Shown: piece by piece, positions 1 through 64,000 of the stretch
How the letters are laid out: the number at the start of each line of letters is the position of its first letter
Position numbering within the stretch: position 1 is the stretch's first letter
Assembly: GCF_900102425.1 (NCBI RefSeq)
Contig: NZ_FNBT01000004.1
Coordinates: 248,001-312,000, forward strand
From: Blastococcus aurantiacus
GTDB lineage: Bacteria; Actinomycetota; Actinomycetes; Mycobacteriales; Geodermatophilaceae
Direction: 5' to 3'
Length of the DNA: 64,000 nt
Position numbers and translations under genes: made by a program
The notes under the pieces: model-generated
What the model was told of the DNA's origin: nothing
The model's database searches: none
What the model saw: the letters and a program-made list of their open reading frames with translations, nothing else

Positions 1-297
1 CTCGTGCGGCCGCGCATCTACGAGTGGCTGGTGCCCCCGGAGCTGGGCGACGCCCGGACGTGGGTGCTGGCCAGCGGCGTGGCCGAACTGGGGACCGCCG
101 CGCTGCTCGCCGCGCCGGCCACGCGACGGGCCGGCGGGTGGGCGGCAGTCGGACTGTTCGTCACCTTCGTGCCGGCGCACCTGCACACCTTCCGCGCCGT
201 GCCGAGGAAGCCGGTGCCGCTGGCCGTGGCCACCGCCCGCCTCCCGCTCCAGGTGCCGCTGATCGGCGCCGCGCTGCGGGTGGCCCGCGGCCGCTGA
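1..297 (+). CDS. DoxX-like membrane protein, 3' part
   Basis: The reading frame is open from the first base of the window, so the true start lies upstream; about 98 residues are visible. The piece begins with an R-P-x-I-Y-E-W-L-V-P-P stretch and continues with three hydrophobic segments separated by Arg-rich turns, which is how small DoxX/DoxX-like integral membrane proteins end. Members are four-helix membrane proteins of mostly unknown role, some linked to redox or thiol homeostasis. A PIG-L family gene follows 65 bases downstream on the same strand. Family assignment rests on the motif and topology only; a specific substrate cannot be given. Confidence 0.6.
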   Translation, partial: LVRPRIYEWLVPPELGDARTWVLASGVAELGTAALLAAPATRRAGGWAAVGLFVTFVPAHLHTFRAVPRKPVPLAVATARLPLQVPLIGAALRVARGR

Positions 298-361
298 CAG
301 CGGGGTCGGCGCGCGACGGAAGGGGCTGGTCCGGCGGGCCTCCCGGAGCCAGACTCCGCCC

Positions 362-1081
362 ATGCCTTCCGCACCGATGCCCGACGACTGGCAGCGCGCC
401 CTCGTCGTGGCCGCGCACCCCGATGACATCGAGTACGGCCTGGCCGCAGCCGTCGCGGTCTGGACCGCGGCCGGCAAGGAGGTGCACTACCTCCTGGCCA
501 CCCGCGGCGAGGCCGGGATGGAGGGCGTGCCCCCGGCCGAGGCCGGCCCGATCCGCGAGGAGGAGGAACGGCGCTCGGCCGCCGTCGTCGGGGTGACCGA
601 GGTCGAGTTCCTCGACCACCGGGACGGCACCCTCGTCGCGGGGCCGGAGCTGCGCCGCGACCTGGCCGCGGCGATCCGCCGGCACCGCCCGGAGCTCGTC
701 GTCACCGGCTACTTCGGGGCGACCTGGACCCCGCCCGGCGTCTCGCCTGCCTACGTGAACTCGGCCGACCACCGGGCGCTGGGGCAGTCGGTGATCGACG
801 CGGTCGCCGACGCCGCCAACGAGTGGATCTTCCCGGACCTCGCCGAGGAGCGCTGGAGCGGCGTCCAGTACATCGCGGTCGGCGAGATGACCGACCCGCC
901 GCACGAGGTGGACGTCAGCGGGACCGTCGAGCTGGCGGTCGCGTCGCTCTCGGAGCACGGCCGCTACCTGGAGCTGCTCTCCGACGAACCGGTCGAGGCG
1001 CAGGCGCGGCAGGTCGTCGACATGTCGACGCTCACGGAGGACGGCGGTCGCTGCGTCGGCTTCCGCCTCTACTGGGGCTGA
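362..1081 (+). CDS. PIG-L family deacetylase
   Basis: The 239-residue protein carries the zinc-binding AHPDD motif at residues 18-22 and a downstream SADHRALG segment supplying the third metal ligand, the signature of the PIG-L/LmbE deacetylase fold. Family members remove N-acetyl groups from sugars, for example MshB in mycothiol synthesis and Mca in mycothiol-conjugate detoxification. At 239 residues this is shorter than MshB or Mca (about 290-300), so it is more likely one of the many uncharacterised actinobacterial PIG-L proteins. The ATG at 362 is the first in-frame start and the motif sits at the usual distance from it. Substrate unknown; cytoplasmic by lack of a signal peptide. Confidence 0.85.
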   Translation: MPSAPMPDDWQRALVVAAHPDDIEYGLAAAVAVWTAAGKEVHYLLATRGEAGMEGVPPAEAGPIREEEERRSAAVVGVTEVEFLDHRDGTLVAGPELRRDLAAAIRRHRPELVVTGYFGATWTPPGVSPAYVNSADHRALGQSVIDAVADAANEWIFPDLAEERWSGVQYIAVGEMTDPPHEVDVSGTVELAVASLSEHGRYLELLSDEPVEAQARQVVDMSTLTEDGGRCVGFRLYWG

Positions 1082-1093
1082 GCGCGCGCCGTC

Positions 1094-1099
1094 TACAGT
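1094..1099 (+). promoter_or_regulatory. Candidate -10 hexamer of rnpB
   Basis: TACAGT lies 7 bases before the first base of the P1 helix of RNase P RNA, the distance expected of a sigma-70-type -10 box for a transcript that starts at the mature 5' end. No convincing -35 box is visible 17 bases upstream, inside the end of the deacetylase gene. Confidence 0.45.
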
Positions 1100-1106
1100 G
1101 CTGACC

Positions 1107-1530
1107 ACGACGGACGAGTCGGCTGGGCGGTCGCGTCGGCGGGGGAGACCCCGTCGCCGAGGAACGTCCGGGCTCCACAGGGCAGGGTGGTCGTTAACAG
1201 CGACCCGGGGTGACCCGCGGGACAGTGCCACAGAGAACAGACCGCCAGTGCTTGCACTGGTAAGGGTGAAACGGCGGTGTAAGAGACCACCGCACACCGG
1301 GTGACCGGTGTGGCTCGGTAAACCCCACCCGGAGCAAGGTCAAGAAGGGACGACGGTCCGGTTCGCCGGGACGTCGTCCTGCGCAGGCGTTCGAGGGCGG
1401 CCCGCCCGATGCCTGCGGGTAGACCGCTCGAGCCTGCCGGCAACGACAGGCCTAGATGGATGACCGCCCATCGGGAGGCCGTGAGGCACCCGGGGACAGA
1501 ACCCGGCGTACAGGCCGACTCGTCCGTCGT
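1107..1530 (+). ncRNA. rnpB: RNase P RNA (type A)
   Basis: This is the catalytic RNA of ribonuclease P, which trims the 5' leader of pre-tRNAs. The conserved 5' core GAGGAACGTCCGGGCTCC is present from about 1159, followed by the CAGGGCAGGGTGG and ACAGAGAACAGACCGCC blocks and, near the 3' end, the GAACCCGGCGTACAGGCC element. The ends are set by helix P1: 1107-1123 pairs without mismatch with 1514-1530. The length of about 424 nt suits an actinobacterial type A RNA. It sits between the PIG-L gene and a small hypothetical gene, and every open frame crossing it is spurious. Confidence 0.96.
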
Positions 1531-1606
1531 CCTCCCCGGAACGCGCCCGCAGCAGTGGTGTGATGTCCGCGACTCGCGACTGAGCGTGTGTGGACGGGGG
1601 CAGAGC

Positions 1607-2041
1607 GTGGTCAACAGGAGATCGCTCGTGGCTGCCGCAGCGGTCGTCGGCACGGCGGTCGGCGCCCTGGCCGTGTACCTGGACCCGGACGACTTCCGTT
1701 ACGGAGGGCGCGCGCACATCGACCTCGACTCCTGGGTCGAGGCCGACGACTCGTGGACGCGGACGGCCATGCCGGGCGCAGCGTGGGCCACGGACGAGCT
1801 CTGCGGGACCGACCTGCCCTGCGTCCAGGCGGTCCGGTCGGACACGCTGACGATGTACCGGTTCGGGGACCGGGACGACGCGGTGACCGCCGCACGCGGG
1901 TACGCCGACGAGGGCCACCTGTCCGGATGGATCGTCGTGCGGTTCGAACCCGATGGCCTCACCACCGCGGAGCGCAGCGAGTTCGCCGGCTACCTCGACT
2001 GCATTAACGTCGGCGTCGCCGAAGGCGGGGTCGAGTGCTGA
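1607..2041 (+). CDS. Exported or membrane-anchored hypothetical protein
   Basis: I do not recognise this 144-residue protein. The GTG at 1607 is chosen because it gives a short basic N-terminus (VNRRS) followed by an Ala/Val-rich hydrophobic stretch at residues 5-21, typical of a signal peptide or N-terminal anchor. The mature part is acidic and contains four Cys (CGTDLPC near residue 64 and a pair near the C-terminus), which could form disulphides outside the membrane. The longer frame upstream runs back into rnpB and is not credible. It lies alone between rnpB and a convergent DUF1801 gene. Confidence 0.6.
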   Translation: MVNRRSLVAAAAVVGTAVGALAVYLDPDDFRYGGRAHIDLDSWVEADDSWTRTAMPGAAWATDELCGTDLPCVQAVRSDTLTMYRFGDRDDAVTAARGYADEGHLSGWIVVRFEPDGLTTAERSEFAGYLDCINVGVAEGGVEC

Positions 2042-2062
2042 CGGTCCAGGCGTGGAAACACC

Positions 2063-2422
2063 TCAGGCGAGGACCGCGCGGACGAGGTCGCGCAGGTGCT
2101 CGTCGGGGATCCGCGCGGCGTCGGCGTGGGGGATCTTGAGCGTCCCCTTGTCGCCGCACAGCTGCGGGTAGCGGTCGCAGAAGCCGCCGCTGCGCTCCGG
2201 GCTCCACCCGTACAGCGAGAGCCCGTGCTTCCAGACGCCGACGTGCAGGCTGCTGTCGCCGACGACGAAGGTGGGCATCTTGTAGGCGAACCGCACCTCG
2301 GCACCGGGATGCTCGTCCGCGATCAGGGCGTGCAGCCGGTCGAACAGCGCCCGGCCGGCCGGGTCGAGCCCGTCGACGTAGGTGCGCGCGGCCTCGTCGA
2401 CGATCGTGTCGGGTCGCTCCAC
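2063..2422 (-). CDS. DUF1801 (YdhG-like) protein
   Basis: This is a 119-residue cytoplasmic protein of the DUF1801 fold. The family core is clear: a helical start (VDEAARTYVDGLDPAGRALFDRL), then RFAYKMPTFVV, KHGLSLYGW, and the C-terminal block GDKGTLKIPHADAARIPDEH. Proteins of this family are small, widespread and biochemically uncharacterised; the fold is compared to iron chaperones (frataxin-like) but function is not established. The gene ends 21 bases from the convergent upstream gene, so it appears to be transcribed alone. Confidence 0.85.
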   Translation of the reverse strand: MERPDTIVDEAARTYVDGLDPAGRALFDRLHALIADEHPGAEVRFAYKMPTFVVGDSSLHVGVWKHGLSLYGWSPERSGGFCDRYPQLCGDKGTLKIPHADAARIPDEHLRDLVRAVLA

Positions 2423-2491
2423 GACGGCTCCCTCCGGTGCCGGTCGAAGGCACTCTCCCGCACCCAGGGGCCGAATGTCGTCGGGCGGAGA

Positions 2492-2532
2492 CGCGACGCG
2501 CCCCTCCCCGAGACGGGTAGGGGCGCGTCGCG
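2492..2532 (-). terminator. GC-rich hairpin terminator
   Basis: A perfect 14-base stem, 2492-2505 pairing with 2519-2532, encloses a 13-base loop. It begins 12 bases beyond the stop codon of the minus-strand gene at 2544-2912, where a terminator is expected. There is no long U tract, as is common in actinobacteria. Confidence 0.7.
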
Positions 2533-2543
2533 GTCGTCGCGGA

Positions 2544-2912
2544 TCAGCCGGTGGAGCGGGGCTGGGCGGGGTTGGTCGGGTCGCCCTGCGACGGGGGGTT
2601 CATCGGAGGCCCGCTGGTCGCCTCGGACGCCTTGGAGCCGCCCTCGGGCGCCGGCGGTGCGTCCGCCCCGGTGGCCGCGGGGTCCCCGCCGGAGGGCTGG
2701 GCGCCGTTCTTCAAGCCGGCCAGCCGGCTCTCCATGACCGTGACGACCTGGAAGCGGTTGCCGTGCGCACGCTCGTAGTCCAGGAGCGTCGTCAGGTCCT
2801 CGGCGTCCAGCTGGCGGATACGGGAGGTCAGCGAGCCGACGGGCAGGTGGTCGTAGTCCTTCAGCGGCAGATCGCGCTCTGGCACGTCGCGTCCTCTCGG
2901 TGGGTCGTCCAT
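2544..2912 (-). CDS. Conserved actinobacterial acidic/proline-rich protein
   Basis: The 122-residue product has a conserved N-terminal half, LPLKDYDHLPVGSLTSRIRQ followed by a helix ending in LLDYERAHGNRFQVVTVMESR, as in a family of small actinobacterial proteins sometimes annotated as lipid-droplet-associated. The C-terminal 50 residues are a low-complexity Pro/Gly/Ser tail that is probably disordered. The start at 2912 is supported by a GGAAGAG Shine-Dalgarno directly upstream; the much longer open frame on this strand runs antisense through the hibernation-factor gene and is an artefact. It is divergent from that gene across 147 bases. Function unknown. Confidence 0.75.
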   Translation of the reverse strand: MDDPPRGRDVPERDLPLKDYDHLPVGSLTSRIRQLDAEDLTTLLDYERAHGNRFQVVTVMESRLAGLKNGAQPSGGDPAATGADAPPAPEGGSKASEATSGPPMNPPSQGDPTNPAQPRSTG

Positions 2913-3059
2913 CTCTTCCGATGAGCGCCTACCCCTGCCCGTCGGATCCGACACCGGGTGTGAGGAAGCGGTCGGTGGGTAGGCGGCGATCACGACCTTG
3001 TTGCGGCTCAGACGCGGCCGCCATGTCTCCCAGATCGATCGAGGAGTTGTCCCCCTGAC

Positions 3060-4190
3060 ATGAACGTGTCCTTCCTGGAGCCGGTGTTCGCCGCCCCCGG
3101 TCCGTACGCCACGGTCTGCGCCGACGTCACCCACACCACCGAGAACGCCGACACCGAGCTGGAGCTCCGCGTCCGCGCCATCTCCGAGAAGCTCACCGGG
3201 CAGGGTGCCCCCGAGGCGGTCGTCGAGGCGGTGCGCGGCCGGTTGCTCGAGGGCAACGAGGGTGGCGAGGCGGGCACGTTGCGCGGCCGGGCGGTCGTGG
3301 TCGACTCCACCGGCACAGTCCTGTTCGACCAGCCGCTGACGGACGCGCCGACGCGCGAGCTGGCCGAGTGGTCGCCACAGCCGGACCTGATGCCGGTGCT
3401 CCGCCAGCTCCCCGGCCGGGTGCCGCACATCGTGGTGATGATCGACCGCACCGGTGCCGACATCACCTTCGTCAACCTGCCCGAGCAGGAGGACGAGGAG
3501 CACACGGTCCAGGGCGACACCTTCCAGATCCGCAAGTTCCAGGGCGGCGGCTGGGCGCACCACCGCTACCAGCACAACGCCGAGAACAAGTGGATCCACA
3601 ACGCTGAGGAGGTGGGCCAGTACATCGCCTCGATGGTCCGCCGCCACTCGCCGCGCTTCGTGCTCATGGCCGGTGACATCCGGGCCCGGCAGATCCTCAG
3701 CGACCGCGCCAGCGACCTCTGGTCGAACCTGATCGTCTCGATGGACGAGGGCGGCCGGGCAGCCGGGGCCGACCGGGAGCCGGTCGACGCGCGCGTGGCC
3801 GAGCTGATTGCCGAGCACGAGGCCCGTGAGATCGCCGAGATCGCGGAAAAGGTGGTGGGCGCGGCCGCCCACGGGCTGTCGGTGACCGGTACCGACCGGG
3901 TCGTGGAGGCGCTGCGCAAGGGCCAGGTCGAGACCCTTGTCCTCGCCGACGATCCGGACGATGAGAAGCTGCTGGTCGGCGGCTCGCCGCTCGAGCTCGG
4001 CGTCAACCAGCACGACATGGACGCACTCGGCATCCACGGCACCGTCGTACCGGCCGACCGGGCGCTCCTGCACGCCGCCCTGGCCGGCGCCGCCGACGTC
4101 GTCGTGCTGCCCCGGTCCGCGATGCCCGACGAGGTGCCCGTCGCCGCCGTCCTGCGCTACACCGACGAATCCACCGATTCGGGCCTGTGA
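3060..4190 (+). CDS. Balon/Rv2629-type ribosome hibernation factor
   Basis: The 376-residue protein matches the Rv2629 family in length and layout. The N-terminal region carries YATVCADVTHTTENADTELE. The central eRF1/Pelota-like domain carries HIVVMIDRTGADITF and the hallmark His/Asn-rich segment HHRYQHNAENKWIHNAEEVG near residues 167-186. The C-terminal L7Ae-like domain follows (LRKGQVETLVLADD, then a cluster ending VVLPRSAMPDEVPVAAVLRY). Balon of Psychrobacter and mycobacterial homologues bind the ribosomal A site with EF-Tu and silence translation under cold or hypoxic stress. The gene leads a run of small stress-type genes (DUF2795 and others) on the same strand. Confidence 0.85.
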   Translation: MNVSFLEPVFAAPGPYATVCADVTHTTENADTELELRVRAISEKLTGQGAPEAVVEAVRGRLLEGNEGGEAGTLRGRAVVVDSTGTVLFDQPLTDAPTRELAEWSPQPDLMPVLRQLPGRVPHIVVMIDRTGADITFVNLPEQEDEEHTVQGDTFQIRKFQGGGWAHHRYQHNAENKWIHNAEEVGQYIASMVRRHSPRFVLMAGDIRARQILSDRASDLWSNLIVSMDEGGRAAGADREPVDARVAELIAEHEAREIAEIAEKVVGAAAHGLSVTGTDRVVEALRKGQVETLVLADDPDDEKLLVGGSPLELGVNQHDMDALGIHGTVVPADRALLHAALAGAADVVVLPRSAMPDEVPVAAVLRYTDESTDSGL

Positions 4191-4219
4191 GCCCGCAACC
4201 CCCTGACGAAGGAGATCCC

Positions 4220-4477
4220 ATGACCGACCCGCACCAGCCCGCCACCTCGCCCGGCGTCGACGAGGGCGACATCGATCGCCGCGCGGCGCTCGCCGAGTCC
4301 CTGGGCAAGGAGGTGTGGCCGGCCGACCGCGACCAGCTCATCGCCAAGGCGCAGGAGGGCACCCCGCCGGACCGTGTGCTCGCCGACCTGCGCCGGCTCC
4401 CCGCGGGGCAGCAGTTCGAGAACGTCCAGGACGTGGCCCGCGCCCTGGGCATCGGCACCGAGCAGCAGCGGTTCTGA
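4220..4477 (+). CDS. DUF2795 protein
   Basis: This is an 85-residue protein of the DUF2795 family, recognised by GKEVWPADRDQLIAKAQEG, then PPDRVLADLRRLP and FENVQDVARALG. The family is common in actinobacteria, often beside stress or hibernation genes, and has no established biochemical activity. The ATG at 4220 is preceded by an AAGGAG site at 4209-4214, which selects it over the slightly longer frame. It starts 29 bases after the hibernation-factor stop and is followed almost directly (1 base) by the next small gene, so the three are probably one operon. Confidence 0.85.
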   Translation: MTDPHQPATSPGVDEGDIDRRAALAESLGKEVWPADRDQLIAKAQEGTPPDRVLADLRRLPAGQQFENVQDVARALGIGTEQQRF

Positions 4478-4478
4478 C

Positions 4479-4709
4479 ATGACCACGCAGAAGGAGCCGA
4501 GCCCCGAGGCCCTGGCGAACGTCACCGAAGGGAACGTCGCCAGCCGCGCGGAGCTCCTGCCCGAGGAGGAGGCGCTGAAGGGCAGCGGCATGGAGGAGGT
4601 CGCGGCCGAGATCATCCTTGCCGAGTCGGAGGAGCGGACGGTCAACACCGACCCCGACGACGCCCAGGGCGGGCACCGGCAGTCGGCCGAGACCGCCGAC
4701 CTGCCCTGA
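4479..4709 (+). CDS. Small acidic hypothetical protein
   Basis: The 76-residue product is very acidic, with many Glu and Asp and no hydrophobic segment, and is probably a soluble, partly disordered protein. I do not recognise a family. Its start overlaps nothing but lies one base after the DUF2795 stop, and its stop overlaps the proposed CTG start of the hydrolase downstream, so translational coupling along the operon is likely. Codon usage is like its neighbours, which supports a real gene. Confidence 0.65.
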   Translation: MTTQKEPSPEALANVTEGNVASRAELLPEEEALKGSGMEEVAAEIILAESEERTVNTDPDDAQGGHRQSAETADLP

Positions 4710-5596
4710 CCGGGCCGTTCTTCGCCGGGTTCGAGGAGTCGCGGGTCGACGTCGGGAACGACGTCGTCCTGCGGCTCCGGACCGGTGGTGCGGGCCCGCC
4801 GGTCGTGCTCCTGCACGGCCACCCGCGCACCCACACGACCTGGCACCGGGTAGCGCCGCTGCTCGTCGCGGCCGGCCACACGGTGGTCTGCCCCGACCTG
4901 CGCGGCTACGGGGGGTCGAGCACACCCACGACGACGCCGGACCACGCGCCCTACTCGAAGCGGGCGATGGCCGGCGACATCGTCGCGCTGATGCGCACCC
5001 TCGGGCACGACCGGTTCGCCGTCGTCGGCCACGACCGCGGCAGCTACGTCGCGCTGCGGACGGCGCTGGACCACCCCGACGCCGTGACGCACCTGGCCGC
5101 GCTCGACTGCATCCCGATCGTGGAGCACCTCGAGCGTGCCGACGCCCGGTTCGCCACCGCGTGGTGGCACTGGTTCTTCTTCGCCCAGCCCGAGAAGCCC
5201 GAGCGCGCCATCTCCGCCGACCCCGAGGGCTGGTACGGCTCGCTGGCGCCGGGCAAGGCGGAGGCGATGGGGGAGGAGAACCACGCCGACCACCTCGCCG
5301 CGATCCGCGACCCGGCGACCGTGCACGCGATGATCGAGGACTACCGGGCCGGCCTGGGCGTCGACCGGGAAGCCGAGGAAGCCGACCGTGCAGCCGGTCG
5401 CCGGGTCAGCTGCCCGACCCTTGTCCTGTGGTCGGCGCGCGACGACCTCGAGCAGCTGCACGGTGACCCACGCCTGATCTGGGCGGAATGGACGACCGAC
5501 CTGCGGGGTGGCGGGCCGATCGACAGCGGCCACCACATGGCCGAGGACGCGCCGGAGGAGCTGGTCGCCGCGCTCGTCCCGTTCCTCGCCGGCTGA
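4706..5596 (+). CDS. Haloacetate dehalogenase-like alpha/beta hydrolase
   Basis: The product belongs to the haloacetate/fluoroacetate dehalogenase branch of alpha/beta hydrolases. Visible are the oxyanion segment LLHGHPRTHTTW, the nucleophile elbow VVGHDRGS, LDCIP with the acid, WWHWFFFAQP from the cap, RDPATVHAMIEDYRAG, and SGHHMAED with the catalytic His. Homologues begin FFAGFEESRVDV-like, and that sequence lies upstream of the first GTG (4805) with no in-frame ATG, GTG or TTG. The frame reaches CTG 4706, overlapping the previous TGA. With that start the triad is Asp110, Asp134 and His276, close to the known Asp110/Asp134/His280 of the Rhodopseudomonas enzyme. Substrate is not proven; epoxide hydrolase activity is an alternative. 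Confidence 0.8.
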   Translation: MTGPFFAGFEESRVDVGNDVVLRLRTGGAGPPVVLLHGHPRTHTTWHRVAPLLVAAGHTVVCPDLRGYGGSSTPTTTPDHAPYSKRAMAGDIVALMRTLGHDRFAVVGHDRGSYVALRTALDHPDAVTHLAALDCIPIVEHLERADARFATAWWHWFFFAQPEKPERAISADPEGWYGSLAPGKAEAMGEENHADHLAAIRDPATVHAMIEDYRAGLGVDREAEEADRAAGRRVSCPTLVLWSARDDLEQLHGDPRLIWAEWTTDLRGGGPIDSGHHMAEDAPEELVAALVPFLAG

Positions 5597-5675
5597 ACCC
5601 GGACGGGTGACCGCAGATGTGATCTTGGGGCGCGCCGCGGGTAGGGCCCGGACCAGCACCCGAGGAGGAGAGGTC

Positions 5676-6110
5676 ATGCCGAAGACCACCAAGAAGGGCG
5701 ACGCCAAGAAGTCGGAGCTGCCCAGCACTCTGCTGCGCTCGCCGAAGAAGGCCCAGCGCACGTTCGCCAAGGCGCACGACTCCGCCGCCGACGAGTACGG
5801 CGACGAGCGTCGCGCGAACCAGGTCGCGTGGGCCGCGGTGAAGCACTCCTTCGAGAAGGTGGGCGACCACTGGGAGCCCAAGGAGGGCGGCAAGAAGGGC
5901 CCCTCCGACGCGCAGGCCGAGGGTGGGCGCGGCACGAACCGGGAGACCAAGGGCGGGGTCGACGCCAACGCGACGAAGGACCACCTGCTGAAGGTCGCCA
6001 AGAAGCTCGACATCTCCGGGCGCTCGTCGATGAAGAAGAAGGAACTGGTCGACGCGATCCAGAAGGCCAGCACCAAGAAAACCGCGGACGCGCGCAAGAA
6101 GACGAAGTAG
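5676..6110 (+). CDS. ChaB and Rho-N domain protein
   Basis: This is a 144-residue Lys-rich protein. Residues about 15-65 form a ChaB domain (LPSTLLRSPKKAQRTFAKAH, then DSAADEYGDERRANQVAWAA, then VKHSFEKVGDHW). Residues about 105-130 form a Rho_N/SAP-like helical motif (KDHLLKVAKKLDISGRSSMK followed by KKELVDAIQKA). The highly basic C-terminal tail suggests nucleic acid binding. ChaB was named as a cation transport regulator in E. coli, but this architecture in actinobacteria has no assigned role. The ATG at 5676 follows a strong GAGGAGGAGAGG site, so the longer frame upstream is rejected. It may be cotranscribed with the hydrolase 79 bases upstream. Confidence 0.88.
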   Translation: MPKTTKKGDAKKSELPSTLLRSPKKAQRTFAKAHDSAADEYGDERRANQVAWAAVKHSFEKVGDHWEPKEGGKKGPSDAQAEGGRGTNRETKGGVDANATKDHLLKVAKKLDISGRSSMKKKELVDAIQKASTKKTADARKKTK

Positions 6111-6136
6111 CCGCCGGCCGGTCGGCTGGGCGTCGC

Positions 6137-7432
6137 TCAGCCGGCCGGCACCAGCACGAGGTCGGTCCGGCGGACGTCGAGGTACTCGACGCCGGCCTCG
6201 GTCAACGCGACGCCCTGCTCCAGGCCCAGGCGCACGCACTGGCCGCCCCACTCGGGCACCGGCCGGCGCACGGCGAGCTCGAGGGCGTACGCGGTGTCCA
6301 CGTGCACCGGGTAGTCACCCGCGCCCGGAACACCGCCCTGCTCGTCCCACTGCCCGATCGCCGGGCCCGCGCCGTGGCCGTGGACGCCGATCGGGTGGGA
6401 GTAGACGTCGGCGTCGATGCCCTCCCGGGCGGCGGCGGACCGGGCGGCCGCGAGCACCTCGTTGCCGGTCCGGCCCGGCAGCAGCTCCGCGGTCGTGAGG
6501 TCCTGCATCCGCCTGCCCACGGCCAGCAGCTCGTCCAGGCCCTCGGGCGCCGCGGTCTCGTCGGGCAGCAGGACGTAGGCGTTGCGCTGGCTGTCGGTGC
6601 GCAGGCCGAGGCTGGTCAGGCCGACGTCGCAGTGCACCAGGTCGCCGGGTTCGATGACCGCGTCGTAGGGGACCGCGGGCAGCAGCGCCCCGGCCTGCTC
6701 CACCAGCGGCACCCCGGCCCGCTGCAACGCCACGGACGGCTGGAACCACGGTTCGACGCCCAGGTCGTGCAGCCGCTGGCGCAGCCACCAGGCGACGTCG
6801 ATCGCGGTCGTGGTGCCCGGGACGACGGCGGTGGCGAAGGCCTCGGCGATCACCTCGTGGGCCAGCCGGTTCAACGCGTGCAGTGCCGCGATCTCCTCGG
6901 GCAGCCGGGTCTCCAGCCAGCCGACCGCCAGCTCCTCGGCCGGCACGAGACGATCGGCGTAGGGCCCCAGCGCCTCGACCAGCGCACGGTGCTCGCTGTG
7001 CGAGAGCCCGTCGGCGAGGGCGAAGTCGGCCGAGACGTCGATCCCGATTCGCGCCGGCTGGGCCTGCTCGACGAACCGGCGGACGACGTCCCACTCACCC
7101 GCGGGACCGGCCGCGGGCTCCGCCGTCGCCGGGAGGAACTGGCCCACCGGGTAGCGCGAGACGGCGACCGGCGTGACGCCGTCGTCGCTGCGGTGCAGGA
7201 GCAGGACCGTGCGTCGTCGGGAGGACAGCCAGGCACCGGGCAGGAGCGTGGCGAGCACCGGGTCCTCGTTGCACTCCCGGCCGGTCACGATCCACAGGTC
7301 GATGCCGGTCCGGTCCATGAGCACGGGCATCAGGTCCAGCAGGCGCTGGCTCAGCCACCGGTCGCGGACGGCGGCCTGCTCGCGCAGCGGCAGGGGGACC
7401 GTTAGCGTCGGATCGGGCTCGACGAGGCGCAC
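6137..7432 (-). CDS. M24 family metallopeptidase (Xaa-Pro peptidase-like)
   Basis: The 431-residue protein has a creatinase-like N-terminal domain (residues 1-180, containing MDRTGIDLWIVTGRECNED) and a pita-bread C-terminal domain. Likely metal ligands are Asp269 in HCDVG, Asp280 in LRTDSQRN, a His in PIGVHGHGAG, a Glu in YALELAV and a Glu in LTEAGVEYL. Members cleave N-terminal Xaa-Pro bonds or hydrolyse small C-N substrates such as creatine, so the exact substrate is open. It is convergent with the ChaB gene and lies 12 bases beyond the GGDEF gene's end on the same strand. Confidence 0.85.
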   Translation of the reverse strand: MRLVEPDPTLTVPLPLREQAAVRDRWLSQRLLDLMPVLMDRTGIDLWIVTGRECNEDPVLATLLPGAWLSSRRRTVLLLHRSDDGVTPVAVSRYPVGQFLPATAEPAAGPAGEWDVVRRFVEQAQPARIGIDVSADFALADGLSHSEHRALVEALGPYADRLVPAEELAVGWLETRLPEEIAALHALNRLAHEVIAEAFATAVVPGTTTAIDVAWWLRQRLHDLGVEPWFQPSVALQRAGVPLVEQAGALLPAVPYDAVIEPGDLVHCDVGLTSLGLRTDSQRNAYVLLPDETAAPEGLDELLAVGRRMQDLTTAELLPGRTGNEVLAAARSAAAREGIDADVYSHPIGVHGHGAGPAIGQWDEQGGVPGAGDYPVHVDTAYALELAVRRPVPEWGGQCVRLGLEQGVALTEAGVEYLDVRRTDLVLVPAG

Positions 7433-7444
7433 GCCCCCAGCGAA

Positions 7445-8641
7445 TCAGAGTTCGGCCGAACCCACCGCTCGGGAGGTCTCCGACCACCCCGCCGACCCGG
7501 GCGCGTGCCCGCGCTGCCAGGTGGAGGACTCGGCATGCCCCGCGCGGGACCTCGGCCGGTCGGCCAGGGCCACCCGGTCCCGGCCGCTGCGCTTCGCCAC
7601 GTACATCGCGGCGTCCGCCCGGTCGACCAGCCGCCAGAGCGCCGCCACCGGGTCCTCGCCCTCGACCGGCCGGGCCACGGCGATGCCGATGGAGGCGGTC
7701 ACCGCGTGGCCGTCGTCGCTGCGGGCGTTGGCGACCGCGAGGCGGAGCCGTTCGGCCAGCCGGCGCCCTTCCGCGACGACGCCGACCGAGCCGAGGACCA
7801 CGAGCTCCTCCCCGCCGGTGCGCGCGAGCAGGTCGGCCGGCCGGACCGCGCCGGTCAGCGACCGGGCGACGGCGCGCAGGACCGAGTCGCCGACGGCGTG
7901 CCCGAACTCGTCGTTGAGCCGCTTGAAGTGGTCCAGGTCCAGCACCATGGCGCTGAGCTGCACGCCGTCGCGCCTGGCCTGGCCCCACATCCGGGGAGCC
8001 TGCTCGACCAGGTACCGGCGGTTGTACAGCCCGGTCAGCGCGTCCTGGTGGCTGAGCGTCTCGGTTGCGACGAGCAGGCGCTGCACCCGCTGCCGCAGCA
8101 GGTACACCCCCATCGCGGCGGCGTTCAGCGTGCCGGCGCTGACGCCGGCCTGGACGATCAGGCCGACGGCGCTGTCGTAGCTCGGCCACAGGGCGGCCAG
8201 GCAGATGCCGGTCGTCGCGATCATGTGCACGCACAGCGGCCGCAGCGGGAGGAACCACGCACCGGCGAGCGCCGGGAACAGCAGCATGAGCGGTGTGGCG
8301 TACCGCAGCGGGTCCTCGATGCAGAGGACGACCACGAGGTAGATGACGTCGCCCAGGAGCACCAGCCCGAACGTGTGCGCCTGCCCGACCCGGCGGCGGA
8401 TCGCGAGGTGCGCCGACAGCGCGAACAGCAGCGCCATGGTCGCGGCGTAGGCCCACCGCCCGGCGCCGTCGCGCAGCACGCCGTCGACCAGGAGGTTCAG
8501 CGATCCCATGAGGGCGCCGATGAGCAGGAGCGCCGCGAGGGAGAGCGCCGCGACGCGGGAGTCGAGCCCCGCGGGCAGACGGCGCTCCCCGGCTCCGTCG
8601 CCGCTGGAGAGGTCGGATGCGTGCGAGGGCCGGCCGATCAC
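7445..8641 (-). CDS. Membrane GGDEF diguanylate cyclase
   Basis: The N-terminal half consists of about six hydrophobic segments with no recognisable ligand-binding motif. A GGDEF domain follows: SHQDALTGLYNRRYL starts it, LDLDHFKRLNDEFGHAVGD supplies the metal and GTP contacts, and the active-site motif is GGEEL near residues 275-279, which is catalytically competent in known enzymes. It should make cyclic di-GMP from GTP at the membrane. The GTG at 8641 is my choice because it precedes the first membrane helix by about 28 residues; the longer frame reads through the divergent intergenic region. The Shine-Dalgarno is weak, so the start is uncertain. Confidence 0.85.
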   Translation of the reverse strand: MIGRPSHASDLSSGDGAGERRLPAGLDSRVAALSLAALLLIGALMGSLNLLVDGVLRDGAGRWAYAATMALLFALSAHLAIRRRVGQAHTFGLVLLGDVIYLVVVLCIEDPLRYATPLMLLFPALAGAWFLPLRPLCVHMIATTGICLAALWPSYDSAVGLIVQAGVSAGTLNAAAMGVYLLRQRVQRLLVATETLSHQDALTGLYNRRYLVEQAPRMWGQARRDGVQLSAMVLDLDHFKRLNDEFGHAVGDSVLRAVARSLTGAVRPADLLARTGGEELVVLGSVGVVAEGRRLAERLRLAVANARSDDGHAVTASIGIAVARPVEGEDPVAALWRLVDRADAAMYVAKRSGRDRVALADRPRSRAGHAESSTWQRGHAPGSAGWSETSRAVGSAEL

Positions 8642-8758
8642 TGGAGCAGGATGCCGTACCGCTCCGCATTTCGGGGATCTCGCTGCGTCACTGTCCCTCG
8701 CCCGGGTCCGGCGTTCCGGTGGAAGAGTGGGGGCACGACCGGCAGCGAGGAGGCACAC

Positions 8759-8941
8759 ATGGCCGCAGGACCCTGGTTCTACTGCCTGAAGCACCACACC
8801 GTCGAGGGGCGCGACGGCTGCGCGGAGCGGCACCGGCTGGGCCCGTACGCCACCCGGGAGGAGGCCGAGCACGCCCTCACCTCGGTGGCCGAGCGGGAGA
8901 AGCAGATCACGGCGGAGGACCGCGCCTGGGAGGGCGACTGA
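8759..8941 (+). CDS. Small conserved hypothetical protein
   Basis: This is a 60-residue protein with the pattern WFYCLKHHTVEGRDGC, an aromatic-Cys-Leu-Lys-His-His start, then LGPYATREEAEHAL, reminiscent of a half SPOR-like repeat found in short actinobacterial proteins. The two Cys and paired His could bind metal, but this is speculation. The ATG at 8759 follows a GCGAGGAGG site. It is divergent from the GGDEF gene and 70 bases before npdG. Confidence 0.75.
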   Translation: MAAGPWFYCLKHHTVEGRDGCAERHRLGPYATREEAEHALTSVAEREKQITAEDRAWEGD

Positions 8942-9011
8942 CGGCCGCCGTCCCGCCCCCTGGATGATCGGTGCAGGCGCCGGGCCGTCCGGTACCGGAG
9001 AAGGGGCTGAC

Positions 9012-9707
9012 GTGACCGAAGGTCGTGCGGTGGAGGAACTGGTCGTCGGGATCCTCGGGGGGACCGGGCCGCAGGGCCGCGGGCTCGCCGTGCGCCTGGC
9101 CGCGGCCGGTCAGCGGATCCTGCTGGGTTCCCGCGACGCCGACCGCGCCGCCGAGGTGGCCGCGGAGGTCGCCACCCGTGCCGCGACGGCCTCGGCCGGG
9201 ACCGAGGTCTCCGTGCAGGGTGGGTCCAACGCCGACGTAGCGGGCGCCGCCGACCTGGTCATCATCGCCGTCCCCTTCGCCGGGCACGCCGCGACCGTGG
9301 CCGAGCTGGCGGCCCCCCTGGCCGGGAAGATCGTCGTCGACTGCGTCGTCCCCATGGGGTTCGACGAGCTCGGCGCCTACGTGCTCGACGTCGAGGAGGG
9401 CAGCGTGGCCCAGCAGGCCGCCGCCCTGCTCCCGGACTCCCACGTCGTGGGCGCCTTCCACCACCTCTCGGCCCGCCTGCTCGAGGACCTGTCCAAGCCC
9501 ACCATCGACGGCGACGTGATGGTCGTGGGCGACGACCGCGCCTCGATGGACACCGTGCAGGCGCTGGCCGGCCGGCTGCCGGGGATGCGCGGCATCTACG
9601 CCGGGCGGCTGCGCAACGCCCGCCAGGTCGAGGCGCTGACCGTCAACCTGGTGTCGGTGAACCGCCGGTACAAGGTGCACGCCGGCATCCGCGTCACCGA
9701 CGTGTGA
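9012..9707 (+). CDS. npdG: F420H2:NADP+ oxidoreductase
   Basis: This 231-residue Rossmann protein begins with LVVGILGGTGPQGRGLAVRL (GGTGPQG at residues 16-22), followed by ILLGSRDADRA, the NADP-binding region, then DLVIIAVPFAGH, and VVDCVVPMGFDE. This is the pattern of NpdG/Fno, which transfers hydride between coenzyme F420 and NADP. The GTG at 9012 has a GGAGAAGGGG site upstream. The C-terminal segment RLRNARQVEALTVNLVSVN is also characteristic. The stop overlaps the start of the DivIVA-motif gene (GTGA). Together with the LLM flavoenzyme at 37 kb it shows that the organism uses F420. Confidence 0.92.
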   Translation: MTEGRAVEELVVGILGGTGPQGRGLAVRLAAAGQRILLGSRDADRAAEVAAEVATRAATASAGTEVSVQGGSNADVAGAADLVIIAVPFAGHAATVAELAAPLAGKIVVDCVVPMGFDELGAYVLDVEEGSVAQQAAALLPDSHVVGAFHHLSARLLEDLSKPTIDGDVMVVGDDRASMDTVQALAGRLPGMRGIYAGRLRNARQVEALTVNLVSVNRRYKVHAGIRVTDV

Positions 9708-9991
9708 GGGCCGCCCCGATCTCTGCCGACGAACTGCGGGCGGTGCAGCTCTGCCGCCCGGGCTGGGGGAAGAAGGGCTACGCGACGGTGGAGGTGGACG
9801 CGTTCCTGGGGCGTGCGGTCGAGGCACTGACCGCGCTCGCGCTGCGGCGGGAACCGCAGTTGAGCGCGGACGAGGTGCAGCACGTCCGGTTCCGCACGCA
9901 GCCGTTCGGCCGCGGCCGGGGCTACGACGAGGACCAGGTGGACGCCCTCCTCGACCGGCTCGAGCAGACCTTCCGCAGTTCGGCGGCCTGA
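9704..9991 (+). CDS. Tandem DivIVA-motif protein
   Basis: The 95-residue protein contains two copies of the short DivIVA N-terminal motif. Residues 20-42 have W-G-K-K-G-Y-x-x-x-x-V-D-A-F-L-x-R-A-V-E-A-L, and residues 67-91 have P-F-G-R-G-R-G-Y-D-E-D-Q-V-D-A-L-L-D-R-L. In DivIVA/Wag31 this motif binds negatively curved membrane, but the long coiled coil that follows it there is absent here. A role in membrane or division-site association is inference only. Its GTG start overlaps the npdG stop by four bases. Confidence 0.8.
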   Translation: MRAAPISADELRAVQLCRPGWGKKGYATVEVDAFLGRAVEALTALALRREPQLSADEVQHVRFRTQPFGRGRGYDEDQVDALLDRLEQTFRSSAA

Positions 9992-10063
9992 CCGACCCCG
10001 GTCGACGTCCGGAATGCCGTCCGGCCCTGGCCCTTCCCGCCCCGGCGCTGCCAGGATGAGGAT

Positions 10064-10486
10064 GTGCTGTTCGCGCACGCGGTGGCGCTCCTGCACGCGG
10101 CCGCCGTCCTGTTCATGCTCACCGGGGCGCTGCTCGCCGTCCGGTGGCCCCGGCTGGTGCTCCCGCACGCTCCGCTCGCGCTGACGATCCTCGCGGTGAA
10201 CCTGGCCGGCGCGGACTGCCCGCTCACCGACCTGGAGCTGGCGCTCCGCCAGCGCGCGGGGCTGGCCGCCTACGACGGCGGCTTCCTGGACCACTACTTC
10301 TTCGGCCCGCTGGGACTGGACGTGCGGGCCGCCGGGACGCAGCTCGGCATGTACGGCACCGCGCTCGGTCTCAACGTCCTCGGGTACGGCCTCGCGCTCA
10401 GCCGGCGCCGAGGACGGCCAGCTCCAGTCGGCGCAGCGACTCCGGCATCGAGCGCGCCATGCGCGCCGGGTACCCGGGCAGCTTGA
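10064..10486 (+). CDS. DUF2784 membrane protein
   Basis: The 140-residue protein has about four hydrophobic helices. The segment LAGADCPLTDLELALRQRAG followed by a YDGGFLDHYFF block identifies DUF2784, a small integral membrane family of unknown function. The GTG at 10064 follows AGGATGAGG closely. Its 3' end overlaps the convergent SRPBCC gene by 89 bases; the overlapping tail (after the last helix, Arg/Pro/Ala-rich) looks unconserved and may be a read-through extension. Confidence 0.8.
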   Translation: MLFAHAVALLHAAAVLFMLTGALLAVRWPRLVLPHAPLALTILAVNLAGADCPLTDLELALRQRAGLAAYDGGFLDHYFFGPLGLDVRAAGTQLGMYGTALGLNVLGYGLALSRRRGRPAPVGAATPASSAPCAPGTRAA

Positions 10487-10877
10487 TCGTCAGCGGGGGG
10501 AGACGGGCGCGGCCCCATTCGTAGGAGTGGCGCACGAGCGTCCCGGCGTCGCGGGGGACGAGCTCGTAGCGCCACCACTGACCGCCGACGACGGTGCGCC
10601 CGCGCCACTCCCCGGTGGTCCGCCACGCGATGACGCGGTCGGGCTCGAAGACCACGACCTCGTTGACGCTGCGGTAGCGCAACGGACCCTGCCGCATCGC
10701 CATGGTGAACCGGGCGCCGAGGTGCAGCGGGTCCGGGCCGAGCGGCGCACCGTTCACCGTCCCGCCGCCGTCGAGGGCGCTGTGCCGGGCCGGTGAGACC
10801 AGCACCGAGAAGACGTCCTCGGCCGGCGCGGGGATCAGCAGCTCCACGGTGACGGTGCGGCCCTCGGCGCTGCCCAC
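10398..10877 (-). CDS. SRPBCC family protein
   Basis: The 159-residue protein has the START/SRPBCC fold pattern: VTVELLIPAPAEDVFSVLVS at the start, FEPDRVIAWRT in the middle, and a C-terminal helix of about 35 residues beginning LPPLTIKLPG. Such proteins form a deep hydrophobic pocket for lipids or polyketides; no ligand can be assigned. It starts with GTG at 10877, three bases downstream of the panB stop, so it is probably the last gene of a nadE-panB-SRPBCC operon. It overlaps the convergent DUF2784 gene. Confidence 0.85.
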   Translation of the reverse strand: MGSAEGRTVTVELLIPAPAEDVFSVLVSPARHSALDGGGTVNGAPLGPDPLHLGARFTMAMRQGPLRYRSVNEVVVFEPDRVIAWRTTGEWRGRTVVGGQWWRYELVPRDAGTLVRHSYEWGRARLPPLTIKLPGYPARMARSMPESLRRLELAVLGAG

Positions 10878-10880
10878 GGG

Positions 10881-11711
10881 CTACTCGAAGGAGTGCTCGG
10901 GGCCGGGGAAGACCCCGCCCCGGACCTCGTCGGCGAACTCCTGCGCCGCGCGCAGCAGCTCGCCCCGCAGGTCGGCGTACTTCTTGACGAACTTCGGCAC
11001 CCGGCCGGCGTTGAGCCCGGCCATGTCCGGCCACACCAGCACCTGGGCGTCGCAGTCGACGCCGGCGCCGATGCCGATGGTCGGGATGGTCAGCTCCTTG
11101 GTCACCTCCGCGGCGATGGCGGCCGGCACCATCTCCATGACGACGGCGAACGCGCCGGCCTCCTGCACCGCCCGCGCGTCGGCGAGCAGCTGGTCGGCCC
11201 CGGCGCCGCGACCCTGGACCCGGAAGCCGCCGAGGGCGTGCTCGCTCTGCGGCGTGAAGCCGATGTGCGCCATCACCGGGATGCCGGCCTCGTGCAGCAG
11301 CCGGATCTGCGGGGCCACGCGGACGCCGCCCTCCAGCTTGACCGCCTGCGCGCCGCCCTCCTTCATCATCCGGACGGCGGTGTCGAAGGCCTGCTGCGGG
11401 CCCGACTCGTAGGAGCCGAAGGGGAGGTCGGCCACGATCAGCGCGCGCTTGGTCGACCGGGTGACGGCCTTGGTCATGAGCAGCAGGTCGTCGACGGTCA
11501 CCGGAACGGTGCTGCTGTGCCCCAGGACGACGTTGCCCGAGGAGTCGCCCACGAGCATCACCGGGATGCCGGCCTCCTCGAAGATGGCCGCGCTGTAGGT
11601 GTCGTACGCGGTGAGCATCGCCCACTTCTCGCCGCGCTCCTTGGCCTGCTGCAGGTGGTGGATCCGCACCCGCGCGCTCGACGTCCCGCCGTACAGCACC
11701 GACTCCGTCAT
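10881..11711 (-). CDS. panB: 3-methyl-2-oxobutanoate hydroxymethyltransferase
   Basis: PanB transfers a hydroxymethyl group from 5,10-methylene-THF to 2-oxoisovalerate, the first committed step of pantothenate synthesis. The 276-residue protein has the expected [33 protein letters not shown] (metal and substrate Asp), LPFGSYE, VKLEGG, and MAHIGFTPQ blocks, and ends with the usual FVKKYADLR segment. The ATG at 11711 has a GAAGGAG site and overlaps the nadE stop as ATGA. The far longer open frame on this strand merely continues out of frame through nadE. Length is typical. Confidence 0.96.
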
Positions 11712-13543
11712 GACTGGGCTCCTTCGCGCACGGTGGGCAGGGTCTCCCGCCACCGGTTGGTCACGGGCAGCCGCCGGTCGCGGCCGAACGCCTTGAGGCT
11801 GATCTTGGTGCCGGGAGCGGATTGCCGGCGCTTGAACTCCGCGGTGTCGATCAGCCGGAGCACCCGGGCCACGACCTCGGGGTCGTGGCCGCGCTCGAGC
11901 AGCTCCGCCATGCCGAGGTCGCGGTCGACGTAGTCGGCGATGACGGCGTCCAGCACCTCGTAGGAGGGCAGGGAGTCGCTGTCCTGCTGTCCGGGCGCGA
12001 GCTCGGCCGACGGCGGCTTGTCGATCGAGTTCTGCGGGATGGGCTCGGTCTCGCCGCGGTCGCGTGCGTAGGCGTTGCGCCAGCGGGCGAGGTCCCACAC
12101 GAGCGTCTTCGGCACGTCCTTGATCGGCGCGAACCCGCCGGCCGCGTCGCCGTAGAGCGTCGAGTAGCCGACGGCCACCTCGCTCTTGTTCGACGTCGCG
12201 AGCAGCAGGTGCCCGTGCTGGTTGGACAGTCCCATGAGCAACGTGCCCCGGACGCGGGCCTGCAGGTTCTCCGCGGCCACCCCGGACAGCTCGACCGACG
12301 CCTCGTACGCGTCCACCATCGGGGCGATCGGGACGACGGAGTAGTGCATGCCCAGGCGGCGAGCGGAGTCCTCGGCGTCGGACAGCGAGTGCTCGCTGGA
12401 CCACTTCGACGGCAGCCCCACACCGTGCACCCGGTCGGCGCCCAGCGCGTCGGTCGCGAGCGCGGCGACCAGCGCCGAGTCGATGCCCCCGGACATGCCG
12501 AGCACCACCGAGGGCATGCCGTTCTTGTCGATGAAGTCCCGCAGACCCAGGACGAGCGCGCGCCAGACCTCCTCGCAGTCGCTGAGCGGGTCGACGACGG
12601 TTGCGGGCCGCCGGTCGAAGGCAGCCACCGGCTCCTCGGAGACCACGTGCCGGGTCACCGTCATCGGCCCGATCCGGCCCTCGCGCCGCTCGGGAACCGA
12701 CGACGGGTCGAGGTCCAGGTCGACGGTGGCCAGGTGCTCCACGAACTGGGGGGAGCGGGCCAGCAGCGTCCCGTCCGCGGCCACGGCCATCGAGTCGCCG
12801 TCGAAGACGAGCTCGTCCTGGCCACCGACCTGGTTGCAGTAGAGGACCGTCGCGCCCGCCTCGGCCGCGCGGCGGCGGACCAGCGGCAGCCGCAGGTCGT
12901 CCTTGGCCCGCTCGTAGGGGGAGGCGTTGGGGGACACGACCAGGTCGACCCCGGCCTGCCCGGCGACCCCGCACGGGCCGCCCTCCACCCACAGGTCCTC
13001 GCAGACGGTCAGCGCGACGTCGATGCCGTGCAGCCGCACGACCGGTAGCTCGGTCCCCGGGACGAAGTACCGGGCCTCGTCGAAGACGCCGTAGTTGGGC
13101 AGGTGCCGCTTGTAGTAGCGGACGACGACCTCGCCGCCGAACAGCAGCGCCGCGGCGTTGCGGGGGGCGCCCCGGCGGGGGTTCGCGTCGCCCGGGCGGT
13201 CGTCGTCGGTGGGCGTGCGGTCGACCGGGGCCGGCCCGCTCCCCTCCGTGTGCGCGAGGTACCCGACGACGACGGCGATCCCGCCCAGCCCCTGGTCGGC
13301 GAGGGTGGCCGCGAGCTCGACCAGCGAGCGTTCGCTGGCGCGGGCGAAGGACTCCCGCAGCACGAGGTCCTCGGGCGGGTACCCGGTCAGCGTCATCTCG
13401 GGGAAGACCACGAGGTGCGCGTTCTCCTGGGCCGCCCGTGCGGTCCACCGCACCACGAGCTCGCAGTTGCCCTCGAGGTCACCGACCCGGGTGTCCACCT
13501 GGGCCATCGCCACCCGCAGCTGCACAGGTCCTTGATCGCTCAC
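11708..13543 (-). CDS. nadE: Glutamine-dependent NAD+ synthetase
   Basis: This 611-residue enzyme couples a glutaminase to ATP-dependent amidation of deamido-NAD. The N-terminal nitrilase-type domain shows the catalytic Glu in [14 protein letters not shown], Lys in [14 protein letters not shown], and Cys near residue 180 in LTVCEDLW. The C-terminal synthetase domain has the pyrophosphate loop [15 protein letters not shown] near residues 351-356 and [23 protein letters not shown] at 13543 places the nitrilase domain at the usual distance from the N-terminus; the Shine-Dalgarno there is weak. Loop residues 97-120 (Pro/Asp/Arg rich) look like a lineage insertion. It is cotranscribed with panB. 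Confidence 0.95.
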
Positions 13544-13649
13544 GCCGCACAGTCTGGTCTCGGACCGGCGGGCGCGGCCAGGCGGGCACCCGCTCACGCA
13601 GTACCCGGGGCGGTGTCGCGAGCGGGTCGGCGGCGCTACGGTCCCGGCC

Positions 13650-14027
13650 ATGGCCGACCTCAGCGGACCGGAACTGCTGCTCGCGGGCACGTACGCCGCC
13701 ATCGGCGTCGGCGCCGCCGTCCGTCCCGACCTCGTCCCGGCCCTGTTCGGCGGTACCGCTGGCACGCCCGAGGCCCGTACGGAGGTCCGGGCCGTGTACG
13801 CCGGGATCCCGCTGGCGCTCGCGGCCTCGGTGGTCCGCGCAGCCACCGCACCGCCGGCCCGGCGGAACGGCGTCCTCACCGTGGTCCGCGACGCCAGCGC
13901 GGGCATGGCGCTCGCGCGCCTCGGCGGGGCCGTCCTCGCCCGGCGGCTGCGGCCCTGGCCGACGGGTGCGTTCCTGGCGCTCGAGGCGGGCCTCGCGGTC
14001 GCCGCCTCCCGGGCGCGGGGCGGCTAG
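13650..14027 (+). CDS. DUF4345-like membrane protein
   Basis: The 125-residue protein has four Ala/Leu/Val-rich hydrophobic helices and the segments VRPDLVPALFGG and EVRAVYAGIPLALA that recall the DUF4345 family of small membrane proteins. No enzymatic motif is seen. It is divergent from nadE across 106 bases and ends 125 bases before glnA2. Function unknown. Confidence 0.65.
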   Translation: MADLSGPELLLAGTYAAIGVGAAVRPDLVPALFGGTAGTPEARTEVRAVYAGIPLALAASVVRAATAPPARRNGVLTVVRDASAGMALARLGGAVLARRLRPWPTGAFLALEAGLAVAASRARGG

Positions 14028-14122
14028 CTCCCGACGGGCGGGCGACCGGCAGGAGAAGAAGCCGCCCGGTTCCGTGACGTCCTCACCCCGACGGGGCAGG
14101 GTGGGGCCAGAACGGCAGGGCT

Positions 14123-14138
14123 GTCACATCCCGGAAAC
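14123..14138 (+). promoter_or_regulatory. GlnR-type box upstream of glnA2
   Basis: GTCAC at 14123-14127, a six-base gap, then GAAAC at 14134-14138 matches the actinobacterial GlnR half-site pattern gTnAC-n6-GaAAC exactly. It ends 14 bases before the annotated start codon, so the true transcription start may lie very near or the protein may begin at the second ATG (14162). No second a/b pair is visible on either side. Confidence 0.6.
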
Positions 14139-14152
14139 GAGCGGACGCGATC

Positions 14153-15502
14153 ATGGCGAGCATGGACCGACAGCAGGAGTTCGTCCTGCGCACCCTGGAA
14201 GAGCGCGACATCCGGTTCGTCCGGCTGTGGTTCACCGACGTCTCGGGCTACCTCAAGGCCGTGGCGGTCGCGCCGGCCGAGATCGAGGCCGCCTTCGCCG
14301 AGGGCATCGGCTTCGACGGCTCGGCCATCGAGGGCTTCGCCCGCGTCTACGAGTCCGACATGCTCGCCAAGCCCGACCCCGGCACCTTCCAGGTGATGCC
14401 CGCCCGGGACGGGCGGCCCAGCGACACCGCGCGGATGTTCTGCGACATCACGCTGCCCGACGGCTCGCCGTCGTGGGCCGACCCGCGGCACGTGCTGCGC
14501 CGGACGCTGGCCAAGGCCGCGGACATGGGCTTCACCTTCTACACCCACCCCGAGATCGAGTTCTTCCTGCTGAAGGACCTGCCCACCGACGGCACGCCGC
14601 CCCAGCCGGCCGACACCGGTGGCTACTTCGACCTGTCCACGCACAACGTGGCGCACGACTTCCGCCGCGAGGCGGTCTTCGCGCTGGAGGCCATGGGCAT
14701 CTCGGTGGAGTTCAGCCACCACGAGGTCGCGCCGGGCCAGCAGGAGATCGACCTGCGCTACGCCGACGCCCTGTCGATGGCGGACAACATCATGACGCTG
14801 CGGCACGTCGTCCGGGAGGTCGCGCTGGCCCAGGGCGTGCACGCCACCTTCATGCCCAAGCCGTTCACCGACCTGGCCGGCTCGGCGATGCACACCCACC
14901 TGTCGCTGTTCGAGGGCGACCGCAACGCCTTCCACGACGCCGCGGACCCGATGCGGCTGTCCACGACGGCCAAGCAGTTCATCGCCGGGCTGCTCGTGCA
15001 CGCCCGCGAGGTCACCGCCGTCACCAACCAGACGGTGAACTCCTACCGGCGGCTCCTGGCCGGCACCGAGGCGCCGACCGCCGCCACCTGGGGCCGGGCC
15101 AACCGCTCGGCCCTGGTCCGGCTGCCCGAGTACAAGCCCAGCAAGGCGCAGTCGGCCCGCGTCGAGGTCCGCTCCCCGGACTCGGCCTGCAACCCCTACC
15201 TCACCTTCGCCATCCTGCTGGCCGCCGGTCTGCGCGGGATCGAGAAGGCCTACGAGCTGCCGCCCGAGGCCGAGGACGACGTCTGGTCGCTCACCGACAC
15301 CGAGCGGCGCGCCGCCGGCTACGAGGACCTGCCGGTCTCCCTCGGCGAGGCGCTGACGGCCATGCAGGGCAGCGAGCTCGTCGCCGAGACCCTGGGCGAG
15401 CACGTGTTCGAGTTCTTCCTCCGCAACAAGTGGGAGGAGTTCAACTCCTACCGGCGCAACGTGACGCCCTTCGAGCTCCAGCGCTACCTGCCGGGGCTGT
15501 GA
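14153..15502 (+). CDS. glnA2: Glutamine synthetase, GlnA2 type
   Basis: This 449-residue type I glutamine synthetase family member has the GFDGSAIEGF segment, the metal/ATP site FYTHPEIEFFLLKD, HHEVAPGQQEID, the glutamate/ammonia region SAMHTHLSLF, and NQTVNSYRRL. It is the short form (about 446 residues in M. tuberculosis GlnA2) lacking features of the main GlnA; Mtb GlnA2 is non-essential with a debated role in D-isoglutamine/peptidoglycan or alternative amine metabolism. A Tyr in AYELPPEA near residue 367 occupies the position of the adenylylation loop Tyr. It is followed by a glutamine amidotransferase and glnE on the same strand. Confidence 0.93.
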   Translation: MASMDRQQEFVLRTLEERDIRFVRLWFTDVSGYLKAVAVAPAEIEAAFAEGIGFDGSAIEGFARVYESDMLAKPDPGTFQVMPARDGRPSDTARMFCDITLPDGSPSWADPRHVLRRTLAKAADMGFTFYTHPEIEFFLLKDLPTDGTPPQPADTGGYFDLSTHNVAHDFRREAVFALEAMGISVEFSHHEVAPGQQEIDLRYADALSMADNIMTLRHVVREVALAQGVHATFMPKPFTDLAGSAMHTHLSLFEGDRNAFHDAADPMRLSTTAKQFIAGLLVHAREVTAVTNQTVNSYRRLLAGTEAPTAATWGRANRSALVRLPEYKPSKAQSARVEVRSPDSACNPYLTFAILLAAGLRGIEKAYELPPEAEDDVWSLTDTERRAAGYEDLPVSLGEALTAMQGSELVAETLGEHVFEFFLRNKWEEFNSYRRNVTPFELQRYLPGL

Positions 15503-15525
15503 GCGGGCGCGGTTAACCTCCACGG

Positions 15526-16263
15526 GTGGCCCGCCTCCTCGTCGTCGTCCCGAGCGAGACCGACCCGCCCGCCCGGCTGGGCGGGTGGCTGGCCGACGCG
15601 GGCCTGACCCTCGACGAGCGGCACCTCGGGCTGGGCGAGGCGCTGCCGGAGTCCCTCGACGGGCACGACGGGCTGCTCGTCCTGGGCGGCCCGCAGTCGG
15701 CGACCGACGACGAGGCGACCAGCCCCGAGCTGGTCGGCGTCCGCGCGCTGCTGCGGGAGGCCATCGTCGCCGACCTGCCCACGCTGGCGGTCTGCCTGGG
15801 CGCCCAGGTGCTCGCCGAGGCGGGGGGAGGAGCGGTCCGGGTGGGCGCGGAGGGCCCCGAGGTCGGCCCGACGCTGGTCGCGAAGCGGGATGCCGCCTAC
15901 GCCGATCCGGTCTTCGGCCCGCTGCCGCTGGCTCCCGACGTCCTCCAGTGGCACCACGACGAGATCGCCACGCTGCCGCCGGGGGCGACGCTGCTGGCCA
16001 GCAACCCCCACTACCCGCACCAGGCCTTCCGCGTGGGCGAGGCGGTGTACGGCATCCAGTTCCACATCGAGACGACGCCGGAGCTCGTCCGGTCCTGGGC
16101 CGCCGCCGACCCGGTCGGCGTCGCAGCCGCGCCGGTCGACGTCGAGACGCTGTGCGCCCGGTCCGACGCCGTGCACGACGACCTCGCCGAGACGTGGGCG
16201 CCCTTCGCCACCCGCTTCGCCGAGCTGGTGCGGGCGCGCGCCGCCGGCGGTGGCAGCCGGTGA
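15526..16263 (+). CDS. Class I glutamine amidotransferase
   Basis: The 245-residue protein has the glutaminase triad of the GATase1 family: Cys90 in LAVCLGAQ, His near residue 179 and Glu near 181 in GIQFHIETTPE, plus LLVLGGPQS at the oxyanion loop. It is a stand-alone type 1 amidotransferase like those often annotated as GMP synthase homologues, but lacks a synthetase partner domain. Placed between glnA2 and glnE, and overlapping glnE by four bases (GTGA), it is probably cotranscribed with both and so linked to glutamine use; the acceptor is unknown. It starts at GTG 15526. Confidence 0.88.
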   Translation: MARLLVVVPSETDPPARLGGWLADAGLTLDERHLGLGEALPESLDGHDGLLVLGGPQSATDDEATSPELVGVRALLREAIVADLPTLAVCLGAQVLAEAGGGAVRVGAEGPEVGPTLVAKRDAAYADPVFGPLPLAPDVLQWHHDEIATLPPGATLLASNPHYPHQAFRVGEAVYGIQFHIETTPELVRSWAAADPVGVAAAPVDVETLCARSDAVHDDLAETWAPFATRFAELVRARAAGGGSR

Positions 16264-19200
16264 CCTCCGAGGTGGAGATCCCGCGCCGCGCCGTCGTCCG
16301 GCTCGTGCGGTTCGGCTTCGAGGACGGCGAGCGCGCCGCGCGGCTGCTGTCCCACCCCGACCTCGGGCTGTGGGACCTCGAGCGCAACGAGCCGGCCGAT
16401 CCCGAGGCCGGGCCGGTCGTCGCGGCGCTGGCCCGCGCCGGTGACCCCGACCTCGCGGTCCGCTCCCTGCACCGGCTGATCGAGGCGCTCGACGAGGCCG
16501 ACGAGACCGGTGGGTGGGCCGCCTCGCTGCTTGCCCGGCTGCGCGGGTCGGCGCTGCTGCGCAGCCGGCTGCTGGCGGTGCTGGGCGCCAGCTCTGGGCT
16601 GGCCGACCACCTGGCCGCCCACCCCGACGACTGGACGGTCCTCGACGACGGGGAAACCGGCATGGCCCGGCCGACACCGCAGGCGCTGGAACGGCAGATG
16701 CTCACGGCCGTCGGCGCGGATCCGGACGACCCGCCCTGGGGCGTCCGGCTGGGCAAGGGCGCGCCCGACGCCTCGCCGCCCCGCGTCTCGGCCCTGCGGC
16801 TGGCCTACCGGCGGGCCATCCTGTCCCTCGCCGGCCGCGACCTCGGGGACAACCTGCCGGCCGAGGACGCCGCGGCGGAGCTGGCCGACATCGCCGCCGC
16901 GGTGCTCACCGCGGGGCTGGCGCTGGCCGTGGGGGAGCAGCCCGCCGACGCGGCCGCCTGCCGGCTCTCGGTCATCGCGCTCGGCAAGACCGGCGGACGG
17001 GAGCTCAACTACGTCAGCGACGTCGACGTCGTCTTCGTCGGCGAGCCGGTGGACCCCTCGGACTCCGACAGCGCCGCCCTGAGCAGCGCCACCCGGGTGG
17101 CCGCCGCGCTCATGCGGATCTGCCGCGAGGCGGCCTGGGAGGTCGACGCCGCGCTGCGCCCCGAGGGCAAGGCCGGCGTGCTCGTGCGCACCGTCGCCGG
17201 GCACTCGGCCTACTACGAGCAGTGGGCCAGCACGTGGGAGTTCCAGGCGCTGCTGAAGATGCGCCCGGTCGCGGGCGACCCCGACCTGGGGCGCGACTAC
17301 GTCGAGGCGCTGTGGCCGATGGTGTGGCGCGCCGGGGACCGGCCCGGCTTCGTCGGCGAGGTGCAGGCCATGCGCCGCCGCGTGGAGGACAACATCCCCG
17401 CGGGACAGGCCGAGCGCGAGCTCAAGCTGGGCCGCGGCGGGCTGCGCGACGTCGAGTTCGCCGTCCAGCTGCTGCAACTCGTGCACGGCCGGGCCGACCC
17501 GACGCTCCGGGTGGGCGGCACCCTGCCCGCGCTGCTGGCGCTGTCGGCCGGCGGGTACGTCGGCCGGGACGACGCCGCGACGCTGATCGCCTCCTACCGC
17601 TTCCTGCGCACCGTCGAGCACCGGCTGCAGCTCCTGCGGCTCCGGCGCACCCACCTGCTGCCCACCGACGAGCAGCAGCTCCGCTGGCTGGCCCGCTCGC
17701 TGGGCTACAAGCCCGACGCCCGGGGCGGCGCCGTCGACGTGCTGCAGGCCGAGCTCGCCCTGCACACCCGCGAGGTGCGGCGCCTGCACGAGAAGCTCTT
17801 CTACCGGCCGCTGCTGTCGGCGGTGGCCCGGGTGCCGGGGGAGCACCTCCAGCTGGGCTCCAAGGCTGCCGGCGACTGGCTTCGGGCCCTGGGCTTCGGC
17901 GACCCCCACGCCGCGCTGCGGCACCTCGCGGCGCTGACCGGTGGCGTCTCGCGGTCGGCGTCGATGCAGAAGTACCTGCTGCCGGTGCTGCTGCAGACCT
18001 TCGCGTCCTGCCCGAACCCCGACGCCGGGCTGCTGGCCTACCGGCAGGTCAGCGAGGCCCTCGGCGGCAACCAGTGGTTCCTGCGGCTGCTGCGCGACGA
18101 GGGGCAGGTGGCCGAGCGGCTCGCGCAGCTGCTGGGCTCCAGCCAGTACGTCGCCGGGCTGCTCACCCGAACCCCCGAGGCGCTGCGCCTGCTCGCCCAC
18201 GACGCCGAGCTCGAGCCGCGCGGCGTGGCGGCGCTGACCAAGGCGTGGCGCCAGGCGGCCGGCCGGGCCGGCGACCCGCAGGCGAGCATGCACGTGCTCC
18301 GCGGACTGCGCCGCCAGGAGCTGCTGCGGATCGCCTGCGCCGACCTGCTGGGACGCCTCGACGTGCTGCGCGTCGGCGAGGCGCTGACCGACGTCGCCGT
18401 CGCCACCCTGCAGACCGGCCTGGACGTCGCCCTGCGCGCCCAGGCGCTGGACTCCGGTACCGACGTGGCGGACCTGCCGATGGACATGGCGGTCATCGGC
18501 ATGGGCCGGCTCGGGGGCGGCGAGATGGGCTACGGCTCCGACGCCGACGTCCTGTTCGTGCACCGGCCACGGGCGGGTGCCGAGGACGGCGCGGCGACGG
18601 CGACCGCGAACGCGGTGGCGCACACGCTGCGGCGGCTGCTCGCCGAACCCGCGCCCGACCCGGCCTTCGAGATCGACGCCGACCTCCGGCCCGAGGGCCG
18701 CCAGGGCGCCATGGTCCGCAGCCTGTCGGCGTTCCGCGAGTACTACGAGCGCTGGATGTCGGTCTGGGAGGTGCAGGCGCTGCTCCGGGCCACACCCGTG
18801 GCCGGCGACGAGCAGCTCGGCGCCGACTTCGTCGCGATGATCGACCCCATCCGCTACCCCGCCGGAGGGCTGGGCGCCGAGCAGGTCGCCGAGATCCGCC
18901 GGATCAAAGCCCGGGTGGAGCGGGAGCGGCTGCCGCGCGGGGCCGACCCGGCCACGCACACCAAGCTCGGGCGGGGCGGGCTGGCCGACGTCGAGTGGAC
19001 CGTCCAGCTGCTGCAACTGCAGCACGGCGCCGACGTCGAGGGGTTGCGGGTCCGCCCGACCGTCCAGGCCCTCGCGGCGGCCGGTGACGCCGAGCTGCTG
19101 GCTCCCGAGGACGCCGACGCCCTGCGTGCGGCCTGGGAGCTCGCCACGCGGGCGCGAAACGCGATCTTCCTGGTGCGGGGACGGCCGAGCGACCAGCTGC

Positions 19201-19355
19201 CCCGGCCGGGACTGGAGCTGGAAGGGGTGGCGCGGGCCTGCGGCTACGGCGCGGACGCGGAGCCCGGCCAGTTCCTCGACGACTACCACCGCACCACGCG
19301 GCACGCGCGCATGGTCGTCGACCACGTGTTCTACGGGCAGGGCACCGAGGGGTGA
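16260..19355 (+). CDS. glnE: Glutamine synthetase adenylyltransferase/deadenylase
   Basis: GlnE reversibly adenylylates glutamine synthetase to tune nitrogen assimilation. The 1,031-residue protein has two nucleotidyltransferase domains: the N-terminal adenylyl-removing domain with GKTGGRELNYVSDVDVVFV near residues 242-260, and the C-terminal adenylylating domain with GMGRLGGGEMGYGSDADVLF near 747-766. Each is followed by a helical bundle (ERELKLGRGGLRDVEFAVQL and HTKLGRGGLADVEWTVQLLQ). Both metal-binding Asp pairs are present. Its GTG start overlaps the amidotransferase stop. The likely target is the glnA product at 31.5-32.9 kb, which keeps the adenylylation Tyr. Confidence 0.97.
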   Translation: MTSEVEIPRRAVVRLVRFGFEDGERAARLLSHPDLGLWDLERNEPADPEAGPVVAALARAGDPDLAVRSLHRLIEALDEADETGGWAASLLARLRGSALLRSRLLAVLGASSGLADHLAAHPDDWTVLDDGETGMARPTPQALERQMLTAVGADPDDPPWGVRLGKGAPDASPPRVSALRLAYRRAILSLAGRDLGDNLPAEDAAAELADIAAAVLTAGLALAVGEQPADAAACRLSVIALGKTGGRELNYVSDVDVVFVGEPVDPSDSDSAALSSATRVAAALMRICREAAWEVDAALRPEGKAGVLVRTVAGHSAYYEQWASTWEFQALLKMRPVAGDPDLGRDYVEALWPMVWRAGDRPGFVGEVQAMRRRVEDNIPAGQAERELKLGRGGLRDVEFAVQLLQLVHGRADPTLRVGGTLPALLALSAGGYVGRDDAATLIASYRFLRTVEHRLQLLRLRRTHLLPTDEQQLRWLARSLGYKPDARGGAVDVLQAELALHTREVRRLHEKLFYRPLLSAVARVPGEHLQLGSKAAGDWLRALGFGDPHAALRHLAALTGGVSRSASMQKYLLPVLLQTFASCPNPDAGLLAYRQVSEALGGNQWFLRLLRDEGQVAERLAQLLGSSQYVAGLLTRTPEALRLLAHDAELEPRGVAALTKAWRQAAGRAGDPQASMHVLRGLRRQELLRIACADLLGRLDVLRVGEALTDVAVATLQTGLDVALRAQALDSGTDVADLPMDMAVIGMGRLGGGEMGYGSDADVLFVHRPRAGAEDGAATATANAVAHTLRRLLAEPAPDPAFEIDADLRPEGRQGAMVRSLSAFREYYERWMSVWEVQALLRATPVAGDEQLGADFVAMIDPIRYPAGGLGAEQVAEIRRIKARVERERLPRGADPATHTKLGRGGLADVEWTVQLLQLQHGADVEGLRVRPTVQALAAAGDAELLAPEDADALRAAWELATRARNAIFLVRGRPSDQLPRPGLELEGVARACGYGADAEPGQFLDDYHRTTRHARMVVDHVFYGQGTEG

Positions 19356-19371
19356 TCGAGCGCTGTGGGCG

Positions 19372-20823
19372 TCAGGCGCTGTGGAGCCCGAGCTGACCGA
19401 GCTCGCCTTCAGGGGCGAGCGGGGCGGTGGGGCCTGCCAGGATGAGCCGGTTGTCCATCAGCTGCACGGAGATCGGCCGCTCGCCGAGCCGGGTCATCAC
19501 CGCGACTCCGGTGGTCTCGTCGCAGCCGTTGAGCACGACCGCGGTCCGGTCCTCGCTGTGGATCACCTCGTCGGTCGCCCGCAACCGAGCGCGCAGCTCG
19601 GGTGCCCGGCGCGGGACGACGGCGAGCACGGCGATGTCGGACCGCGCTGTCCGGGACTGGACCGGGCGGCCGTCGGTGACGGCGGCCATGCGCGCGATCT
19701 CCGCGCGGACGACGCCGGCGAGGAGGTCGGCGCTGCGGTCCCAGGAGAAGCACCCGGCCCACGTCCGGCAGGTCTCGGCGATCTGGTCGGCCCGTACCGG
19801 GTCGGCCAGACAGCGCAGGGCGTCGGTCAGGGCCGCGCCGAGCTGCCGCGGCTCGTCCACCAGCCAGCCGGTCTCGCCGTCGAGGACCGAGTCCCGCACG
19901 CCCGGCACCCGCAGCGCGAGGCACGGGACGCCCCAGGCGGCCGCCTCGAGGACCGAACAGCCCCACCCCTCTGCCTGCGAGGTCGAGGTGGTCAGCCAGG
20001 CCCGCGAGAGCAGCTCGTCACGGACCTCGTCGGAGGCCCGCCCGTGGAAGGTGACGGTCGCCTGCATGCCCAGCTCGTCGGCGAGGCTCTCCAGGCGGGC
20101 CCGGTCCGGTCCGTCGCCCACGATGTCGACCCGCAGGCCGGGAATCGACTCCGCGACCGTGCGCAGGTGGCCGAGCAGCAGGTCGATGCGCTTGTGCGGC
20201 ACGAGCCGGCTCACCAGCGCGATGGTCGGCTCGGCGGCTCGCCGGATTCCCGCCGGCGGCAGCTCGACGGTCCCGTTCGGGACGACGAAGATCGGCCCGC
20301 GCCACCCCAACCGGTCCCGCAGCTCGTGCCGTGTCGACGGCGAGACCGCCACTACCGGCCGGTCCCCGTAGACGCGGCGCGCCGCTGGGCCCTCGAGCCA
20401 CCGGCCCAGGGCGGCGACGGGCGCGGGGAAGTGCGTGCCGAACTGGTCCTGGTGCACGTGGTGGACGAGCTGCACCACCGGCGTCCGCCGGCCGGCGAAC
20501 AGTGGCGCGAAGAAGGGCGTCCCGTTCTGGCAGTCCACGACGGCGTCGAAGTGCCCACGGGCGACGCTCCCGCGCAGGGCCGTGCGCGGATAGACCGTCA
20601 GCTCGCCCCCGGCCCGGAGGATGTGCATCCCGTCGAGCCGCTCGTGCTCGGGCTCTCCGGGCACCGCGGCCGTCAGCCAGGTGACGTGGGCGCCGGACCT
20701 GACCCAGCGTGACCCGATCTCGTGCATGTACTGCTCGGCACCGCCGGCCAGGGGATGACGGACGTCGCGCCAGTTCAGGACGAGGATCCGGAAGCCGCGC
20801 AGCTGCTCGGAGTTGCCGATCAC
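19372..20823 (-). CDS. GT4 glycosyltransferase with C-terminal extension
   Basis: The first 380 residues are a GT-B fold glycosyltransferase of family 4: LNWRDVRHPLAGGAEQYMHE near the N-terminus, FVVPNGTVELP, LVSRLVPHKRIDLLLGHLRT, and the nucleotide-sugar site TSTSQAEGWGCSVLEAAAWG. It probably adds a sugar to an envelope glycan using a GDP- or UDP-sugar. Residues about 385-483 form an extra domain beginning SDIAVLAVVPRRAPELRARL that I do not recognise. Its GTG start overlaps the stop of the GT2 gene, so the two are translationally coupled. It is convergent with glnE, 16 bases apart. Confidence 0.87.
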   Translation of the reverse strand: MIGNSEQLRGFRILVLNWRDVRHPLAGGAEQYMHEIGSRWVRSGAHVTWLTAAVPGEPEHERLDGMHILRAGGELTVYPRTALRGSVARGHFDAVVDCQNGTPFFAPLFAGRRTPVVQLVHHVHQDQFGTHFPAPVAALGRWLEGPAARRVYGDRPVVAVSPSTRHELRDRLGWRGPIFVVPNGTVELPPAGIRRAAEPTIALVSRLVPHKRIDLLLGHLRTVAESIPGLRVDIVGDGPDRARLESLADELGMQATVTFHGRASDEVRDELLSRAWLTTSTSQAEGWGCSVLEAAAWGVPCLALRVPGVRDSVLDGETGWLVDEPRQLGAALTDALRCLADPVRADQIAETCRTWAGCFSWDRSADLLAGVVRAEIARMAAVTDGRPVQSRTARSDIAVLAVVPRRAPELRARLRATDEVIHSEDRTAVVLNGCDETTGVAVMTRLGERPISVQLMDNRLILAGPTAPLAPEGELGQLGLHSA

Positions 20824-21707
20824 GGCGCGAACCCGGCCGCCACGCGCTGCAGCTGCAGCACGGTGAGGAAGGCGGACATCCCGTCGCGCAACGGGGAGAA
20901 CGACGATCCTTCCGCATGGCTCCACGAGACGGGGACCTCCACGATCTCCGCGCCCGCGCTCTGCAGGTGTCCCAGCAGCTCGACGTCGAAGGCGAAGCCC
21001 GTGGTCCGGCAGGTGACCAGCGCCGGCACGAGCGCGGCCCGGTCGAAGAACTTGAAGCCGCACTGGGTGTCGTGCACCCCCGAGACGAGGCTGCGGGTTG
21101 CCATGCGGAACGCGGCACCGCCCAGCCGGCGGGTCGCGGGCTGGTGCTGGACGAAACGGGCTCCGGGGGCGTGCCGTGACCCGACGACCGCCGTCGCACC
21201 TGCCTCGAGGTGAGCCATCACGATGGAGAGGGTCTCGACCGGGGTGGCGAGATCGGCGTCGAAGAAGCCGACGAAGCGCGACCGACTGCCCAGCAGCGCC
21301 CGCCGGACGGCCGCGCCCTTCCCGGGCCGCGCGCAGCCGACGAGCTCCAGCGGCACGGCCTCGTCCCTCGCCGCTCTGAAGGCGCGCACGACGTCGGCGG
21401 TCCCGTCCGAGCTGCCGTTGTCCACGACGACCACGCGGGAGGACCAGGCCTGCTCGCGGAGGAAGTCGACCGTGCGTCGCAGCGTCTCCGGCAGACGCGT
21501 CGCCTCGTTGTAGGCGGGGATCGCCACCTCGAGGTCGACGGTCGGCCGGAGCGCGGGGAGCACCGCCGAGCACTCGGTCGCCGGCGCGGCGTCGCGCTGA
21601 TCCCGCACCTGGACGAGGACGGGCCGCTCGGCGTGGGCCATGCCCGTCGATCCGCCCGTCGGGCCTGTTCTGGGCATACCGCCCGCGGCGAGTGCGCTTC
21701 GAGTCAT
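20820..21707 (-). CDS. GT2 glycosyltransferase (dolichyl-P-glucose synthase-like)
   Basis: This is a 295-residue GT-A glycosyltransferase: VAIPAYNEATRLPETL at residues 61-76, VVDNGSSDGT at 95-104, the metal-binding FFDADLATP with DAD at 150-152, and GVHDTQCGFKFFDR. The last segment is typical of dolichyl/polyprenyl-phosphate beta-glucosyltransferases, which would supply a lipid-linked sugar donor to GT-C enzymes such as the AftD-like protein nearby. ATG 21707 is chosen for its GGAGGAAAG site 8 bases upstream; the frame continues further but without support. The N-terminal 50 residues are low-complexity. Overlaps the GT4 gene by four bases. Confidence 0.87.
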   Translation of the reverse strand: MTRSALAAGGMPRTGPTGGSTGMAHAERPVLVQVRDQRDAAPATECSAVLPALRPTVDLEVAIPAYNEATRLPETLRRTVDFLREQAWSSRVVVVDNGSSDGTADVVRAFRAARDEAVPLELVGCARPGKGAAVRRALLGSRSRFVGFFDADLATPVETLSIVMAHLEAGATAVVGSRHAPGARFVQHQPATRRLGGAAFRMATRSLVSGVHDTQCGFKFFDRAALVPALVTCRTTGFAFDVELLGHLQSAGAEIVEVPVSWSHAEGSSFSPLRDGMSAFLTVLQLQRVAAGFAP

Positions 21708-22017
21708 CGGACGCTTTCCTCCGTGCAGCTTCGAGCGCCGAGGTGCGGCGACCGGTGGGCGAGTTCGGTGGTGACCGGAGACGGGAGGATCCGAGAGCGG
21801 TCCGGACGAAGGCCGCGCCCCGGGTCGGGCGAGCACGTCGGTCGCTGGCTCGTCACGTCTCGGTGCTCCCTTCGGCCCCGGCATCGCACTCGGCGCCTGC
21901 TTAGATCCATTGCGCTGCGGGGCCGTCAATATGAAGCGCGTCCCCCCTGAGGTCAAGCCATACATCCCGCGGCGACGACCACTTAATGGGCACGTGTCCT
22001 GGATGGAGTACACCCAA
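21708..22017. other. Divergent intergenic region
   Basis: This gene-free stretch separates the minus-strand GT2 gene and the plus-strand methyltransferase. It should hold both promoters. The right half (21900-22017) is locally less GC-rich, with CAATATGAA at about 21929-21937. I see no clear operator, terminator or small gene. Confidence 0.5.
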
Positions 22018-22746
22018 ATGGATCGTTTGGCCACCTTTTCGCGCTCGCTGCGGCTGTTCCGGGCGTTCAGGAGGGAGCAGGTCGACCCGGCGGGCTTCTA
22101 CGGCGTCCTCGCGGCGGACTCGGTCGCGCAGCTCTCGCGCTGGTCCGATGTGAATGGGCGGTCGGTCCTCGACGTCGGTGGCGGGCCGGGCTACTTCGCC
22201 GACGCTTTCCGAGCAGCAGGCGCCACCTACGTGGGACTGGAGCCGGACGCCGGGGAGCTCACGGCCCGGGGCGGTACCGAACCCGGCACGGTGCGGGCCA
22301 GCGGGGAGGAGCTCCCGATCCGTTCGGCAGCTGTGGACGTCTGCTTCTCGTCCAACGTGCTGGAGCACGTGCCCCGGCCGTGGACGATGACCGCGGAGAT
22401 GGTGCGGGTGACGAAGCCGGGCGGCCTCGTCTACCTGTCCTTCACGCCGTGGTGGTCGCCCTGGGGTGGCCACGAGACCGCGCCGTGGCACTTCCTCGGT
22501 GGGCACCGCGCCGCGCGCCGGTACCGCCGACGGACAGGTCAGGAGCCGAAGAACCGCTTCGGGACGTCGCTGTTCGTGGTCCGGGTGGGTGCGGCCGTGC
22601 GCTGGGCCCGCAGTTGCCCGGACGTGGACCTCGTCGCGGTGTACGCCCGCTACTACCCGTGGTGGGCGTCCTGGGTCGCTCGCGTGCCCGGTCTGCGGGA
22701 AGTTGCTTCGTGGAACGTCGTGCTCGTGATGCGTCGCCGGTCCTGA
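22018..22746 (+). CDS. Class I SAM-dependent methyltransferase
   Basis: The 242-residue protein has motif I LDVGGGPGYF at residues 51-60, an acidic residue for the ribose in GLEPDAGEL, and the post-motif block DVCFSSNVLEHVPRPWTM typical of Methyltransf_11. Its C-terminal part is aromatic and basic (YARYYPWWASWVARVPG). By position within a glycan cluster it may methylate a sugar or lipid-linked intermediate; that is inference. ATG 22018 is favoured over 22003 because GGAG at 22005-22008 then lies at proper spacing. Divergent from the GT pair. Confidence 0.8.
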   Translation: MDRLATFSRSLRLFRAFRREQVDPAGFYGVLAADSVAQLSRWSDVNGRSVLDVGGGPGYFADAFRAAGATYVGLEPDAGELTARGGTEPGTVRASGEELPIRSAAVDVCFSSNVLEHVPRPWTMTAEMVRVTKPGGLVYLSFTPWWSPWGGHETAPWHFLGGHRAARRYRRRTGQEPKNRFGTSLFVVRVGAAVRWARSCPDVDLVAVYARYYPWWASWVARVPGLREVASWNVVLVMRRRS

Positions 22747-23092
22747 GTTGGTCTTCCGTCCGCGCTTATCTGTACTGCTGCCGGTTACGCACAGGATTTA
22801 CGCGCTTCCTCAGCGTGCTGGTCGCAACATTCCATAACTGCACGGACACAAAGCGTCAGCATCACAATGATGTAAGTCGGGGTATGCCCACCGCCGGCTC
22901 GAGAAATGTCGTCTGTACGGTCGAACTTCCGTTCCGAAAGGGCGCCGGGCACGATCCGTCCCTCTAGAGTCCTCGCGTTCGCGTTCCGGAGCCGAGTACC
23001 CGGGAGATCCGGTGCGGACGGGCGGCAGCGGGTGTTCCCGCACCGAGGGAGACGGGGGCGGTCGTGGCCGTACAGGACGGATCGGGTCCTGG
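22747..23092. other. Intergenic region of reduced GC content
   Basis: These 346 bases between the methyltransferase and aftD are clearly less GC-rich than the rest of the window in their first 200 bases (for example ACATTCCATAACTGCAC near 22829 and CACAATGATGTAAGTC near 22864). No conserved protein is encoded in any frame. The stretch probably contains the aftD promoter; a relic of transferred DNA is possible but unproven. Confidence 0.45.
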
Positions 23093-26000
23093 ATGACGAC
23101 GACCGTCGCGGGCGATTCCGTCGACCGGGGGGTGGCTGCCTCGCCGGCCGCCGGCGCGGCTCCCGCGTCGTCGGCCTCGCGGGCTGGAGCGGAGCTGCGC
23201 AGGATGTGGCCGGCGCTGATCTGCCTCGGCTTCGTCATCCTCTGTCTTCTGCAGTCGCCCGGCCAGATCGTCGGGGACACCAAGCTCGACCTGGCCGTGG
23301 ACCCGCTCAAATTCCTGGCGCGTGCCCTGTCGCTGTGGGACCCGCAGGGGTTCGCCGGTCAGCTGCAGTACCAGGCGTACGGCTACCTCTTCCCGATGGG
23401 GCCCTTCTTCTCCGTGGGGAACCTCGTCGGGCTGCCGATGTGGGTGGTCCAGCGACTGTGGCTGGCCGCCCTCCTGTGCACCGCCTTCCTCGGCGTGGTC
23501 CTGCTCGCCCGCCGCCTGCGCATCGGGACGCCGTCGACGGTCCTGCTCGCCGGCATCGCCTACGCGATGGCGCCCCGGATGCTCACCGCGCTGTCCGGCA
23601 CCTCGTTCGAGGTGATCCCGATGGCGCTAGCCCCGTGGGTCCTCGTGCCACTGGCGGGACTGTCGCGGCACGGGTCGGCGAGACGGGCCGCAGCGCTCTC
23701 GGGGCTCGCCGTGTTCTGCGCCGGGGGCGTCAACGCCGTGGCCACGGCCGCCGTCTTCCCCCTCGCGCTGCTGTACCTGGCGACGCGTCCCCCCGGCCGG
23801 CTCCGCCGCAGGCTGATCGGGTGGTGGGTGCTGTGCGTCGGCCTGGCGTCGTTCTGGTGGGCGGTGCCGCTGCTGCTGCTCGGCCGGTACAGCCCCAACG
23901 TCTTCGACTACGTCGAGAGCGCCGGTGACACGACGGCCCCCACGGACGTGCTCAGCGTGCTGCGCGGCACCACGCAGTGGATCGCCGGGATGGCTTCGCC
24001 CTCGTCGGGGCCCTACCTGCCGGCCGGGTGGGCGCTCCTCAAGGACACCCTGCCGGTGGCAGCCACCCTGGCGCTGGCCGTGGCCGGGCTGGTGGCGCTC
24101 ACCCGACGTGACCTGCCCGAGCGCACATGGCTGGTCCTGGGGCTGCTGACCGGCGTCGGGCTGGTGTCGATGGGCCACCTGGCCACCGTGGACGGCGCCT
24201 TGGCGGGTCCGCTGCACTCGGCGCTCGACGGCGGGCTCGCCCCACTGCGCAACGTGCACAAGTTCGATCCGGTGCTGCGGCTCCCTCTGGCGCTCGGCAC
24301 GGCGCACCTGGCCGCCGTCCTCCTGCAGGCGGCGCGACGCGGACGGCAGCCCGGATCCCGGGTCTGGTTCGGCCAGGCCCGGCGGGTGTGCGCCGGCGCC
24401 GTCCTCGCGGCGATCCTGCTCGCGCTGGGTGGATCGGCGTCGCCGGCGCTGGCGGGCCGAATGGCGCCCCCGGCCGGGTTCACGGACGTCCCCGCGCACT
24501 GGCAGGAGACGGCCGACTTCCTCGCCGACCAGCGATCCACCGGGCGGGCTCTCCTGGTCCCGGCCTCGTCCATCGGCAGCTACGAGTGGGGCAGGCCGGG
24601 TGACGAACCGCTCCAGCCGCTGGCGGAGTCACCCTGGGAGGTCCGCTCCGCCATCCCGCTGACGCCCGAGGCGCACATCCGGATGCTGGACGCCGTCGAG
24701 GCACAGCTCGCGCGCGGGAAGGCCTCGGCCGGTCTGTCCCGGTACCTCGGCCGGGGCGGGATCTCCCACCTGGTGCTGCGCAACGACCTCGACATCACCG
24801 ACACGGGCTCGACCCGGACCTCCCTGGTGCGCCAGGCCCTCCTCGGGTCGCCCGGGATCACCCGTGTGGCCTCGTTCGGCGACGACTACCCGCAGGCGGA
24901 GCTGCCCTCGCGCACCCTCCTCGACGCGGGTCTGAGCGAGCCGGCGCCGGCCATCGAGGTCTACGCGGTCGCCGACCCCGCGCCCCGGGCGTGGACGGCA
25001 CCGCTGTCCTCGGCGGTCACCGTCCACGGTGGTCCGGAGGCCGTGCTAGCACTGGAGGAGCGCGGGTTGGTGACCGGGCGGCCGACGCTGCTCGCCGGGG
25101 AGTCCTCCGTCGGAACCCGGTCCACCATGGTCAGCGACGCGTTGCTACGCCGGGAACGGGCCTTCGGGCGGGTGATCGGCGCGACCTCCGGCGGTCTGAC
25201 CGCGGACGCACCCACGATGGCGGACGAGCCGGCCGCGGACTACGCCTTGCCAGGACTGGCTCAGGCGCAGAGCGTCGTCGAGTACGTCGGCGCGACCCCG
25301 ACCGCGTCGAGCTCGGCATCGGACCTCGGGACGCTCGCCGGCAACCGGCCCGAGGCCCAGCCGTGGGCGGCGGTGGACTCCGACCTGTCCACCGCATGGC
25401 GGCCGGCGGACGTCGCCGACCGGTCCCGCCCGGACTGGTGGCGGCTCACGACCGAGCAGCCGTTCGTCGCCTCGCAGGTCACCGTCGCGCTCGGCGCGGA
25501 CTTCGGCGGGAACCGGCCGGACGAGCTGCGGCTGACGACCGACGTCGGCACGGAGGTCGTGCGGGTCAGGAACACCGGAGAGCCGCAGGTCCTCCCGCTG
25601 CCGGCGGGGTCGTCGAGGACGCTGACGATCAGCGGGACGTCGACCGGCGCGGACGCCCCGGCGCTGGTGCTGGTGGAGGTGGCCGTCCGCGGCGTCGACG
25701 TGGACCGGACGGTGGTCACCCCCACCCCGTCGGCCGCGGCGGACGTCTACGCGTTCGAGGCGGTGCCCGGGCGTCCCGGCTGCCTCACCCTGGCCGGTGG
25801 CTCCGTCCGCTGCGCCGCCGAGCTGGTGACCGGTAGCGAGGAGCCCGTGGCGCTCGACCGGGTGTTCACGACTCTCGAGGCGGCGGACCACGACCTCACC
25901 GTCACGGCGGTCCCCCGTCCGGGCGCCGCGCTCGACGCCCTGCTCGCGGCGATCAGGGGCGGTGTGCGGGCGGCGGCCAGCAGCGTCGAGGTGTCCGACC

Positions 26001-27325
26001 CGCGCGCGGGCGCGGCCGCGGCCGTGGACGGTGATCCGGCCACCTCCTGGCTGCCCGCTCCCTGGGACGAGCGGCCGGGCCTCGTCCTCACCTGGCCCGA
26101 GCCGCGCACGGTCGACGCGCTGCGCATCGTCCCGGACCCGGGAGTGGCCGCGCTGCGTCCGGGGACCGTCACGGTCGACGCCGGGGACGGGCCGACGCCC
26201 GTCCCACTGGCAGAGGACGGGACGGTGCGGTTGGCGCCCGTCCTCACCGACCGGCTCGAGCTCACGTTCGCATCGGCCGTGCAGGCGGAGTCCTTCGATC
26301 CCTACACGCAGTGGACGAGACCGCTGGCCGTCAGCATCAGCGAGGTGGAGGTCGGCGGCCCGAACGAGACCGTCCCCGCCGACAGGCCGGTCGTCCTGCC
26401 GTGCGGCGAGGGGCCGATGCTGCTCCTGAACGACCGCTTCGTGTCCACCCGGGTCGACACCGACCTCGGTGCCCTGCTGGCCATGCAGAGCATCCCCGTG
26501 ACGACCTGCGACGACGCACCGGCGGTCGGGATGGCTGCCGGGGAGCACCGGATGATCGCGCTGGGCACCGCGGCGCTGACCGTGGACTCGGCCACCCTCG
26601 TACGCACCGACGGGGCGGCGACCACGGCTCCGGTCCTCCGGGAGCCGGTCGCGGTGGACCGCTGGGACGCCGAGGCCCGGGTGCTGGACGTGGAGGCGCG
26701 CGACCGGGAGGAGCTCCTCGTCGTCCCGGAGAACACCAACCCCGGCTGGACCGCGACCCTCGAGGGCCGGCGTCTCGAGTCGGTCGCGGTCGACGGCTGG
26801 CAGCAGGGCTACGTGCTCCCGGCCGGGCCGGCCGGCACGGTTGAGGTGACCTTCGCCCCCGGGACGATCTACCGGACGGCGCTGATCGCCGGCGCGGCGA
26901 CGGTCGTCCTGGTGGCCGTTCTCGCGGTCCTCCCCGTACGACCGCCCCGGGACGCACCGGCCGGCGGGCGGCACCGGGGCCGGTCGCGCGTCCGCGCCGT
27001 GGTGCTCGTCCTCGCCGCACTGGGGGGCATGGCTCTGATCGGGGGCGCGGTGGGCGCCGGCGCGGTCCTGCTGCTCTGGGCGGTCTCGGCGTCGCTCCGC
27101 CGAAGCCGCTCACTAGGTTTGGCTCTGGTGGTCGCCGGCACGTCGGCCACCGCCGGTGTGCTGCTCCTCGAGTTCCCTGACGGAACGGGGACCGCCCGCC
27201 AGGTGCTGGCCATCGTGGCTCTCGGCGCGGTCGTAGCGGGGATCCTCCCGGTGCCGTCGGGGGAGCGCACGGGGCCGTCGTCCGGTCGAGCCGTCAGTGC
27301 TTCGGGCGGAAGAGGAAGTTGTTGA
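23093..27325 (+). CDS. aftD: AftD-like GT-C glycosyltransferase
   Basis: This 1,410-residue protein matches the size and layout of mycobacterial AftD (alpha-(1->3)-arabinofuranosyltransferase, 1,400 residues). After a first helix near residue 40 comes the signature QIVGDTKLDLAVDPLKFL and then YQAYGYLFPMGPFFSVGNL, about ten membrane helices, a large periplasmic part with two discoidin/carbohydrate-binding-like modules (near 740-870 and 960-1100), and C-terminal helices from about residue 1260. AftD adds arabinose from decaprenyl-phosphate arabinose to arabinan. Donor and product here are uncertain. ATG 23093 fits the first helix best. The 3' end overlaps the convergent FkbM gene by 32 bases. 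Confidence 0.85.
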   Translation: MTTTVAGDSVDRGVAASPAAGAAPASSASRAGAELRRMWPALICLGFVILCLLQSPGQIVGDTKLDLAVDPLKFLARALSLWDPQGFAGQLQYQAYGYLFPMGPFFSVGNLVGLPMWVVQRLWLAALLCTAFLGVVLLARRLRIGTPSTVLLAGIAYAMAPRMLTALSGTSFEVIPMALAPWVLVPLAGLSRHGSARRAAALSGLAVFCAGGVNAVATAAVFPLALLYLATRPPGRLRRRLIGWWVLCVGLASFWWAVPLLLLGRYSPNVFDYVESAGDTTAPTDVLSVLRGTTQWIAGMASPSSGPYLPAGWALLKDTLPVAATLALAVAGLVALTRRDLPERTWLVLGLLTGVGLVSMGHLATVDGALAGPLHSALDGGLAPLRNVHKFDPVLRLPLALGTAHLAAVLLQAARRGRQPGSRVWFGQARRVCAGAVLAAILLALGGSASPALAGRMAPPAGFTDVPAHWQETADFLADQRSTGRALLVPASSIGSYEWGRPGDEPLQPLAESPWEVRSAIPLTPEAHIRMLDAVEAQLARGKASAGLSRYLGRGGISHLVLRNDLDITDTGSTRTSLVRQALLGSPGITRVASFGDDYPQAELPSRTLLDAGLSEPAPAIEVYAVADPAPRAWTAPLSSAVTVHGGPEAVLALEERGLVTGRPTLLAGESSVGTRSTMVSDALLRRERAFGRVIGATSGGLTADAPTMADEPAADYALPGLAQAQSVVEYVGATPTASSSASDLGTLAGNRPEAQPWAAVDSDLSTAWRPADVADRSRPDWWRLTTEQPFVASQVTVALGADFGGNRPDELRLTTDVGTEVVRVRNTGEPQVLPLPAGSSRTLTISGTSTGADAPALVLVEVAVRGVDVDRTVVTPTPSAAADVYAFEAVPGRPGCLTLAGGSVRCAAELVTGSEEPVALDRVFTTLEAADHDLTVTAVPRPGAALDALLAAIRGGVRAAASSVEVSDPRAGAAAAVDGDPATSWLPAPWDERPGLVLTWPEPRTVDALRIVPDPGVAALRPGTVTVDAGDGPTPVPLAEDGTVRLAPVLTDRLELTFASAVQAESFDPYTQWTRPLAVSISEVEVGGPNETVPADRPVVLPCGEGPMLLLNDRFVSTRVDTDLGALLAMQSIPVTTCDDAPAVGMAAGEHRMIALGTAALTVDSATLVRTDGAATTAPVLREPVAVDRWDAEARVLDVEARDREELLVVPENTNPGWTATLEGRRLESVAVDGWQQGYVLPAGPAGTVEVTFAPGTIYRTALIAGAATVVLVAVLAVLPVRPPRDAPAGGRHRGRSRVRAVVLVLAALGGMALIGGAVGAGAVLLLWAVSASLRRSRSLGLALVVAGTSATAGVLLLEFPDGTGTARQVLAIVALGAVVAGILPVPSGERTGPSSGRAVSASGGRGSC

Positions 27326-28055
27326 CGTAGCCCGTCGACATGACCATGTTGCCCAGCAGCCCGCGGCTGCGCACCGCCCCGGCCATCGAGGACTGGTCGC
27401 GGTGGACGTCGAACTCCGCGAACGGCAGCCACCGGCGCCCGCGCAGGAAGCTCGCGGAGTACCCCAGTCCCTCGACCAGCGATACGACCTCGTCGACGTT
27501 CCCCGGACGGTCGTCGTGGGCCTCGGCCTCGACCAGCAACACCGGTCGGTGGGTCTCGATGGTGTCGAGCGCCCCCTTCAGCACCTGCGCCTCGTGACCC
27601 TCGACGTCGATCTTGATGAAGCCGATGTCGTCGGGGATGTCGACGCTGTCCAGCGTCCGCAGCTGGACCGTCACATCCGTGGCGTCGGCGAAGCCGGGTA
27701 TGCCCAGGGTGGAGCGGCCTTCGCTACCCGGCCCCCCGGAGGGCACGTGCAGCACGGCCTCGCCCGCTGCGTCGGACAGCGCGACCTCGTGCACCGTCAC
27801 GTTGTCCGCGCTGACCGACTGCAGGAACCGCGCCACGTGCGGAACCGGCTCGAACGTGTGCACCGCGGTCGCGTGGCGCGACAGCCAGTACGTCCACGGT
27901 CCCCACCAGCCACCGACGTCGATGGCGGCCTTGTCGGCCGGGACGAAGTCGCGCAGCCGGCGCAGCTCTGCCTCCGACATCCGGTACTGCATGGCGATCA
28001 GACGATGCCGCGTTGCTGGTGGCAGGACCGCGAAGCCGGAATTGAGCACGCCCAT
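27294..28055 (-). CDS. FkbM family methyltransferase
   Basis: The 253-residue protein carries the FkbM pattern: AIDVGGWWGPWTYWL near residues 44-58 (motif I), VHTFEPVPHVARFL, DNVTVHEVALSD, and IGFIKIDVEGHEAQVLKGA near 155-173, ending with LVEAEAH. FkbM enzymes O-methylate sugars or secondary metabolites. Given the adjacent AftD-like and GT genes, methylation of an envelope glycan is the likeliest role (inference). ATG 28055 has a GGGAG site six bases upstream, and the much longer open frame is spurious. Confidence 0.88.
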   Translation of the reverse strand: MGVLNSGFAVLPPATRHRLIAMQYRMSEAELRRLRDFVPADKAAIDVGGWWGPWTYWLSRHATAVHTFEPVPHVARFLQSVSADNVTVHEVALSDAAGEAVLHVPSGGPGSEGRSTLGIPGFADATDVTVQLRTLDSVDIPDDIGFIKIDVEGHEAQVLKGALDTIETHRPVLLVEAEAHDDRPGNVDEVVSLVEGLGYSASFLRGRRWLPFAEFDVHRDQSSMAGAVRSRGLLGNMVMSTGYVNNFLFRPKH

Positions 28056-28295
28056 GGAACTCCCAATCGCAGTGGCCACCCGGCTGAGGGGGCCGATCGG
28101 GCGTGACCGTACCGCGCCTCCAGCTCCAGACAGAGGGATGTCAACCGCTGGTGGACCGCTCCCCGGGACCGCGGGAGCAGGCTGTGACGGGTGCTGCCGG
28201 TTCGCGCGCCGCGGTGGCTCCGTGGCGGGCCCGGTCACCCGTCCGCGTAGGCGCCGCACCGTGGGCGTGTGCCGGCCGGGGGAGCAGGGCAGTGT

Positions 28296-28613
28296 GTGCA
28301 CGTGCAGCCATCGCCGTCCGCCGAGTCCGAGCACCCCGACGACGTCGCCTCCGTCGCCGACGACGGGGGCGCGACGATCACGCCCTACCGAGACGGGCCG
28401 CTGATCGTCCGCGGCGACTTCCGCCTCATCGACCAGGACGGTGCCGAGATCGATCCCGGACGCCGGACCATCGCGCTGTGCCGGTGCGGCAAGTCGGGCA
28501 TCAAGCCGTTCTGCGACGGCACGCACAAGCGGGCCGGCTTCTCCGCGCCCAGCGCTCCGAGCCGGCCGCGGCCCGCCGCCCACCTCCGGGCGGCCGGCGA
28601 CGCCGAGGACTGA
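28296..28613 (+). CDS. CDGSH iron-sulfur domain protein
   Basis: This short protein contains the complete [2Fe-2S] signature C-x-C-x2-S-x3-P-x-C-D-G-T-H, seen as CRCGKSGIKPFCDGTH near residues 62-77, with three Cys and one His ligand as in mitoNEET. An upstream beta segment (GPLIVRGDFRLIDQDG) is typical of bacterial family members. The start is uncertain: GTG 28296 or 28302 follow a GGGGGAG site. The next gene, convergent and 6 bases away, encodes a diiron redox enzyme, a pairing I recall as recurrent in actinobacteria. A role in electron transfer to that enzyme is inference. Confidence 0.88.
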   Translation: MHVQPSPSAESEHPDDVASVADDGGATITPYRDGPLIVRGDFRLIDQDGAEIDPGRRTIALCRCGKSGIKPFCDGTHKRAGFSAPSAPSRPRPAAHLRAAGDAED

Positions 28614-28619
28614 CCCGCG

Positions 28620-29645
28620 TCAGGCGGCCAGCGAGGGCTCCCGGCGCAGGGCGCTCCGGCCGGCCTCCCAGGCGCCGAGCAGGTGCTTCGCGGCCAGACC
28701 GTCCATCGCCAGCGAACACCGGGCGCCGAACAGGACATCGGCGGCCAGCTCCGGGTTCTCGGCGACGAACGCGCCGCACATGTCGACCGAGGCGATCTGC
28801 TCGTGCACGGCGTCGGCCTCCACGTGCTCGTCGTAGAACACGGTGGTCGACTCGTCGAACCCCAGGCGGCGCAGGCCCGAGGAGTACCGCCGGCTCGGCT
28901 CCGAGGAGGTCATCTCCACCGTGGTCAGGTGGCCCAGGGCAGCACCCCGCCACCGCCGGTGCAGCCCGAACAGCGACATGGTGTTGACGTTCGAGAACGC
29001 GACGGCGGGGGCGTCGTCCCACAGCGCGCCGTAGCCGGAGTCCAGGCCGAGGTCGCGCATCAGGCCACCGAACAGCTCGCTGTGCATGCGCGCGGCCGAC
29101 CCGCCGCCGTACTCGTCGGCCTGGATCTCCACCATGGCCGCCTTGGTCCGGCCGCTGAGCCGGGGGATGGCGAAGGTGTGCGGGTCGCCCTCCTTGAGGT
29201 GGTAGACCGAGCGCACGGTCAGGTACTCCCGCCACTGCTCGAGGTCGCCCTCCCGCGCCATGAACCTCGACAGCGAGGGGCCGTCGTCCGCGGCGATGGT
29301 CGCCGTGAGCTGCACGTCGATCGGCTCGTCGGTCACGGACACCGGCCCGACGAGCTCTTGGAGCGCGGAGAGGTGCAGCTGCTCGAGGATGGCGCGGAGC
29401 CGGAGGAGCTCGGGGTCCCACTCCCAGGCGTCGTCGACCTCGTCGAAGCCGCGGTAGTGCAGCTCGTAGCAGATCGCCAGCGAGAGCTGCAGGTCCTCGT
29501 CGGTGAGAGCGTCGGTCACCTCGTCGGCCAGGCGGGCGGCGCTCTCGAGGGTCCGGTCCGAGAGGGCCGGCCGGGTGGCCAGGTCACGGACGAGGGACTC
29601 GCTGAGCGGACCGCGGGCAGCAGGGAGGCGCATGACAGTCGGCAT
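28620..29645 (-). CDS. Haem-oxygenase-like iron-containing redox enzyme
   Basis: The 341-residue protein belongs to the iron-containing redox enzyme family (haem-oxygenase-like diiron fold). The diagnostic block ICYELHYRGFDEVDDAWEW is near residues 55-73, with further conserved acidic/His residues in MVEIQADEYGGGSAARMHSE and STTVFYDEHVEADAVHEQI. These supply the four to six His/Glu/Asp ligands of a diiron centre that activates oxygen. Substrate unknown. Start uncertain among ATG 29651, 29645 and 29633; 29645 is taken. It is convergent with the CDGSH gene and divergent from the SDR gene. Confidence 0.87.
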   Translation of the reverse strand: MPTVMRLPAARGPLSESLVRDLATRPALSDRTLESAARLADEVTDALTDEDLQLSLAICYELHYRGFDEVDDAWEWDPELLRLRAILEQLHLSALQELVGPVSVTDEPIDVQLTATIAADDGPSLSRFMAREGDLEQWREYLTVRSVYHLKEGDPHTFAIPRLSGRTKAAMVEIQADEYGGGSAARMHSELFGGLMRDLGLDSGYGALWDDAPAVAFSNVNTMSLFGLHRRWRGAALGHLTTVEMTSSEPSRRYSSGLRRLGFDESTTVFYDEHVEADAVHEQIASVDMCGAFVAENPELAADVLFGARCSLAMDGLAAKHLLGAWEAGRSALRREPSLAA

Positions 29646-29708
29646 GCCCAGCATCGAGGAATTCGATACCTGGCCGCATGTGATGTCCCCCGTGGGTAGG
29701 ACAGCGGC

Positions 29709-30554
29709 ATGCCCGCATCGAGCACCCGCGTCGTCGTCGTCACCGGGGGGAGCGCCGGTATCGGCCGTGCCGCCGTCGAGAGGTTGGTCGCAGAGGGCGC
29801 CCGCGTGGTCACCTGCGCCCGGGACGGCGACCGGCTCGCCGAGGCGGTCGCGGGGCTGCCCGGGGTGACCGCGGTCAGCGCCGACATGGCCGACGCCGAC
29901 GACCGCGCCCGGCTGGTCGAGGCGACGCTGGCCGAGCACGGCCGGCTCGACGGCCTCGTCCTGAACGCGGGGCTGGGGTGGGCAGGCCTCGTGGAGGACA
30001 TGCCGGGCGAGGCGGTCGCCGGCATCGTCGCGCTCAACCTCACGGGGGCGATCGAGCTGACCCGGATCGCGCTGCCGCACCTGCTCGCCGCCGCGCAGGA
30101 GCGGGGGAGGGCAGACGTCGTCGCCGTCTCTTCGGTGGCGGCGTGGTCGCAGGTGCCCCCGCTGACCGTGTACTCGGCCACCAAGGCCGGCCTCACCGGC
30201 TTCGTCAAGGGCATGCGTCGCGAGGTCACCGCCCGGGGCGTGCGGGTGCACACGGTGAACCCGTTCTTCGTGGAGACCGAGTGGCTGGCTCGCGGGCACG
30301 GGCATCCGCCGACGTCGGACGACGACGCCCGCGGGCGGCTGTCCCGTGGCGTGGCGCCGTCGCGGGTGGCCGACGCCATCGCCGGGTGCCTGACCTCGCC
30401 GTGGTCGCGCACGGTCGCGGTGCCGCGCTGGGCCGGGCTCGCCCGGCTCGGCGAGGTGACCCCGGTCAACCGGCTGCTCGACGTGACCCTCTCGCGACTC
30501 GCCGGCCGGGTCCGCGAGCAGGCCCGGCGGGCGGTGGACGCCCGCGTCGACTGA
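29709..30554 (+). CDS. Short-chain dehydrogenase/reductase
   Basis: This is a 281-residue classical SDR: the nucleotide-binding VVTGGSAGIGRAAV near residues 10-23, LVLNAGLGW with the catalytic Asn region, the Ser of AVSSVAAW, and the active-site YSATK near residue 156 with Tyr and Lys. Downstream VRVHTVNPFFVETEW lies at the specificity loop. Cofactor preference looks NADP-like because an Arg (CARDGDR) follows the second strand. The substrate cannot be inferred from context. The ATG at 29709 gives the normal N-terminal length. Confidence 0.9.
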   Translation: MPASSTRVVVVTGGSAGIGRAAVERLVAEGARVVTCARDGDRLAEAVAGLPGVTAVSADMADADDRARLVEATLAEHGRLDGLVLNAGLGWAGLVEDMPGEAVAGIVALNLTGAIELTRIALPHLLAAAQERGRADVVAVSSVAAWSQVPPLTVYSATKAGLTGFVKGMRREVTARGVRVHTVNPFFVETEWLARGHGHPPTSDDDARGRLSRGVAPSRVADAIAGCLTSPWSRTVAVPRWAGLARLGEVTPVNRLLDVTLSRLAGRVREQARRAVDARVD

Positions 30555-30672
30555 CATCGAACGCCCTGGTCACCGCGGCAGCGGGCGTTCCCCGTATCGC
30601 GGCGGTGCGTTGCTGCGCTGCGGTCGTCCTGTTGCGCGTCACGCAGTCGGGCTCGAGCGGGTCGCGAATTGT

Positions 30673-30971
30673 TTGCGGTCCCTGGGGCAGCTCAGCCTGC
30701 GCGGGCAGTCGCTCGACGCGCTGCTGCAGCAGGTGGCAGATCTGTCGAAGACCGCATGCCGGGTGAGCCCGAGGCGTCGATCCTGATCATGGTGAAGGAC
30801 CGGCCGACGACGGTGGTGTCCACCGGCGACCTCGCCACGCGGTTGGACGAGGTGCAGTTCTCCAAGAGGCATGGGCCCTGCATGCATGCGGCGACCACCG
30901 GTGACTGGCCGGGCGGATCCGTGGCGGTAGCTGTTCCCGTGCCGCGCCTCCACCGTGTGACGGGGTGGTGA
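30673..30971 (+). pseudogene. Remnant of a GAF(-ANTAR) regulator
   Basis: Two adjacent frames together encode a degraded GAF domain. Frame one gives SLGQLSLRGQSLDALLQQVA followed by DLSKTA; frame two continues with MPGEPEASILIMVKDRPTTV, then VSTGDLATRLDEVQFSKRHG and PCMHAATTGDW. The join needs one missing base at about 30756. After GDWPGG the similarity stops and the frame ends at 30971, so the rest of the GAF domain and any ANTAR RNA-binding domain are lost. Intact relatives act as antiterminators or sensors. No functional product is expected. Confidence 0.7.
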
Positions 30972-31091
30972 GGTCGACGCTCGCGGCTCCGGAAGCGCGT
31001 AGCGTCCCGGGCAGCCGTCGGCCAGTTCAACCCAGAGCTTCCGTGGTCAGGCTCCTGCCGGCGCAGCACCGGCTGGTGGGAGCCGACCGGC

Positions 31092-31367
31092 TCAGGAGCG
31101 CTCCTCATCGGCCTCCCGGCCCAGGCGGTCCCACCGCGTCTCGTTGAACCGCGACCGGTTGACCTCCGTCGGCCCGCCGTGCGCGCGCCCGTACTTCTGC
31201 ACCGTGTTCGGCGAGATCCCGAGTTCGGTCACCGCGCGCACCGACGCCCCGTTGAGCAGCGCGCCGGCGACGGCCTCCTCGAGTTCGGCCTGCGCCGACC
31301 GGAGGCCGGCCTGGGCAGTCTTGATCCGCTGCGCATCCTTCTCGTGGACCGGCCTGGCGTCGGGCAC
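31092..31367 (-). CDS. Small helix-turn-helix protein
   Basis: The 91-residue product has a long N-terminal helix rich in Ala, Gln and Glu (QRIKTAQAGLRSAQAELEEA) and a likely helix-turn-helix, GASVRAVTELGISPNTVQKY, near residues 40-59, resembling the DNA-binding part of small phage or resolvase-associated regulators. The start is GTG 31367. Target unknown. It sits between the GAF remnant and glnA, a stretch with little other coding content, so this patch may be a site of past insertion. Confidence 0.6.
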   Translation of the reverse strand: MPDARPVHEKDAQRIKTAQAGLRSAQAELEEAVAGALLNGASVRAVTELGISPNTVQKYGRAHGGPTEVNRSRFNETRWDRLGREADEERS

Positions 31368-31418
31368 GTGATCGACGCCAGGCCTCCCACGTGTGTGTCA
31401 CCACCTGACACGGACGCA

Positions 31419-31457
31419 CCGCGGCCCCCGGCCTCGCGAGGAGGTCGGGGGCCGCGG
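31419..31457 (-). terminator. glnA terminator hairpin
   Basis: CCGCGGCCCCCG at 31419-31430 pairs perfectly with 31446-31457, leaving a 15-base loop. It lies 14 bases past the glnA stop on the minus strand. No U tract follows. Confidence 0.7.
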
Positions 31458-31470
31458 CGGACGCCTGGGA

Positions 31471-32904
31471 TCAGATGTCGTAGTACATGGCGAACTCGTG
31501 GGGGTGCGGGCGCAGGCGGATCGGGTCGATCTCGTTGGCCCGCTTGTAGTCGATCCACGTCTCGATCAGGTCGGGGGTGAACACCCCGCCGTCGATCAGG
31601 TACTCGTGGTCGACCTCGAGCCGGTCGAGGACGGCGTCCAGCGACGCGGGCACCTTCTCGATGCCCAGGGCCTCCTCGGGCGGCAGCTCGTAGAGGTCCT
31701 TGTCCACCGGCGCCGGCGGCTCGATCTTGTTCTTCACGCCGTCGAGGCCGGCCATCAGCATCGCCGAGAAGGCGAGATAGGGGTTGGCCGACGGGTCGGG
31801 CACGCGGAACTCGATGCGCTTGGCCTTCGGGTTGTCACCCGAGATCGGGATGCGGGTGCACGCCGAACGGTTGCGCGCGGAGTAGACGAGGTTGATCGGG
31901 GCCTCGTAGCCGGGCACCAGGCGGTGGTAGCTGTTCACCGTCGGGTTCGTGAACGCCAGCAGCGACGGCGCGTGCTTGAGCAGACCACCGATGTAGTGGC
32001 GGGCCATGTCCGACAGCCCCGCGTAGCCGGTCTCGGCGTGGAAGAGCGGCTGGCCGCCCTGCCACAGGCTCTGGTGGCAGTGCATGCCGGAGCCGTTGTC
32101 ACCGAACAGCGGCTTGGGCATGAAGGTGGCGGTCTTGCCGGCGGCCCAGGCGGTGTTCTTGATGATGTACTTGAACAGCATCAGGGTGTCGGCCGAGCGC
32201 AGCAGGGTGTCGAACTTGTAGTTGATCTCGGCCTGCCCGCCGGTGCCGACCTCGTGGTGGCCGCGCTCGAGCACCAGCCCGGCGCTCATGAGGTTCTTCA
32301 TCATGTCCGACCGCAGGTCGCTCTGCTGGTCGTAGGGCTCGACCGGGAAGTAGCCGCCCTTGGGGCGGGCCTTGTAGCCGCGGTTCGGGCTGCCGTCGAG
32401 CTCGGTACGGGCACCGGAGTTCCATGCGCCCTCGGCCGAGTCGATGTGGTAGTAGCCCTCGTTGATCCCGGTGTCGTAGCGGACCGAGTCGAAGATGTAG
32501 AACTCCGCCTCGGCACCGAAGTAGGCGGTGTCGGCGATGCCGCTGGCGGCCAGGTAGGCCTCGGCCTTCTTCGCCACGTTCCGCGGGTCGCGGCTGTAGG
32601 CCTCGCGCGTGATCGGGTCGTGGATGAAGAAGTTGACGTTCAGCGTCTTGTGCTTGCGGAACGGGTCCAGGAAGGCGCTGTTCGCGTCGGGCAGCAGCAG
32701 CATGTCCGACTCGTTGATCGCCTGGAAGCCGCGGATCGACGAACCGTCGAAGCCCAGGCCCTCGGAGAACGTGTCCTCGCCGAACGTCGACGCCGGGATG
32801 GTGAAGTGCTGCATGACGCCGGGCAGGTCGCAGAAGCGCACGTCGACGAACTCGACGTCGTTGTCGCGGATGTAGGCGGCGACCTCGTCGGGACTGGTGA
32901 ACAT
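31471..32904 (-). CDS. glnA: Glutamine synthetase type I
   Basis: This main GlnA makes glutamine from glutamate, ammonia and ATP in a dodecamer. The 477-residue protein has [19 protein letters not shown], the metal site [39 protein letters not shown], and [10 protein letters not shown]. The adenylylation loop [11 protein letters not shown] with Tyr near residue 405 is intact, so the enzyme should be controlled by GlnE, encoded at 16.3-19.4 kb. ATG 32904 has a GGAGG site. A four-box GlnR site lies 48-85 bases upstream of the start, and a strong hairpin follows the gene. Confidence 0.97.
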
Positions 32905-32951
32905 CGATCCTCCGGGTTTGTGGACGGCCGAACGAAAGCTACGAGCCCGGA

Positions 32952-32989
32952 GTTGCCCCGGGGTGTCCCAAGTGTTTCGCGGGCGTAAC
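32952..32989 (-). promoter_or_regulatory. Four-box GlnR operator of glnA
   Basis: Read on the minus strand, GTTAC (32985-32989), GAAAC (32974-32978), GACAC (32963-32967) and GCAAC (32952-32956) are each separated by exactly six bases. This is the actinobacterial GlnR arrangement a1-b1-a2-b2 (gTnAC-n6-GaAAC-n6-repeat). It lies 48 bases upstream of the glnA start codon, so glnA is probably GlnR-regulated by nitrogen supply. Confidence 0.8.
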
Positions 32990-33091
32990 AACGGCTTTCG
33001 GCGTGTCGGGTGTGGGTCGGCCCCCTGCAGGGGTCCCGCCGCGAGCTGGCGAGTGGTGGGGGCAGGGGATCCGCTTACTACGCTGGCAGTC

Positions 33092-33511
33092 ATGATCAGG
33101 GACGGGTCCTCACCCTCTCAGGAGCGGCCACGGGGCGCCTCCCTGGGGCTGCCGGCTGACGGCCCGGGCTCTCTGGCGGCGTTCAGCACCCGGGTCGGGG
33201 CCTTCCTGATCGACTCGCTGGCCGCGGCGCTGGTCGCCGGCCTCTTCACGGCCCCGCAGCTGCCCGGCAACTGGAGCCTCCTCTCCTTCGGCGTCCTCAC
33301 CGTCGTCTCGCTGGTGGCCGCCGGGCAGACCCCGGGCATGCGGCTGCTGGGCCTGCGACTCGCTCATCCCAGGCCGGGTGCGCGGCTGGCCCTCTGGCGG
33401 GCCGTCGTCCGCACGGGGCTGCTGGTGCTGCTCGTCCCCGCGCTGCTGGTCGACGCCGACGGCCGCGGGCTGCACGACCGGCTGACCGGCACCGCCGTCG
33501 TCCGGGACTGA
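33092..33511 (+). CDS. RDD family membrane protein
   Basis: The 139-residue protein has the RDD-domain hallmarks: [20 protein letters not shown] with the conserved Arg and Asp in the first helix, [15 protein letters not shown] in the middle, and [17 protein letters not shown] at the end. RDD proteins are small two- to three-helix membrane proteins of unclear function, some acting as transporters. An RDD gene beside glnA and DUF4191 matches my memory of the mycobacterial order (Rv2219A-Rv2220). ATG 33092 gives the usual length; divergent from glnA. Confidence 0.88.
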
Positions 33512-33560
33512 GCCCGTCAATCCGCTCGACCGGCACCCCTCGGGGTCGCACACTGCCCCG

Positions 33561-34094
33561 GTGATCATCCGGCGGGAGCGCCCCCGCGACCACGACGCCG
33601 TGCGCGCGGTGCACCTCGCCGCCTTCACCCGCGATCCCGTGTCCGGAACGGTCCGCGCACCGGAGGACGTCGTCGAGGCGCGGCTGGTCGACGAGTTGCG
33701 CGAGGACGCCGGCTTCCTGCCGCACCTCTCGCTGGTCGCGGTGGTGGACGACGTCGTCACCGGCCACGTCCTCGCCACGCGCGGGTGGCTGGAGCCGGCC
33801 GGCGCGCCGGTGCTGGGTCTCGGCCCGCTCGGCGTGCTCCCGGGAGCGCAGGGGCGTGGCGTCGGCACCGTCCTGGTGCACGCGCTGCTGGCGGTGGCCG
33901 AGGCGGCCGGCGAGACGCTCGTGGCGCTGCTCGGGCGGCCCACCTACTACGCGCGGTTCGGCTTCCGGGCCGCCCGGGATCTCGGTGTCGCCGCGCCGGA
34001 GCCGCTCTGGGGCGGGCACTTCCAGGCGCGGTGGCTGGCCGGGCCGCGGCCCGGCGGCACGTTCCGGTACGCCGAGCCCTTCCAGCGCCTCTAG
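33561..34094 (+). CDS. GNAT N-acetyltransferase (YhbS-like)
   Basis: The 177-residue GNAT protein begins IIRRERPRDHDAVRAVHLAA and has the acetyl-CoA loop LGVLPGAQGRGVGTVLVHAL near residues 93-112 followed by LLGRPTYYARFGFRAA, the pattern of YhbS-type acetyltransferases. The acceptor is unknown. It starts at GTG 33561 and ends head-on with the DUF4191 gene; the two stop codons share the palindrome CTAG at 34091-34094. Confidence 0.85.
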   Translation: MIIRRERPRDHDAVRAVHLAAFTRDPVSGTVRAPEDVVEARLVDELREDAGFLPHLSLVAVVDDVVTGHVLATRGWLEPAGAPVLGLGPLGVLPGAQGRGVGTVLVHALLAVAEAAGETLVALLGRPTYYARFGFRAARDLGVAAPEPLWGGHFQARWLAGPRPGGTFRYAEPFQRL

Positions 34095-34858
34095 CGGCGG
34101 CGGACCTGCCGCTGGCTGATCGACATCTGGCGGCCACCGGGCAGCGGACCACCCGGGACGGGCATCCGCGGACCGCCCAGGGCGCTCATCCGGCGTCCGA
34201 GGCTGTTGACCTCGGCGGCGGTGAGGTTGCGGGGGAGCTTCATGATGTGCGCGCTGAGCTTCGGCAGCGGCACCTGGCCCTCCTCGTCGCCGACCAGGAT
34301 GTCGTAGATCGGGGTCTCGCCGATGATCCGGGCGACCTTCTTCTTCTCCTGGGCGAGCAGGTTGCGGACCCGGGAGGGCGCGCCCTCGGCGACCAGGATC
34401 ACCCCGGGACGGCCCAGCACGCGGTGGACGGCGTCGAGCTGCGTGGTGCCCGCGACCCCGGAGGTCACCCGCCAATCACCCCGCATGCCCTCGAGCACCC
34501 AGGCGGCCGCACCGGGCTGCCCCTCCACCTGGCGGTAGGCCGAGCCCTGCGCGCGACGCCCGAAGACGATGAGCGTGGCCAGGACGGCGAACAGCAGCGC
34601 GATCGGGATGAACACCAGCGGCAGGCTGAGCAGGATGCCGATCAGCTCGACCACGGCGCCGACCGCCACGAAGGTGATAAGCAGCAGCCAGGGGAGCTTC
34701 GGGTCGTTCTTGGCCGTCAGCGTGTACGCCTGCTTGATCATGCGGGCGTTGGTGCCGAGCTTCTTCAGACGCCCGACCTTGGGGTTGCCCTTCTTGTCCA
34801 GCTTCACCGCGGGAGCGGAGGCGGCGGTGGAGCCGGACGAGGGCTTGCTGCGTGCCAT
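34091..34858 (-). CDS. DUF4191 membrane protein
   Basis: The 255-residue protein has a basic N-terminus, two adjacent hydrophobic helices near residues 56-100 (LPWLLLITFVAVGAVVELIG and LLSLPLVFIPIALLFAVLAT), and a cytoplasmic domain with LGRPGVILVAEGAPSRVRNL and EKKKVARIIGETPIYDILVG. This is the DUF4191 family; the homologue Rv2219 sits next to lipA in M. tuberculosis as here. No function has been established. It is 25 bases downstream of lipA and probably cotranscribed. Confidence 0.9.
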   Translation of the reverse strand: MARSKPSSGSTAASAPAVKLDKKGNPKVGRLKKLGTNARMIKQAYTLTAKNDPKLPWLLLITFVAVGAVVELIGILLSLPLVFIPIALLFAVLATLIVFGRRAQGSAYRQVEGQPGAAAWVLEGMRGDWRVTSGVAGTTQLDAVHRVLGRPGVILVAEGAPSRVRNLLAQEKKKVARIIGETPIYDILVGDEEGQVPLPKLSAHIMKLPRNLTAAEVNSLGRRMSALGGPRMPVPGGPLPGGRQMSISQRQVRRR

Positions 34859-34883
34859 GCCGCAAGGATACGGCCGGGCGAGG

Positions 34884-35858
34884 TCAGGCCTGGGAGGCGA
34901 GTCCCCGGGCGGTCATGGCCTGCTGGTACAGGCGGCCCGCGCGGTAGGAGCTGCGGACCAGCGGACCGGCCAGCACGCCCGGGAAGCCGATCGCCTCGGC
35001 GTCCGCCTGGAAACCGACGAACTCGTCGGGCTTCACCCAGCGGACCACGGGGTGGTGCCGCGGCGAGGGGCGCAGGTACTGGGTGATGGTGAGCAGGTCG
35101 CAGCCGGCGTCGTAGAGCGCCTGCATCGTCTCCCGGACCTCCTCGGGCTCCTCGCCCATGCCCAGGATGAGGTTGGACTTGGTCACCAGACCGGCCTCGC
35201 GGGCGGCGGTGATCACGGCGAGGGAGCGGTCGAACCGGAAGCCCGGGCGGATGCGCTTGAAGATGCGGGGCACGGTCTCGACGTTGTGCGCGAGCACCTC
35301 GGGGCGGGAGGAGAAGACCTCGGCCAGCTGCGCCGGGTCGGCGTTGAAGTCGGGGATGAGCAGCTCCACCCCGCAGCCGGGGAGCTGGGCGTGGATCTGC
35401 CGGACGGTCTCGGCGTAGAGCCACGCGCCGCCGTCGGGGAGGTCGTCCCGGGCGACGCCGGTGACGGTCGCGTACTTCAGGCCCATGGTCGCGACGCTCT
35501 CGGCGACCCGGCGGGGCTCGTCGGCGTCGAAGTCGGCGGGCTTGCCGGTGTCGATCTGGCAGAAGTCGCAGCGCCGGGTGCACTGGTCGCCCCCGATGAG
35601 GAAGGTGGCCTCGCGGTCCTCCCAGCACTCGTAGATGTTGGGGCAGCCGGCCTCCTCGCACACCGTGTGCAGGCCCTCGCGGCGGACCAGCGACTTGAGC
35701 TCGGTGTACTCCGGCCCGGTCTTGAGCCGGGTCTTGATCCACTCGGGCTTGCGCTCGATCGGCACCTGGCTGTTGCGCACCTCGAGCCGCAGCAGCTTGC
35801 GGCCGGCGGGCTCGAGCGGGGAGTCCTGGGCGGGGACCGGGGACACCGACTGGCTCAT
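34884..35858 (-). CDS. lipA: Lipoyl synthase
   Basis: LipA is a radical-SAM enzyme that inserts two sulphur atoms into protein-bound octanoyl groups to make lipoyl cofactor. Both cluster motifs are intact: the auxiliary C67-x4-C72-x5-C78 ([12 protein letters not shown]) and the radical-SAM C93-x3-C97-x2-C100 (CTRRCDFC). The C-terminal RSSYRAG supplies the Ser ligand of the auxiliary cluster. ATG 35858 is used (GGGGA upstream); GTG 35867 would add three residues. The substrates, lipoyl domains of SucB, are encoded in this window, as is LipB. Confidence 0.97.
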
Positions 35859-35880
35859 GATCCCCACGGTACTCGCGGAG

Positions 35881-35922
35881 ACGCCGCAGCCCCCGTCGCA
35901 CGGGCGACGGGGGCTGCGGCGT
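35881..35922 (-). terminator. Strong hairpin terminator
   Basis: A perfect 19-base stem (35881-35899 with 35904-35922) and a four-base loop lie between the stop of the minus-strand gene at 35942 and the lipA start. It should terminate that upstream gene and separate it from lipA. Confidence 0.85.
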
Positions 35923-35941
35923 GGAGCACAGGATGTGCGGA

Positions 35942-37075
35942 TCAGACCTCGCGGCCCGCGGGGCCGGCGGTCGGGCCCTCGTCCGCACCGCCGCCGCCCG
36001 AGGTGAAGGGCTGCGGGGTGTTCTGGATGTCCTCACCGGTGGCCGTCGGACCGTCACCCTCGACGAACTGGGCGTCGCGCACGCCCATGTCCGACTCGGA
36101 GGGCGCGGAGTCGCCGGTCGTGTTGGCGGTGGAGACGGTCTTGCCGCCGAAGTCGTCGGAACTGGGCACGGGGTCCTCTCGGTAGCTCGGGACCGGGCCG
36201 TCGCTCGCGGGCGCGGGGGTCCAGTCGTCCTCCTGCTTGCGCCGCAGGAAGACGAAGGCGGCCGTACCCAGCGCGAGGGCGGCGAACACCCACGGCCAGC
36301 GACGGCGCGGCTCGGGCTCGGCGCCGATCGTGCGCTTGACCGTCGCGGCGGTGGCCAGCGCCGCCTTCTCGAACTCGCGGTGCTTCTTGCCGGCGTTCTT
36401 GCGCGCCTTCTTCGCCGCCTTGCGGGCCTTGCGGCCGGACTCGGCGGCGGCCGCCACGAACTCGGCGCGGCGGGCGTCGATCTCGCCGCGGGCACTGTCC
36501 ACCCCGGCGAGCAGCGTCTCGCGGGCGCTGTCCAGGGCCGGGGTGACGACGTCGCGGGCGGCGGTCACCTTCGGGGCGGCGTAGGCCAGGGCGGCGACCT
36601 GTGCGGCCTCGAGCCGGGGGGCGACGTCGTCCTTCAGCGTCTTCTGGGCGGCCTTCTGCGCGGCCTCGACCCGCGGCGCCAGGTCGGCGGCGGCCTTCGC
36701 GGCGGCGGCCTGTGCGGCGGCCACCGCTGCCGCGGCCCGGGGGCCGGCGGCGTCGAGGTGCGGTGCCAGCGCGTCGCGGGCCGCCTCCACCCGGGGTGCG
36801 ACGGCGTCGAGCGCTGCCTCCACGCGGGGCGCGACGACCTCGCGGGCGCCGGCCACGGCCGGGGCCGCGGCCGCCACCGCGGCGGCGACCTTGGGGACGA
36901 CGGCGACCTTGGCCGCCTCGTATGCGGGTGTGGCTGCCTCACGGGCGGCCGCCACTCGGGGGCTCACCTGCTCTGCGGCGAGACGGCCGGCCTGGGTGGC
37001 CGCCACCCCGAGGTGGGTGAAGCCCTCCTGCAGTTCGGCGCCGATGACCTGACCGCGCGTCTTCTTGCGGAACAC
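35942..37075 (-). CDS. Ala-rich helical-repeat membrane-anchored protein
   Basis: The 377-residue protein is dominated by an Ala-rich amphipathic helical region (residues about 30-230) with imperfect 11-residue repeats of the form A-P-R-V-E-A-A-x-D-A-V/L, like those of apolipophorin- or LEA-type proteins. A Lys/Arg-rich patch ([20 protein letters not shown]) follows, then one membrane helix ([20 protein letters not shown]) and an acidic, Ser/Pro-rich tail that is probably disordered. It recalls the DUF5324 family of Streptomyces, but I am not sure. GTG 37075 has a GGAGG site. A role at the membrane surface or nucleoid edge is speculation. Confidence 0.75.
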
Positions 37076-37191
37076 GAGCTGCACCTCCGAGTTGATCGCT
37101 TGGCGATCATCCTGCCCGGTCCGGGCGGTGAGCACACCCCCGGCTCCCAGGTCGGGGCGCGCAGGGGGCGATGTGTGGCTAGCGTCGCAGC

Positions 37192-38121
37192 GTGCAGCTC
37201 CGCATCTTCACCGAACCGCAGATGGGTGCCACCTACGACGACCTGCTCGCCGTGGCGCGGCGCACCGAGGAGACCGGCTTCGACGCGTTCTTCCGTTCCG
37301 ATCACTACCTGACCATGGGCGGCGACGGCCTGCCGGGCCCGACCGACGCCTGGCTCACCCTCGCCGGCCTGGCGCGGGAGACCAGCAGGATCCGGCTGGG
37401 CACGCTCATGACGGCGGGCACCTTCCGGCTGCCCGGGCCGCTGGCGATCTCCGTCGCCCAGGTGGACCAGATGAGCGGTGGCCGCGTCGAGCTGGGCATC
37501 GGCTCGGGCTGGTTCGAGCAGGAGCACGCCGCCTACGGCATTCCCTTCCCGTCGCTGGGGGAGCGGTTCGACCGGTACGAGGAGCAGCTGGCGATCATCA
37601 GTGGGCTGTGGAGCACCCCGCCGGGGAAGACCTTCGACTTCACCGGGCAGCACTACCGCGTGACGAACTCGCCGGCACTGCCCAAGCCGGTGCAGGCCGG
37701 GGGCATCCCGATCCTCGTGGGCGGGGCCGGGAAGAAGCGCACGCCGCGGCTGGCCGCCCGGTACGCCGCCGAGTTCAACGTGCCGTTCATGTCCGCCGAG
37801 GACAACGCGCGACTGTTCGCCGGGGTCCGGGAGGCCTGCGACGAGGCCGGCCGCGACCCGTCGTCCCTGGTGTACAGCTCGGCGCTGGTGCTGTGCGTGG
37901 GCAGGGACGAGGCCGAGCTCGCCCGCCGGGCCGCCGCCATCGGCCGCGAGGTCGACGAGCTCCGGGCACACGGCGTCGCCGGGACGCCGGCCGAGGCCGT
38001 CGACGTCCTCGGCCGCTACGCCGAGGCAGGGGCCACACGGGTCTACCTGCAGGTGCTCGACCTGTCCGACCTGGATCACCTGGACCTGGTGGCGTCGGAG
38101 GTCGCGCCGCAGCTCGGCTGA
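37192..38121 (+). CDS. LLM class F420-dependent oxidoreductase
   Basis: The 309-residue TIM-barrel protein belongs to the luciferase-like monooxygenase superfamily, F420-dependent branch: EETGFDAFFRSDHYLTMGG, TSRIRLGTLMTAGTFRLPGP with the nonprolyl cis peptide region, VELGIGSGWFEQEHAAYGIP (cofactor phosphate site), and ILVGGAGKKRTPRLAARYA. It probably uses F420H2 to reduce an unknown substrate; npdG in the window can recycle the cofactor. It starts at GTG 37192, divergent from the Ala-rich gene, and is convergent with the HAD gene. Confidence 0.9.
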   Translation: MQLRIFTEPQMGATYDDLLAVARRTEETGFDAFFRSDHYLTMGGDGLPGPTDAWLTLAGLARETSRIRLGTLMTAGTFRLPGPLAISVAQVDQMSGGRVELGIGSGWFEQEHAAYGIPFPSLGERFDRYEEQLAIISGLWSTPPGKTFDFTGQHYRVTNSPALPKPVQAGGIPILVGGAGKKRTPRLAARYAAEFNVPFMSAEDNARLFAGVREACDEAGRDPSSLVYSSALVLCVGRDEAELARRAAAIGREVDELRAHGVAGTPAEAVDVLGRYAEAGATRVYLQVLDLSDLDHLDLVASEVAPQLG

Positions 38122-38127
38122 GCCGGC

Positions 38128-38883
38128 TCAGCCGACGACGCCCTCCCGGAGCGCCGGCAGGAGGAGGTCGCCCAGTTCGCGCCACGTGCCGACGACGGCA
38201 AAGGCTCCGGCGTCCTCGAGCCGGCGCCGGCGGTCGGCCTGCTCCGCCTCGGGCACGAAGGCGACGATGCCCACCGTCGGACACCCCGCGCGGACGGCAG
38301 AGGTGGCACCGGACACGGAGTCCTCCACCGCGAGCCCCTCGGCCGGCTCGATGCCCAACTCGCGGCAGGCATGCAGGTAGACCGCAGGGTCGGGCTTGCT
38401 GGTCGGCGTGGGCAGCGAGTCCTCGGCGCTGAACCGGCGGGCGGGCGGGAGCAGGTCGGCCAGCCCCGCCGCGCGGAAGCTGCCGTCCAGCCGGGCGAGC
38501 GCGCTGGAGCTGACCGCGGCGAGCTCCAGTCGGCTGCTCACCGCCCTGAGTACCTCGAACACCTCGGGATCGGGCCGGAGGACGGCGCTCAGGTGCCCGG
38601 TGACGGCCCGCTTCTCCTCGGCCACCCACGTCTCGAGGTCGGGGACCTCCACCCCGGCGGCGGCCGCCAGCTCGCGCGCCGTCGTCCGGAAGTTCTTCCC
38701 GGTGAACTCGCTGCGGAGCTCCTCGCCGGTCACCCGGCGGTCGATGCCGGCCGCCGCGAGGAGCCGGTTGGTCACCTCGGCCGAGGCCTCGAAGGCCGGC
38801 ACCTCGGACGGGACGAGGGTGTCGTCGGCGTCGAGCAGCAGTGCGCGCAGGCCCCCGAGCTCGTTGTCCACTGTCCCGGTCAC
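38128..38883 (-). CDS. HAD family hydrolase (phosphatase-like)
   Basis: The 251-residue HAD protein has motif I LLLDADDTLVPSE (nucleophile Asp18, acid Asp20), motif II LAAVSSSALARLDGSF, the motif III Lys in TSKPDPAVYLHACRELGIEP, and motif IV LAVEDSVSGATSAVRAG. This is the beta-phosphoglucomutase/sugar phosphatase subfamily with a helical cap. Its GTG start overlaps the stop of the mannitol dehydrogenase gene, so a sugar- or polyol-phosphate is a reasonable guess for the substrate; that is inference from context. Confidence 0.88.
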   Translation of the reverse strand: MTGTVDNELGGLRALLLDADDTLVPSEVPAFEASAEVTNRLLAAAGIDRRVTGEELRSEFTGKNFRTTARELAAAAGVEVPDLETWVAEEKRAVTGHLSAVLRPDPEVFEVLRAVSSRLELAAVSSSALARLDGSFRAAGLADLLPPARRFSAEDSLPTPTSKPDPAVYLHACRELGIEPAEGLAVEDSVSGATSAVRAGCPTVGIVAFVPEAEQADRRRRLEDAGAFAVVGTWRELGDLLLPALREGVVG

Positions 38884-40412
38884 GCCGGCTGCGACCGCTC
38901 GCCGAGGGCGTCGACCGGCTGCGGGACCGGCCCGGAGAGCTCCACCGACTCGGCGACGGTTGCCCGCACGCCGCGCTCCTCGAACCGGACGAGCAGCCGC
39001 TCGAGGCGCTCGGCGAAGTCCTGGTCGTCGGCCAGGGCGCCGAAGACGGCCCGGTCGGCCAGCAGCGCCCGGGGGTCCGTGCCCCCGCTGCGTGCCAGCG
39101 GCTGCAGCTCCTCGCGGCGGGCGTCCTCGACCTCCAGCGGCCCGCCGGACTCGTCGGTGCCGCGCAGGTAGCGCAGCCACCCGGCCACGGCGAGGGTGAG
39201 CAGGTCGTGCGGGCGGCGCTCCGCCCTCGCCTGGTGGAGCGACGGCAGGAGGTACTCGGGCATCTTGCTCGACCCGCGCCGGCTGACGCGCTGGAGCCGG
39301 TCGGCGATCGCGGGGTTGGCGAAGCGCTCGAGCAGTGTCTCGGCGTAGCCGGGGAGGTCGACGCCCTCCGGGCACGGGAGCAGCGGGACGACCTCGGTGA
39401 GCATCAGGCGACGCAGGTAGTCGCGCAGGACCGGGTCGGCGACTGCCTCGTCCGTGGTCTCCAGGCCCGCGACCTGGCCGAGGAACCCCATCGCGCAGTG
39501 GCCGGCGTTGAGCAGCCGGGTCTTCATGAGCTCGTAGTCACCGACGTCCCGCACGAAGCGGACGCCCACGCCGTCCAGCGGCGGGCGACCGTTGCAGAAC
39601 TCGTCCTCCACGATCCACTGCATGAACGGCTCGGTGATCACCGGCCACCGGTCGTCGACGCCGAAGGTCGCCGCGATCTCGTCCCGCTGGTCGGGCGAGG
39701 TGCTCGGGGTGATGCGGTCCACCATGCTGCTCGGGAAGGTCACGTTGTCGGTGATCCAGCGGGCCAGCACCTCGTCGCGCAGGCGCGCATAGCCGACGAC
39801 GGCGGCGCGGGCGGCGTCGCCGTTGGACTGCATGTTGTCGCAGGACAGCACCGTGAACGGCGGAAGTCCGGCCCGGCGGCGGCGGTCCAGGCCCTCGACC
39901 ACGAAGCCGAAGACCGACTGCGGCTCGGTCGGGTGCTCCAGATCGGCGCGCGCCTCGTCGTCGGGCTGGAAGGCCCCGGTGTGCGGATCGATCCGGTAGG
40001 CGGTGCCGGTGACCGTCATGGTGACCAGCCGCGTCCGCTCGTCGGTGAGCAGCGCCAGCACCCGCTCGGTGTCCTCCGGCGCGTAGACGTAGTCGACCAT
40101 CGCGGCGATCACGCGGGCGGTCTCGCCGGCACCGTCGCGCTCGACGACGGTGAAGAGGTTGTCCTGGGGGGCGAGGGCGTCGCGCATGTTCGCGGAATGG
40201 AGGCCGACCCCGACGACCCCCCAGTCGGTGTTGCCGGCCTCGGCCAGGTCGTCGAAGTACACGAGCTGGTGCGCGCGGCTGAAGCCGCCCACGCTCATGT
40301 GAACCACGGCCGGGGCCAGGGCCGAGCGGTCGTAGGTGGGCACCCGGACGGAGCCGGAGTGCGAGGGGAGCGTCGAGTCGTTGAGCGGTGCGGCGTCTGC
40401 CATGGGGAACAT
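38880..40412 (-). CDS. Mannitol dehydrogenase family protein
   Basis: This roughly 510-residue polyol-specific long-chain dehydrogenase has the Rossmann start VVHMSVGGFSRAHQLVYFDD, then DWGVVGVGL, TVTGTAYRID, and the catalytic K-x4-N-x2-H in MKTRLLNAGHCAMGFLG with Lys near 295, Asn near 300 and His near 303. Members oxidise mannitol to fructose or reduce fructuronate/tagaturonate with NAD(H). The intact VLSCDNMQSNGDAARAAV block favours mannitol 2-dehydrogenase. ATG 40412 or 40436 could be the start; the longer frame is spurious. Coupled to the HAD gene. Confidence 0.9.
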   Translation of the reverse strand: MFPMADAAPLNDSTLPSHSGSVRVPTYDRSALAPAVVHMSVGGFSRAHQLVYFDDLAEAGNTDWGVVGVGLHSANMRDALAPQDNLFTVVERDGAGETARVIAAMVDYVYAPEDTERVLALLTDERTRLVTMTVTGTAYRIDPHTGAFQPDDEARADLEHPTEPQSVFGFVVEGLDRRRRAGLPPFTVLSCDNMQSNGDAARAAVVGYARLRDEVLARWITDNVTFPSSMVDRITPSTSPDQRDEIAATFGVDDRWPVITEPFMQWIVEDEFCNGRPPLDGVGVRFVRDVGDYELMKTRLLNAGHCAMGFLGQVAGLETTDEAVADPVLRDYLRRLMLTEVVPLLPCPEGVDLPGYAETLLERFANPAIADRLQRVSRRGSSKMPEYLLPSLHQARAERRPHDLLTLAVAGWLRYLRGTDESGGPLEVEDARREELQPLARSGGTDPRALLADRAVFGALADDQDFAERLERLLVRFEERGVRATVAESVELSGPVPQPVDALGERSQPA

Positions 40413-40717
40413 GCGGTGGTGGGTCCTCGCGAGCATGCCGTCCCCGGGACCGGTCGCCGGTGGAGGCGGGACGTCCGCGCGCACGACCGGCGGCCCCCTG
40501 CGGGGGACGTCGTCGGTGCGGGAGGGGTGGCGTGTGCCGGGTACGTCCAAAACCTCCACCGCGTACTCCGGGGTCCGGATGGGGCGGTGGGGGGAGGCGC
40601 TGCCATGCTGAACGCCGCCTGGTGCATGGGTGCCCCGGAGGAAGAGGGCGAAACCGTTCCGCCCCGTGACGTCGGGCACGGGCGGCCCACGTCGGAAGGC
40701 CGCCCCGCGCCGCACCG
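40413..40717. other. Intergenic region upstream of mannitol dehydrogenase
   Basis: These 305 bases separate the dehydrogenase start from the end of the methyltransferase gene, both on the minus strand. No conserved protein is encoded. The only notable feature is a 17-base imperfect palindrome at 40647-40663, listed separately. Confidence 0.5.
40647..40663. promoter_or_regulatory. Candidate LacI-type operator
   Basis: GGCGAAACCGTTCCGCC is a palindrome apart from its centre and one mismatched pair, with an AACnGTT core like that of LacI/GalR family operators. It lies 235 bases upstream of the mannitol dehydrogenase start, so sugar control is possible. No LacI-family gene is in the window. Confidence 0.3.
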
Positions 40718-41785
40718 TCACGGCCGGCGGCCCCAGGTGAGCGCGTGCATCGGCGTCAGGGACACGCTGCCCAGGTCGGTGAACCCGTGCCTGCCCAGCA
40801 GTTCGTCGTAGGCGGCACGAGGGAGCAGCTGGTCGTCGATCTGCGCCTCGAAGAACTGGATGCCGCTCATGATCCGGCCCGGCACGGCGCGCAGCCCCTC
40901 GTCGGTGTCCGGGAACGGGAAGTCGGAGATGACGAACCAGCCCCCCGGCTCCAGAGCGGCGCGCACGTTGGCGGCCACCCGATCGATGTCGCGGCACTCG
41001 TGCATCGAGATGTTGTTGACCACGAGGGTGGCCGGGTCGTCGATCGCCATGTCCTCGAGCGCGCTGTGCACCAGCGTGACGCGGTCGGCGACGCCGGCGG
41101 CCTCGACCCGTTCGCGGGCCAGCGCGATCGAGTGCGCGTCGCCGTCGACGCCGGTCACCGTGCACCGCGGGTACGTCGTGGCGAGCCGGACGGCGCCGAC
41201 CCCCGCTCCGCATGCGGTGTCGACGATCCTGCAGCCCGCGTCGAGGCGCTCGGCCAGCCCGGGCACGCGCTCCAGGCCGCCGGGCACCAGCCGCGTGTAG
41301 AAGGGCGTCCCCGTGCCGGCGACGGCCGCGATCCACTCCGGGCTTGTGTCCTCCCACCACATGCGCTCACCGGAGGACAGCGACGCCTCGAAGCGGCCGA
41401 ACACCTCCGGTGCCTCGAGCACGCCGAACACCCCGCCGACGAAAGCGGGCGACGAGCTGTCCAGCAGCAGGGTGGCCATGTGCTCGCGCAGCCGGACGCC
41501 GGCACCGTCGCGCTCGAGGAGGCCCGCGCCCAGCGCCGCCCGGCACCAGACGGCGACGTAGAAGGGATCCATCCCCAGCGCCTCGGCGAGGTCGTCGGGC
41601 GTGCTGCCCGGGGTGTCGGCGAGCCGCCGGAGCAGGCCGCTGCGCAGGCCGGTGGCCACGGTGCGGTGGCCGACGTAGCCCGCGATCAGCGACAGCACCG
41701 CCGGGGCGGTCTCGGCGAGGGTGGGCGCCGCGTCGGTGGCCGGTGCGGGAGCCGGGACGGTGGACGTGGTGCGGGTCGTGGTCAT
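40718..41785 (-). CDS. SAM-dependent methyltransferase with winged-helix dimerisation domain
   Basis: The 355-residue protein is built like plant-type and polyketide O-methyltransferases: an N-terminal winged-helix part (residues about 40-120, TVATGLRSGLLRRLADTPGS and TPDDLAEALGMDPFYV) and a C-terminal Rossmann domain with IVDTACGAGVGAVRL near 190, VTGVDGDAHSIALARERVEA, and FVISDFPFPDTDEGLRAVPG. Substrate unknown. ATG 41785 has an AGGAG site. It is divergent from an HxlR regulator across a region holding a direct-repeat operator, so it is probably that regulator's target. Confidence 0.87.
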   Translation of the reverse strand: MTTTRTTSTVPAPAPATDAAPTLAETAPAVLSLIAGYVGHRTVATGLRSGLLRRLADTPGSTPDDLAEALGMDPFYVAVWCRAALGAGLLERDGAGVRLREHMATLLLDSSSPAFVGGVFGVLEAPEVFGRFEASLSSGERMWWEDTSPEWIAAVAGTGTPFYTRLVPGGLERVPGLAERLDAGCRIVDTACGAGVGAVRLATTYPRCTVTGVDGDAHSIALARERVEAAGVADRVTLVHSALEDMAIDDPATLVVNNISMHECRDIDRVAANVRAALEPGGWFVISDFPFPDTDEGLRAVPGRIMSGIQFFEAQIDDQLLPRAAYDELLGRHGFTDLGSVSLTPMHALTWGRRP

Positions 41786-41853
41786 GAGGAACTCCTGGGG
41801 GAGGGAGGGACGTCGTCGAGGGTCCCGCCCCCGCCCTCCACCCCTCCAGTGCT

Positions 41854-41884
41854 GGATCTGTAGCGACCCGCTACCGGATCTGTA
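41854..41884. promoter_or_regulatory. Direct-repeat operator between methyltransferase and HxlR genes
   Basis: GGATCTGTA occurs at 41854-41862 and again at 41876-41884, a 22-base period (two helical turns). Between the copies, GTAGCG-ACC-CGCTAC at 41860-41874 is a perfect inverted repeat. The site lies in the 175-base divergent region and is a strong candidate for binding by the HxlR protein. Confidence 0.55.
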
Positions 41885-41960
41885 CCGCCGCGGCGCAGGG
41901 GGTTCCGGCGGCCGCGGTCCGGTCCTACGGTCGGGGCGTCCCGTGGACGGGAGGGGAGCC

Positions 41961-42683
41961 ATGCCCTCGCAGTACGGACAGTTCTGCCCGGTGGCCAAGG
42001 CCATGGAGCTGCTCGACGAGCGGTGGACGCTGCTCGTCGTCCGGGAGCTGATGCTCGGCAGCCGGCACTTCAACGCCCTGCGCCGCGGGGTGCCGCGGAT
42101 GTCGCCCGCATTGCTGTCCAAGCGGCTGCAGACGCTGGCGAAGGCCGGCGTGGTCGAGCGGTGGCAGGAGGGCAACCGGGTCAGCTACCGGCTCACCGAG
42201 GCCGGCCGTGAGCTGGAGCCGATCGTGGAAGCCGTGGGCCGGTGGGGCGTCCGATGGATCCCCGAGCTCGGTGACGAGGACCTCGACCCGCACCTGCTGC
42301 TGTGGGACATGCACCGCAACGTCGACACCGAGGCGGTACCCGACGGGCGGACGGTCATCGCGTTCGTCTTCCCGGAGCTGGATCCGACGACCCGGCGTTG
42401 GTGGATCGTCGTCACCGCCGACGGGGTCGACGTCTGCGACGTCGACCCGGGCTGCCCGCCCCGCGTCACCGTGGAGTCGAGCCTGCGCACCCTCACCCGG
42501 CTGTGGCGCGGCGACCTCGACTGGGCCGGCGTGCTCCGCTCCGGGGAGATCGTGCTGCACGGCGAGCCGCAGGCCCGCCGGGCGCTGCCGCGCTGGCTCC
42601 CGCTGACCGGTCTGGCCGGCACGCCACGGCCGCGGCGGGAGGCGCCCGTGCCGGTCGGACCCGGTGCCGGCCCTCCGGAGTAG
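41961..42683 (+). CDS. HxlR family transcriptional regulator
   Basis: This is a 240-residue protein. Residues 1-100 are an HxlR winged helix: GQFCPVAKAMELLDERWTLL, VVRELMLGSRHFNALRRGVP, then SPALLSKRLQTLAKAGVVER and VSYRLTEAGRELEPIVEAVG. The C-terminal half (about 130-220) looks like an SCP2/sterol-carrier-like ligand domain (VTVESSLRTLTRLWRGDLDW), an architecture known in actinobacterial HxlR proteins. It probably controls the divergent methyltransferase and itself. ATG 41961 follows GAGGGGAG at 41951-41958. Confidence 0.9.
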   Translation: MPSQYGQFCPVAKAMELLDERWTLLVVRELMLGSRHFNALRRGVPRMSPALLSKRLQTLAKAGVVERWQEGNRVSYRLTEAGRELEPIVEAVGRWGVRWIPELGDEDLDPHLLLWDMHRNVDTEAVPDGRTVIAFVFPELDPTTRRWWIVVTADGVDVCDVDPGCPPRVTVESSLRTLTRLWRGDLDWAGVLRSGEIVLHGEPQARRALPRWLPLTGLAGTPRPRREAPVPVGPGAGPPE

Positions 42684-42693
42684 CATTCACGGC

Positions 42694-42729
42694 GTGACCA
42701 GGCGGCTCCTGCTTGCCAGGCCGTGCTGA
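42694..42729 (+). CDS. Leucine leader peptide upstream of leuS
   Basis: GTG ACC AGG CGG CTC CTG CTT GCC AGG CCG TGC TGA encodes VTRRLLLARPC, with three consecutive leucine codons that use three different leucine codons. It starts 10 bases after the HxlR stop; a GGAG at 42677-42680 could serve as a distant Shine-Dalgarno. A hairpin and a U-tailed terminator follow directly, then leuS. This is the layout of a classical amino-acid attenuator. Confidence 0.7.
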   Translation: MTRRLLLARPC

Positions 42730-42780
42730 CCTCCAGACCTCCTGTCAGCACGGCGACCCCTCCTGCGTGAGGGGTTTTTT
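42720..42780 (+). terminator. leuS leader hairpins and attenuator terminator
   Basis: The first hairpin pairs 42720-42730 with 42744-42754 (11 base pairs, 13-base loop) and overlaps the end of the leader peptide. The second pairs 42756-42762 with 42769-42775 and is followed by a run of six T (42775-42780), a canonical intrinsic terminator rare in this GC-rich DNA. A ribosome stalled at the leucine codons would cover the 5' arm of the first hairpin. A candidate antiterminator pairs 42735-42741 with 42771-42777 (two G-U pairs); it is weak and unproven. Confidence 0.75.
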
Positions 42781-42819
42781 GATGTCCGCCGCCGGTACCA
42801 GTCCCCGGGAGCACGAACG

Positions 42820-45717
42820 ATGAGCCAGACGGCCGACCAGCCCAGCGTCGAGCACAGGGCGGGAGACGTACCCCCGCACCGCTACACGCCCGCGCTGGCC
42901 CAGCAGATCGAGCTCTCCTGGCAGGACCGCTGGGAGGCCGAGGGGACGTTCCACACGCCCAACCCGACCGGGCGGCTGAGCGAGGGCTTCGAGCGGGTCG
43001 CCGACCGGCCGAAGTTCTTCGCGATGGACATGTTCCCGTACCCCTCGGGCGCGGGGCTGCACGTCGGCCACCCGCTGGGCTACCTGGGCACCGACGTCAC
43101 CAGCCGCTTCCGCCGCATGGACGGCGACAACGTGCTGCACCCCATGGGCTACGACGCCTTCGGCCTGCCGGCGGAGCAGTTCGCCGTCCAGACCGGTCAG
43201 CACCCGCGGGTGACCACCGAGGCCAACATCGCCGCCATCAGCGCGCAGCTCCGGCGGCTGGGCGTCGACCACGACCAGCGCCGCACCTTCGCCACGATCG
43301 ACCCGGGCTACTACAAGTGGACCCAGTGGATCTTCCTGCAGATCTTCGGCTCCTGGTTCGACGAGGACGCGAACAAGGCCCGCCCCATCGAGGAGCTGGT
43401 CACCGAGCTGGACGCCGGCACCCGCGAGCCCGCCGCCGGCACCAACCCCTCGGGCCGGCCGTGGGCGGAGCTGGACGAGCGCGAGAAGAAGACCGTCGTC
43501 GACGCGCACCGGCTGGCCTACCTGAACGAGGCGCCGGTCAACTGGTGCCCGGGGCTGGGCACGGTGCTGTCCAACGAGGAGGTCACCGCCGACGGGCGCT
43601 CCGAGCGCGGCAACTTCCCCGTGTTCCGGCGTCCGCTCAAGCAGTGGATGATGCGGATCACCGCCTACGCCGACCGGCTGCTGGCCGACCTGGACAGGCT
43701 GGACTGGTCGGACTCGCTGAAGCTGATGCAGCGCAACTGGATCGGTCGCTCCACCGGCGCGAAGATCCGGTTCGCGTGTTCCTCCCGGGCGATCGAGGTC
43801 TTCACCACCCGGCCGGACACGCTGTTCGGGGCCACCTACATGGTCCTGGCACCGGAGCACCCGCTGGTCGGCGAGCTCACCGCGGACGCGTGGCCCGACG
43901 GCACCGACCCCCGCTGGACCGGCGGCGCGGCCACCCCGGCCGAGGCCGTGCGCGAGTACCAGCGGCAGGCCTCCCGGCGCTCGGAGCTGGACCGCCAGGA
44001 CGCCGGCCGCGAGAAGACCGGCGTCTGGCTGGGCGTCACCGCGGTCAACCCGGTCAACGACCGCGAGCTGCCGGTGTTCATCGCCGACTACGTGCTGACC
44101 GGCTACGGCACCGGCGCGATCATGGCGGTGCCGGGCGAGGACCAGCGCGACTGGGAGTTCGCCCATAGATTCGGCCTGGGCATCGTGCCCACGGTCGAGC
44201 GCCCCGAGGGCTTCGACGACGCGAGCGGCGCGTACACCGGCCCCGGCCGGATGATCAACTCCGCCAACGACGAGATCTCGCTGGACGGGCTGGACAAGGC
44301 CGCGGCGATCGCGAAGGTGACCGAGTGGCTGGTCGCCCACGGCGCCGGCGAGGCCACCACCACCTACAAGCTGCGCGACTGGCTGTTCAGCCGGCAGCGC
44401 TACTGGGGCGAGCCGTTCCCGATCGTCTACGACGAGGACGACCGCCCCGTCGCCGTCCCCACCTCGATGCTGCCGGTGCTGCTGCCGGAGGTCGACGACT
44501 ACTCGCCGAAGACCTTCGCCGACGACGACGCCGACTCCGCACCCGAGCCCCCGCTGTCGCGCGCGACCGAGTGGACGACGGTGGAGCTGGACCTGGGCGA
44601 CGGCCTGAAGAAGTACCGCCGCGAGACCAACACGATGCCCAACTGGGCCGGTTCGTGCTGGTACTACCTGCGCTACCTGGACCCGGGCGACGACGAGCGG
44701 ATGGTCGACCCCGAGCTGGAGGCCTACTGGATGGGTCCCCGCTCCGAGGGCGACACCGGTGGCGTGGACCTCTACGTCGGCGGCGTCGAGCACGCGGTGC
44801 TGCACCTGCTGTACGCCCGGTTCTGGCACAAGGTGCTGCACGACCTGGGCCACGTCTCCAGCGAGGAGCCGTTCCGCCGGCTGGTCAACCAGGGCTACAT
44901 CTCCGCCTACGCCTACACCGACGAGCGGGGCTTCTACGTGCCCGCCGCCGAGGTCGTGGAGAAGGACGGCCGGTTCCTGTTCGAGGGCAAGCCGGTCAAC
45001 CGCGAGTACGGGAAGATCGGCAAGAGCCTCAAGAACATGGTGACGCCGGACGAGATGATCGGCGCCTACGGGGCCGACACCTTCCGCGTGTACGAGATGT
45101 CGACCGGCCCGCTGGAGCAGTCGCGGCCCTGGGAGACCAAGGCCGTCGTCGGCTCGCAGCGGCTGCTGCAGCGCATCTGGCGCGTGGTGGTCGACGAGCA
45201 GACCGGTGCCGTGCGGGCGGCCGACGACGGCCGGCCCGCCGAGGCGACGCTGCGCGCCCTGCACCAGGCCATCGACGGCGTCCGCGACGGCTACACCACC
45301 CTGCGGTTCAACATCGCAATCGCCCGCATCACCGAGCTGACCAACCACCTGACCCAGGCGTACGGCGCGTCGTCGCCGGTGCCGCGGTCGGTGGTGGAGC
45401 CACTCGTGCTACTGGTCGCGCCGCTGGCCCCGCACCTGGCCGAGGAGCTGTGGGCCCGGCTCGGCGGCGAGGGCTCGGTGGCCTGGGCGCCCTTCCCGGT
45501 CGCCGACCCGCGCTGGCTGGTCGAGGACACGGTGCAGGTCGCGGTGCAGGTGAACGGGAAGGTGCGCTCCCAGGTGAGCGTGCCGGCCGACGCCGACGCC
45601 GCCGCGCTGGAAGCCGCGGCCCGCGCGGACGAGAAGATCGCCGCCTACCTCGACGGCGCGACGGTCCGCCGCGTCGTCGCCGTCCCCGGCCGGCTGGTCA
45701 ACTTCGTCCTCGGCTGA
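42820..45717 (+). CDS. leuS: Leucyl-tRNA synthetase
   Basis: LeuS charges tRNA-Leu. The 965-residue class I enzyme has the HIGH-type motif HVGH at residues 81-84 ([12 protein letters not shown]), the CP1 editing domain with [20 protein letters not shown] and [20 protein letters not shown], and KIGKS at 732-736 as its KMSKS motif, the form common in actinobacteria. The C-terminal part ends in [15 protein letters not shown]. An actinobacterial insertion is visible around residues 195-215. It is preceded by the leucine leader and attenuator, so expression should rise when charged tRNA-Leu is scarce. Confidence 0.97.
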
Positions 45718-45722
45718 TTCCT

Positions 45723-45765
45723 GCTCTTCCGCGGAAAGGCGGCCCGCTCTTCCGCGGAAAAGCGG
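45723..45765. repeat. Tandem palindrome pair, copy 1
   Basis: Two palindromic units with the core CTCTTCCGCGGAAA begin at 45723 and 45746, a 23-base period. The second is nearly the same as the units at 55.2 kb. The pair sits 6 bases after the leuS stop and before the GNAT gene, so it could act as a terminator. Confidence 0.75.
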
Positions 45766-45790
45766 TTGTCCGGGGCGGTAGAACGGGGAG

Positions 45791-46822
45791 ATGACCATCT
45801 CTGCGGTCCGGCTCGTCGGGATCGGGCCGGACGACCCGTCCTTCGCGCAGTGGTGCGGCGTCTGGGCGGCCGCCGAGCTCCTCGACCGCCCGGACGAGGC
45901 GCCCCGGCCTGCGCCTGAGCACGTGGTCCTCGGCCGGGAGCTGGTCGGGCCCGGCGGCTCCCGGGGCGGCACGCACCGCGCGGCGCTGCTGGGGGACGAC
46001 GTCGTCGGCGCGCTCCGGCTGATCCTCCCGCTGCGCGACAACACCACGGTGGCCTTCGTCGACCTCGTCGTGCACCCGGCGCACCGGCGGCGGGGCATCG
46101 GCGGGGAACTGCTGGCCGAGGCCCTGCGGCTCGCGGCGGAGGCGGGCCGCACCGAGCTGATCGCCGAGGTCGACGAGCCGGTGACCGACACGGCCGGCCG
46201 GGCGTTCGCGCTGCGGCACGGCTGGACGTGCGACCTGCTGGAGACCCGCCGCGACCTCGTGCTCCCGCCGGACGAGGCGCAGCTCGCCGCCGTGGAGGCC
46301 GAGGCCCGGCAGGCGTCGGCGGGCTACGAGCTGGTCACCTGGCGAGGCTCGGTGCCGGACCCGCTCCTCGACGACCGGGCGTTGCTCGAGCAGCGCATGA
46401 GCACCGACGCCCCGCACGGCGACCTCCCCGTGGAGGAGGAGCGGTGGGACGGACGGCGCGTTCGCGAGATCGAGGCCATGAACGCGGCGCGTGGGCGCAC
46501 GGTGCTCGCTGCAGGGGCGGTGCGCGACGGCCGACTGGTCGCGTTCACCGAGCTGCACGTCTCCGTCTCCCGGCCCGAGCACGCGCGGCAGGGCTCCACG
46601 CTCGTGCTGCGGGAGCACCGGGGGCACCGGCTGGGCGCGCTGGTGAAGGCCGCCACCCTCCGGGACCTCGCGGCGGCCTTCCCGCACACCCGGCGGATCA
46701 CGACCTACAACGCCGAGGACAACCTGCCGATGGTGGCGGTGAACCGGGCGTTGGGCTTCGAACCCGCCGGGCACCTGTCGATGTGGTCGCTGCGCGTGGG
46801 CGCGGGCAGCCGGCCGGGATGA
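45791..46822 (+). CDS. Tandem GNAT acetyltransferase
   Basis: The 343-residue protein has two GNAT domains. The first (residues 1-160) has the acetyl-CoA loop VHPAHRRRGIGGELLAEALR near residues 97-116. The second (about 180-335) has VLREHRGHRLGALVKAATLR and the terminal ITTYNAEDNLPMVAVNRALG followed by a FEP block. This double arrangement is that of MshD-like proteins; MshD itself makes mycothiol, but the sequence here is closer to the generic tandem GNAT group, so the substrate is left open. It ends 9 bases from the convergent lipB gene. Confidence 0.87.
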   Translation: MTISAVRLVGIGPDDPSFAQWCGVWAAAELLDRPDEAPRPAPEHVVLGRELVGPGGSRGGTHRAALLGDDVVGALRLILPLRDNTTVAFVDLVVHPAHRRRGIGGELLAEALRLAAEAGRTELIAEVDEPVTDTAGRAFALRHGWTCDLLETRRDLVLPPDEAQLAAVEAEARQASAGYELVTWRGSVPDPLLDDRALLEQRMSTDAPHGDLPVEEERWDGRRVREIEAMNAARGRTVLAAGAVRDGRLVAFTELHVSVSRPEHARQGSTLVLREHRGHRLGALVKAATLRDLAAAFPHTRRITTYNAEDNLPMVAVNRALGFEPAGHLSMWSLRVGAGSRPG

Positions 46823-46831
46823 CCCGCCCGG

Positions 46832-47491
46832 TCAGCCGGCGGACGCGGGCACGCCGGCCAGCACGGCCCGCATCGCCTGCTCGACCGGGTCGATCGCCTC
46901 GGCCACCGGGACGTCACGGCCGAGCTCGGCCGAGAGCGAGGTGACACCGGCGTCGGGGATGCCGCAGGGCACGATCGACCCGAAGGCGCCCAGGTCGGGA
47001 TCGCAGTTCAGGGCGAAGCCGTGCATGGTCACGCCGCGGGCGACCCGGATGCCGATGGCGGCGACCTTGCGCTCCGGCCGGACGCCCCGGCCCGGCTCGT
47101 CCGCGGGCAGCCACACGCCGCTGCGCCCCTCGACCCGGCCCGCGGTCACGCCGAGCGCGGCGCAGACGTCGATCAGCGCACCCTCGAGCCGGCGTACGTA
47201 GGCGACGACGTCGACGGGGTCGGGCAGCGCGACGACCGGGTAGCCGACCAGCTGGCCGGGGCCGTGCCAGGTGATCTTCCCGCCGCGGTCGACGTCGACC
47301 ACCGGCGTGCCGTCGGCCGGCCGCTCGTGGGCCTCGGTGCGCTTGCCCGCGGTGTAGACCGACGGGTGCTCCAGCAGCAGCAGCGTGTCCGGCCCCTCGC
47401 CGGACACCCGCCGCGCGTGCACCTCGCGCTGCATCTCCCAGGCCCGCTCGTACGGGACGACGCCTGCCCGGATCACCTGCAGTTCGCTCAC
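46832..47491 (-). CDS. lipB: Octanoyl-[ACP]:protein N-octanoyltransferase
   Basis: LipB moves octanoate from acyl carrier protein to lipoyl domains, the step before LipA. The 219-residue protein has [35 protein letters not shown], the catalytic Lys in [20 protein letters not shown], and the catalytic Cys in [14 protein letters not shown]. The GTG at 47491 is the best start ([10 protein letters not shown]). Its order relative to the TIGR01777 and sucB genes matches M. tuberculosis Rv2215-Rv2217, apart from the flavoprotein and kinase genes lying between. Confidence 0.96.
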
Positions 47492-47531
47492 CGGCCCAGC
47501 GTAGGCCCGCAGGGTGCGCCGGGCCCGTCCG

Positions 47532-48681
47532 TCAGGCCGACGTCGCGGAGTCCGGCCGCAGTCGGCGCAGCACCGCCCGGGCGGTGCGGGCACCGCTGGC
47601 CATGGCGCCCTGGATGGACGGGGTGTCGCGGTGGTCGCCGCAGACGAAGAGCCCGCCGCCCAGGTCCACCGGACGGCGCAGCTCCAGCGGGGGGAGCGCG
47701 GCGGGCTGGGCGCCGGTGACGGTGACGCTGGTCAGGTGGGAGAGGTCGGTGGTCGCGACGCCGTGCGCGCGGGCGACCTCCTCGCGTGACGGCGCTGTTG
47801 ACCAGCTGCCCGTCCGGCCGGCCCGGCACCAGCAGCGGCTCGTCCCACGGCGAGGCGGGGAGCACGTGGAAATGGGTGGTGACCTGCCGAGGTGCGGAGG
47901 CGGTCACCGACGGGAGCAGGCCGGCGGCGGTGCCGGGATCGGTGGCGACGACGACGGCGTCGGCGTCGATGCGGCCGGACGTCGTGCCGACCACGCCGTC
48001 GGCCACCTCGGTGACCCGGCAGCCCAGGTGCACCGTGCCGGCCGGTAGCCGGTCGGCGAGCTGCTGCCCGATCGACTGCATGCCGCGGGCAGGCAGACCG
48101 ATGCGCCCCCGGACGAAGCTGCGCCAGAGCAGGTCCAGGTAGCGGCTGGAGGTCTCGAGCCGCTCCTCGAGCAGCGCCCCGGCGAGGAACGGGCGCAGGA
48201 AGCGCTCCAGCACGACGCCGCCGGCGCCCGCGCTCCAGCGCCTCCTCCGCGGTGCGTTCCGGGGCTCGCAGGAGCCGGTCGACGGGGAGGTAGCCCGCGC
48301 GCACCGAGAAGGCCGCGAGCGCCGCTTTCTGGGGAAGCGTGCCGATGGGAGCGGCCGCCGTCGCGCCGATCGACGTGGGCCTGCTCCGCGGGTCGAGGAC
48401 GCGGTGCGAGCGGTCGTCGACCCAGACACGGGCGCCGGTGAGGAACCAGCCCAGCTCGAGGGCGGCCGGGTCGAGATCGGCGACCCGCGGATAGCCCGTG
48501 TTGAGCACCTGGAACCCGCGGTCGAGGAGGAAGCCGTCGATCCGGTCGGTCGTCAGCCGGCCCCCGACGTGCTGTGCGCCTTCCAGGACGCGACGTCGCA
48601 GCCGGCGGCCGCCAGCCGGGTCGCCGTCGACAGGCCGGCCAGGCCCGCACCGATCACCACGACCTCTGCGCGCGCCGGCAT
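47532..48681 (-). pseudogene. FAD-dependent amine oxidase-like flavoprotein, three frameshifts
   Basis: Joined across three frame changes, this encodes a 384-residue NAD(P)/FAD oxidoreductase. The start is EVVVIGAGLAGLSTATRLAA (dinucleotide fold), then HVGGRLTTDRIDGFLLDRGF, VLERFLRPFLAGALLEERLE, ATDPGTAAGLLPS, and C-terminal [16 protein letters not shown]. Breaks lie near 48590 (one base missing), 48231 (a CG or GC pair missing) and 47784 (a CG pair missing). The encoded blocks are otherwise well conserved, so recent inactivation or sequencing error in GC runs are both possible. Intact relatives are uncharacterised phytoene-desaturase-like flavoproteins. Confidence 0.8.
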
Positions 48682-48769
48682 CGTCACCACGCCAACGTAG
48701 CCAGCGGGGCGGCCGGCCACCTGTGGACAACCGGGACGGCGCCCGGCCGGTTCTGCCTAGGGTCCGGGC

Positions 48770-50334
48770 ATGCCTGCAGCCGAGCCGGTCGCCGCACCTC
48801 CCGTCGTCCCCGGGTACACGGTCCAGGAGCTGCTCGGCCGGGGCGGCTCGGGCGAGGTGTGGCGCGCGGTGCCGCGCCGCGGCGGCCCGCCGGTGGCGGT
48901 CAAGGTGCTGGTCGAGGGGGAGCCGCAGCGACAGGCCCGCGAGGCCGCGCTGCTGGGGGAGCTCGACCACCCGCACCTCGTCCGGCTCGTCGAGGTGGTG
49001 CACCAGCCCCGTCGCGGCGGGGTGACCCGGGTGGCCCTGGTGCTTGACCTGCTGGAGGGCGGCAGCCTGGGCGCGCTCCTCGCGGTGCGCGGCCGGCTCA
49101 GCCCCGGCGAGGTGGTGACCGTGTGCGCCCCGGTGGCCGCGGCCCTTGCCCACGTGCACGCCCACGGCGTCGTCCACGGCGACCTGTCCCCGGGCAACAT
49201 CGTGTTCACCGCGGAGGGCCGCCCGGTCCTCACCGACCTCGGCGTCGGGCGGATCATCGGGGAGACGGCGGCCGCCGAGGTCACCCCCGCGTACGTCGAC
49301 CCGGCGGTGGCGCGCGGGAGCGCACCGGGGCCGGCTTCCGACGTCTTCGGCGTCGCCGCGGCCGCGTTCCACGCGCTCACCGGCATCGCGCCGTGGAACG
49401 CCGCCACGCCGGCCGACACGCTGGTGGTGGCGGCGCACGGCCACCTGCCCGACCTCGCCGAGCTGGCTCCCGACGCCCGCCCGCGCTGCTGGAGGTCATC
49501 GGGCGCGGGCTGTCGCCGGACCCGCACGAGCGCGGGTCGGCCGCCGCCTTCGCCCTCGACCTCCGGCACGCCTGCCGTCCGGAGCCCGTGGCCCTGACGC
49601 CGGGGGCGGTGCCGGGCGCTGGCGCCGACCCGCGGACCGAGCTCACCCACGTCGTGCCGGGACGGCGGCCGAGGCCCGCCCCGGTCGTGGTGGAGGCACC
49701 CGGTCGGCTGGACCGGTGGCGCGCCGTCCTGGCCGACCGCACGCCTGCGATGCCGCTGCGCGTCCTGGCCGGGACGGCGACGGCGGTCCTGGTCCTGGCG
49801 GTCACCGCGTGGCTCGCCGTGCGCTGGGGGAGTGGTGAGGACCCGGGGACGACCGTGGCGGCGGCCACCGCGCCGGCGTCGGCCTCGCCCACGCCGGCAC
49901 CGGGTGCCGGGCCGCCGCCGGAGGACGCGGGACCGGTGACGGCGGCTGACTGGTCGGCCGTTGTCGCCGAGTTGTACCGGGTCCGGGCGCAGGCGTTCGC
50001 GGCCGCGTCGCCGGAGCTGCTCGGCGGCGTGTGGGTCGACGGCAGCCCGCAGCGGGCCGCCGACGAGGCGCACGCCCGGAGCCTGGCCGACGCCGGGGAG
50101 CGGCTGCGGGGCTTCGCCCCCACGGTGGCGGACGTCGCGGTGGTGTCCCGGTCGCCGGAGCGCGTGGAGCTGCGGCTCTCCGACGGCTGGGACGCCTACG
50201 ACGTCGTGGCCGCCGACCGGCCCGACGAGGCGCCGGTGCGGACGGAACCCGCTCGCGCGGTCACCCCGGTGCGGGTGGTGCTGGTACCCACCCCGGCGGG
50301 GTGGCGGCTGGAGAGCGCGCAGCGCCTGGGCTGA
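48770..50334 (+). pseudogene. Membrane-anchored Ser/Thr protein kinase, frameshifted
   Basis: The N-terminal kinase domain is well formed: LLGRGGSGEVW (ATP loop), VAVKVL with Lys45, VVHGDLSPGNIVFT with the catalytic Asp, and LTDLGVGR in place of DFG. The frame breaks near 49481 (one base missing after LAPDAR), and continues as ALLEVIGRGLSPDPHERGSA, a juxtamembrane stretch, one helix (VLAGTATAVLVLAVTAWLAV), and an extracellular NTF2-like region of about 120 residues. Both parts look conserved, so the break may be a recent mutation or a sequencing error. The extracellular part could be a ligand sensor. No PASTA repeats. Confidence 0.8.
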
Positions 50335-50344
50335 GGGGGCTCAC

Positions 50345-51253
50345 TCAGCTGCGGCCCAGCGCCTTCCGCAAGGTCGCCTCGAGGTCGGTCCCGGTGAAGA
50401 CGTAGCCGGACTCGAGGAGCTTCGCCGGAACCGCCTGCTGGCCGCCGATGACGCTGGCCCGGCCGAACTCGCCCAGCCCGGTGGAGACCGCGAAGGCGGG
50501 CACCGGCAGCGGTGTGGGCCGGTGCAGCACCTTCCCGAGGACGCGGGTGAACTCGGCGTTGGTGACCGGGCCTGGGGCGGTGAGGTTGACCGGGCCGGAG
50601 ACGTCGGCGGTGAGCAGGTGGCGCATGGCACCGATCTCGTCGTCCAGGGCGATCCAGGGCCAGTACTGCTTCCCCGACCCCAGCCGGCCGCCCAGCCCGA
50701 GCCGGAAGACCAGCCCGAGCACCTTGACCAGCATCGCGCCCGGGCCGAGCACCAGGCCGGTGCGCAGCAGGACCACCCGCACGCCGGCGTCGGCGGCCGC
50801 GGCGGTGGCCGCCTCCCACCGGACGCACAGCTGGGCGAGGAAGTCCTCGCCGGGCGGGGCGTCCTCGCGGATCTCCCCGGGGCCCGTGTCGCCGTAGTAG
50901 CCGATGCCCGACGCGTTGAGCAGCACCCGTGGCCGCGACGGATCGGCGGTCGCGGCGGCGGCGAGCGCCTGGCTGATCGTCGCCGTCGCGTCCAGCCGGC
51001 TGTTCACCAGCTCGTGCCGGTAGCCCCGGGTCCACGGACGGGGCCGGATGGGGGCGCCGGCGAGATTGATCACCGCGTCGACGTCGCTGAGCACGGTGGG
51101 GTCGATCCTGCGGTGCTGGGGATCCCAGCGGTGCTCGTCGACGGTGCGGGGGGTACGCCGCACCAGCTGCAGCACCTCGTGACCCTCGGCGCGCAGGGCG
51201 GGCACGAGTGCGCCCCCGATGAGGCCGGAGGCTCCGGCCACGGCGATCTTCAC
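50345..51253 (-). CDS. TIGR01777 family NAD-binding protein
   Basis: This 302-residue SDR-like protein of the TIGR01777 (YfcH) family starts KIAVAGASGLIGGALVPALR and has DAVINLAGAPIRPRPWTRGY, LLNASGIGYYGDTGPGEIRE, RTGLVLGPGAMLVKVL and YWPWIALDDEIGAMRHLLTA. Members are putative NAD(P)-binding epimerase-like proteins of unknown activity; the Rv2216 homologue lies beside dlaT and lipB as here. It follows the sucB terminator but in the same direction, so it probably has its own promoter. Confidence 0.9.
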   Translation of the reverse strand: MKIAVAGASGLIGGALVPALRAEGHEVLQLVRRTPRTVDEHRWDPQHRRIDPTVLSDVDAVINLAGAPIRPRPWTRGYRHELVNSRLDATATISQALAAAATADPSRPRVLLNASGIGYYGDTGPGEIREDAPPGEDFLAQLCVRWEAATAAAADAGVRVVLLRTGLVLGPGAMLVKVLGLVFRLGLGGRLGSGKQYWPWIALDDEIGAMRHLLTADVSGPVNLTAPGPVTNAEFTRVLGKVLHRPTPLPVPAFAVSTGLGEFGRASVIGGQQAVPAKLLESGYVFTGTDLEATLRKALGRS

Positions 51254-51281
51254 GAGCTACCTCCTTCGGTCCCCCCGGACG

Positions 51282-51319
51282 CGATCAGGGCCTCGGCTTG
51301 GCAGCCGAGGCCCTGATCG
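51282..51319 (-). terminator. sucB terminator hairpin
   Basis: A perfect 17-base stem (51282-51298 with 51303-51319) with a four-base loop starts 9 bases beyond the sucB stop codon on the minus strand. Confidence 0.88.
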
Positions 51320-51327
51320 AGGTGCTG

Positions 51328-53232
51328 TCAGGCGAGCCCGAGCTCGCCGTGGAACTGGCCGGACTCCAGCCGCTCCTTCACCGTGGTGAGGAACCGGGCC
51401 GCGTCGGCGCCGTCGACGATGCGGTGGTCGTAGGTCAGCGCGAGGTAGGCCATCGAGCGGACGGCGATGACCTCGCCGAGCTCGTCGTCCTCCATGACCA
51501 CCGGGCGCTTGACGACCGAGCCGACGCCGAGGATGGCCACCTGCGGCTGGTTGATGATCGGCGTGTCGAACAGCGCGCCCCGGCTGCCGGTGTTGGTCAG
51601 CGTGAAGGTGCCGCCACCGAGCTCGTCCGGGGTGATCTTGTTGGACCGCGTGCGCTCCGCGAGGTCGGCGATCTTGCGCGCGAAGCCGCCGAGGCTGAGA
51701 TCGCCGGCGTCGTGGATGACCGGCACCAGCAGACCGCGCTCGGTGTCCACCGCGACGCCGAGGTTCTCGGTGTCGTGGTAGGTGACGGTGCCCGCCTCCT
51801 GGTCGATCGAGGAGTTCACCGACGGGTGCACCTTGAGCGCCTCGACGGCGGCCTTGGCGAAGAACGGCAGGAAGGACAGCTTGACGCCCTCGCGGGCCTC
51901 GAAGTCGCCCTTGGCCTGCTGCCGCAGGTGCGCGATGCGGGTGACGTCGACCTCGACGACGGTGGTGAGCTGCGCGCTGACCTGCAGCGACTCGACCATC
52001 CGCTTGGCGATGACCGTCCGCAGCCGCGACATCTTCTCGGTGCGGCCCCGCACGGAGGTGTCGGGCGTGGCGGCCGGCGACGGCTTCCGCGCGCCACCGG
52101 CGGCCGGCGCGGCGGGCGCCGCTGCAGCCGGGGCCGGCGCGGAGGCCTTCTCCGCGGCGGCGAGGACGTCCTGCTTGCGGATCCGGCCACCGACACCGCT
52201 GCCGGTGACCGAGGAGAGGTCGACGCCGCGCTCGGCCGCGAGCCGGCGGACCAGCGGGGTGACGTAGCTGCCGCCGCCGTCGCCACCGGAGGACTGCTGC
52301 TGGCCGGCCTGCGGTGCCACCTGCGGCGGCGGCGCGGAGGTGGGAGAGGCAGCCGGCTGGGCGCCGCTGGCGCCGTAGTCGCCACCGGGCTGGGCGGTCG
52401 CCGTCGTGGCCGGCTTGGCCTCGGGCGCGGCCTGTGGCTTCTCCTCGGCCGGTGCCTGCTGGGGGGTCTCCTGTGCGGGGGCCTCCTGCGCGGGGGCCCC
52501 CTGCTCGGGTGCCTCCTGGGCGGGCGCGGCCGGAGCGGGGGCGGAGCCGCCGCCCGACCCGGAGCCGATGACCGCCAGCTGCGCGCCGACGTCGACGGTC
52601 TCGTCCTCGTTCACGGTGATCTCGAGCAGCGTGCCGCTCACCGGGGCGGGGATCTCTGTGTCGACCTTGTCGGTCGAGACCTCCAGCAGCGGCTCGTCGG
52701 CGGTGACCTCGTCGCCCACGGCCTTGAGCCAGCGGGTGACGGTGCCCTCGGTGACGCTCTCGCCGAGCGCCGGCATGGTCACCGGGGTGCCCTCACCGCC
52801 ACCGCCACCACCGCCGGAGCCGCCGTCGGCCGGTGCGGCCGGGGGCTCCTCCTGCTGCGCTGCGGGCTCCTCGGACTCGGACGAGCCCGGTCCGGCGTCC
52901 TCGACCTGCTCGGCAGGGGACTGCGGGGTGGTGTCGGCGTCCTCCGCGGAGGCCGGGGGAGCGGCCTGGCCGCCGCCGTCCCCGCTTCCGTCGCCGTCCC
53001 CACCGATCACCGCGAGTTCGGCGCCGACGTCGACGGTCTCGTCCTCGGCCACCAGGATCTTGGTCAGCACGCCGGCGGCGGGCGAGGGGATCTCGGTGTC
53101 GACCTTGTCGGTCGAGACCTCGAGGAGGGGCTCGTCGACCTCGACCTGCTCACCCTCCTGCTTGAGCCATCGGGTGACCGTGCCCTCGGTGACGCTCTCG
53201 CCCAGGGCGGGCATGGTGACGGACGTCGGCAT
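51328..53232 (-). CDS. sucB: 2-oxoacid dehydrogenase E2, two lipoyl domains
   Basis: This 634-residue dihydrolipoamide acyltransferase has two N-terminal lipoyl domains (lipoyl Lys43 and Lys189, each in [10 protein letters not shown]), long Ala/Pro/Gly linkers, a peripheral-subunit-binding domain ([20 protein letters not shown] near residues 345-364) and a catalytic domain ending in [14 protein letters not shown] with the catalytic His and Asp. In mycobacteria the orthologue DlaT serves pyruvate dehydrogenase and peroxidase systems; sucB is the older name. LipA and LipB encoded in this window would lipoylate it, and lpdA just upstream encodes the E3 partner. Confidence 0.95.
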
Positions 53233-53276
53233 CGGGGCAGGACTCCTTCGGTGGCGCTGGCAGGTGGGTGTGCGGG

Positions 53277-54656
53277 TCAGCCGTGGACGTGCAGCGGCTT
53301 GCCGGCGAGGGCCAGGTGGGCCTCGCCCAGCGCCTCGCTCTGGGTGGGGTGGGGGTGGATGAGGCTGGCGACGTCGTCGGCCTCGGCCTCCCAGTTGTAG
53401 ATGAGCTGGGCCTCGGCGATGAGCTCGCCGACCCGGCTGCCGACCATGTGGATGCCGACGACGGGGCCGTCGGGCGCCTGGATCAGCTTCACCGCGCCGG
53501 TGGTCTTGAGGATCTGGCTGCGGCCGTTGCCGGCGAGGTCGTAGGTGAGCGTCTTGACCTCGCCGTAGCGCTCCTTGGCCTGCGCCTCGGTGAGGCCGAC
53601 CGAGGCGACCTCGGGGTCGGAGTAGGTGATGCGGGGGACCCCGGCGTAGTCGATCGGGGCGGGCTCCAGCCCGGCGACCCGCTCGGCCACGAGGATGCCC
53701 TCGCCGAAGCCCACGTGGGCCAGCTGCAGCGTGGGGATCAGGTCGCCGACGGCGGAGATGGTCGGGACGCTGGTCTGGCAGTACTGGTCGACGAGGACGT
53801 AGCCGCGGTCCATCTTCACGCCGGCCTCCTCGTAGCCGAGGCCCTGGCTCACGGGACCTCGGCCGACGGCGACGAGCAGCAGCTCGGCCTCGATCTCCTT
53901 GCCGTTCTCCAGCGAGACCTTCACGCCGTTCTCGGTGTGCTGGACGCCGGAGAAGCGGCTGCCCAGCTCGAAGGCGATCTTGCGACGGCGGAACGCGCGC
54001 TCCAGCAGCTTGGAGGCCGACTCGTCCTCGAGCGGCACCAGGTGGGGCAGGGCCTCGACGATGGTGACGTCGACGCCGAAGGACTTCCACGCGCTGGCGA
54101 ACTCGCAGCCGATGACGCCGCCGCCCAGGATGATCGCCGAGGCGGGGACCCGGTCCAGGTTCAGCGCGTGGTCGCTGGTGATGACCTTGGTGCCGTCGAC
54201 GTCCAGGCCGGGGAGGCTGCGGGCGTAGGAACCGGTGGCCAGCAGGATGTGCTTGCCCTCGTAGCTCTGGCCGTTCACCTCGACAGTGGTCGGGGAGGTC
54301 AGCCGCCCCTCGCCCTCGACGTAGGTGATCTTGCGGGCCTTCACCAGGCCCTGCAGCCCCTTGTAGAGCTTGGCGATGACGCCGTCCTTGTAGGCGTTGA
54401 CGCCGTCCATGTCGATGCCGGCCAGCGAGGTCTTCACGCCGAACTGCTCGCCGTCGCGGGCCAGGTCGGCGACCTCGCCGGCGTGCAGCAGGGCCTTGGT
54501 CGGGATGCAGCCGCGGTGCAGGCAGGTGCCGCCGACCTTGTCCTTCTCGATGAGGACGACGTTGAGGCCGAGTTCCGAGGCCCGGAACGCCGCGGCGTAG
54601 CCACCCGAGCCACCGCCGAGGATGACCAGGTCGGCGGGGGAGGTGGGTGCGCTCAC
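53277..54656 (-). CDS. lpdA: Dihydrolipoyl dehydrogenase (E3)
   Basis: This 459-residue flavoprotein disulphide reductase has the FAD fold [20 protein letters not shown], the redox disulphide [13 protein letters not shown] with Cys45 and Cys50, the NAD fold [20 protein letters not shown], and the C-terminal acid-base pair in [13 protein letters not shown] (His near 436, Glu near 441). It reoxidises dihydrolipoyl groups of the E2 component. GTG 54656 is the start. It is 44 bases upstream of sucB on the same strand, which suggests an lpdA-sucB operon. Confidence 0.96.
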
Positions 54657-54806
54657 GTGAACTGCTCCTCAGGTGCGGTGGCTGGCCCCGCTCGAGCGGG
54701 CGGGGCCTCGCGTCCATCCTGCCACTCCGGGAACGACGCGGCCGGGAGCGCCGTTGCCTTCCCGAGCGTGCCGATGATCACGCCGACCGACGACGGGAGA
54801 TGCGCC

Positions 54807-55160
54807 ATGGGGCTGTTCGACCGGCTGCGCGGCCGAGGGCGCCCACGCCCGGGCCGCGGGGAGGGCGACGGACGCCGCGGGACGCTCGACCGCGGCTCCC
54901 AGCGCAGCGACCTCACGCACCTGGAGCAGTTCGTCGCCTCGCGCCGCGGCGTGGAGGGCTACGTCGAACCGCGGACGGCGGTCACGGAGACCACGATCGT
55001 GCTGGTGGCGGCCGACGGTGAGTGGACGCGGCGGCGCATCGCCGGCCCCGACGTCGCCCGCAAGCTCTCGCGTGATCTGTCCATCCCGGTCTACGACGCC
55101 CAGGTCACCGGCTACCCGCAGCGCATGCGCGACTGGTCGTCCCGCAACAAGGGCTCCTAG
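54807..55160 (+). CDS. Conserved hypothetical protein
   Basis: The 117-residue soluble protein starts [18 protein letters not shown] and has a C-terminal conserved part, ETTIVLVAADGEWTRRRIAG then PDVARKLSRDLSIPVYDAQV, typical of a short actinobacterial family found near gcvT, pepA and lpdA. The N-terminal third is basic and Gly-rich. No motif indicates an activity. ATG 54807 follows a GGGAGA site. Divergent from lpdA and convergent with pepA. Confidence 0.75.
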   Translation: MGLFDRLRGRGRPRPGRGEGDGRRGTLDRGSQRSDLTHLEQFVASRRGVEGYVEPRTAVTETTIVLVAADGEWTRRRIAGPDVARKLSRDLSIPVYDAQVTGYPQRMRDWSSRNKGS

Positions 55161-55213
55161 GGACACCCCGGGACTCCCTGTACGGGAAGTCCCGGCCGGC
55201 CGCCGACGAGCCT

Positions 55214-55256
55214 GCTTTTCCGCGGAAAAGCGGTCTGCTTTTCCGCGGAAAAGCGG
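55214..55256. repeat. Tandem palindrome pair, copy 2
   Basis: GCTTTTCCGCGGAAAAGCGG occurs twice without change, at 55214-55233 and 55237-55256, a 23-base period. The first 18 bases of each are a perfect palindrome. It lies exactly between the convergent ends of the hypothetical gene and pepA, where a bidirectional terminator would be expected. Confidence 0.85.
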
Positions 55257-55259
55257 TCG

Positions 55260-56771
55260 TCAGTCGGCGATGAGGGCCTCGATGGTGGCGAGGAGCGTGC
55301 GCATGGGGACGCCGGTGCCGCCCTTGGGCGTGTAGCCCCACGGGCCGCCGGTGTTGAAGCTCGGGCCGGCGATGTCGATGTGCGCCCACGGCAGGTCCGC
55401 GGGCACGAACTCCTTGAGGAAGTGGCCGCCCACCAGCATGCCGCCCATGCGGTCGGCGTTGGCGTTGACGAAGTCGGCCACGGGGGACTCCAGTCCGCGG
55501 CGGAGCTCGGGCGGCAGCGGCATGGCCCACATGGACTCGCCGGCGCGCTTCGAGGCGAGGACGACGGCGTCGCGCAGGTCGTCGCTGCCCATGACGCCGG
55601 AGGTGCGGGCGCCGAGGGCGACCATCTGGGCGCCGGTGAGCGTCGAGGTCTCGAGCAGCGCGTCCGGGCGGTCCTCGGCGGCCCGCGCGATGGCGTCGGC
55701 CAGGACGACGCGGCCCTCGGCGTCGGTGTTGGTGATCTCGGCCTTCTTGCCGTTGCGGAAGGTGACGACGTCGGCCGGCCGGTAGGCGGTCCCGCTGGGC
55801 AGGTTCTCGGCCATGGGCACCGTGGCGGTGACCTCGACGGGCAGGCCCAGCTGAGCGACGAGGCAGACGGTGGCGATCACGGCCGCGGCACCGGCCATGT
55901 CGCTCTTCATGTCCTCCATCTTCGCGGCGGGCTTGATCGAGATGCCGCCGCTGTCGAAGGTGATGCCCTTGCCGACCAGCGCGATCTTCTTGCGGGCGCC
56001 CTTGCCGGTGTAGGTCAGGCGCAGCAGCCGCGGCTTGCGGGTGGAGCCCGAGCCGACGGCGAGGATGCCGCCGTAGCCGCCGGCGGCCAGCGCGTCCTCG
56101 TCGAGGATCTCCGAGGTCAGCCCGAGCTTCTCGCCGGCGGCCGCCCCCCGGGCGGCCAGCTCGGCGGGGTAGAGGTCGTTGGGCGGGGTGTTGACCAGGT
56201 CGCGCACGAGGGCGACGGCGTCGGCGACGGCGCGGGCCCGGCGCAGCGCGGTCTCGGCCTCGGCGGTGCCGGGCACGACCACCGTGATCTGCTGCGGCGG
56301 CAGGGGCCGGTTCGCGGGCAGGTCGGACTTGTAGGCGGTGAACTCGTAGGCGCCCAGCAGCGACCCCTCGCCGACGGCGTGCAGCCGCTCGGCGTCCGGT
56401 GCGCCCCCGACGGCGGCGAGCAGGCTGACCAGCGACCGCCGTCCGCTCAGCGCCCGGCTGGCCGCACCGGCGGCGCGTCGGACCGCCTCGGGCGTGTAGC
56501 CGCCGTCGGCGCCGGGTGCGCCGAGGCCGGTCACGGCGACGACCGGGAAGGGGCCCTGGCCGAAGGACGCCAGGCGGGTGACCTCGTCCTCCCCGCCGCG
56601 GGCGCCGAGGTCGGCCAGCGCGGCGAACAGCCGGCCGCCGAGCAGCCGGTCGACGGCCTCGGCCCCGGGCGTCGGCAGCGGGCCGTCAGGGCCCTTGCCC
56701 ACGGCGACGACGACGGCGTCGGCGGTGAGCTTCTCGAGGGGCTGGTCGGTGGCGGTGATCGTCGGCGGCAC
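55260..56771 (-). CDS. pepA: Leucyl aminopeptidase
   Basis: This 503-residue M17 aminopeptidase has the di-metal catalytic core: the Lys/Asp pair in LVGKGITFDSGGISIKPAAK, the Asp of MEDMKSDMAGAAAVIA, and the signature NTDAEGRVVLADA near residues 348-360. The N-terminal macro-like domain is present. It releases N-terminal amino acids with broad specificity. GTG 56771 begins VPPTITATDQ; the longer frame upstream runs antisense into gcvT. It is divergent from gcvT, the order seen in M. tuberculosis (Rv2211c-Rv2213). Confidence 0.95.
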   Translation of the reverse strand: MPPTITATDQPLEKLTADAVVVAVGKGPDGPLPTPGAEAVDRLLGGRLFAALADLGARGGEDEVTRLASFGQGPFPVVAVTGLGAPGADGGYTPEAVRRAAGAASRALSGRRSLVSLLAAVGGAPDAERLHAVGEGSLLGAYEFTAYKSDLPANRPLPPQQITVVVPGTAEAETALRRARAVADAVALVRDLVNTPPNDLYPAELAARGAAAGEKLGLTSEILDEDALAAGGYGGILAVGSGSTRKPRLLRLTYTGKGARKKIALVGKGITFDSGGISIKPAAKMEDMKSDMAGAAAVIATVCLVAQLGLPVEVTATVPMAENLPSGTAYRPADVVTFRNGKKAEITNTDAEGRVVLADAIARAAEDRPDALLETSTLTGAQMVALGARTSGVMGSDDLRDAVVLASKRAGESMWAMPLPPELRRGLESPVADFVNANADRMGGMLVGGHFLKEFVPADLPWAHIDIAGPSFNTGGPWGYTPKGGTGVPMRTLLATIEALIAD

Positions 56772-56786
56772 GGCTCGATCGTAAGA

Positions 56787-56840
56787 GGACCCCCTTCTCC
56801 TCACCCCTCGCAGGCTCGGGGCGAGCCTCGGAAGGGGGCC
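56787..56840. repeat. Structured 54-base element, copy A
   Basis: The element has an eight-base outer stem (56790-56797 with 56831-56838) and an inner stem (56804-56807 with 56818-56821). It is 45 of 54 bases identical, without gaps, to copy B at 63535-63588, and several differences compensate across the stems. It lies in the divergent pepA-gcvT gap, ending 19 bases before the gcvT start. Confidence 0.8.
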
Positions 56841-56859
56841 ACCACTACCTTTGGCCGTC

Positions 56860-57978
56860 GTGAGCCCGTTGACCTCCCCGCTGCACGACCGGCATGTCGC
56901 CGCCGGTGCCAAGCTCGCCGACTTCGGGGGCTGGTCGATGCCGATCGAGTACGCCGGTGGCGGGGTCCTCGCCGAGCACACCGCCGTCCGCGAGGGCGTC
57001 GGGCTGTTCGACGTCTCGCACCTGGGCACCGGCACCGTGCGCGGTCCCGGCGCGGCGGCGTTCGTCGACTCCTGCCTCACCAACGACCTGGGCCGCATCG
57101 GCCCGGGCCAGGCGCAGTACACGCTGTGCTGCCTGCCCGACGGCGACCCGCGGGCCGGGGGAGTGGTGGACGACCTCATCGTCTACCTGCACGGGCCCGA
57201 CGACGTGCTGCTGGTGCCCAACGCCGCGAACGCCGCCGACGTGCTGGGCCGGCTGGCCGCGGAGGCGCCGGCGGGCGTCGTGGTGGAGGACCGGCACGCC
57301 GAGGTCGCCGTCCTGGCGGTGCAGGGACCCCGCGCGCTGCAGGTGCTCGAGCTGCTCGGCCTGCCCGGCGAGCTCTCGTACATGTCGTTCGTGACCGGGT
57401 CCGGCGCGGGCGGCTCGGAGGTCACCGTCTGCCGTACCGGCTACACCGGCGAGCACGGCTACGAGCTGCTGATCGGTGCCGACCGCGCCGGCGAGCTGTG
57501 GGACGCCCTCCTCGTGGCCGGCCAGGATCTCGGGATCCGGCCGTGCGGGCTCGGCGCCCGCGACACGCTGCGCACCGAGATGGGCTATCCGCTCCACGGC
57601 CACGAGCTGTCGCACGACATCACGCCGGTGCAGGCGGGTGCCGGCTGGGCGGTCGGCTGGAAGAAGCCCGCGTTCTGGGGCCGGGAGGCGCTGCTGGCCG
57701 AGCGGGAGGCCGGTCCGCGGCGCCTGCTCTGGGGCCTGCGGGCCACCGGTCGGGGCATCCCGCGTGCGGGCATGGCGGTGCTCGACGCCTCCGGCGAGAA
57801 GGTGGGCGAGACCACCAGCGGCACCTTCTCGCCGACGCTGAAGACCGGGATCGCCCTGGCGCTGATCGACGCGTCCGCCGGCGTCGCGGAGGGCACCGAG
57901 CTCGCCGTCGACGTCCGCGGCCGCCCGCAGGCCGTCGAGGTCGTCAAGCCACCGTTCGTGCCCTCGCACGTGCGGTAG
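56860..57978 (+). CDS. gcvT: Aminomethyltransferase (glycine cleavage T protein)
   Basis: GcvT takes the aminomethyl group from lipoylated GcvH and gives 5,10-methylene-THF and ammonia. The 372-residue protein has [52 protein letters not shown], and [20 protein letters not shown], as in the family. GTG 56860 ([12 protein letters not shown]) is preferred to TTG 56851. GcvP and GcvH are not in the window. The gene is divergent from pepA and convergent with the BrkB gene. Confidence 0.95.
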
Positions 57979-57980
57979 CG

Positions 57981-57999
57981 GCCTCCTCCGTCAGGAGGC
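57981..57999 (-). terminator. Possible hairpin between gcvT and yihY
   Basis: GCCTCCT at 57981-57987 pairs with AGGAGGC at 57993-57999 with a five-base loop, between the convergent ends of gcvT and the BrkB gene. It overlaps the last codons of the latter and is short, so it is only a candidate. Confidence 0.4.
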
Positions 58000-59130
58000 G
58001 TTCTTCGCGGTGGGGCTGCTGTCGCCCTTGGCCGGCTCCGGCTTCTCCGGCAGCGTGTCCGCGACGACGGCACCGCGGGCACCCATGGGCGCCGGGTCGC
58101 CGTCGGTCGTGTCGACAGCGGTCTGGTGCTCGGTCTCGGCGTTGATCTCCGCACCCAGCAGCACCAGGTAGCAGGTCAGGTAGAGCCACAGCATCAGCAC
58201 GATCACGCCGGCGATGGCGCCGTACGTCTTGTCGTAGGACCCGAAGTTGTTCACGTAGATGCTGAAGCCGACGCTGACCGCCGCCCAGACCAGGGTGACC
58301 ACCAGCGAGCCGAGGCTGACCCACCGCATCTGCGGCGCGTCCCGGTCCGGCGCCAGCCGGTAGAGGACGGCCAGCGAGCCGGCGAAGACGACGAACAGCA
58401 GGCCCCAGCGGGCGACCTGCGCGAGCACCGTGCCGACGACGCCCAGCGGCAGGTCCTCCAGCACGGCGGGGACGACGGCGACCAGCGTGAGGGCGACCAG
58501 CACGAAGACGACGGCGCCCAGGGTGAGCCCGAGCGAGAGGAGCTTGCGCTTGACGAAGCCGCGGGTCTCCACCTCGTCGTAGGCGAGGTTGACGGCGGTG
58601 ACCAGGTTGCCCACGCCACCGGAGGCGCTCCACAGCGCGGCCAGGATCGAGGTGATCAGGCCGAAGGTCAGCGCGCTGCCGCTGTTCTCCGTGATGCTCG
58701 TCAGCTGCTCCCCGATGAGCGTCGCCGCCTCGTCCGGGAGCTGGGAGGAGAAGCTCTCGACCTGCTCGGTCACGGTCTCCGGGGACGCCACCAGGCCGTA
58801 GATCGAGATGCTCGCGATGAGCGCGGGGAAGATCGCCAGGAAGCCGAAGAACGCCACACCACCGGCGATGATCGGCATGTTGTCGGCGTTGTGCTCGGCC
58901 CACGAGCGCTTGACGATCTGCTTCCAGCCGGCCCACGGGATGTGGGTCGGGCTGTGCGCCGTGACGCCGGGCAGCTGCTCCGGCGTGGGAAGGCCCGCCG
59001 GCGGCCGGTCGGGGTCGGCGGCCGGCGGACGGGTGGCCGCCTCCCGGGCCGCTGCCCGCCGCGCCGCCTTCTCCTCGACCCGCTCGCGGATGCGGTCGAC
59101 GGCGCTCTCGCGCGGCCTCGTGCCGGTCAT
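57991..59130 (-). CDS. YihY/BrkB family inner membrane protein
   Basis: This is a 379-residue integral membrane protein of the YihY (once RNase BN) family. A charged 65-residue N-terminus leads into WKQIVKRSWAEHNADNMPII and AGGVAFFGFLAIFPALIASI, then about six helices, with LWSASGGVGNLVTAVNLAYD and the late IAGVIVLMLWLYLTCYLVLL followed by LGAEINAE, all typical. Function unknown; the RNase claim for this family was withdrawn. It is 10 bases downstream of the DUF4235 gene and forms the end of a four-gene membrane operon. Confidence 0.92.
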   Translation of the reverse strand: MTGTRPRESAVDRIRERVEEKAARRAAAREAATRPPAADPDRPPAGLPTPEQLPGVTAHSPTHIPWAGWKQIVKRSWAEHNADNMPIIAGGVAFFGFLAIFPALIASISIYGLVASPETVTEQVESFSSQLPDEAATLIGEQLTSITENSGSALTFGLITSILAALWSASGGVGNLVTAVNLAYDEVETRGFVKRKLLSLGLTLGAVVFVLVALTLVAVVPAVLEDLPLGVVGTVLAQVARWGLLFVVFAGSLAVLYRLAPDRDAPQMRWVSLGSLVVTLVWAAVSVGFSIYVNNFGSYDKTYGAIAGVIVLMLWLYLTCYLVLLGAEINAETEHQTAVDTTDGDPAPMGARGAVVADTLPEKPEPAKGDSSPTAKNAS

Positions 59131-59140
59131 CGGTCCTCTT

Positions 59141-59443
59141 TCAGTCGCCGGGCCAGGCGCCGGTGACCTGCTTGAACCCCTGGGCCCCGGCGCGGTCGAC
59201 GGCGGCCTTGGTCGCGGCGAAGATCGCCCCCTGGATGGCGGCGGCGAGCACGACCTCGCGCATCCGGTACTCGCTCTGCAGCGCGGAGGGGGCCTCCTCC
59301 TCCTTGGCCACGACCTTCCAGATCTGCTTGAACACGATCCCGCTCAGCGACCCCGCGATGAGACCGCTGACCAGACCGATCGGGCGGTAGGCGAGCTTGG
59401 CGCCCTTGTTCTTCTTCGCCTCGCCCTTGTTGCGCTTGCTCAA
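59141..59443 (-). CDS. DUF4235 membrane protein
   Basis: The 100-residue protein has a Lys-rich start (KRNKGEAKKNKGAKL), a DUF4235 core LAYRPIGLVSGLIAGSLSGI followed by VFKQIWKVV, and a second helix REVVLAAAIQGAIFAATKAA. TTG 59443 is the start, with GAGGAGG at proper spacing; it overlaps the DUF3618 stop as TTGA. Function unknown. Always small and membrane-bound, members occur beside DUF3618 and holin-like genes, as here. Confidence 0.88.
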   Translation of the reverse strand: MSKRNKGEAKKNKGAKLAYRPIGLVSGLIAGSLSGIVFKQIWKVVAKEEEAPSALQSEYRMREVVLAAAIQGAIFAATKAAVDRAGAQGFKQVTGAWPGD

Positions 59444-59760
59444 CGGTTCCTCCTCGCAGTGGCGCGCCGACGGCGCAGCACGATCAGTCCGACGACGAGC
59501 CCGGCCAGGGCGAGCCCCGCACCGATGACCGCAGGCGGGCTCTCCCGGTAGGTCTCGACGGCAGTGTCCTTGGTCCGCGCGGCGCGCTCGCGGGCACGGG
59601 CCGGCACGTCCAGCCGGTTGCTGAGCTCGTCCACCGTCCGACCCAGCTGCGCCCGGGTGGCCTCGATGTCGGCCCTGATCACGTCGGGATCGGTCGGGTC
59701 GGGGGTGGTGGCGGCCTCCGCCGTCCCCTCGTCCGGCCGGCCGTTGCTCGGTGTGCTCAC
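59440..59760 (-). CDS. DUF3618 protein
   Basis: The 106-residue protein has an acidic disordered N-terminus, the DUF3618 helix DPDVIRADIEATRAQLGRTV followed by DELSNRLDVPAR, and one membrane helix (AVIGAGLALAGLVVGLIVLR) with a basic end. It is probably a tail-anchored membrane protein; no activity is known. It overlaps the genes on both sides by four bases, so the operon is tightly coupled. Confidence 0.9.
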   Translation of the reverse strand: MSTPSNGRPDEGTAEAATTPDPTDPDVIRADIEATRAQLGRTVDELSNRLDVPARARERAARTKDTAVETYRESPPAVIGAGLALAGLVVGLIVLRRRRATARRNR

Positions 59761-60203
59761 CGGCGCGCACTCTCCTTCACGGTCGCGATGTCGGCCTTGA
59801 CGCTCGAGATCGCCTCGGTGGGCACCGGCGGTGAGCCCTTCGCGACGTCCTTCTTGCCGACGAGGGCGAGCACCCCCGCGATGGCGAACAGGACGACGGC
59901 CACGATCAGCGCTGCCAGCCAGGCGGGCAGCACCAGGTCCAGCGCGAGGACGGCGGTGGTGACCAGGACGGCCAGCCCGAGGAAGGCGAACAGGCCCGCG
60001 CCGCCGAACAGCCCGGCACCGATCCCCAGCCGCTTGGCCTTCTGGGTGACCTCGGCCTGGGCGAGACGGGCCTCGTCGCGGACCAGGCGGCTGATCTGCT
60101 CCGTGAGCTGGCCGATCAGCTGGCCGGTCGAGGCGTTCTCGGGCGCCGGCTGCTGCTCGGTGCGGGTCGCGCCGACGGCGTTGGGGGAGTGCGGTGCGGT
60201 CAT
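59757..60203 (-). CDS. Phage holin-like superfamily protein (DUF1469)
   Basis: The 148-residue protein has an amphipathic segment TGQLIGQLTEQISRLVRDEA and LRLAQAEVTQKAKRL-like region followed by two closely spaced membrane helices, the Phage_holin_3_6/DUF1469 layout. In actinobacteria this family is chromosomal, not phage-borne, and probably shapes membrane properties. ATG 60203 has a GGAGG site. First gene of the membrane operon. Confidence 0.88.
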   Translation of the reverse strand: MTAPHSPNAVGATRTEQQPAPENASTGQLIGQLTEQISRLVRDEARLAQAEVTQKAKRLGIGAGLFGGAGLFAFLGLAVLVTTAVLALDLVLPAWLAALIVAVVLFAIAGVLALVGKKDVAKGSPPVPTEAISSVKADIATVKESARR

Positions 60204-60310
60204 CGGTCCTCCGGCTGGGACGTGTCGATGGACTGCCATGCCCGGCCGACGAGGGCGGTAACCCGGATGATGATCACGTCACGGCATCGGGGGCGCACTA
60301 GCCTGCGGGC

Positions 60311-60523
60311 ATGAGCTGGCACTGGCGCCTGGCCGACCCTTCCGGGGCGACCGTCGATCCGTCGTCCATCGGGGTCGAGATCCCGCCCTCGGACAACCAG
60401 GGGGACGCCGAGTCGTGGCTCGGGGAGAACTGGCGGGAGCTGCTCGACCGCGGCGTCGCCACCGCGACCTTGTTCGAGGACGACCGGTTGGTCTACGGCC
60501 CGATGGGCCTGGCGGCCCCGTAG
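60311..60523 (+). CDS. Small conserved hypothetical protein
   Basis: The 70-residue protein starts SWHWRLADPSGATVDP and has SQAD-like ESWLGENWRELLDRGVATAT and a C-terminal LVYGPMGL, a recurrent actinobacterial pattern of unknown function. It is small, acidic and soluble. It is divergent from the membrane operon and convergent with the aldo/keto reductase gene. Confidence 0.75.
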   Translation: MSWHWRLADPSGATVDPSSIGVEIPPSDNQGDAESWLGENWRELLDRGVATATLFEDDRLVYGPMGLAAP

Positions 60524-60548
60524 GCCGCCAGGCCCCCGGCCCACTTCT

Positions 60549-61538
60549 TCAGGCGCCGCGCTGGACCTTCGACGGGTCGCGCTCCACGACGTCACCGAGC
60601 ACGTCGTCGATGCGGGCCAGGACGTCGGCGTCCAGCGTCACGCCGGCGGCCTTGACGTTGTCCTGCACCTGCTCGGGCCGGCTGGCGCCGATGATCGCCG
60701 CGGCGACGTTCGGGTTCTGCAGCACCCAGGCGACGGCCAGCTGGGCCATCGACAGGCCGAGGTCGGCCGCGATCGGCTGCAGGTCCTGGACGCGGGTGAG
60801 CAGCTCCTCGTTGCGGAGGAAGCGCTTCATCGACCCGCCGGCCTCGGCGTGCCCGCCCCGGGAGTCCGGCGGCGGCTGCTGACCCGGCAGGTACTTGCCG
60901 GTCAGGATGCCCTGGGCCAGCGGTGACCAGACGATCTGCGACAGGCCGTGCGTGGCCGACGTCGGCACGACCTCGTCCTCGATGACCCGCCACAGCATCG
61001 AGTACTGCGGCTGGTTGCTGATCAGCTGGATCCCCAGCTCGCGGGCGAGCTCCGCACCGGCGGCGATCTCCTCGGCGTTCCACTCGGAGACGCCGATGTA
61101 GAGGACCTTGCCCTGCCGCACGAGGTCGGCGAAGGCGGTCATCGTCTCCTCCAGCGGCACCGTGGAGTCGTAGCGGTGCGCCTGGTAGAGGTCGACGTAG
61201 TCGGTCTGCAGCCGCCGCAGCGAGGCGGTGCAGCTCTCCATGATGTGCTTGCGGGACAGGCCGCGGTCGTTCCGGCCGGGGCCGGTGGGCCAGTAGACCT
61301 TGGTGAAGATCTCCAGGCCCTCCCGCCGCTGGCCGGCCAGCGCCCGGCCGAGGACGGACTCTGCCTTGGTGCCGGCGTAGACGTCGGCGGTGTCGAAGGT
61401 CGTGATGCCCTCGTCGAGGGCGGCGCGCACGCACGCGTGCGCGGCGTCCTCCTCGACCTGGCTGCCATGCGTCAGCCAGTTGCCGTAGGCGATCTCGGAG
61501 ATGGTCAGGCCGGAGCGGCCGAGGCGTCGGAATTCCAC
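60549..61538 (-). CDS. Aldo/keto reductase
   Basis: This 329-residue TIM-barrel aldo/keto reductase is related to the Kv-beta/YghZ group. The tetrad is complete: Asp49 and Tyr54 in TTFDTADVYAG, Lys80 in IFTKVYW, and His121 in LYQAHRYD. NADPH-binding residues lie in VWSPLAQGILTGKYLPGQ and IIGASRPEQVQDNVKA. Substrates are probably small aldehydes. ATG 61538 gives the typical MEFRRLGRSGL start. Convergent with the small gene at 60311. Confidence 0.93.
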   Translation of the reverse strand: MEFRRLGRSGLTISEIAYGNWLTHGSQVEEDAAHACVRAALDEGITTFDTADVYAGTKAESVLGRALAGQRREGLEIFTKVYWPTGPGRNDRGLSRKHIMESCTASLRRLQTDYVDLYQAHRYDSTVPLEETMTAFADLVRQGKVLYIGVSEWNAEEIAAGAELARELGIQLISNQPQYSMLWRVIEDEVVPTSATHGLSQIVWSPLAQGILTGKYLPGQQPPPDSRGGHAEAGGSMKRFLRNEELLTRVQDLQPIAADLGLSMAQLAVAWVLQNPNVAAAIIGASRPEQVQDNVKAAGVTLDADVLARIDDVLGDVVERDPSKVQRGA

Positions 61539-61586
61539 GGACGCCGACGTTATGCCTGTCGGCGAACGCTCGCGCGACCGCCCGGG

Positions 61587-62384
61587 TCAGCCGCGCGCGA
61601 CGCGGGCTGGCACGTCCAGCTCGGCGCCGTCGGGGAGCATCCGGGCGCCGTACCGGGCCAGCCGTTCCGCCAGGACCCCCGCCGGAGGGTCGTGGTGGCC
61701 GAGGTGGACCGCGACGACGTCGGTGGCGGCGGTGACCGCGCCGACCGCCCGCAGCCGGTCGAGCTGGGCCGGGAATCCGGCCAGGTCGAGGTGACGGGTG
61801 CCGTGGTCGAGCCGGTCGCCGAACGTCTCCTCCAGCAGCACGACGTCGAACTCCGCCCCGGCGACCGCCTCGACCGCGGCGTCGGGCAGGGGCCCGGTGT
61901 CGGTGGCGTAGAGCAGCCGGGCCCCGTCCGGACCGGCGACGTCGTAGAGCACGGTCGGGACCTCGTGGTCGGCGGGCAGGACGCGCACCTGGTAGCCGCG
62001 GCAGCGCAGCGTCCGCCCGGGCACCGCCTCGACGAGGTCGACCGGTGCGCCCGGTGCCAGCCAGGGCCGGCACGCCTCGAGGACGTCGGCGGGGCCGGCG
62101 AGCGCCAGGCGCTCGTCGGGCAGCACCCAGTGCCGCCACAGCAGCGCGGCCGGTGCGCAGTGGTCGGGGTGGGCGTGGGTCACCAGGACCGTGTGGACGC
62201 CGGCCAGCGAGACGCCGTCCGGGGGAAGGGCGGGGGAGAGCTCGAGCAGCACGGCGCCGTCGACCAGCACCGAGGTCTGCCGACGGGTCTCACCCCGGCT
62301 CCGGGCGTCCGAGCACGACGCGCAGGAGCACCAGGGGTTCGGCCAGCCGTCGGCAGCACCGGTGCCGAGCAGCCGGACGTGCAC
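61587..62384 (-). CDS. MBL-fold hydrolase, PhnP-like
   Basis: The 265-residue metallo-beta-lactamase-fold protein has the di-zinc motif HAHPDH at residues 70-75, further His/Asp ligands in LPADHEVPTVL and LYATDTGPL, and VVAVHLGHHDPP. An N-terminal Cys cluster (WCSCASCSDARS) near residues 18-29 resembles the structural zinc site of PhnP and PqqB proteins. Phosphodiesterase activity is likely; the substrate is unknown. It is 48 bases from the AKR gene and close behind the DUF3043 gene. Confidence 0.88.
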   Translation of the reverse strand: MHVRLLGTGAADGWPNPWCSCASCSDARSRGETRRQTSVLVDGAVLLELSPALPPDGVSLAGVHTVLVTHAHPDHCAPAALLWRHWVLPDERLALAGPADVLEACRPWLAPGAPVDLVEAVPGRTLRCRGYQVRVLPADHEVPTVLYDVAGPDGARLLYATDTGPLPDAAVEAVAGAEFDVVLLEETFGDRLDHGTRHLDLAGFPAQLDRLRAVGAVTAATDVVAVHLGHHDPPAGVLAERLARYGARMLPDGAELDVPARVARG

Positions 62385-62396
62385 GGACGGCGGCGG

Positions 62397-63017
62397 TCAG
62401 CCGCGGGTGCTGAGCGGGACCTCGGGCTTGGGGAAGCGCCAGCGGCGGATCATCGTCGCCCGGCTGATGCCGTACCAGGCCGAGCCGCGCACCTTCTCCG
62501 TACCGGCGGGGAACCGCTCGGCCAGCGTCCGCTTGATCTTCCGGTTGAGGACGACGGAGTCGACGATCAGCAGGAGGAAGAAGCCGAACAGCAGGAAGCT
62601 CGCGTAGCCCCGGAGCGTCTGGCTCGGCACGAACGTGCCGATCAGGGCGATGCCGGCGACGGCCAGGAACCAGCTGCCCACGTTGCGCCGGCTGTCGACG
62701 AGGTCGCGCACGGCCTTGCGGACCGGGCCCCGGTCGCGGGCGGGCAGGAAGGCGTCGTCACCCCGTGCTGCCGCCTGGCGGGCGTCGCCCCGGCGGGCGG
62801 CCTGCTGCTCGCGCATGCGGCGGTAGGCCTCCCGGCGGGTGGTCGGCGGGGGCGGCGGCGGCCCGGGCCGGCGTCCCTGCGCCTCGTTGCGCCGGGGCGT
62901 GGGGCGGCCCTTGCCCGAGGCCTTCACGAGGTGGGCGGTCAGCTCGCTCGAGTCGTCCGGGGCGGCGGGCGCGGTCGTGTCGGCGGCGTTCCGGCGGCCG
63001 GGCAGGCGGAGCTTCAC
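62397..63017 (-). CDS. DUF3043 membrane protein
   Basis: The 206-residue protein has a long basic/Pro-rich cytoplasmic N-terminus (TRREAYRRMREQQAARRGD region) and two helices (WFLAVAGIALIGTFVPSQTL and YASFLLFGFFLLLIVDSVVL) followed by NRKIKRTLAERFP and the conserved tail TMIRRWRFPKPEV. This is DUF3043, found beside erpA/asnB in mycobacteria as here. No function assigned. Confidence 0.9.
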   Translation of the reverse strand: MKLRLPGRRNAADTTAPAAPDDSSELTAHLVKASGKGRPTPRRNEAQGRRPGPPPPPPTTRREAYRRMREQQAARRGDARQAAARGDDAFLPARDRGPVRKAVRDLVDSRRNVGSWFLAVAGIALIGTFVPSQTLRGYASFLLFGFFLLLIVDSVVLNRKIKRTLAERFPAGTEKVRGSAWYGISRATMIRRWRFPKPEVPLSTRG

Positions 63018-63073
63018 GGGTCAGGAGTCTACGTGGACCCTTTCGCGGGCTCCGGAAACACGGATCGGCGCCG

Positions 63074-63079
63074 TACAGT
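63074..63079 (+). promoter_or_regulatory. Candidate -10 hexamer of erpA
   Basis: TACAGT lies 80 bases before the erpA start, in the divergent gap with the DUF3043 gene, and is the same hexamer as at rnpB. No clear -35 box accompanies it. Confidence 0.35.
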
Positions 63080-63158
63080 GGAAGAAGCTCCGCCACGGCG
63101 GCGTTGGTCCGCCGCAGATGGTGCGCAGCGGACCACTCGGATGCAGGAGGACACGGAC

Positions 63159-63530
63159 ATGTCGGTGCAGGACACCACGACTCTCGACGGTGGCACGGCC
63201 GGATCCACGGGCGTGCTGCTCAGCGACCCCGCGGCCGCCAAGGTCAAGGCGCTGCTGGACCAGGAGGGCCGCGACGACCTGCGTCTGCGCATCGCCGTCC
63301 AGCCCGGCGGCTGCTCGGGCCTCCGGTACCAGCTGTTCTTCGACGAGCGGTACCTCGACGGCGACCAGACCTACGAGTTCGGCGGGGTCGAGGTGATCGT
63401 CGACCGGATGAGCGGGCCGTACCTCGGCGGCGCCACGATCGACTTCGTCGACTCGATCGAGAAGCAGGGCTTCACGATCGACAACCCGAACGCGGGCAGC
63501 TCCTGCGCGTGCGGGGACAGCTTCAGCTGA
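63159..63530 (+). CDS. erpA: A-type iron-sulfur carrier protein (ErpA/HesB family)
   Basis: The 123-residue protein has the A-type carrier pattern: LLSDPAAAKVKALLDQEGRD at the start, QPGGCSGLRYQLFFDERY with Cys52, and the C-terminal SSCACGDSF with Cys116 and Cys118. These three Cys bind a [2Fe-2S] or [4Fe-4S] cluster for transfer to apo-enzymes, which here could include LipA. ATG 63159 follows CAGGAGG (63144-63150); the earlier ATG at 63141 lies within that site and is rejected. Divergent from DUF3043, convergent with asnB. Confidence 0.93.
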   Translation: MSVQDTTTLDGGTAGSTGVLLSDPAAAKVKALLDQEGRDDLRLRIAVQPGGCSGLRYQLFFDERYLDGDQTYEFGGVEVIVDRMSGPYLGGATIDFVDSIEKQGFTIDNPNAGSSCACGDSFS

Positions 63531-63534
63531 CGAA

Positions 63535-63588
63535 GGATCCCGTTCTCCTCTCCACTCGCACGCTGGTGGCGAGCCTCTGAACGGGGCC
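63535..63588. repeat. Structured 54-base element, copy B
   Basis: This is the second copy of the element at 56787-56840. Its outer stem pairs 63538-63545 with 63579-63586 and its inner stem 63552-63555 with 63566-63569. It begins 5 bases after the erpA stop and is followed by the long terminator hairpin, so here it is downstream of a gene rather than upstream. Confidence 0.8.
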
Positions 63589-63592
63589 GAAC

Positions 63593-63630
63593 ACGAAGGC
63601 CCGGTCCCCTCGCGGGGACCGGGCCTTCGT
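63593..63630. terminator. Bidirectional terminator between erpA and asnB
   Basis: A perfect 17-base stem (63593-63609 with 63614-63630) and a four-base loop lie between the convergent ends of erpA and asnB, and can serve both. Confidence 0.88.
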
Positions 63631-63635
63631 CGTCG

Positions 63636-64000
63636 TCAGAGGCGGACGGGGTAGACCGTCTGCGGGATCTCCGGGCGGATGCGCTGCTCGACGAAGATGC
63701 CGTGCCAGATCATGAAGACCAGCAGGGTCCACAGCTTGCGCGAGTAGTCGACCGGTGAACCGCTGCGCTGGTTCTGCCGGTGCGCGGCCAGCATCGCCAG
63801 CACCTGGGACTTGTCCAGCCACTCGTCGGTGCGGCTCGCCTCGATCACCGAGCGCGCCCAGTCGTGCAGGTCCTCGGCCAGCCAGTGCCGGGTGGGGACG
63901 GGGAAGCCGAGCTTGCGCCGGTTCAGCACGTGCGCCGGCACGATCTGCTCCAGGGCGCGCCGCAGCGCGTACTTCGTCGTCTCCTTGGTCACCCGCTGGT
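63636..64000 (-). CDS. asnB: Asparagine synthase (glutamine-hydrolysing), C-terminal end
   Basis: About 120 residues of the synthetase domain are visible, and the 5' part is beyond the window edge. The segment TKETTKYALRRALEQIVPAH, then VLNRRKLGFPVPTRHWLAED and the ending WTLLVFMIWHGIFVEQRI, is typical of the C-terminus of AsnB and related beta-lactam-synthetase-like enzymes; the catalytic glutaminase Cys is not in view. Its place beside DUF3043 and erpA matches Rv2201 in M. tuberculosis. Some AsnB paralogues amidate peptidoglycan or other acids, so asparagine synthesis is likely but not certain. Confidence 0.85.
   Translation of the reverse strand, partial: QRVTKETTKYALRRALEQIVPAHVLNRRKLGFPVPTRHWLAEDLHDWARSVIEASRTDEWLDKSQVLAMLAAHRQNQRSGSPVDYSRKLWTLLVFMIWHGIFVEQRIRPEIPQTVYPVRL

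Follow-up and report, generated by a model that had tools for sequence, protein, structure and literature searches.

In Blastococcus aurantiacus, the interval between an HxlR ORF and leuS, the gene for leucyl-tRNA synthetase, raises the question of whether expression of the synthetase is tied to the supply of charged Leu-tRNA and, if so, by what kind of switch. The window analyzed here is a stretch of 64,000 nucleotides from this genome. A first-pass annotation of its sequence had described an 11-residue leader with three Leu codons, an 11-bp hairpin and a six-T terminator between HxlR and leuS, and the sequence confirms all of these elements (Table 1). The upstream neighbor is an ORF with a Pfam HxlR domain, which ends at 42683 with its stop codon at 42681-42683.

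Table 1. Features of the leuS leader region of B. aurantiacus (positions in the window)
Feature	Position	Strand	Remarks
Candidate -10 element TAGCAT	42681..42686	+	From sequence; 7 nt upstream of the leader GTG, overlaps the HxlR stop
Leader peptide ORF VTRRLLLARPC, probably leaderless	42694..42729	+	GTG at 42694, TGA at 42727-42729; 11 residues
Leu control codons CTC CTG CTT	42706..42714	+	CTT at 42712-42714 begins 8 nt upstream of P1
Hairpin P1, 11 bp, 13-nt loop	42720..42754	+	Arms GCCGTGCTGAC (42720-42730) and GTCAGCACGGC (42744-42754); leader stop codon inside the 5' arm
Intrinsic terminator T, 8-bp stem, no gap after P1	42755..42780	+	Stem arms GACCCCTC/GAGGGGTT within 42755-42776; six T at 42775-42780
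leuS, leucyl-tRNA synthetase	42820..45717	+	Pfam LeuS editing domain and class I synthetase domains

We consider it very probable that leuS is controlled by ribosome-mediated transcription attenuation at a leaderless leader, which ties leuS expression to the charging of Leu-tRNA. This explanation is favored because the anatomy of the region, its conservation, the covariation of its hairpins, its synteny with leuS and a strict codon rule all point to it. The predicted structure is unusually stable, as the fold of 42720-42780 gave a z of -6.03 with none of 200 shuffled sequences equally stable, and the entire leader (42694-42780) gave a z of -3.66. Two nested terminator-like sites were found in this region of the window, whereas 50 shuffles gave a mean of 0.0, so terminator T would not be expected by chance.

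The position of the TAGCAT box, 7 nt before the GTG, suggests that the leader mRNA is probably leaderless in Blastococcus. In all 107 leaders from the family Geodermatophilaceae, a TAnnnT box ended 6 nt (53 leaders) or 7 nt (54 leaders) upstream of the start that was chosen; for leaders from the wider order and class, the distance was 6-8 nt in 89 of 90. These counts are favored by a start choice in which codons having such a box were preferred; by the identical procedure, it was found in 0 of 8 non-leuS matches having an ORF. Additionally, the leuL2 leader of Streptomyces lividans is leaderless according to transcriptome data in passages of PMC8079986. A sigma-70 promoter with two hexamers was not found in 42500-43000, so that the promoter claim draws on the -10 box.

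By DNA search, the leader was present in 107 of 112 genomes of the family, and the five misses comprised four genomes at most 81% complete and one 94% complete. The leader ORF stood at the equivalent place in all 107 of these leaders, of which one was frameshifted (L056) and one carried LEL as its run (L094). The one-base shift in L056, from a genome of the same genus, falls within the Leu run and reflects either a sequencing error or a broken leader. LeuS was encoded downstream at 105 of these 107 loci, and the two exceptions were short stretches in which LeuS was not found. A motif TG[CT][CT][CT]G directly after the T run (42781-42789 in the window) was seen in 92 of 107 family leaders; its possible pairing with P1 was judged by eye and is not claimed.

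A covariance model built from 62 of the 107 family leaders extended this distribution, with a match in 129 of 200 order genomes, 28 of them from Geodermatophilaceae, and in 157 of the 394 genomes sampled from the class, leaving 237 of the latter without one; the order and class samples overlap in some genomes, and the search filters lose weak matches. One family label, f8, which we take to be the mycobacterial family, had no match, and all of the first 20 unmatched class genomes listed carried it. Counted by eye from the order and class lists, matches occurred under 36 family labels, and loci with LeuS, the window's family included, under 33 of the 36 (also by eye). LeuS was found downstream in 100 of the 110 order/class loci examined, a set in which 30 loci were returned by the searches and 80 chosen for diversity, with second matches included; at one of these, L170, it was recognized by a weak match only (E 9e-4 over 68 residues). 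The ten loci without LeuS were one at a contig end (L241), six before citramalate-synthase-like genes, one before an acetolactate synthase gene, and two others (L232 and L273), whose matches look like chance. The per-locus analyses used 100 of the 110 loci after ten near-duplicates were dropped, corresponding to 105 matches from which 5 short antisense ones were excluded; the 90 order/class leaders counted here exclude nine loci without LeuS and L254 (contig end) and include L241.

Searches of Rfam 15 with the whole window, the leader region and five relatives gave no match to the leader at the curated threshold, and the T-box covariance model had no match upstream of leuS, so the leader does not qualify as a T-box. 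The lone sub-threshold match in 42600-42900, to Chlorobi-1 on the opposite strand (E 0.2), was read as chance. The window also contains a bacterial RNase P class A RNA at 1115-1526.

The pairing of both hairpins is maintained by compensatory substitutions. The family alignment (A1), made from 62 of the 107 leaders by our own choice and not fitted to the P1/T structure, had double changes at 5 of 19 pairs, with 17 cells vs 2.4 in shuffles. For the order/class alignment (A2), which retained every one of its 105 rows and was fitted to the covariance model, double changes were found at 15 of 19 pairs (179 cells vs 29.3 in shuffles), and 96.6% of cells were paired vs 36-53% when slid. Seven of the 11 pairs of P1 and all 8 pairs of T were double-changed in the latter alignment, with 95.8% and 97.7% of cells paired, respectively. 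Because P1 and T covary, they are, as judged from these comparisons, real conserved structures. As drawn by the model, the gap between them was 0 nt in 76, 1 nt in 11 and 2-3 nt in 3 of the 90 order/class leaders. The first-pass annotation had proposed a leucine-codon attenuator before leuS, to be checked by conservation of the Leu run and hairpin covariation in relatives. Both were seen, in the 107 of 112 family genomes and in double changes above those of shuffles, and the proposal holds for the leader, Leu run, P1 and T alike. The conserved cognate codons and covarying hairpins seen here are features expected of ribosome-mediated attenuation.

The downstream proteins of the 100 loci fell into two types, A with 50 members (mean identity within the type 64%) and B with 30 (69%), with 42% identity between them; the split was made at 52% identity to the window LeuS, a cut of our own, and left 20 unassigned, including the nine non-LeuS loci and L241. 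The extremes of the types overlap, the lowest identity within A being 50% and the highest from A to B 54%. Both types carry one kind of leader, and genome G475 encodes both, each behind its own attenuator (L239 and L240). Because of these two observations, the module is, on the sequence comparison, tied to leuS as a function and not to one enzyme lineage.

The Leu run comprised 2-4 codons in 194 of the 197 leaders counted, two of which (L056 and L229) are out of frame. In the 195 in-frame leaders, which are related and hence do not represent independent events, the codon beginning 8 nt before P1 was CTT in 172 and CTC in 23, and CTG, CTA, TTG or TTA was never found there. The preference was seen both in the family (CTT 89, CTC 17 of 106) and in the order/class leaders (CTT 83, CTC 6 of 89). 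CTT is otherwise scarce: among 28 long ORFs of the window, chosen by composition, it made up 13 of 1193 Leu codons, in leuS 0 of 78, and in the LeuS-coding stretches of the 100 loci 13 of 1788. The B. aurantiacus genome, in which all 47 tRNA matches were examined, carries one tRNA-Leu gene each with the anticodons UAG, CAG, GAG, UAA and CAA. By the wobble rule, a GAG anticodon reads both CTT and CTC, and with a single tRNA-Leu(GAG) the two codons should therefore share this tRNA. Because the choice of CTT opposes genome composition, its preference over CTC suggests selection for slow or starvation-sensitive reading, as far as codon counts can indicate; there may also be an RNA-level reason for the third base of the fixed codon. 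According to passages of PMC1183508, E. coli leaders favor the codon most sensitive to limitation, and changing CUA to CUG lowered the sensitivity of the Salmonella typhimurium leu leader. The fixed CTT/CTC codon allows selective tRNA charging to be tested concretely in bacteria other than E. coli, and, as CTT is rare in GC-rich genomes, it is easily recognized and could aid the annotation of leuS leaders.

From the sequence we infer the start site, termination, the response to leucine and the disabling of T by the ribosome, and these would combine as follows. Transcription would start at the GTG, and a ribosome would at once translate the 11-codon leader. When charged Leu-tRNA is ample, the ribosome would reach the stop codon within P1 and depart, upon which P1 and T would fold and transcription would end at the six T residues. 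When charged Leu-tRNA is short, above all tRNA-Leu(GAG), the ribosome would pause on the Leu codons, its leading edge close to the base of P1, and RNA polymerase would continue into leuS. By usual ribosome footprint sizes, however, P1 could still fold while a ribosome is stalled at either of the first two Leu codons, which makes read-through the weak step of this mechanism. Also counting against this mechanism, codon changes in the ilvB and leuA leaders of S. coelicolor did not have the effect expected under classical attenuation, according to passages of PMC1262725.

The simplest alternative, that T is the ordinary terminator of HxlR followed by a chance ORF, has in its favor that T sits just after HxlR and ahead of leuS, but we regard it as highly improbable: all five elements (leader, -10 box, Leu run, P1 and T) stay together upstream of leuS under 33 family labels, P1 covaries, and with a -10 box at the HxlR stop the leader probably starts its own transcript. 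How a stalled ribosome would prevent T is a separate matter. In the classical three-state arrangement, blocking P1 would free its 3' arm (GCRCGG) to pair with the T loop (CUGNGY) as an antiterminator. Such a hairpin folds in L092, L169, L238 and L245 (-8.1 to -11.7 kcal/mol), an antiterminator is drawn for Streptomyces leuS in a figure of PMC1262725, and the three-hairpin model of Corynebacterium glutamicum ilvBNC is supported by mutation (passages of PMC11857589). However, T was more stable than the hairpin between the P1 3' arm and the T loop in every leader compared (107 from the family, 90 from the order and class), the window candidate reaching -4.4 vs -12.8 kcal/mol for T. The actual loops also showed no excess of pairing over permuted ones, with a mean Z of +0.10 in the family (7 of 19 distinct below 0) and +0.13 in the order/class leaders (38 of 88 below 0). 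Over 165 of the 195 leaders taken together, a base of P1 and the last base of the T loop were associated (Fisher p 2.9e-9); L033, L049 and L057 failed a sequence pattern, in this test only. This association appeared in the family (89/11/0/4, p 3.0e-4), where it is carried by 4 leaders, 3 of them from one genus, but it was absent outside the family (4/10/17/30, p 0.75) and therefore mostly reflects relatedness. The antiterminator pairing of the first-pass annotation, which had itself been rated weak there, fares poorly in these comparisons; being foldable at some loci and no better than permuted loops, it is not claimed, and we regard the three-state arrangement as a doubtful possibility.

A steric relay would do without an antiterminator. 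The folded P1 would bridge the stalled ribosome's leading edge and the base of T and so prevent T, whereas a ribosome advancing to the stop codon would melt P1 and T would then fold. The fixed spacing (all 195 in-frame leaders have a Leu codon starting 8 nt upstream of P1), the 0-nt spacing of P1 and T in 76 of 90 order/class leaders and the unsupported antiterminator favor such a relay, in which the footprint argument uses general ribosome sizes. On the other hand, T is stable enough to fold alone (-12.8 kcal/mol), the Leu run extends one codon nearer P1 in 31 of 197 leaders, and the short spacing may have other causes. We know of no precedent and consider the relay unlikely. Either the antiterminator is short-lived and beyond the sight of folding tests, or the stalled ribosome influences the adjoining T through P1. 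Since no antiterminator is supported, the switching step lends itself to direct testing. Two further candidates were considered and are not claimed. An RNA polymerase pause signal (G-10 and YG, the RNA ending 10 nt downstream of P1) fits 95 of 107 family leaders and only 25 of 90 order/class leaders, which is too poorly conserved; a pairing of the Leu codons with the leuS Shine-Dalgarno box has GGAG complementarity that is common by eye, yet expected for CTCC.

Returning to ribosome-mediated attenuation, the observations can tentatively be joined into one reading for much of the Actinomycetes, which as a whole is rather unlikely to hold in every part. A leaderless attenuator would sense a single isoacceptor, tRNA-Leu(GAG), rather than leucine as such, by way of a CUU/CUC codon required 8 nt upstream of P1. 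It would switch without a classical antiterminator, with ribosome, P1 and T as one stack; it would have accompanied two deeply diverged LeuS enzymes, by staying or by moving with them, and citramalate synthase would be controlled by a sister form with AUU codons.

The leu leader of Salmonella and E. coli has a Shine-Dalgarno sequence, unlike the probably leaderless leuS leader here. The closest known systems are the classical attenuators predicted for the leuS genes of S. avermitilis and S. coelicolor (Seliverstov et al. 2005, passages of PMC1262725) and leuL2 of S. lividans TK24, which was reported from RNA-seq in 2021 as a leaderless leader, MRAVRLLLSEPR, preceding leuS (passages of PMC8079986). 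The leader peptide of L274 is exactly the published S. lividans MRAVRLLLSEPR. The suggestion in the first-pass annotation that this may be an undescribed case therefore requires correction: since the Streptomyces leuS attenuator was predicted in 2005 and seen in 2021, the bacterium is new for a leuS attenuator, and the kind of switch is already known. As described in passages of those papers, the Streptomyces attenuator agrees with the present one in gene, three-Leu-codon leader, leaderless start (here probable), hairpin and terminator. Here, too, a short ORF with a Leu run lies directly before leuS, with a U-run terminator between leader and leuS. The window differs from Streptomyces-type loci in its leader, VTRRLLLARPC, and in a P1 loop shorter than in L238 and L274; additionally, the antiterminator drawn in 2005 is without support in the present loci.

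Other leucine-responsive leaders are less similar. Passages of PMC11857589 name CUU among the control codons of C. glutamicum ilvBNC and describe adjacent hairpins, as here, and a leader start one nucleotide away, which we liken to the leuS leader; in contrast, ilvBNC is a biosynthetic operon, and its mutation-tested antiterminator shares a trinucleotide with the terminator, which differs from leuS. Rare Leu codons also act as control codons in the Salmonella/E. coli leu attenuator (passages of PMC1183508), although the codon is CUA and not CUU, and the gene is not leuS. The LEU element of actinobacterial leuA likewise has a run of Leu codons in its leader, but, according to passages of PMC1262725, it forms a pseudoknot and pairs with the Shine-Dalgarno box of leuA instead of having a hairpin plus terminator. 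Literature searches, mostly without subscription journals, found among the matches listed no report of a leuS attenuator in Blastococcus or its family, of the class-wide spread and fixed CTT/CTC codon, of attachment to two LeuS types, or of an attenuator or Ile leader before citramalate synthase; in the main texts of PMC2965389 and PMC4046766, neither "leuS" nor "leucyl" occurs. Altogether, what was predicted for two species in 2005 emerges as an element that is widespread and has a defined anatomy; no Rfam 15 match to it was found.

Leaders of a similar layout were also seen before other genes. Six loci (L228, L259, L270, L271, L272 and L276) have a leader, P1 and terminator arranged alike, with Ile codons, before citramalate-synthase-like genes, and ATT was present in 6 of 6 of these leaders. 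The proteins of L271, L259 and L228 had TIGR00977 as their best NCBIfam match (E 1e-74 to 4e-81), the proteins being partial and the matches below the full-length cut-off, and L270, L272 and L276 were assigned by likeness among the look-alike loci. Finally, L268 carries the leader VRFSTLVLGRRVG, a P1-like hairpin and a terminator before the gene for an acetolactate synthase large subunit.
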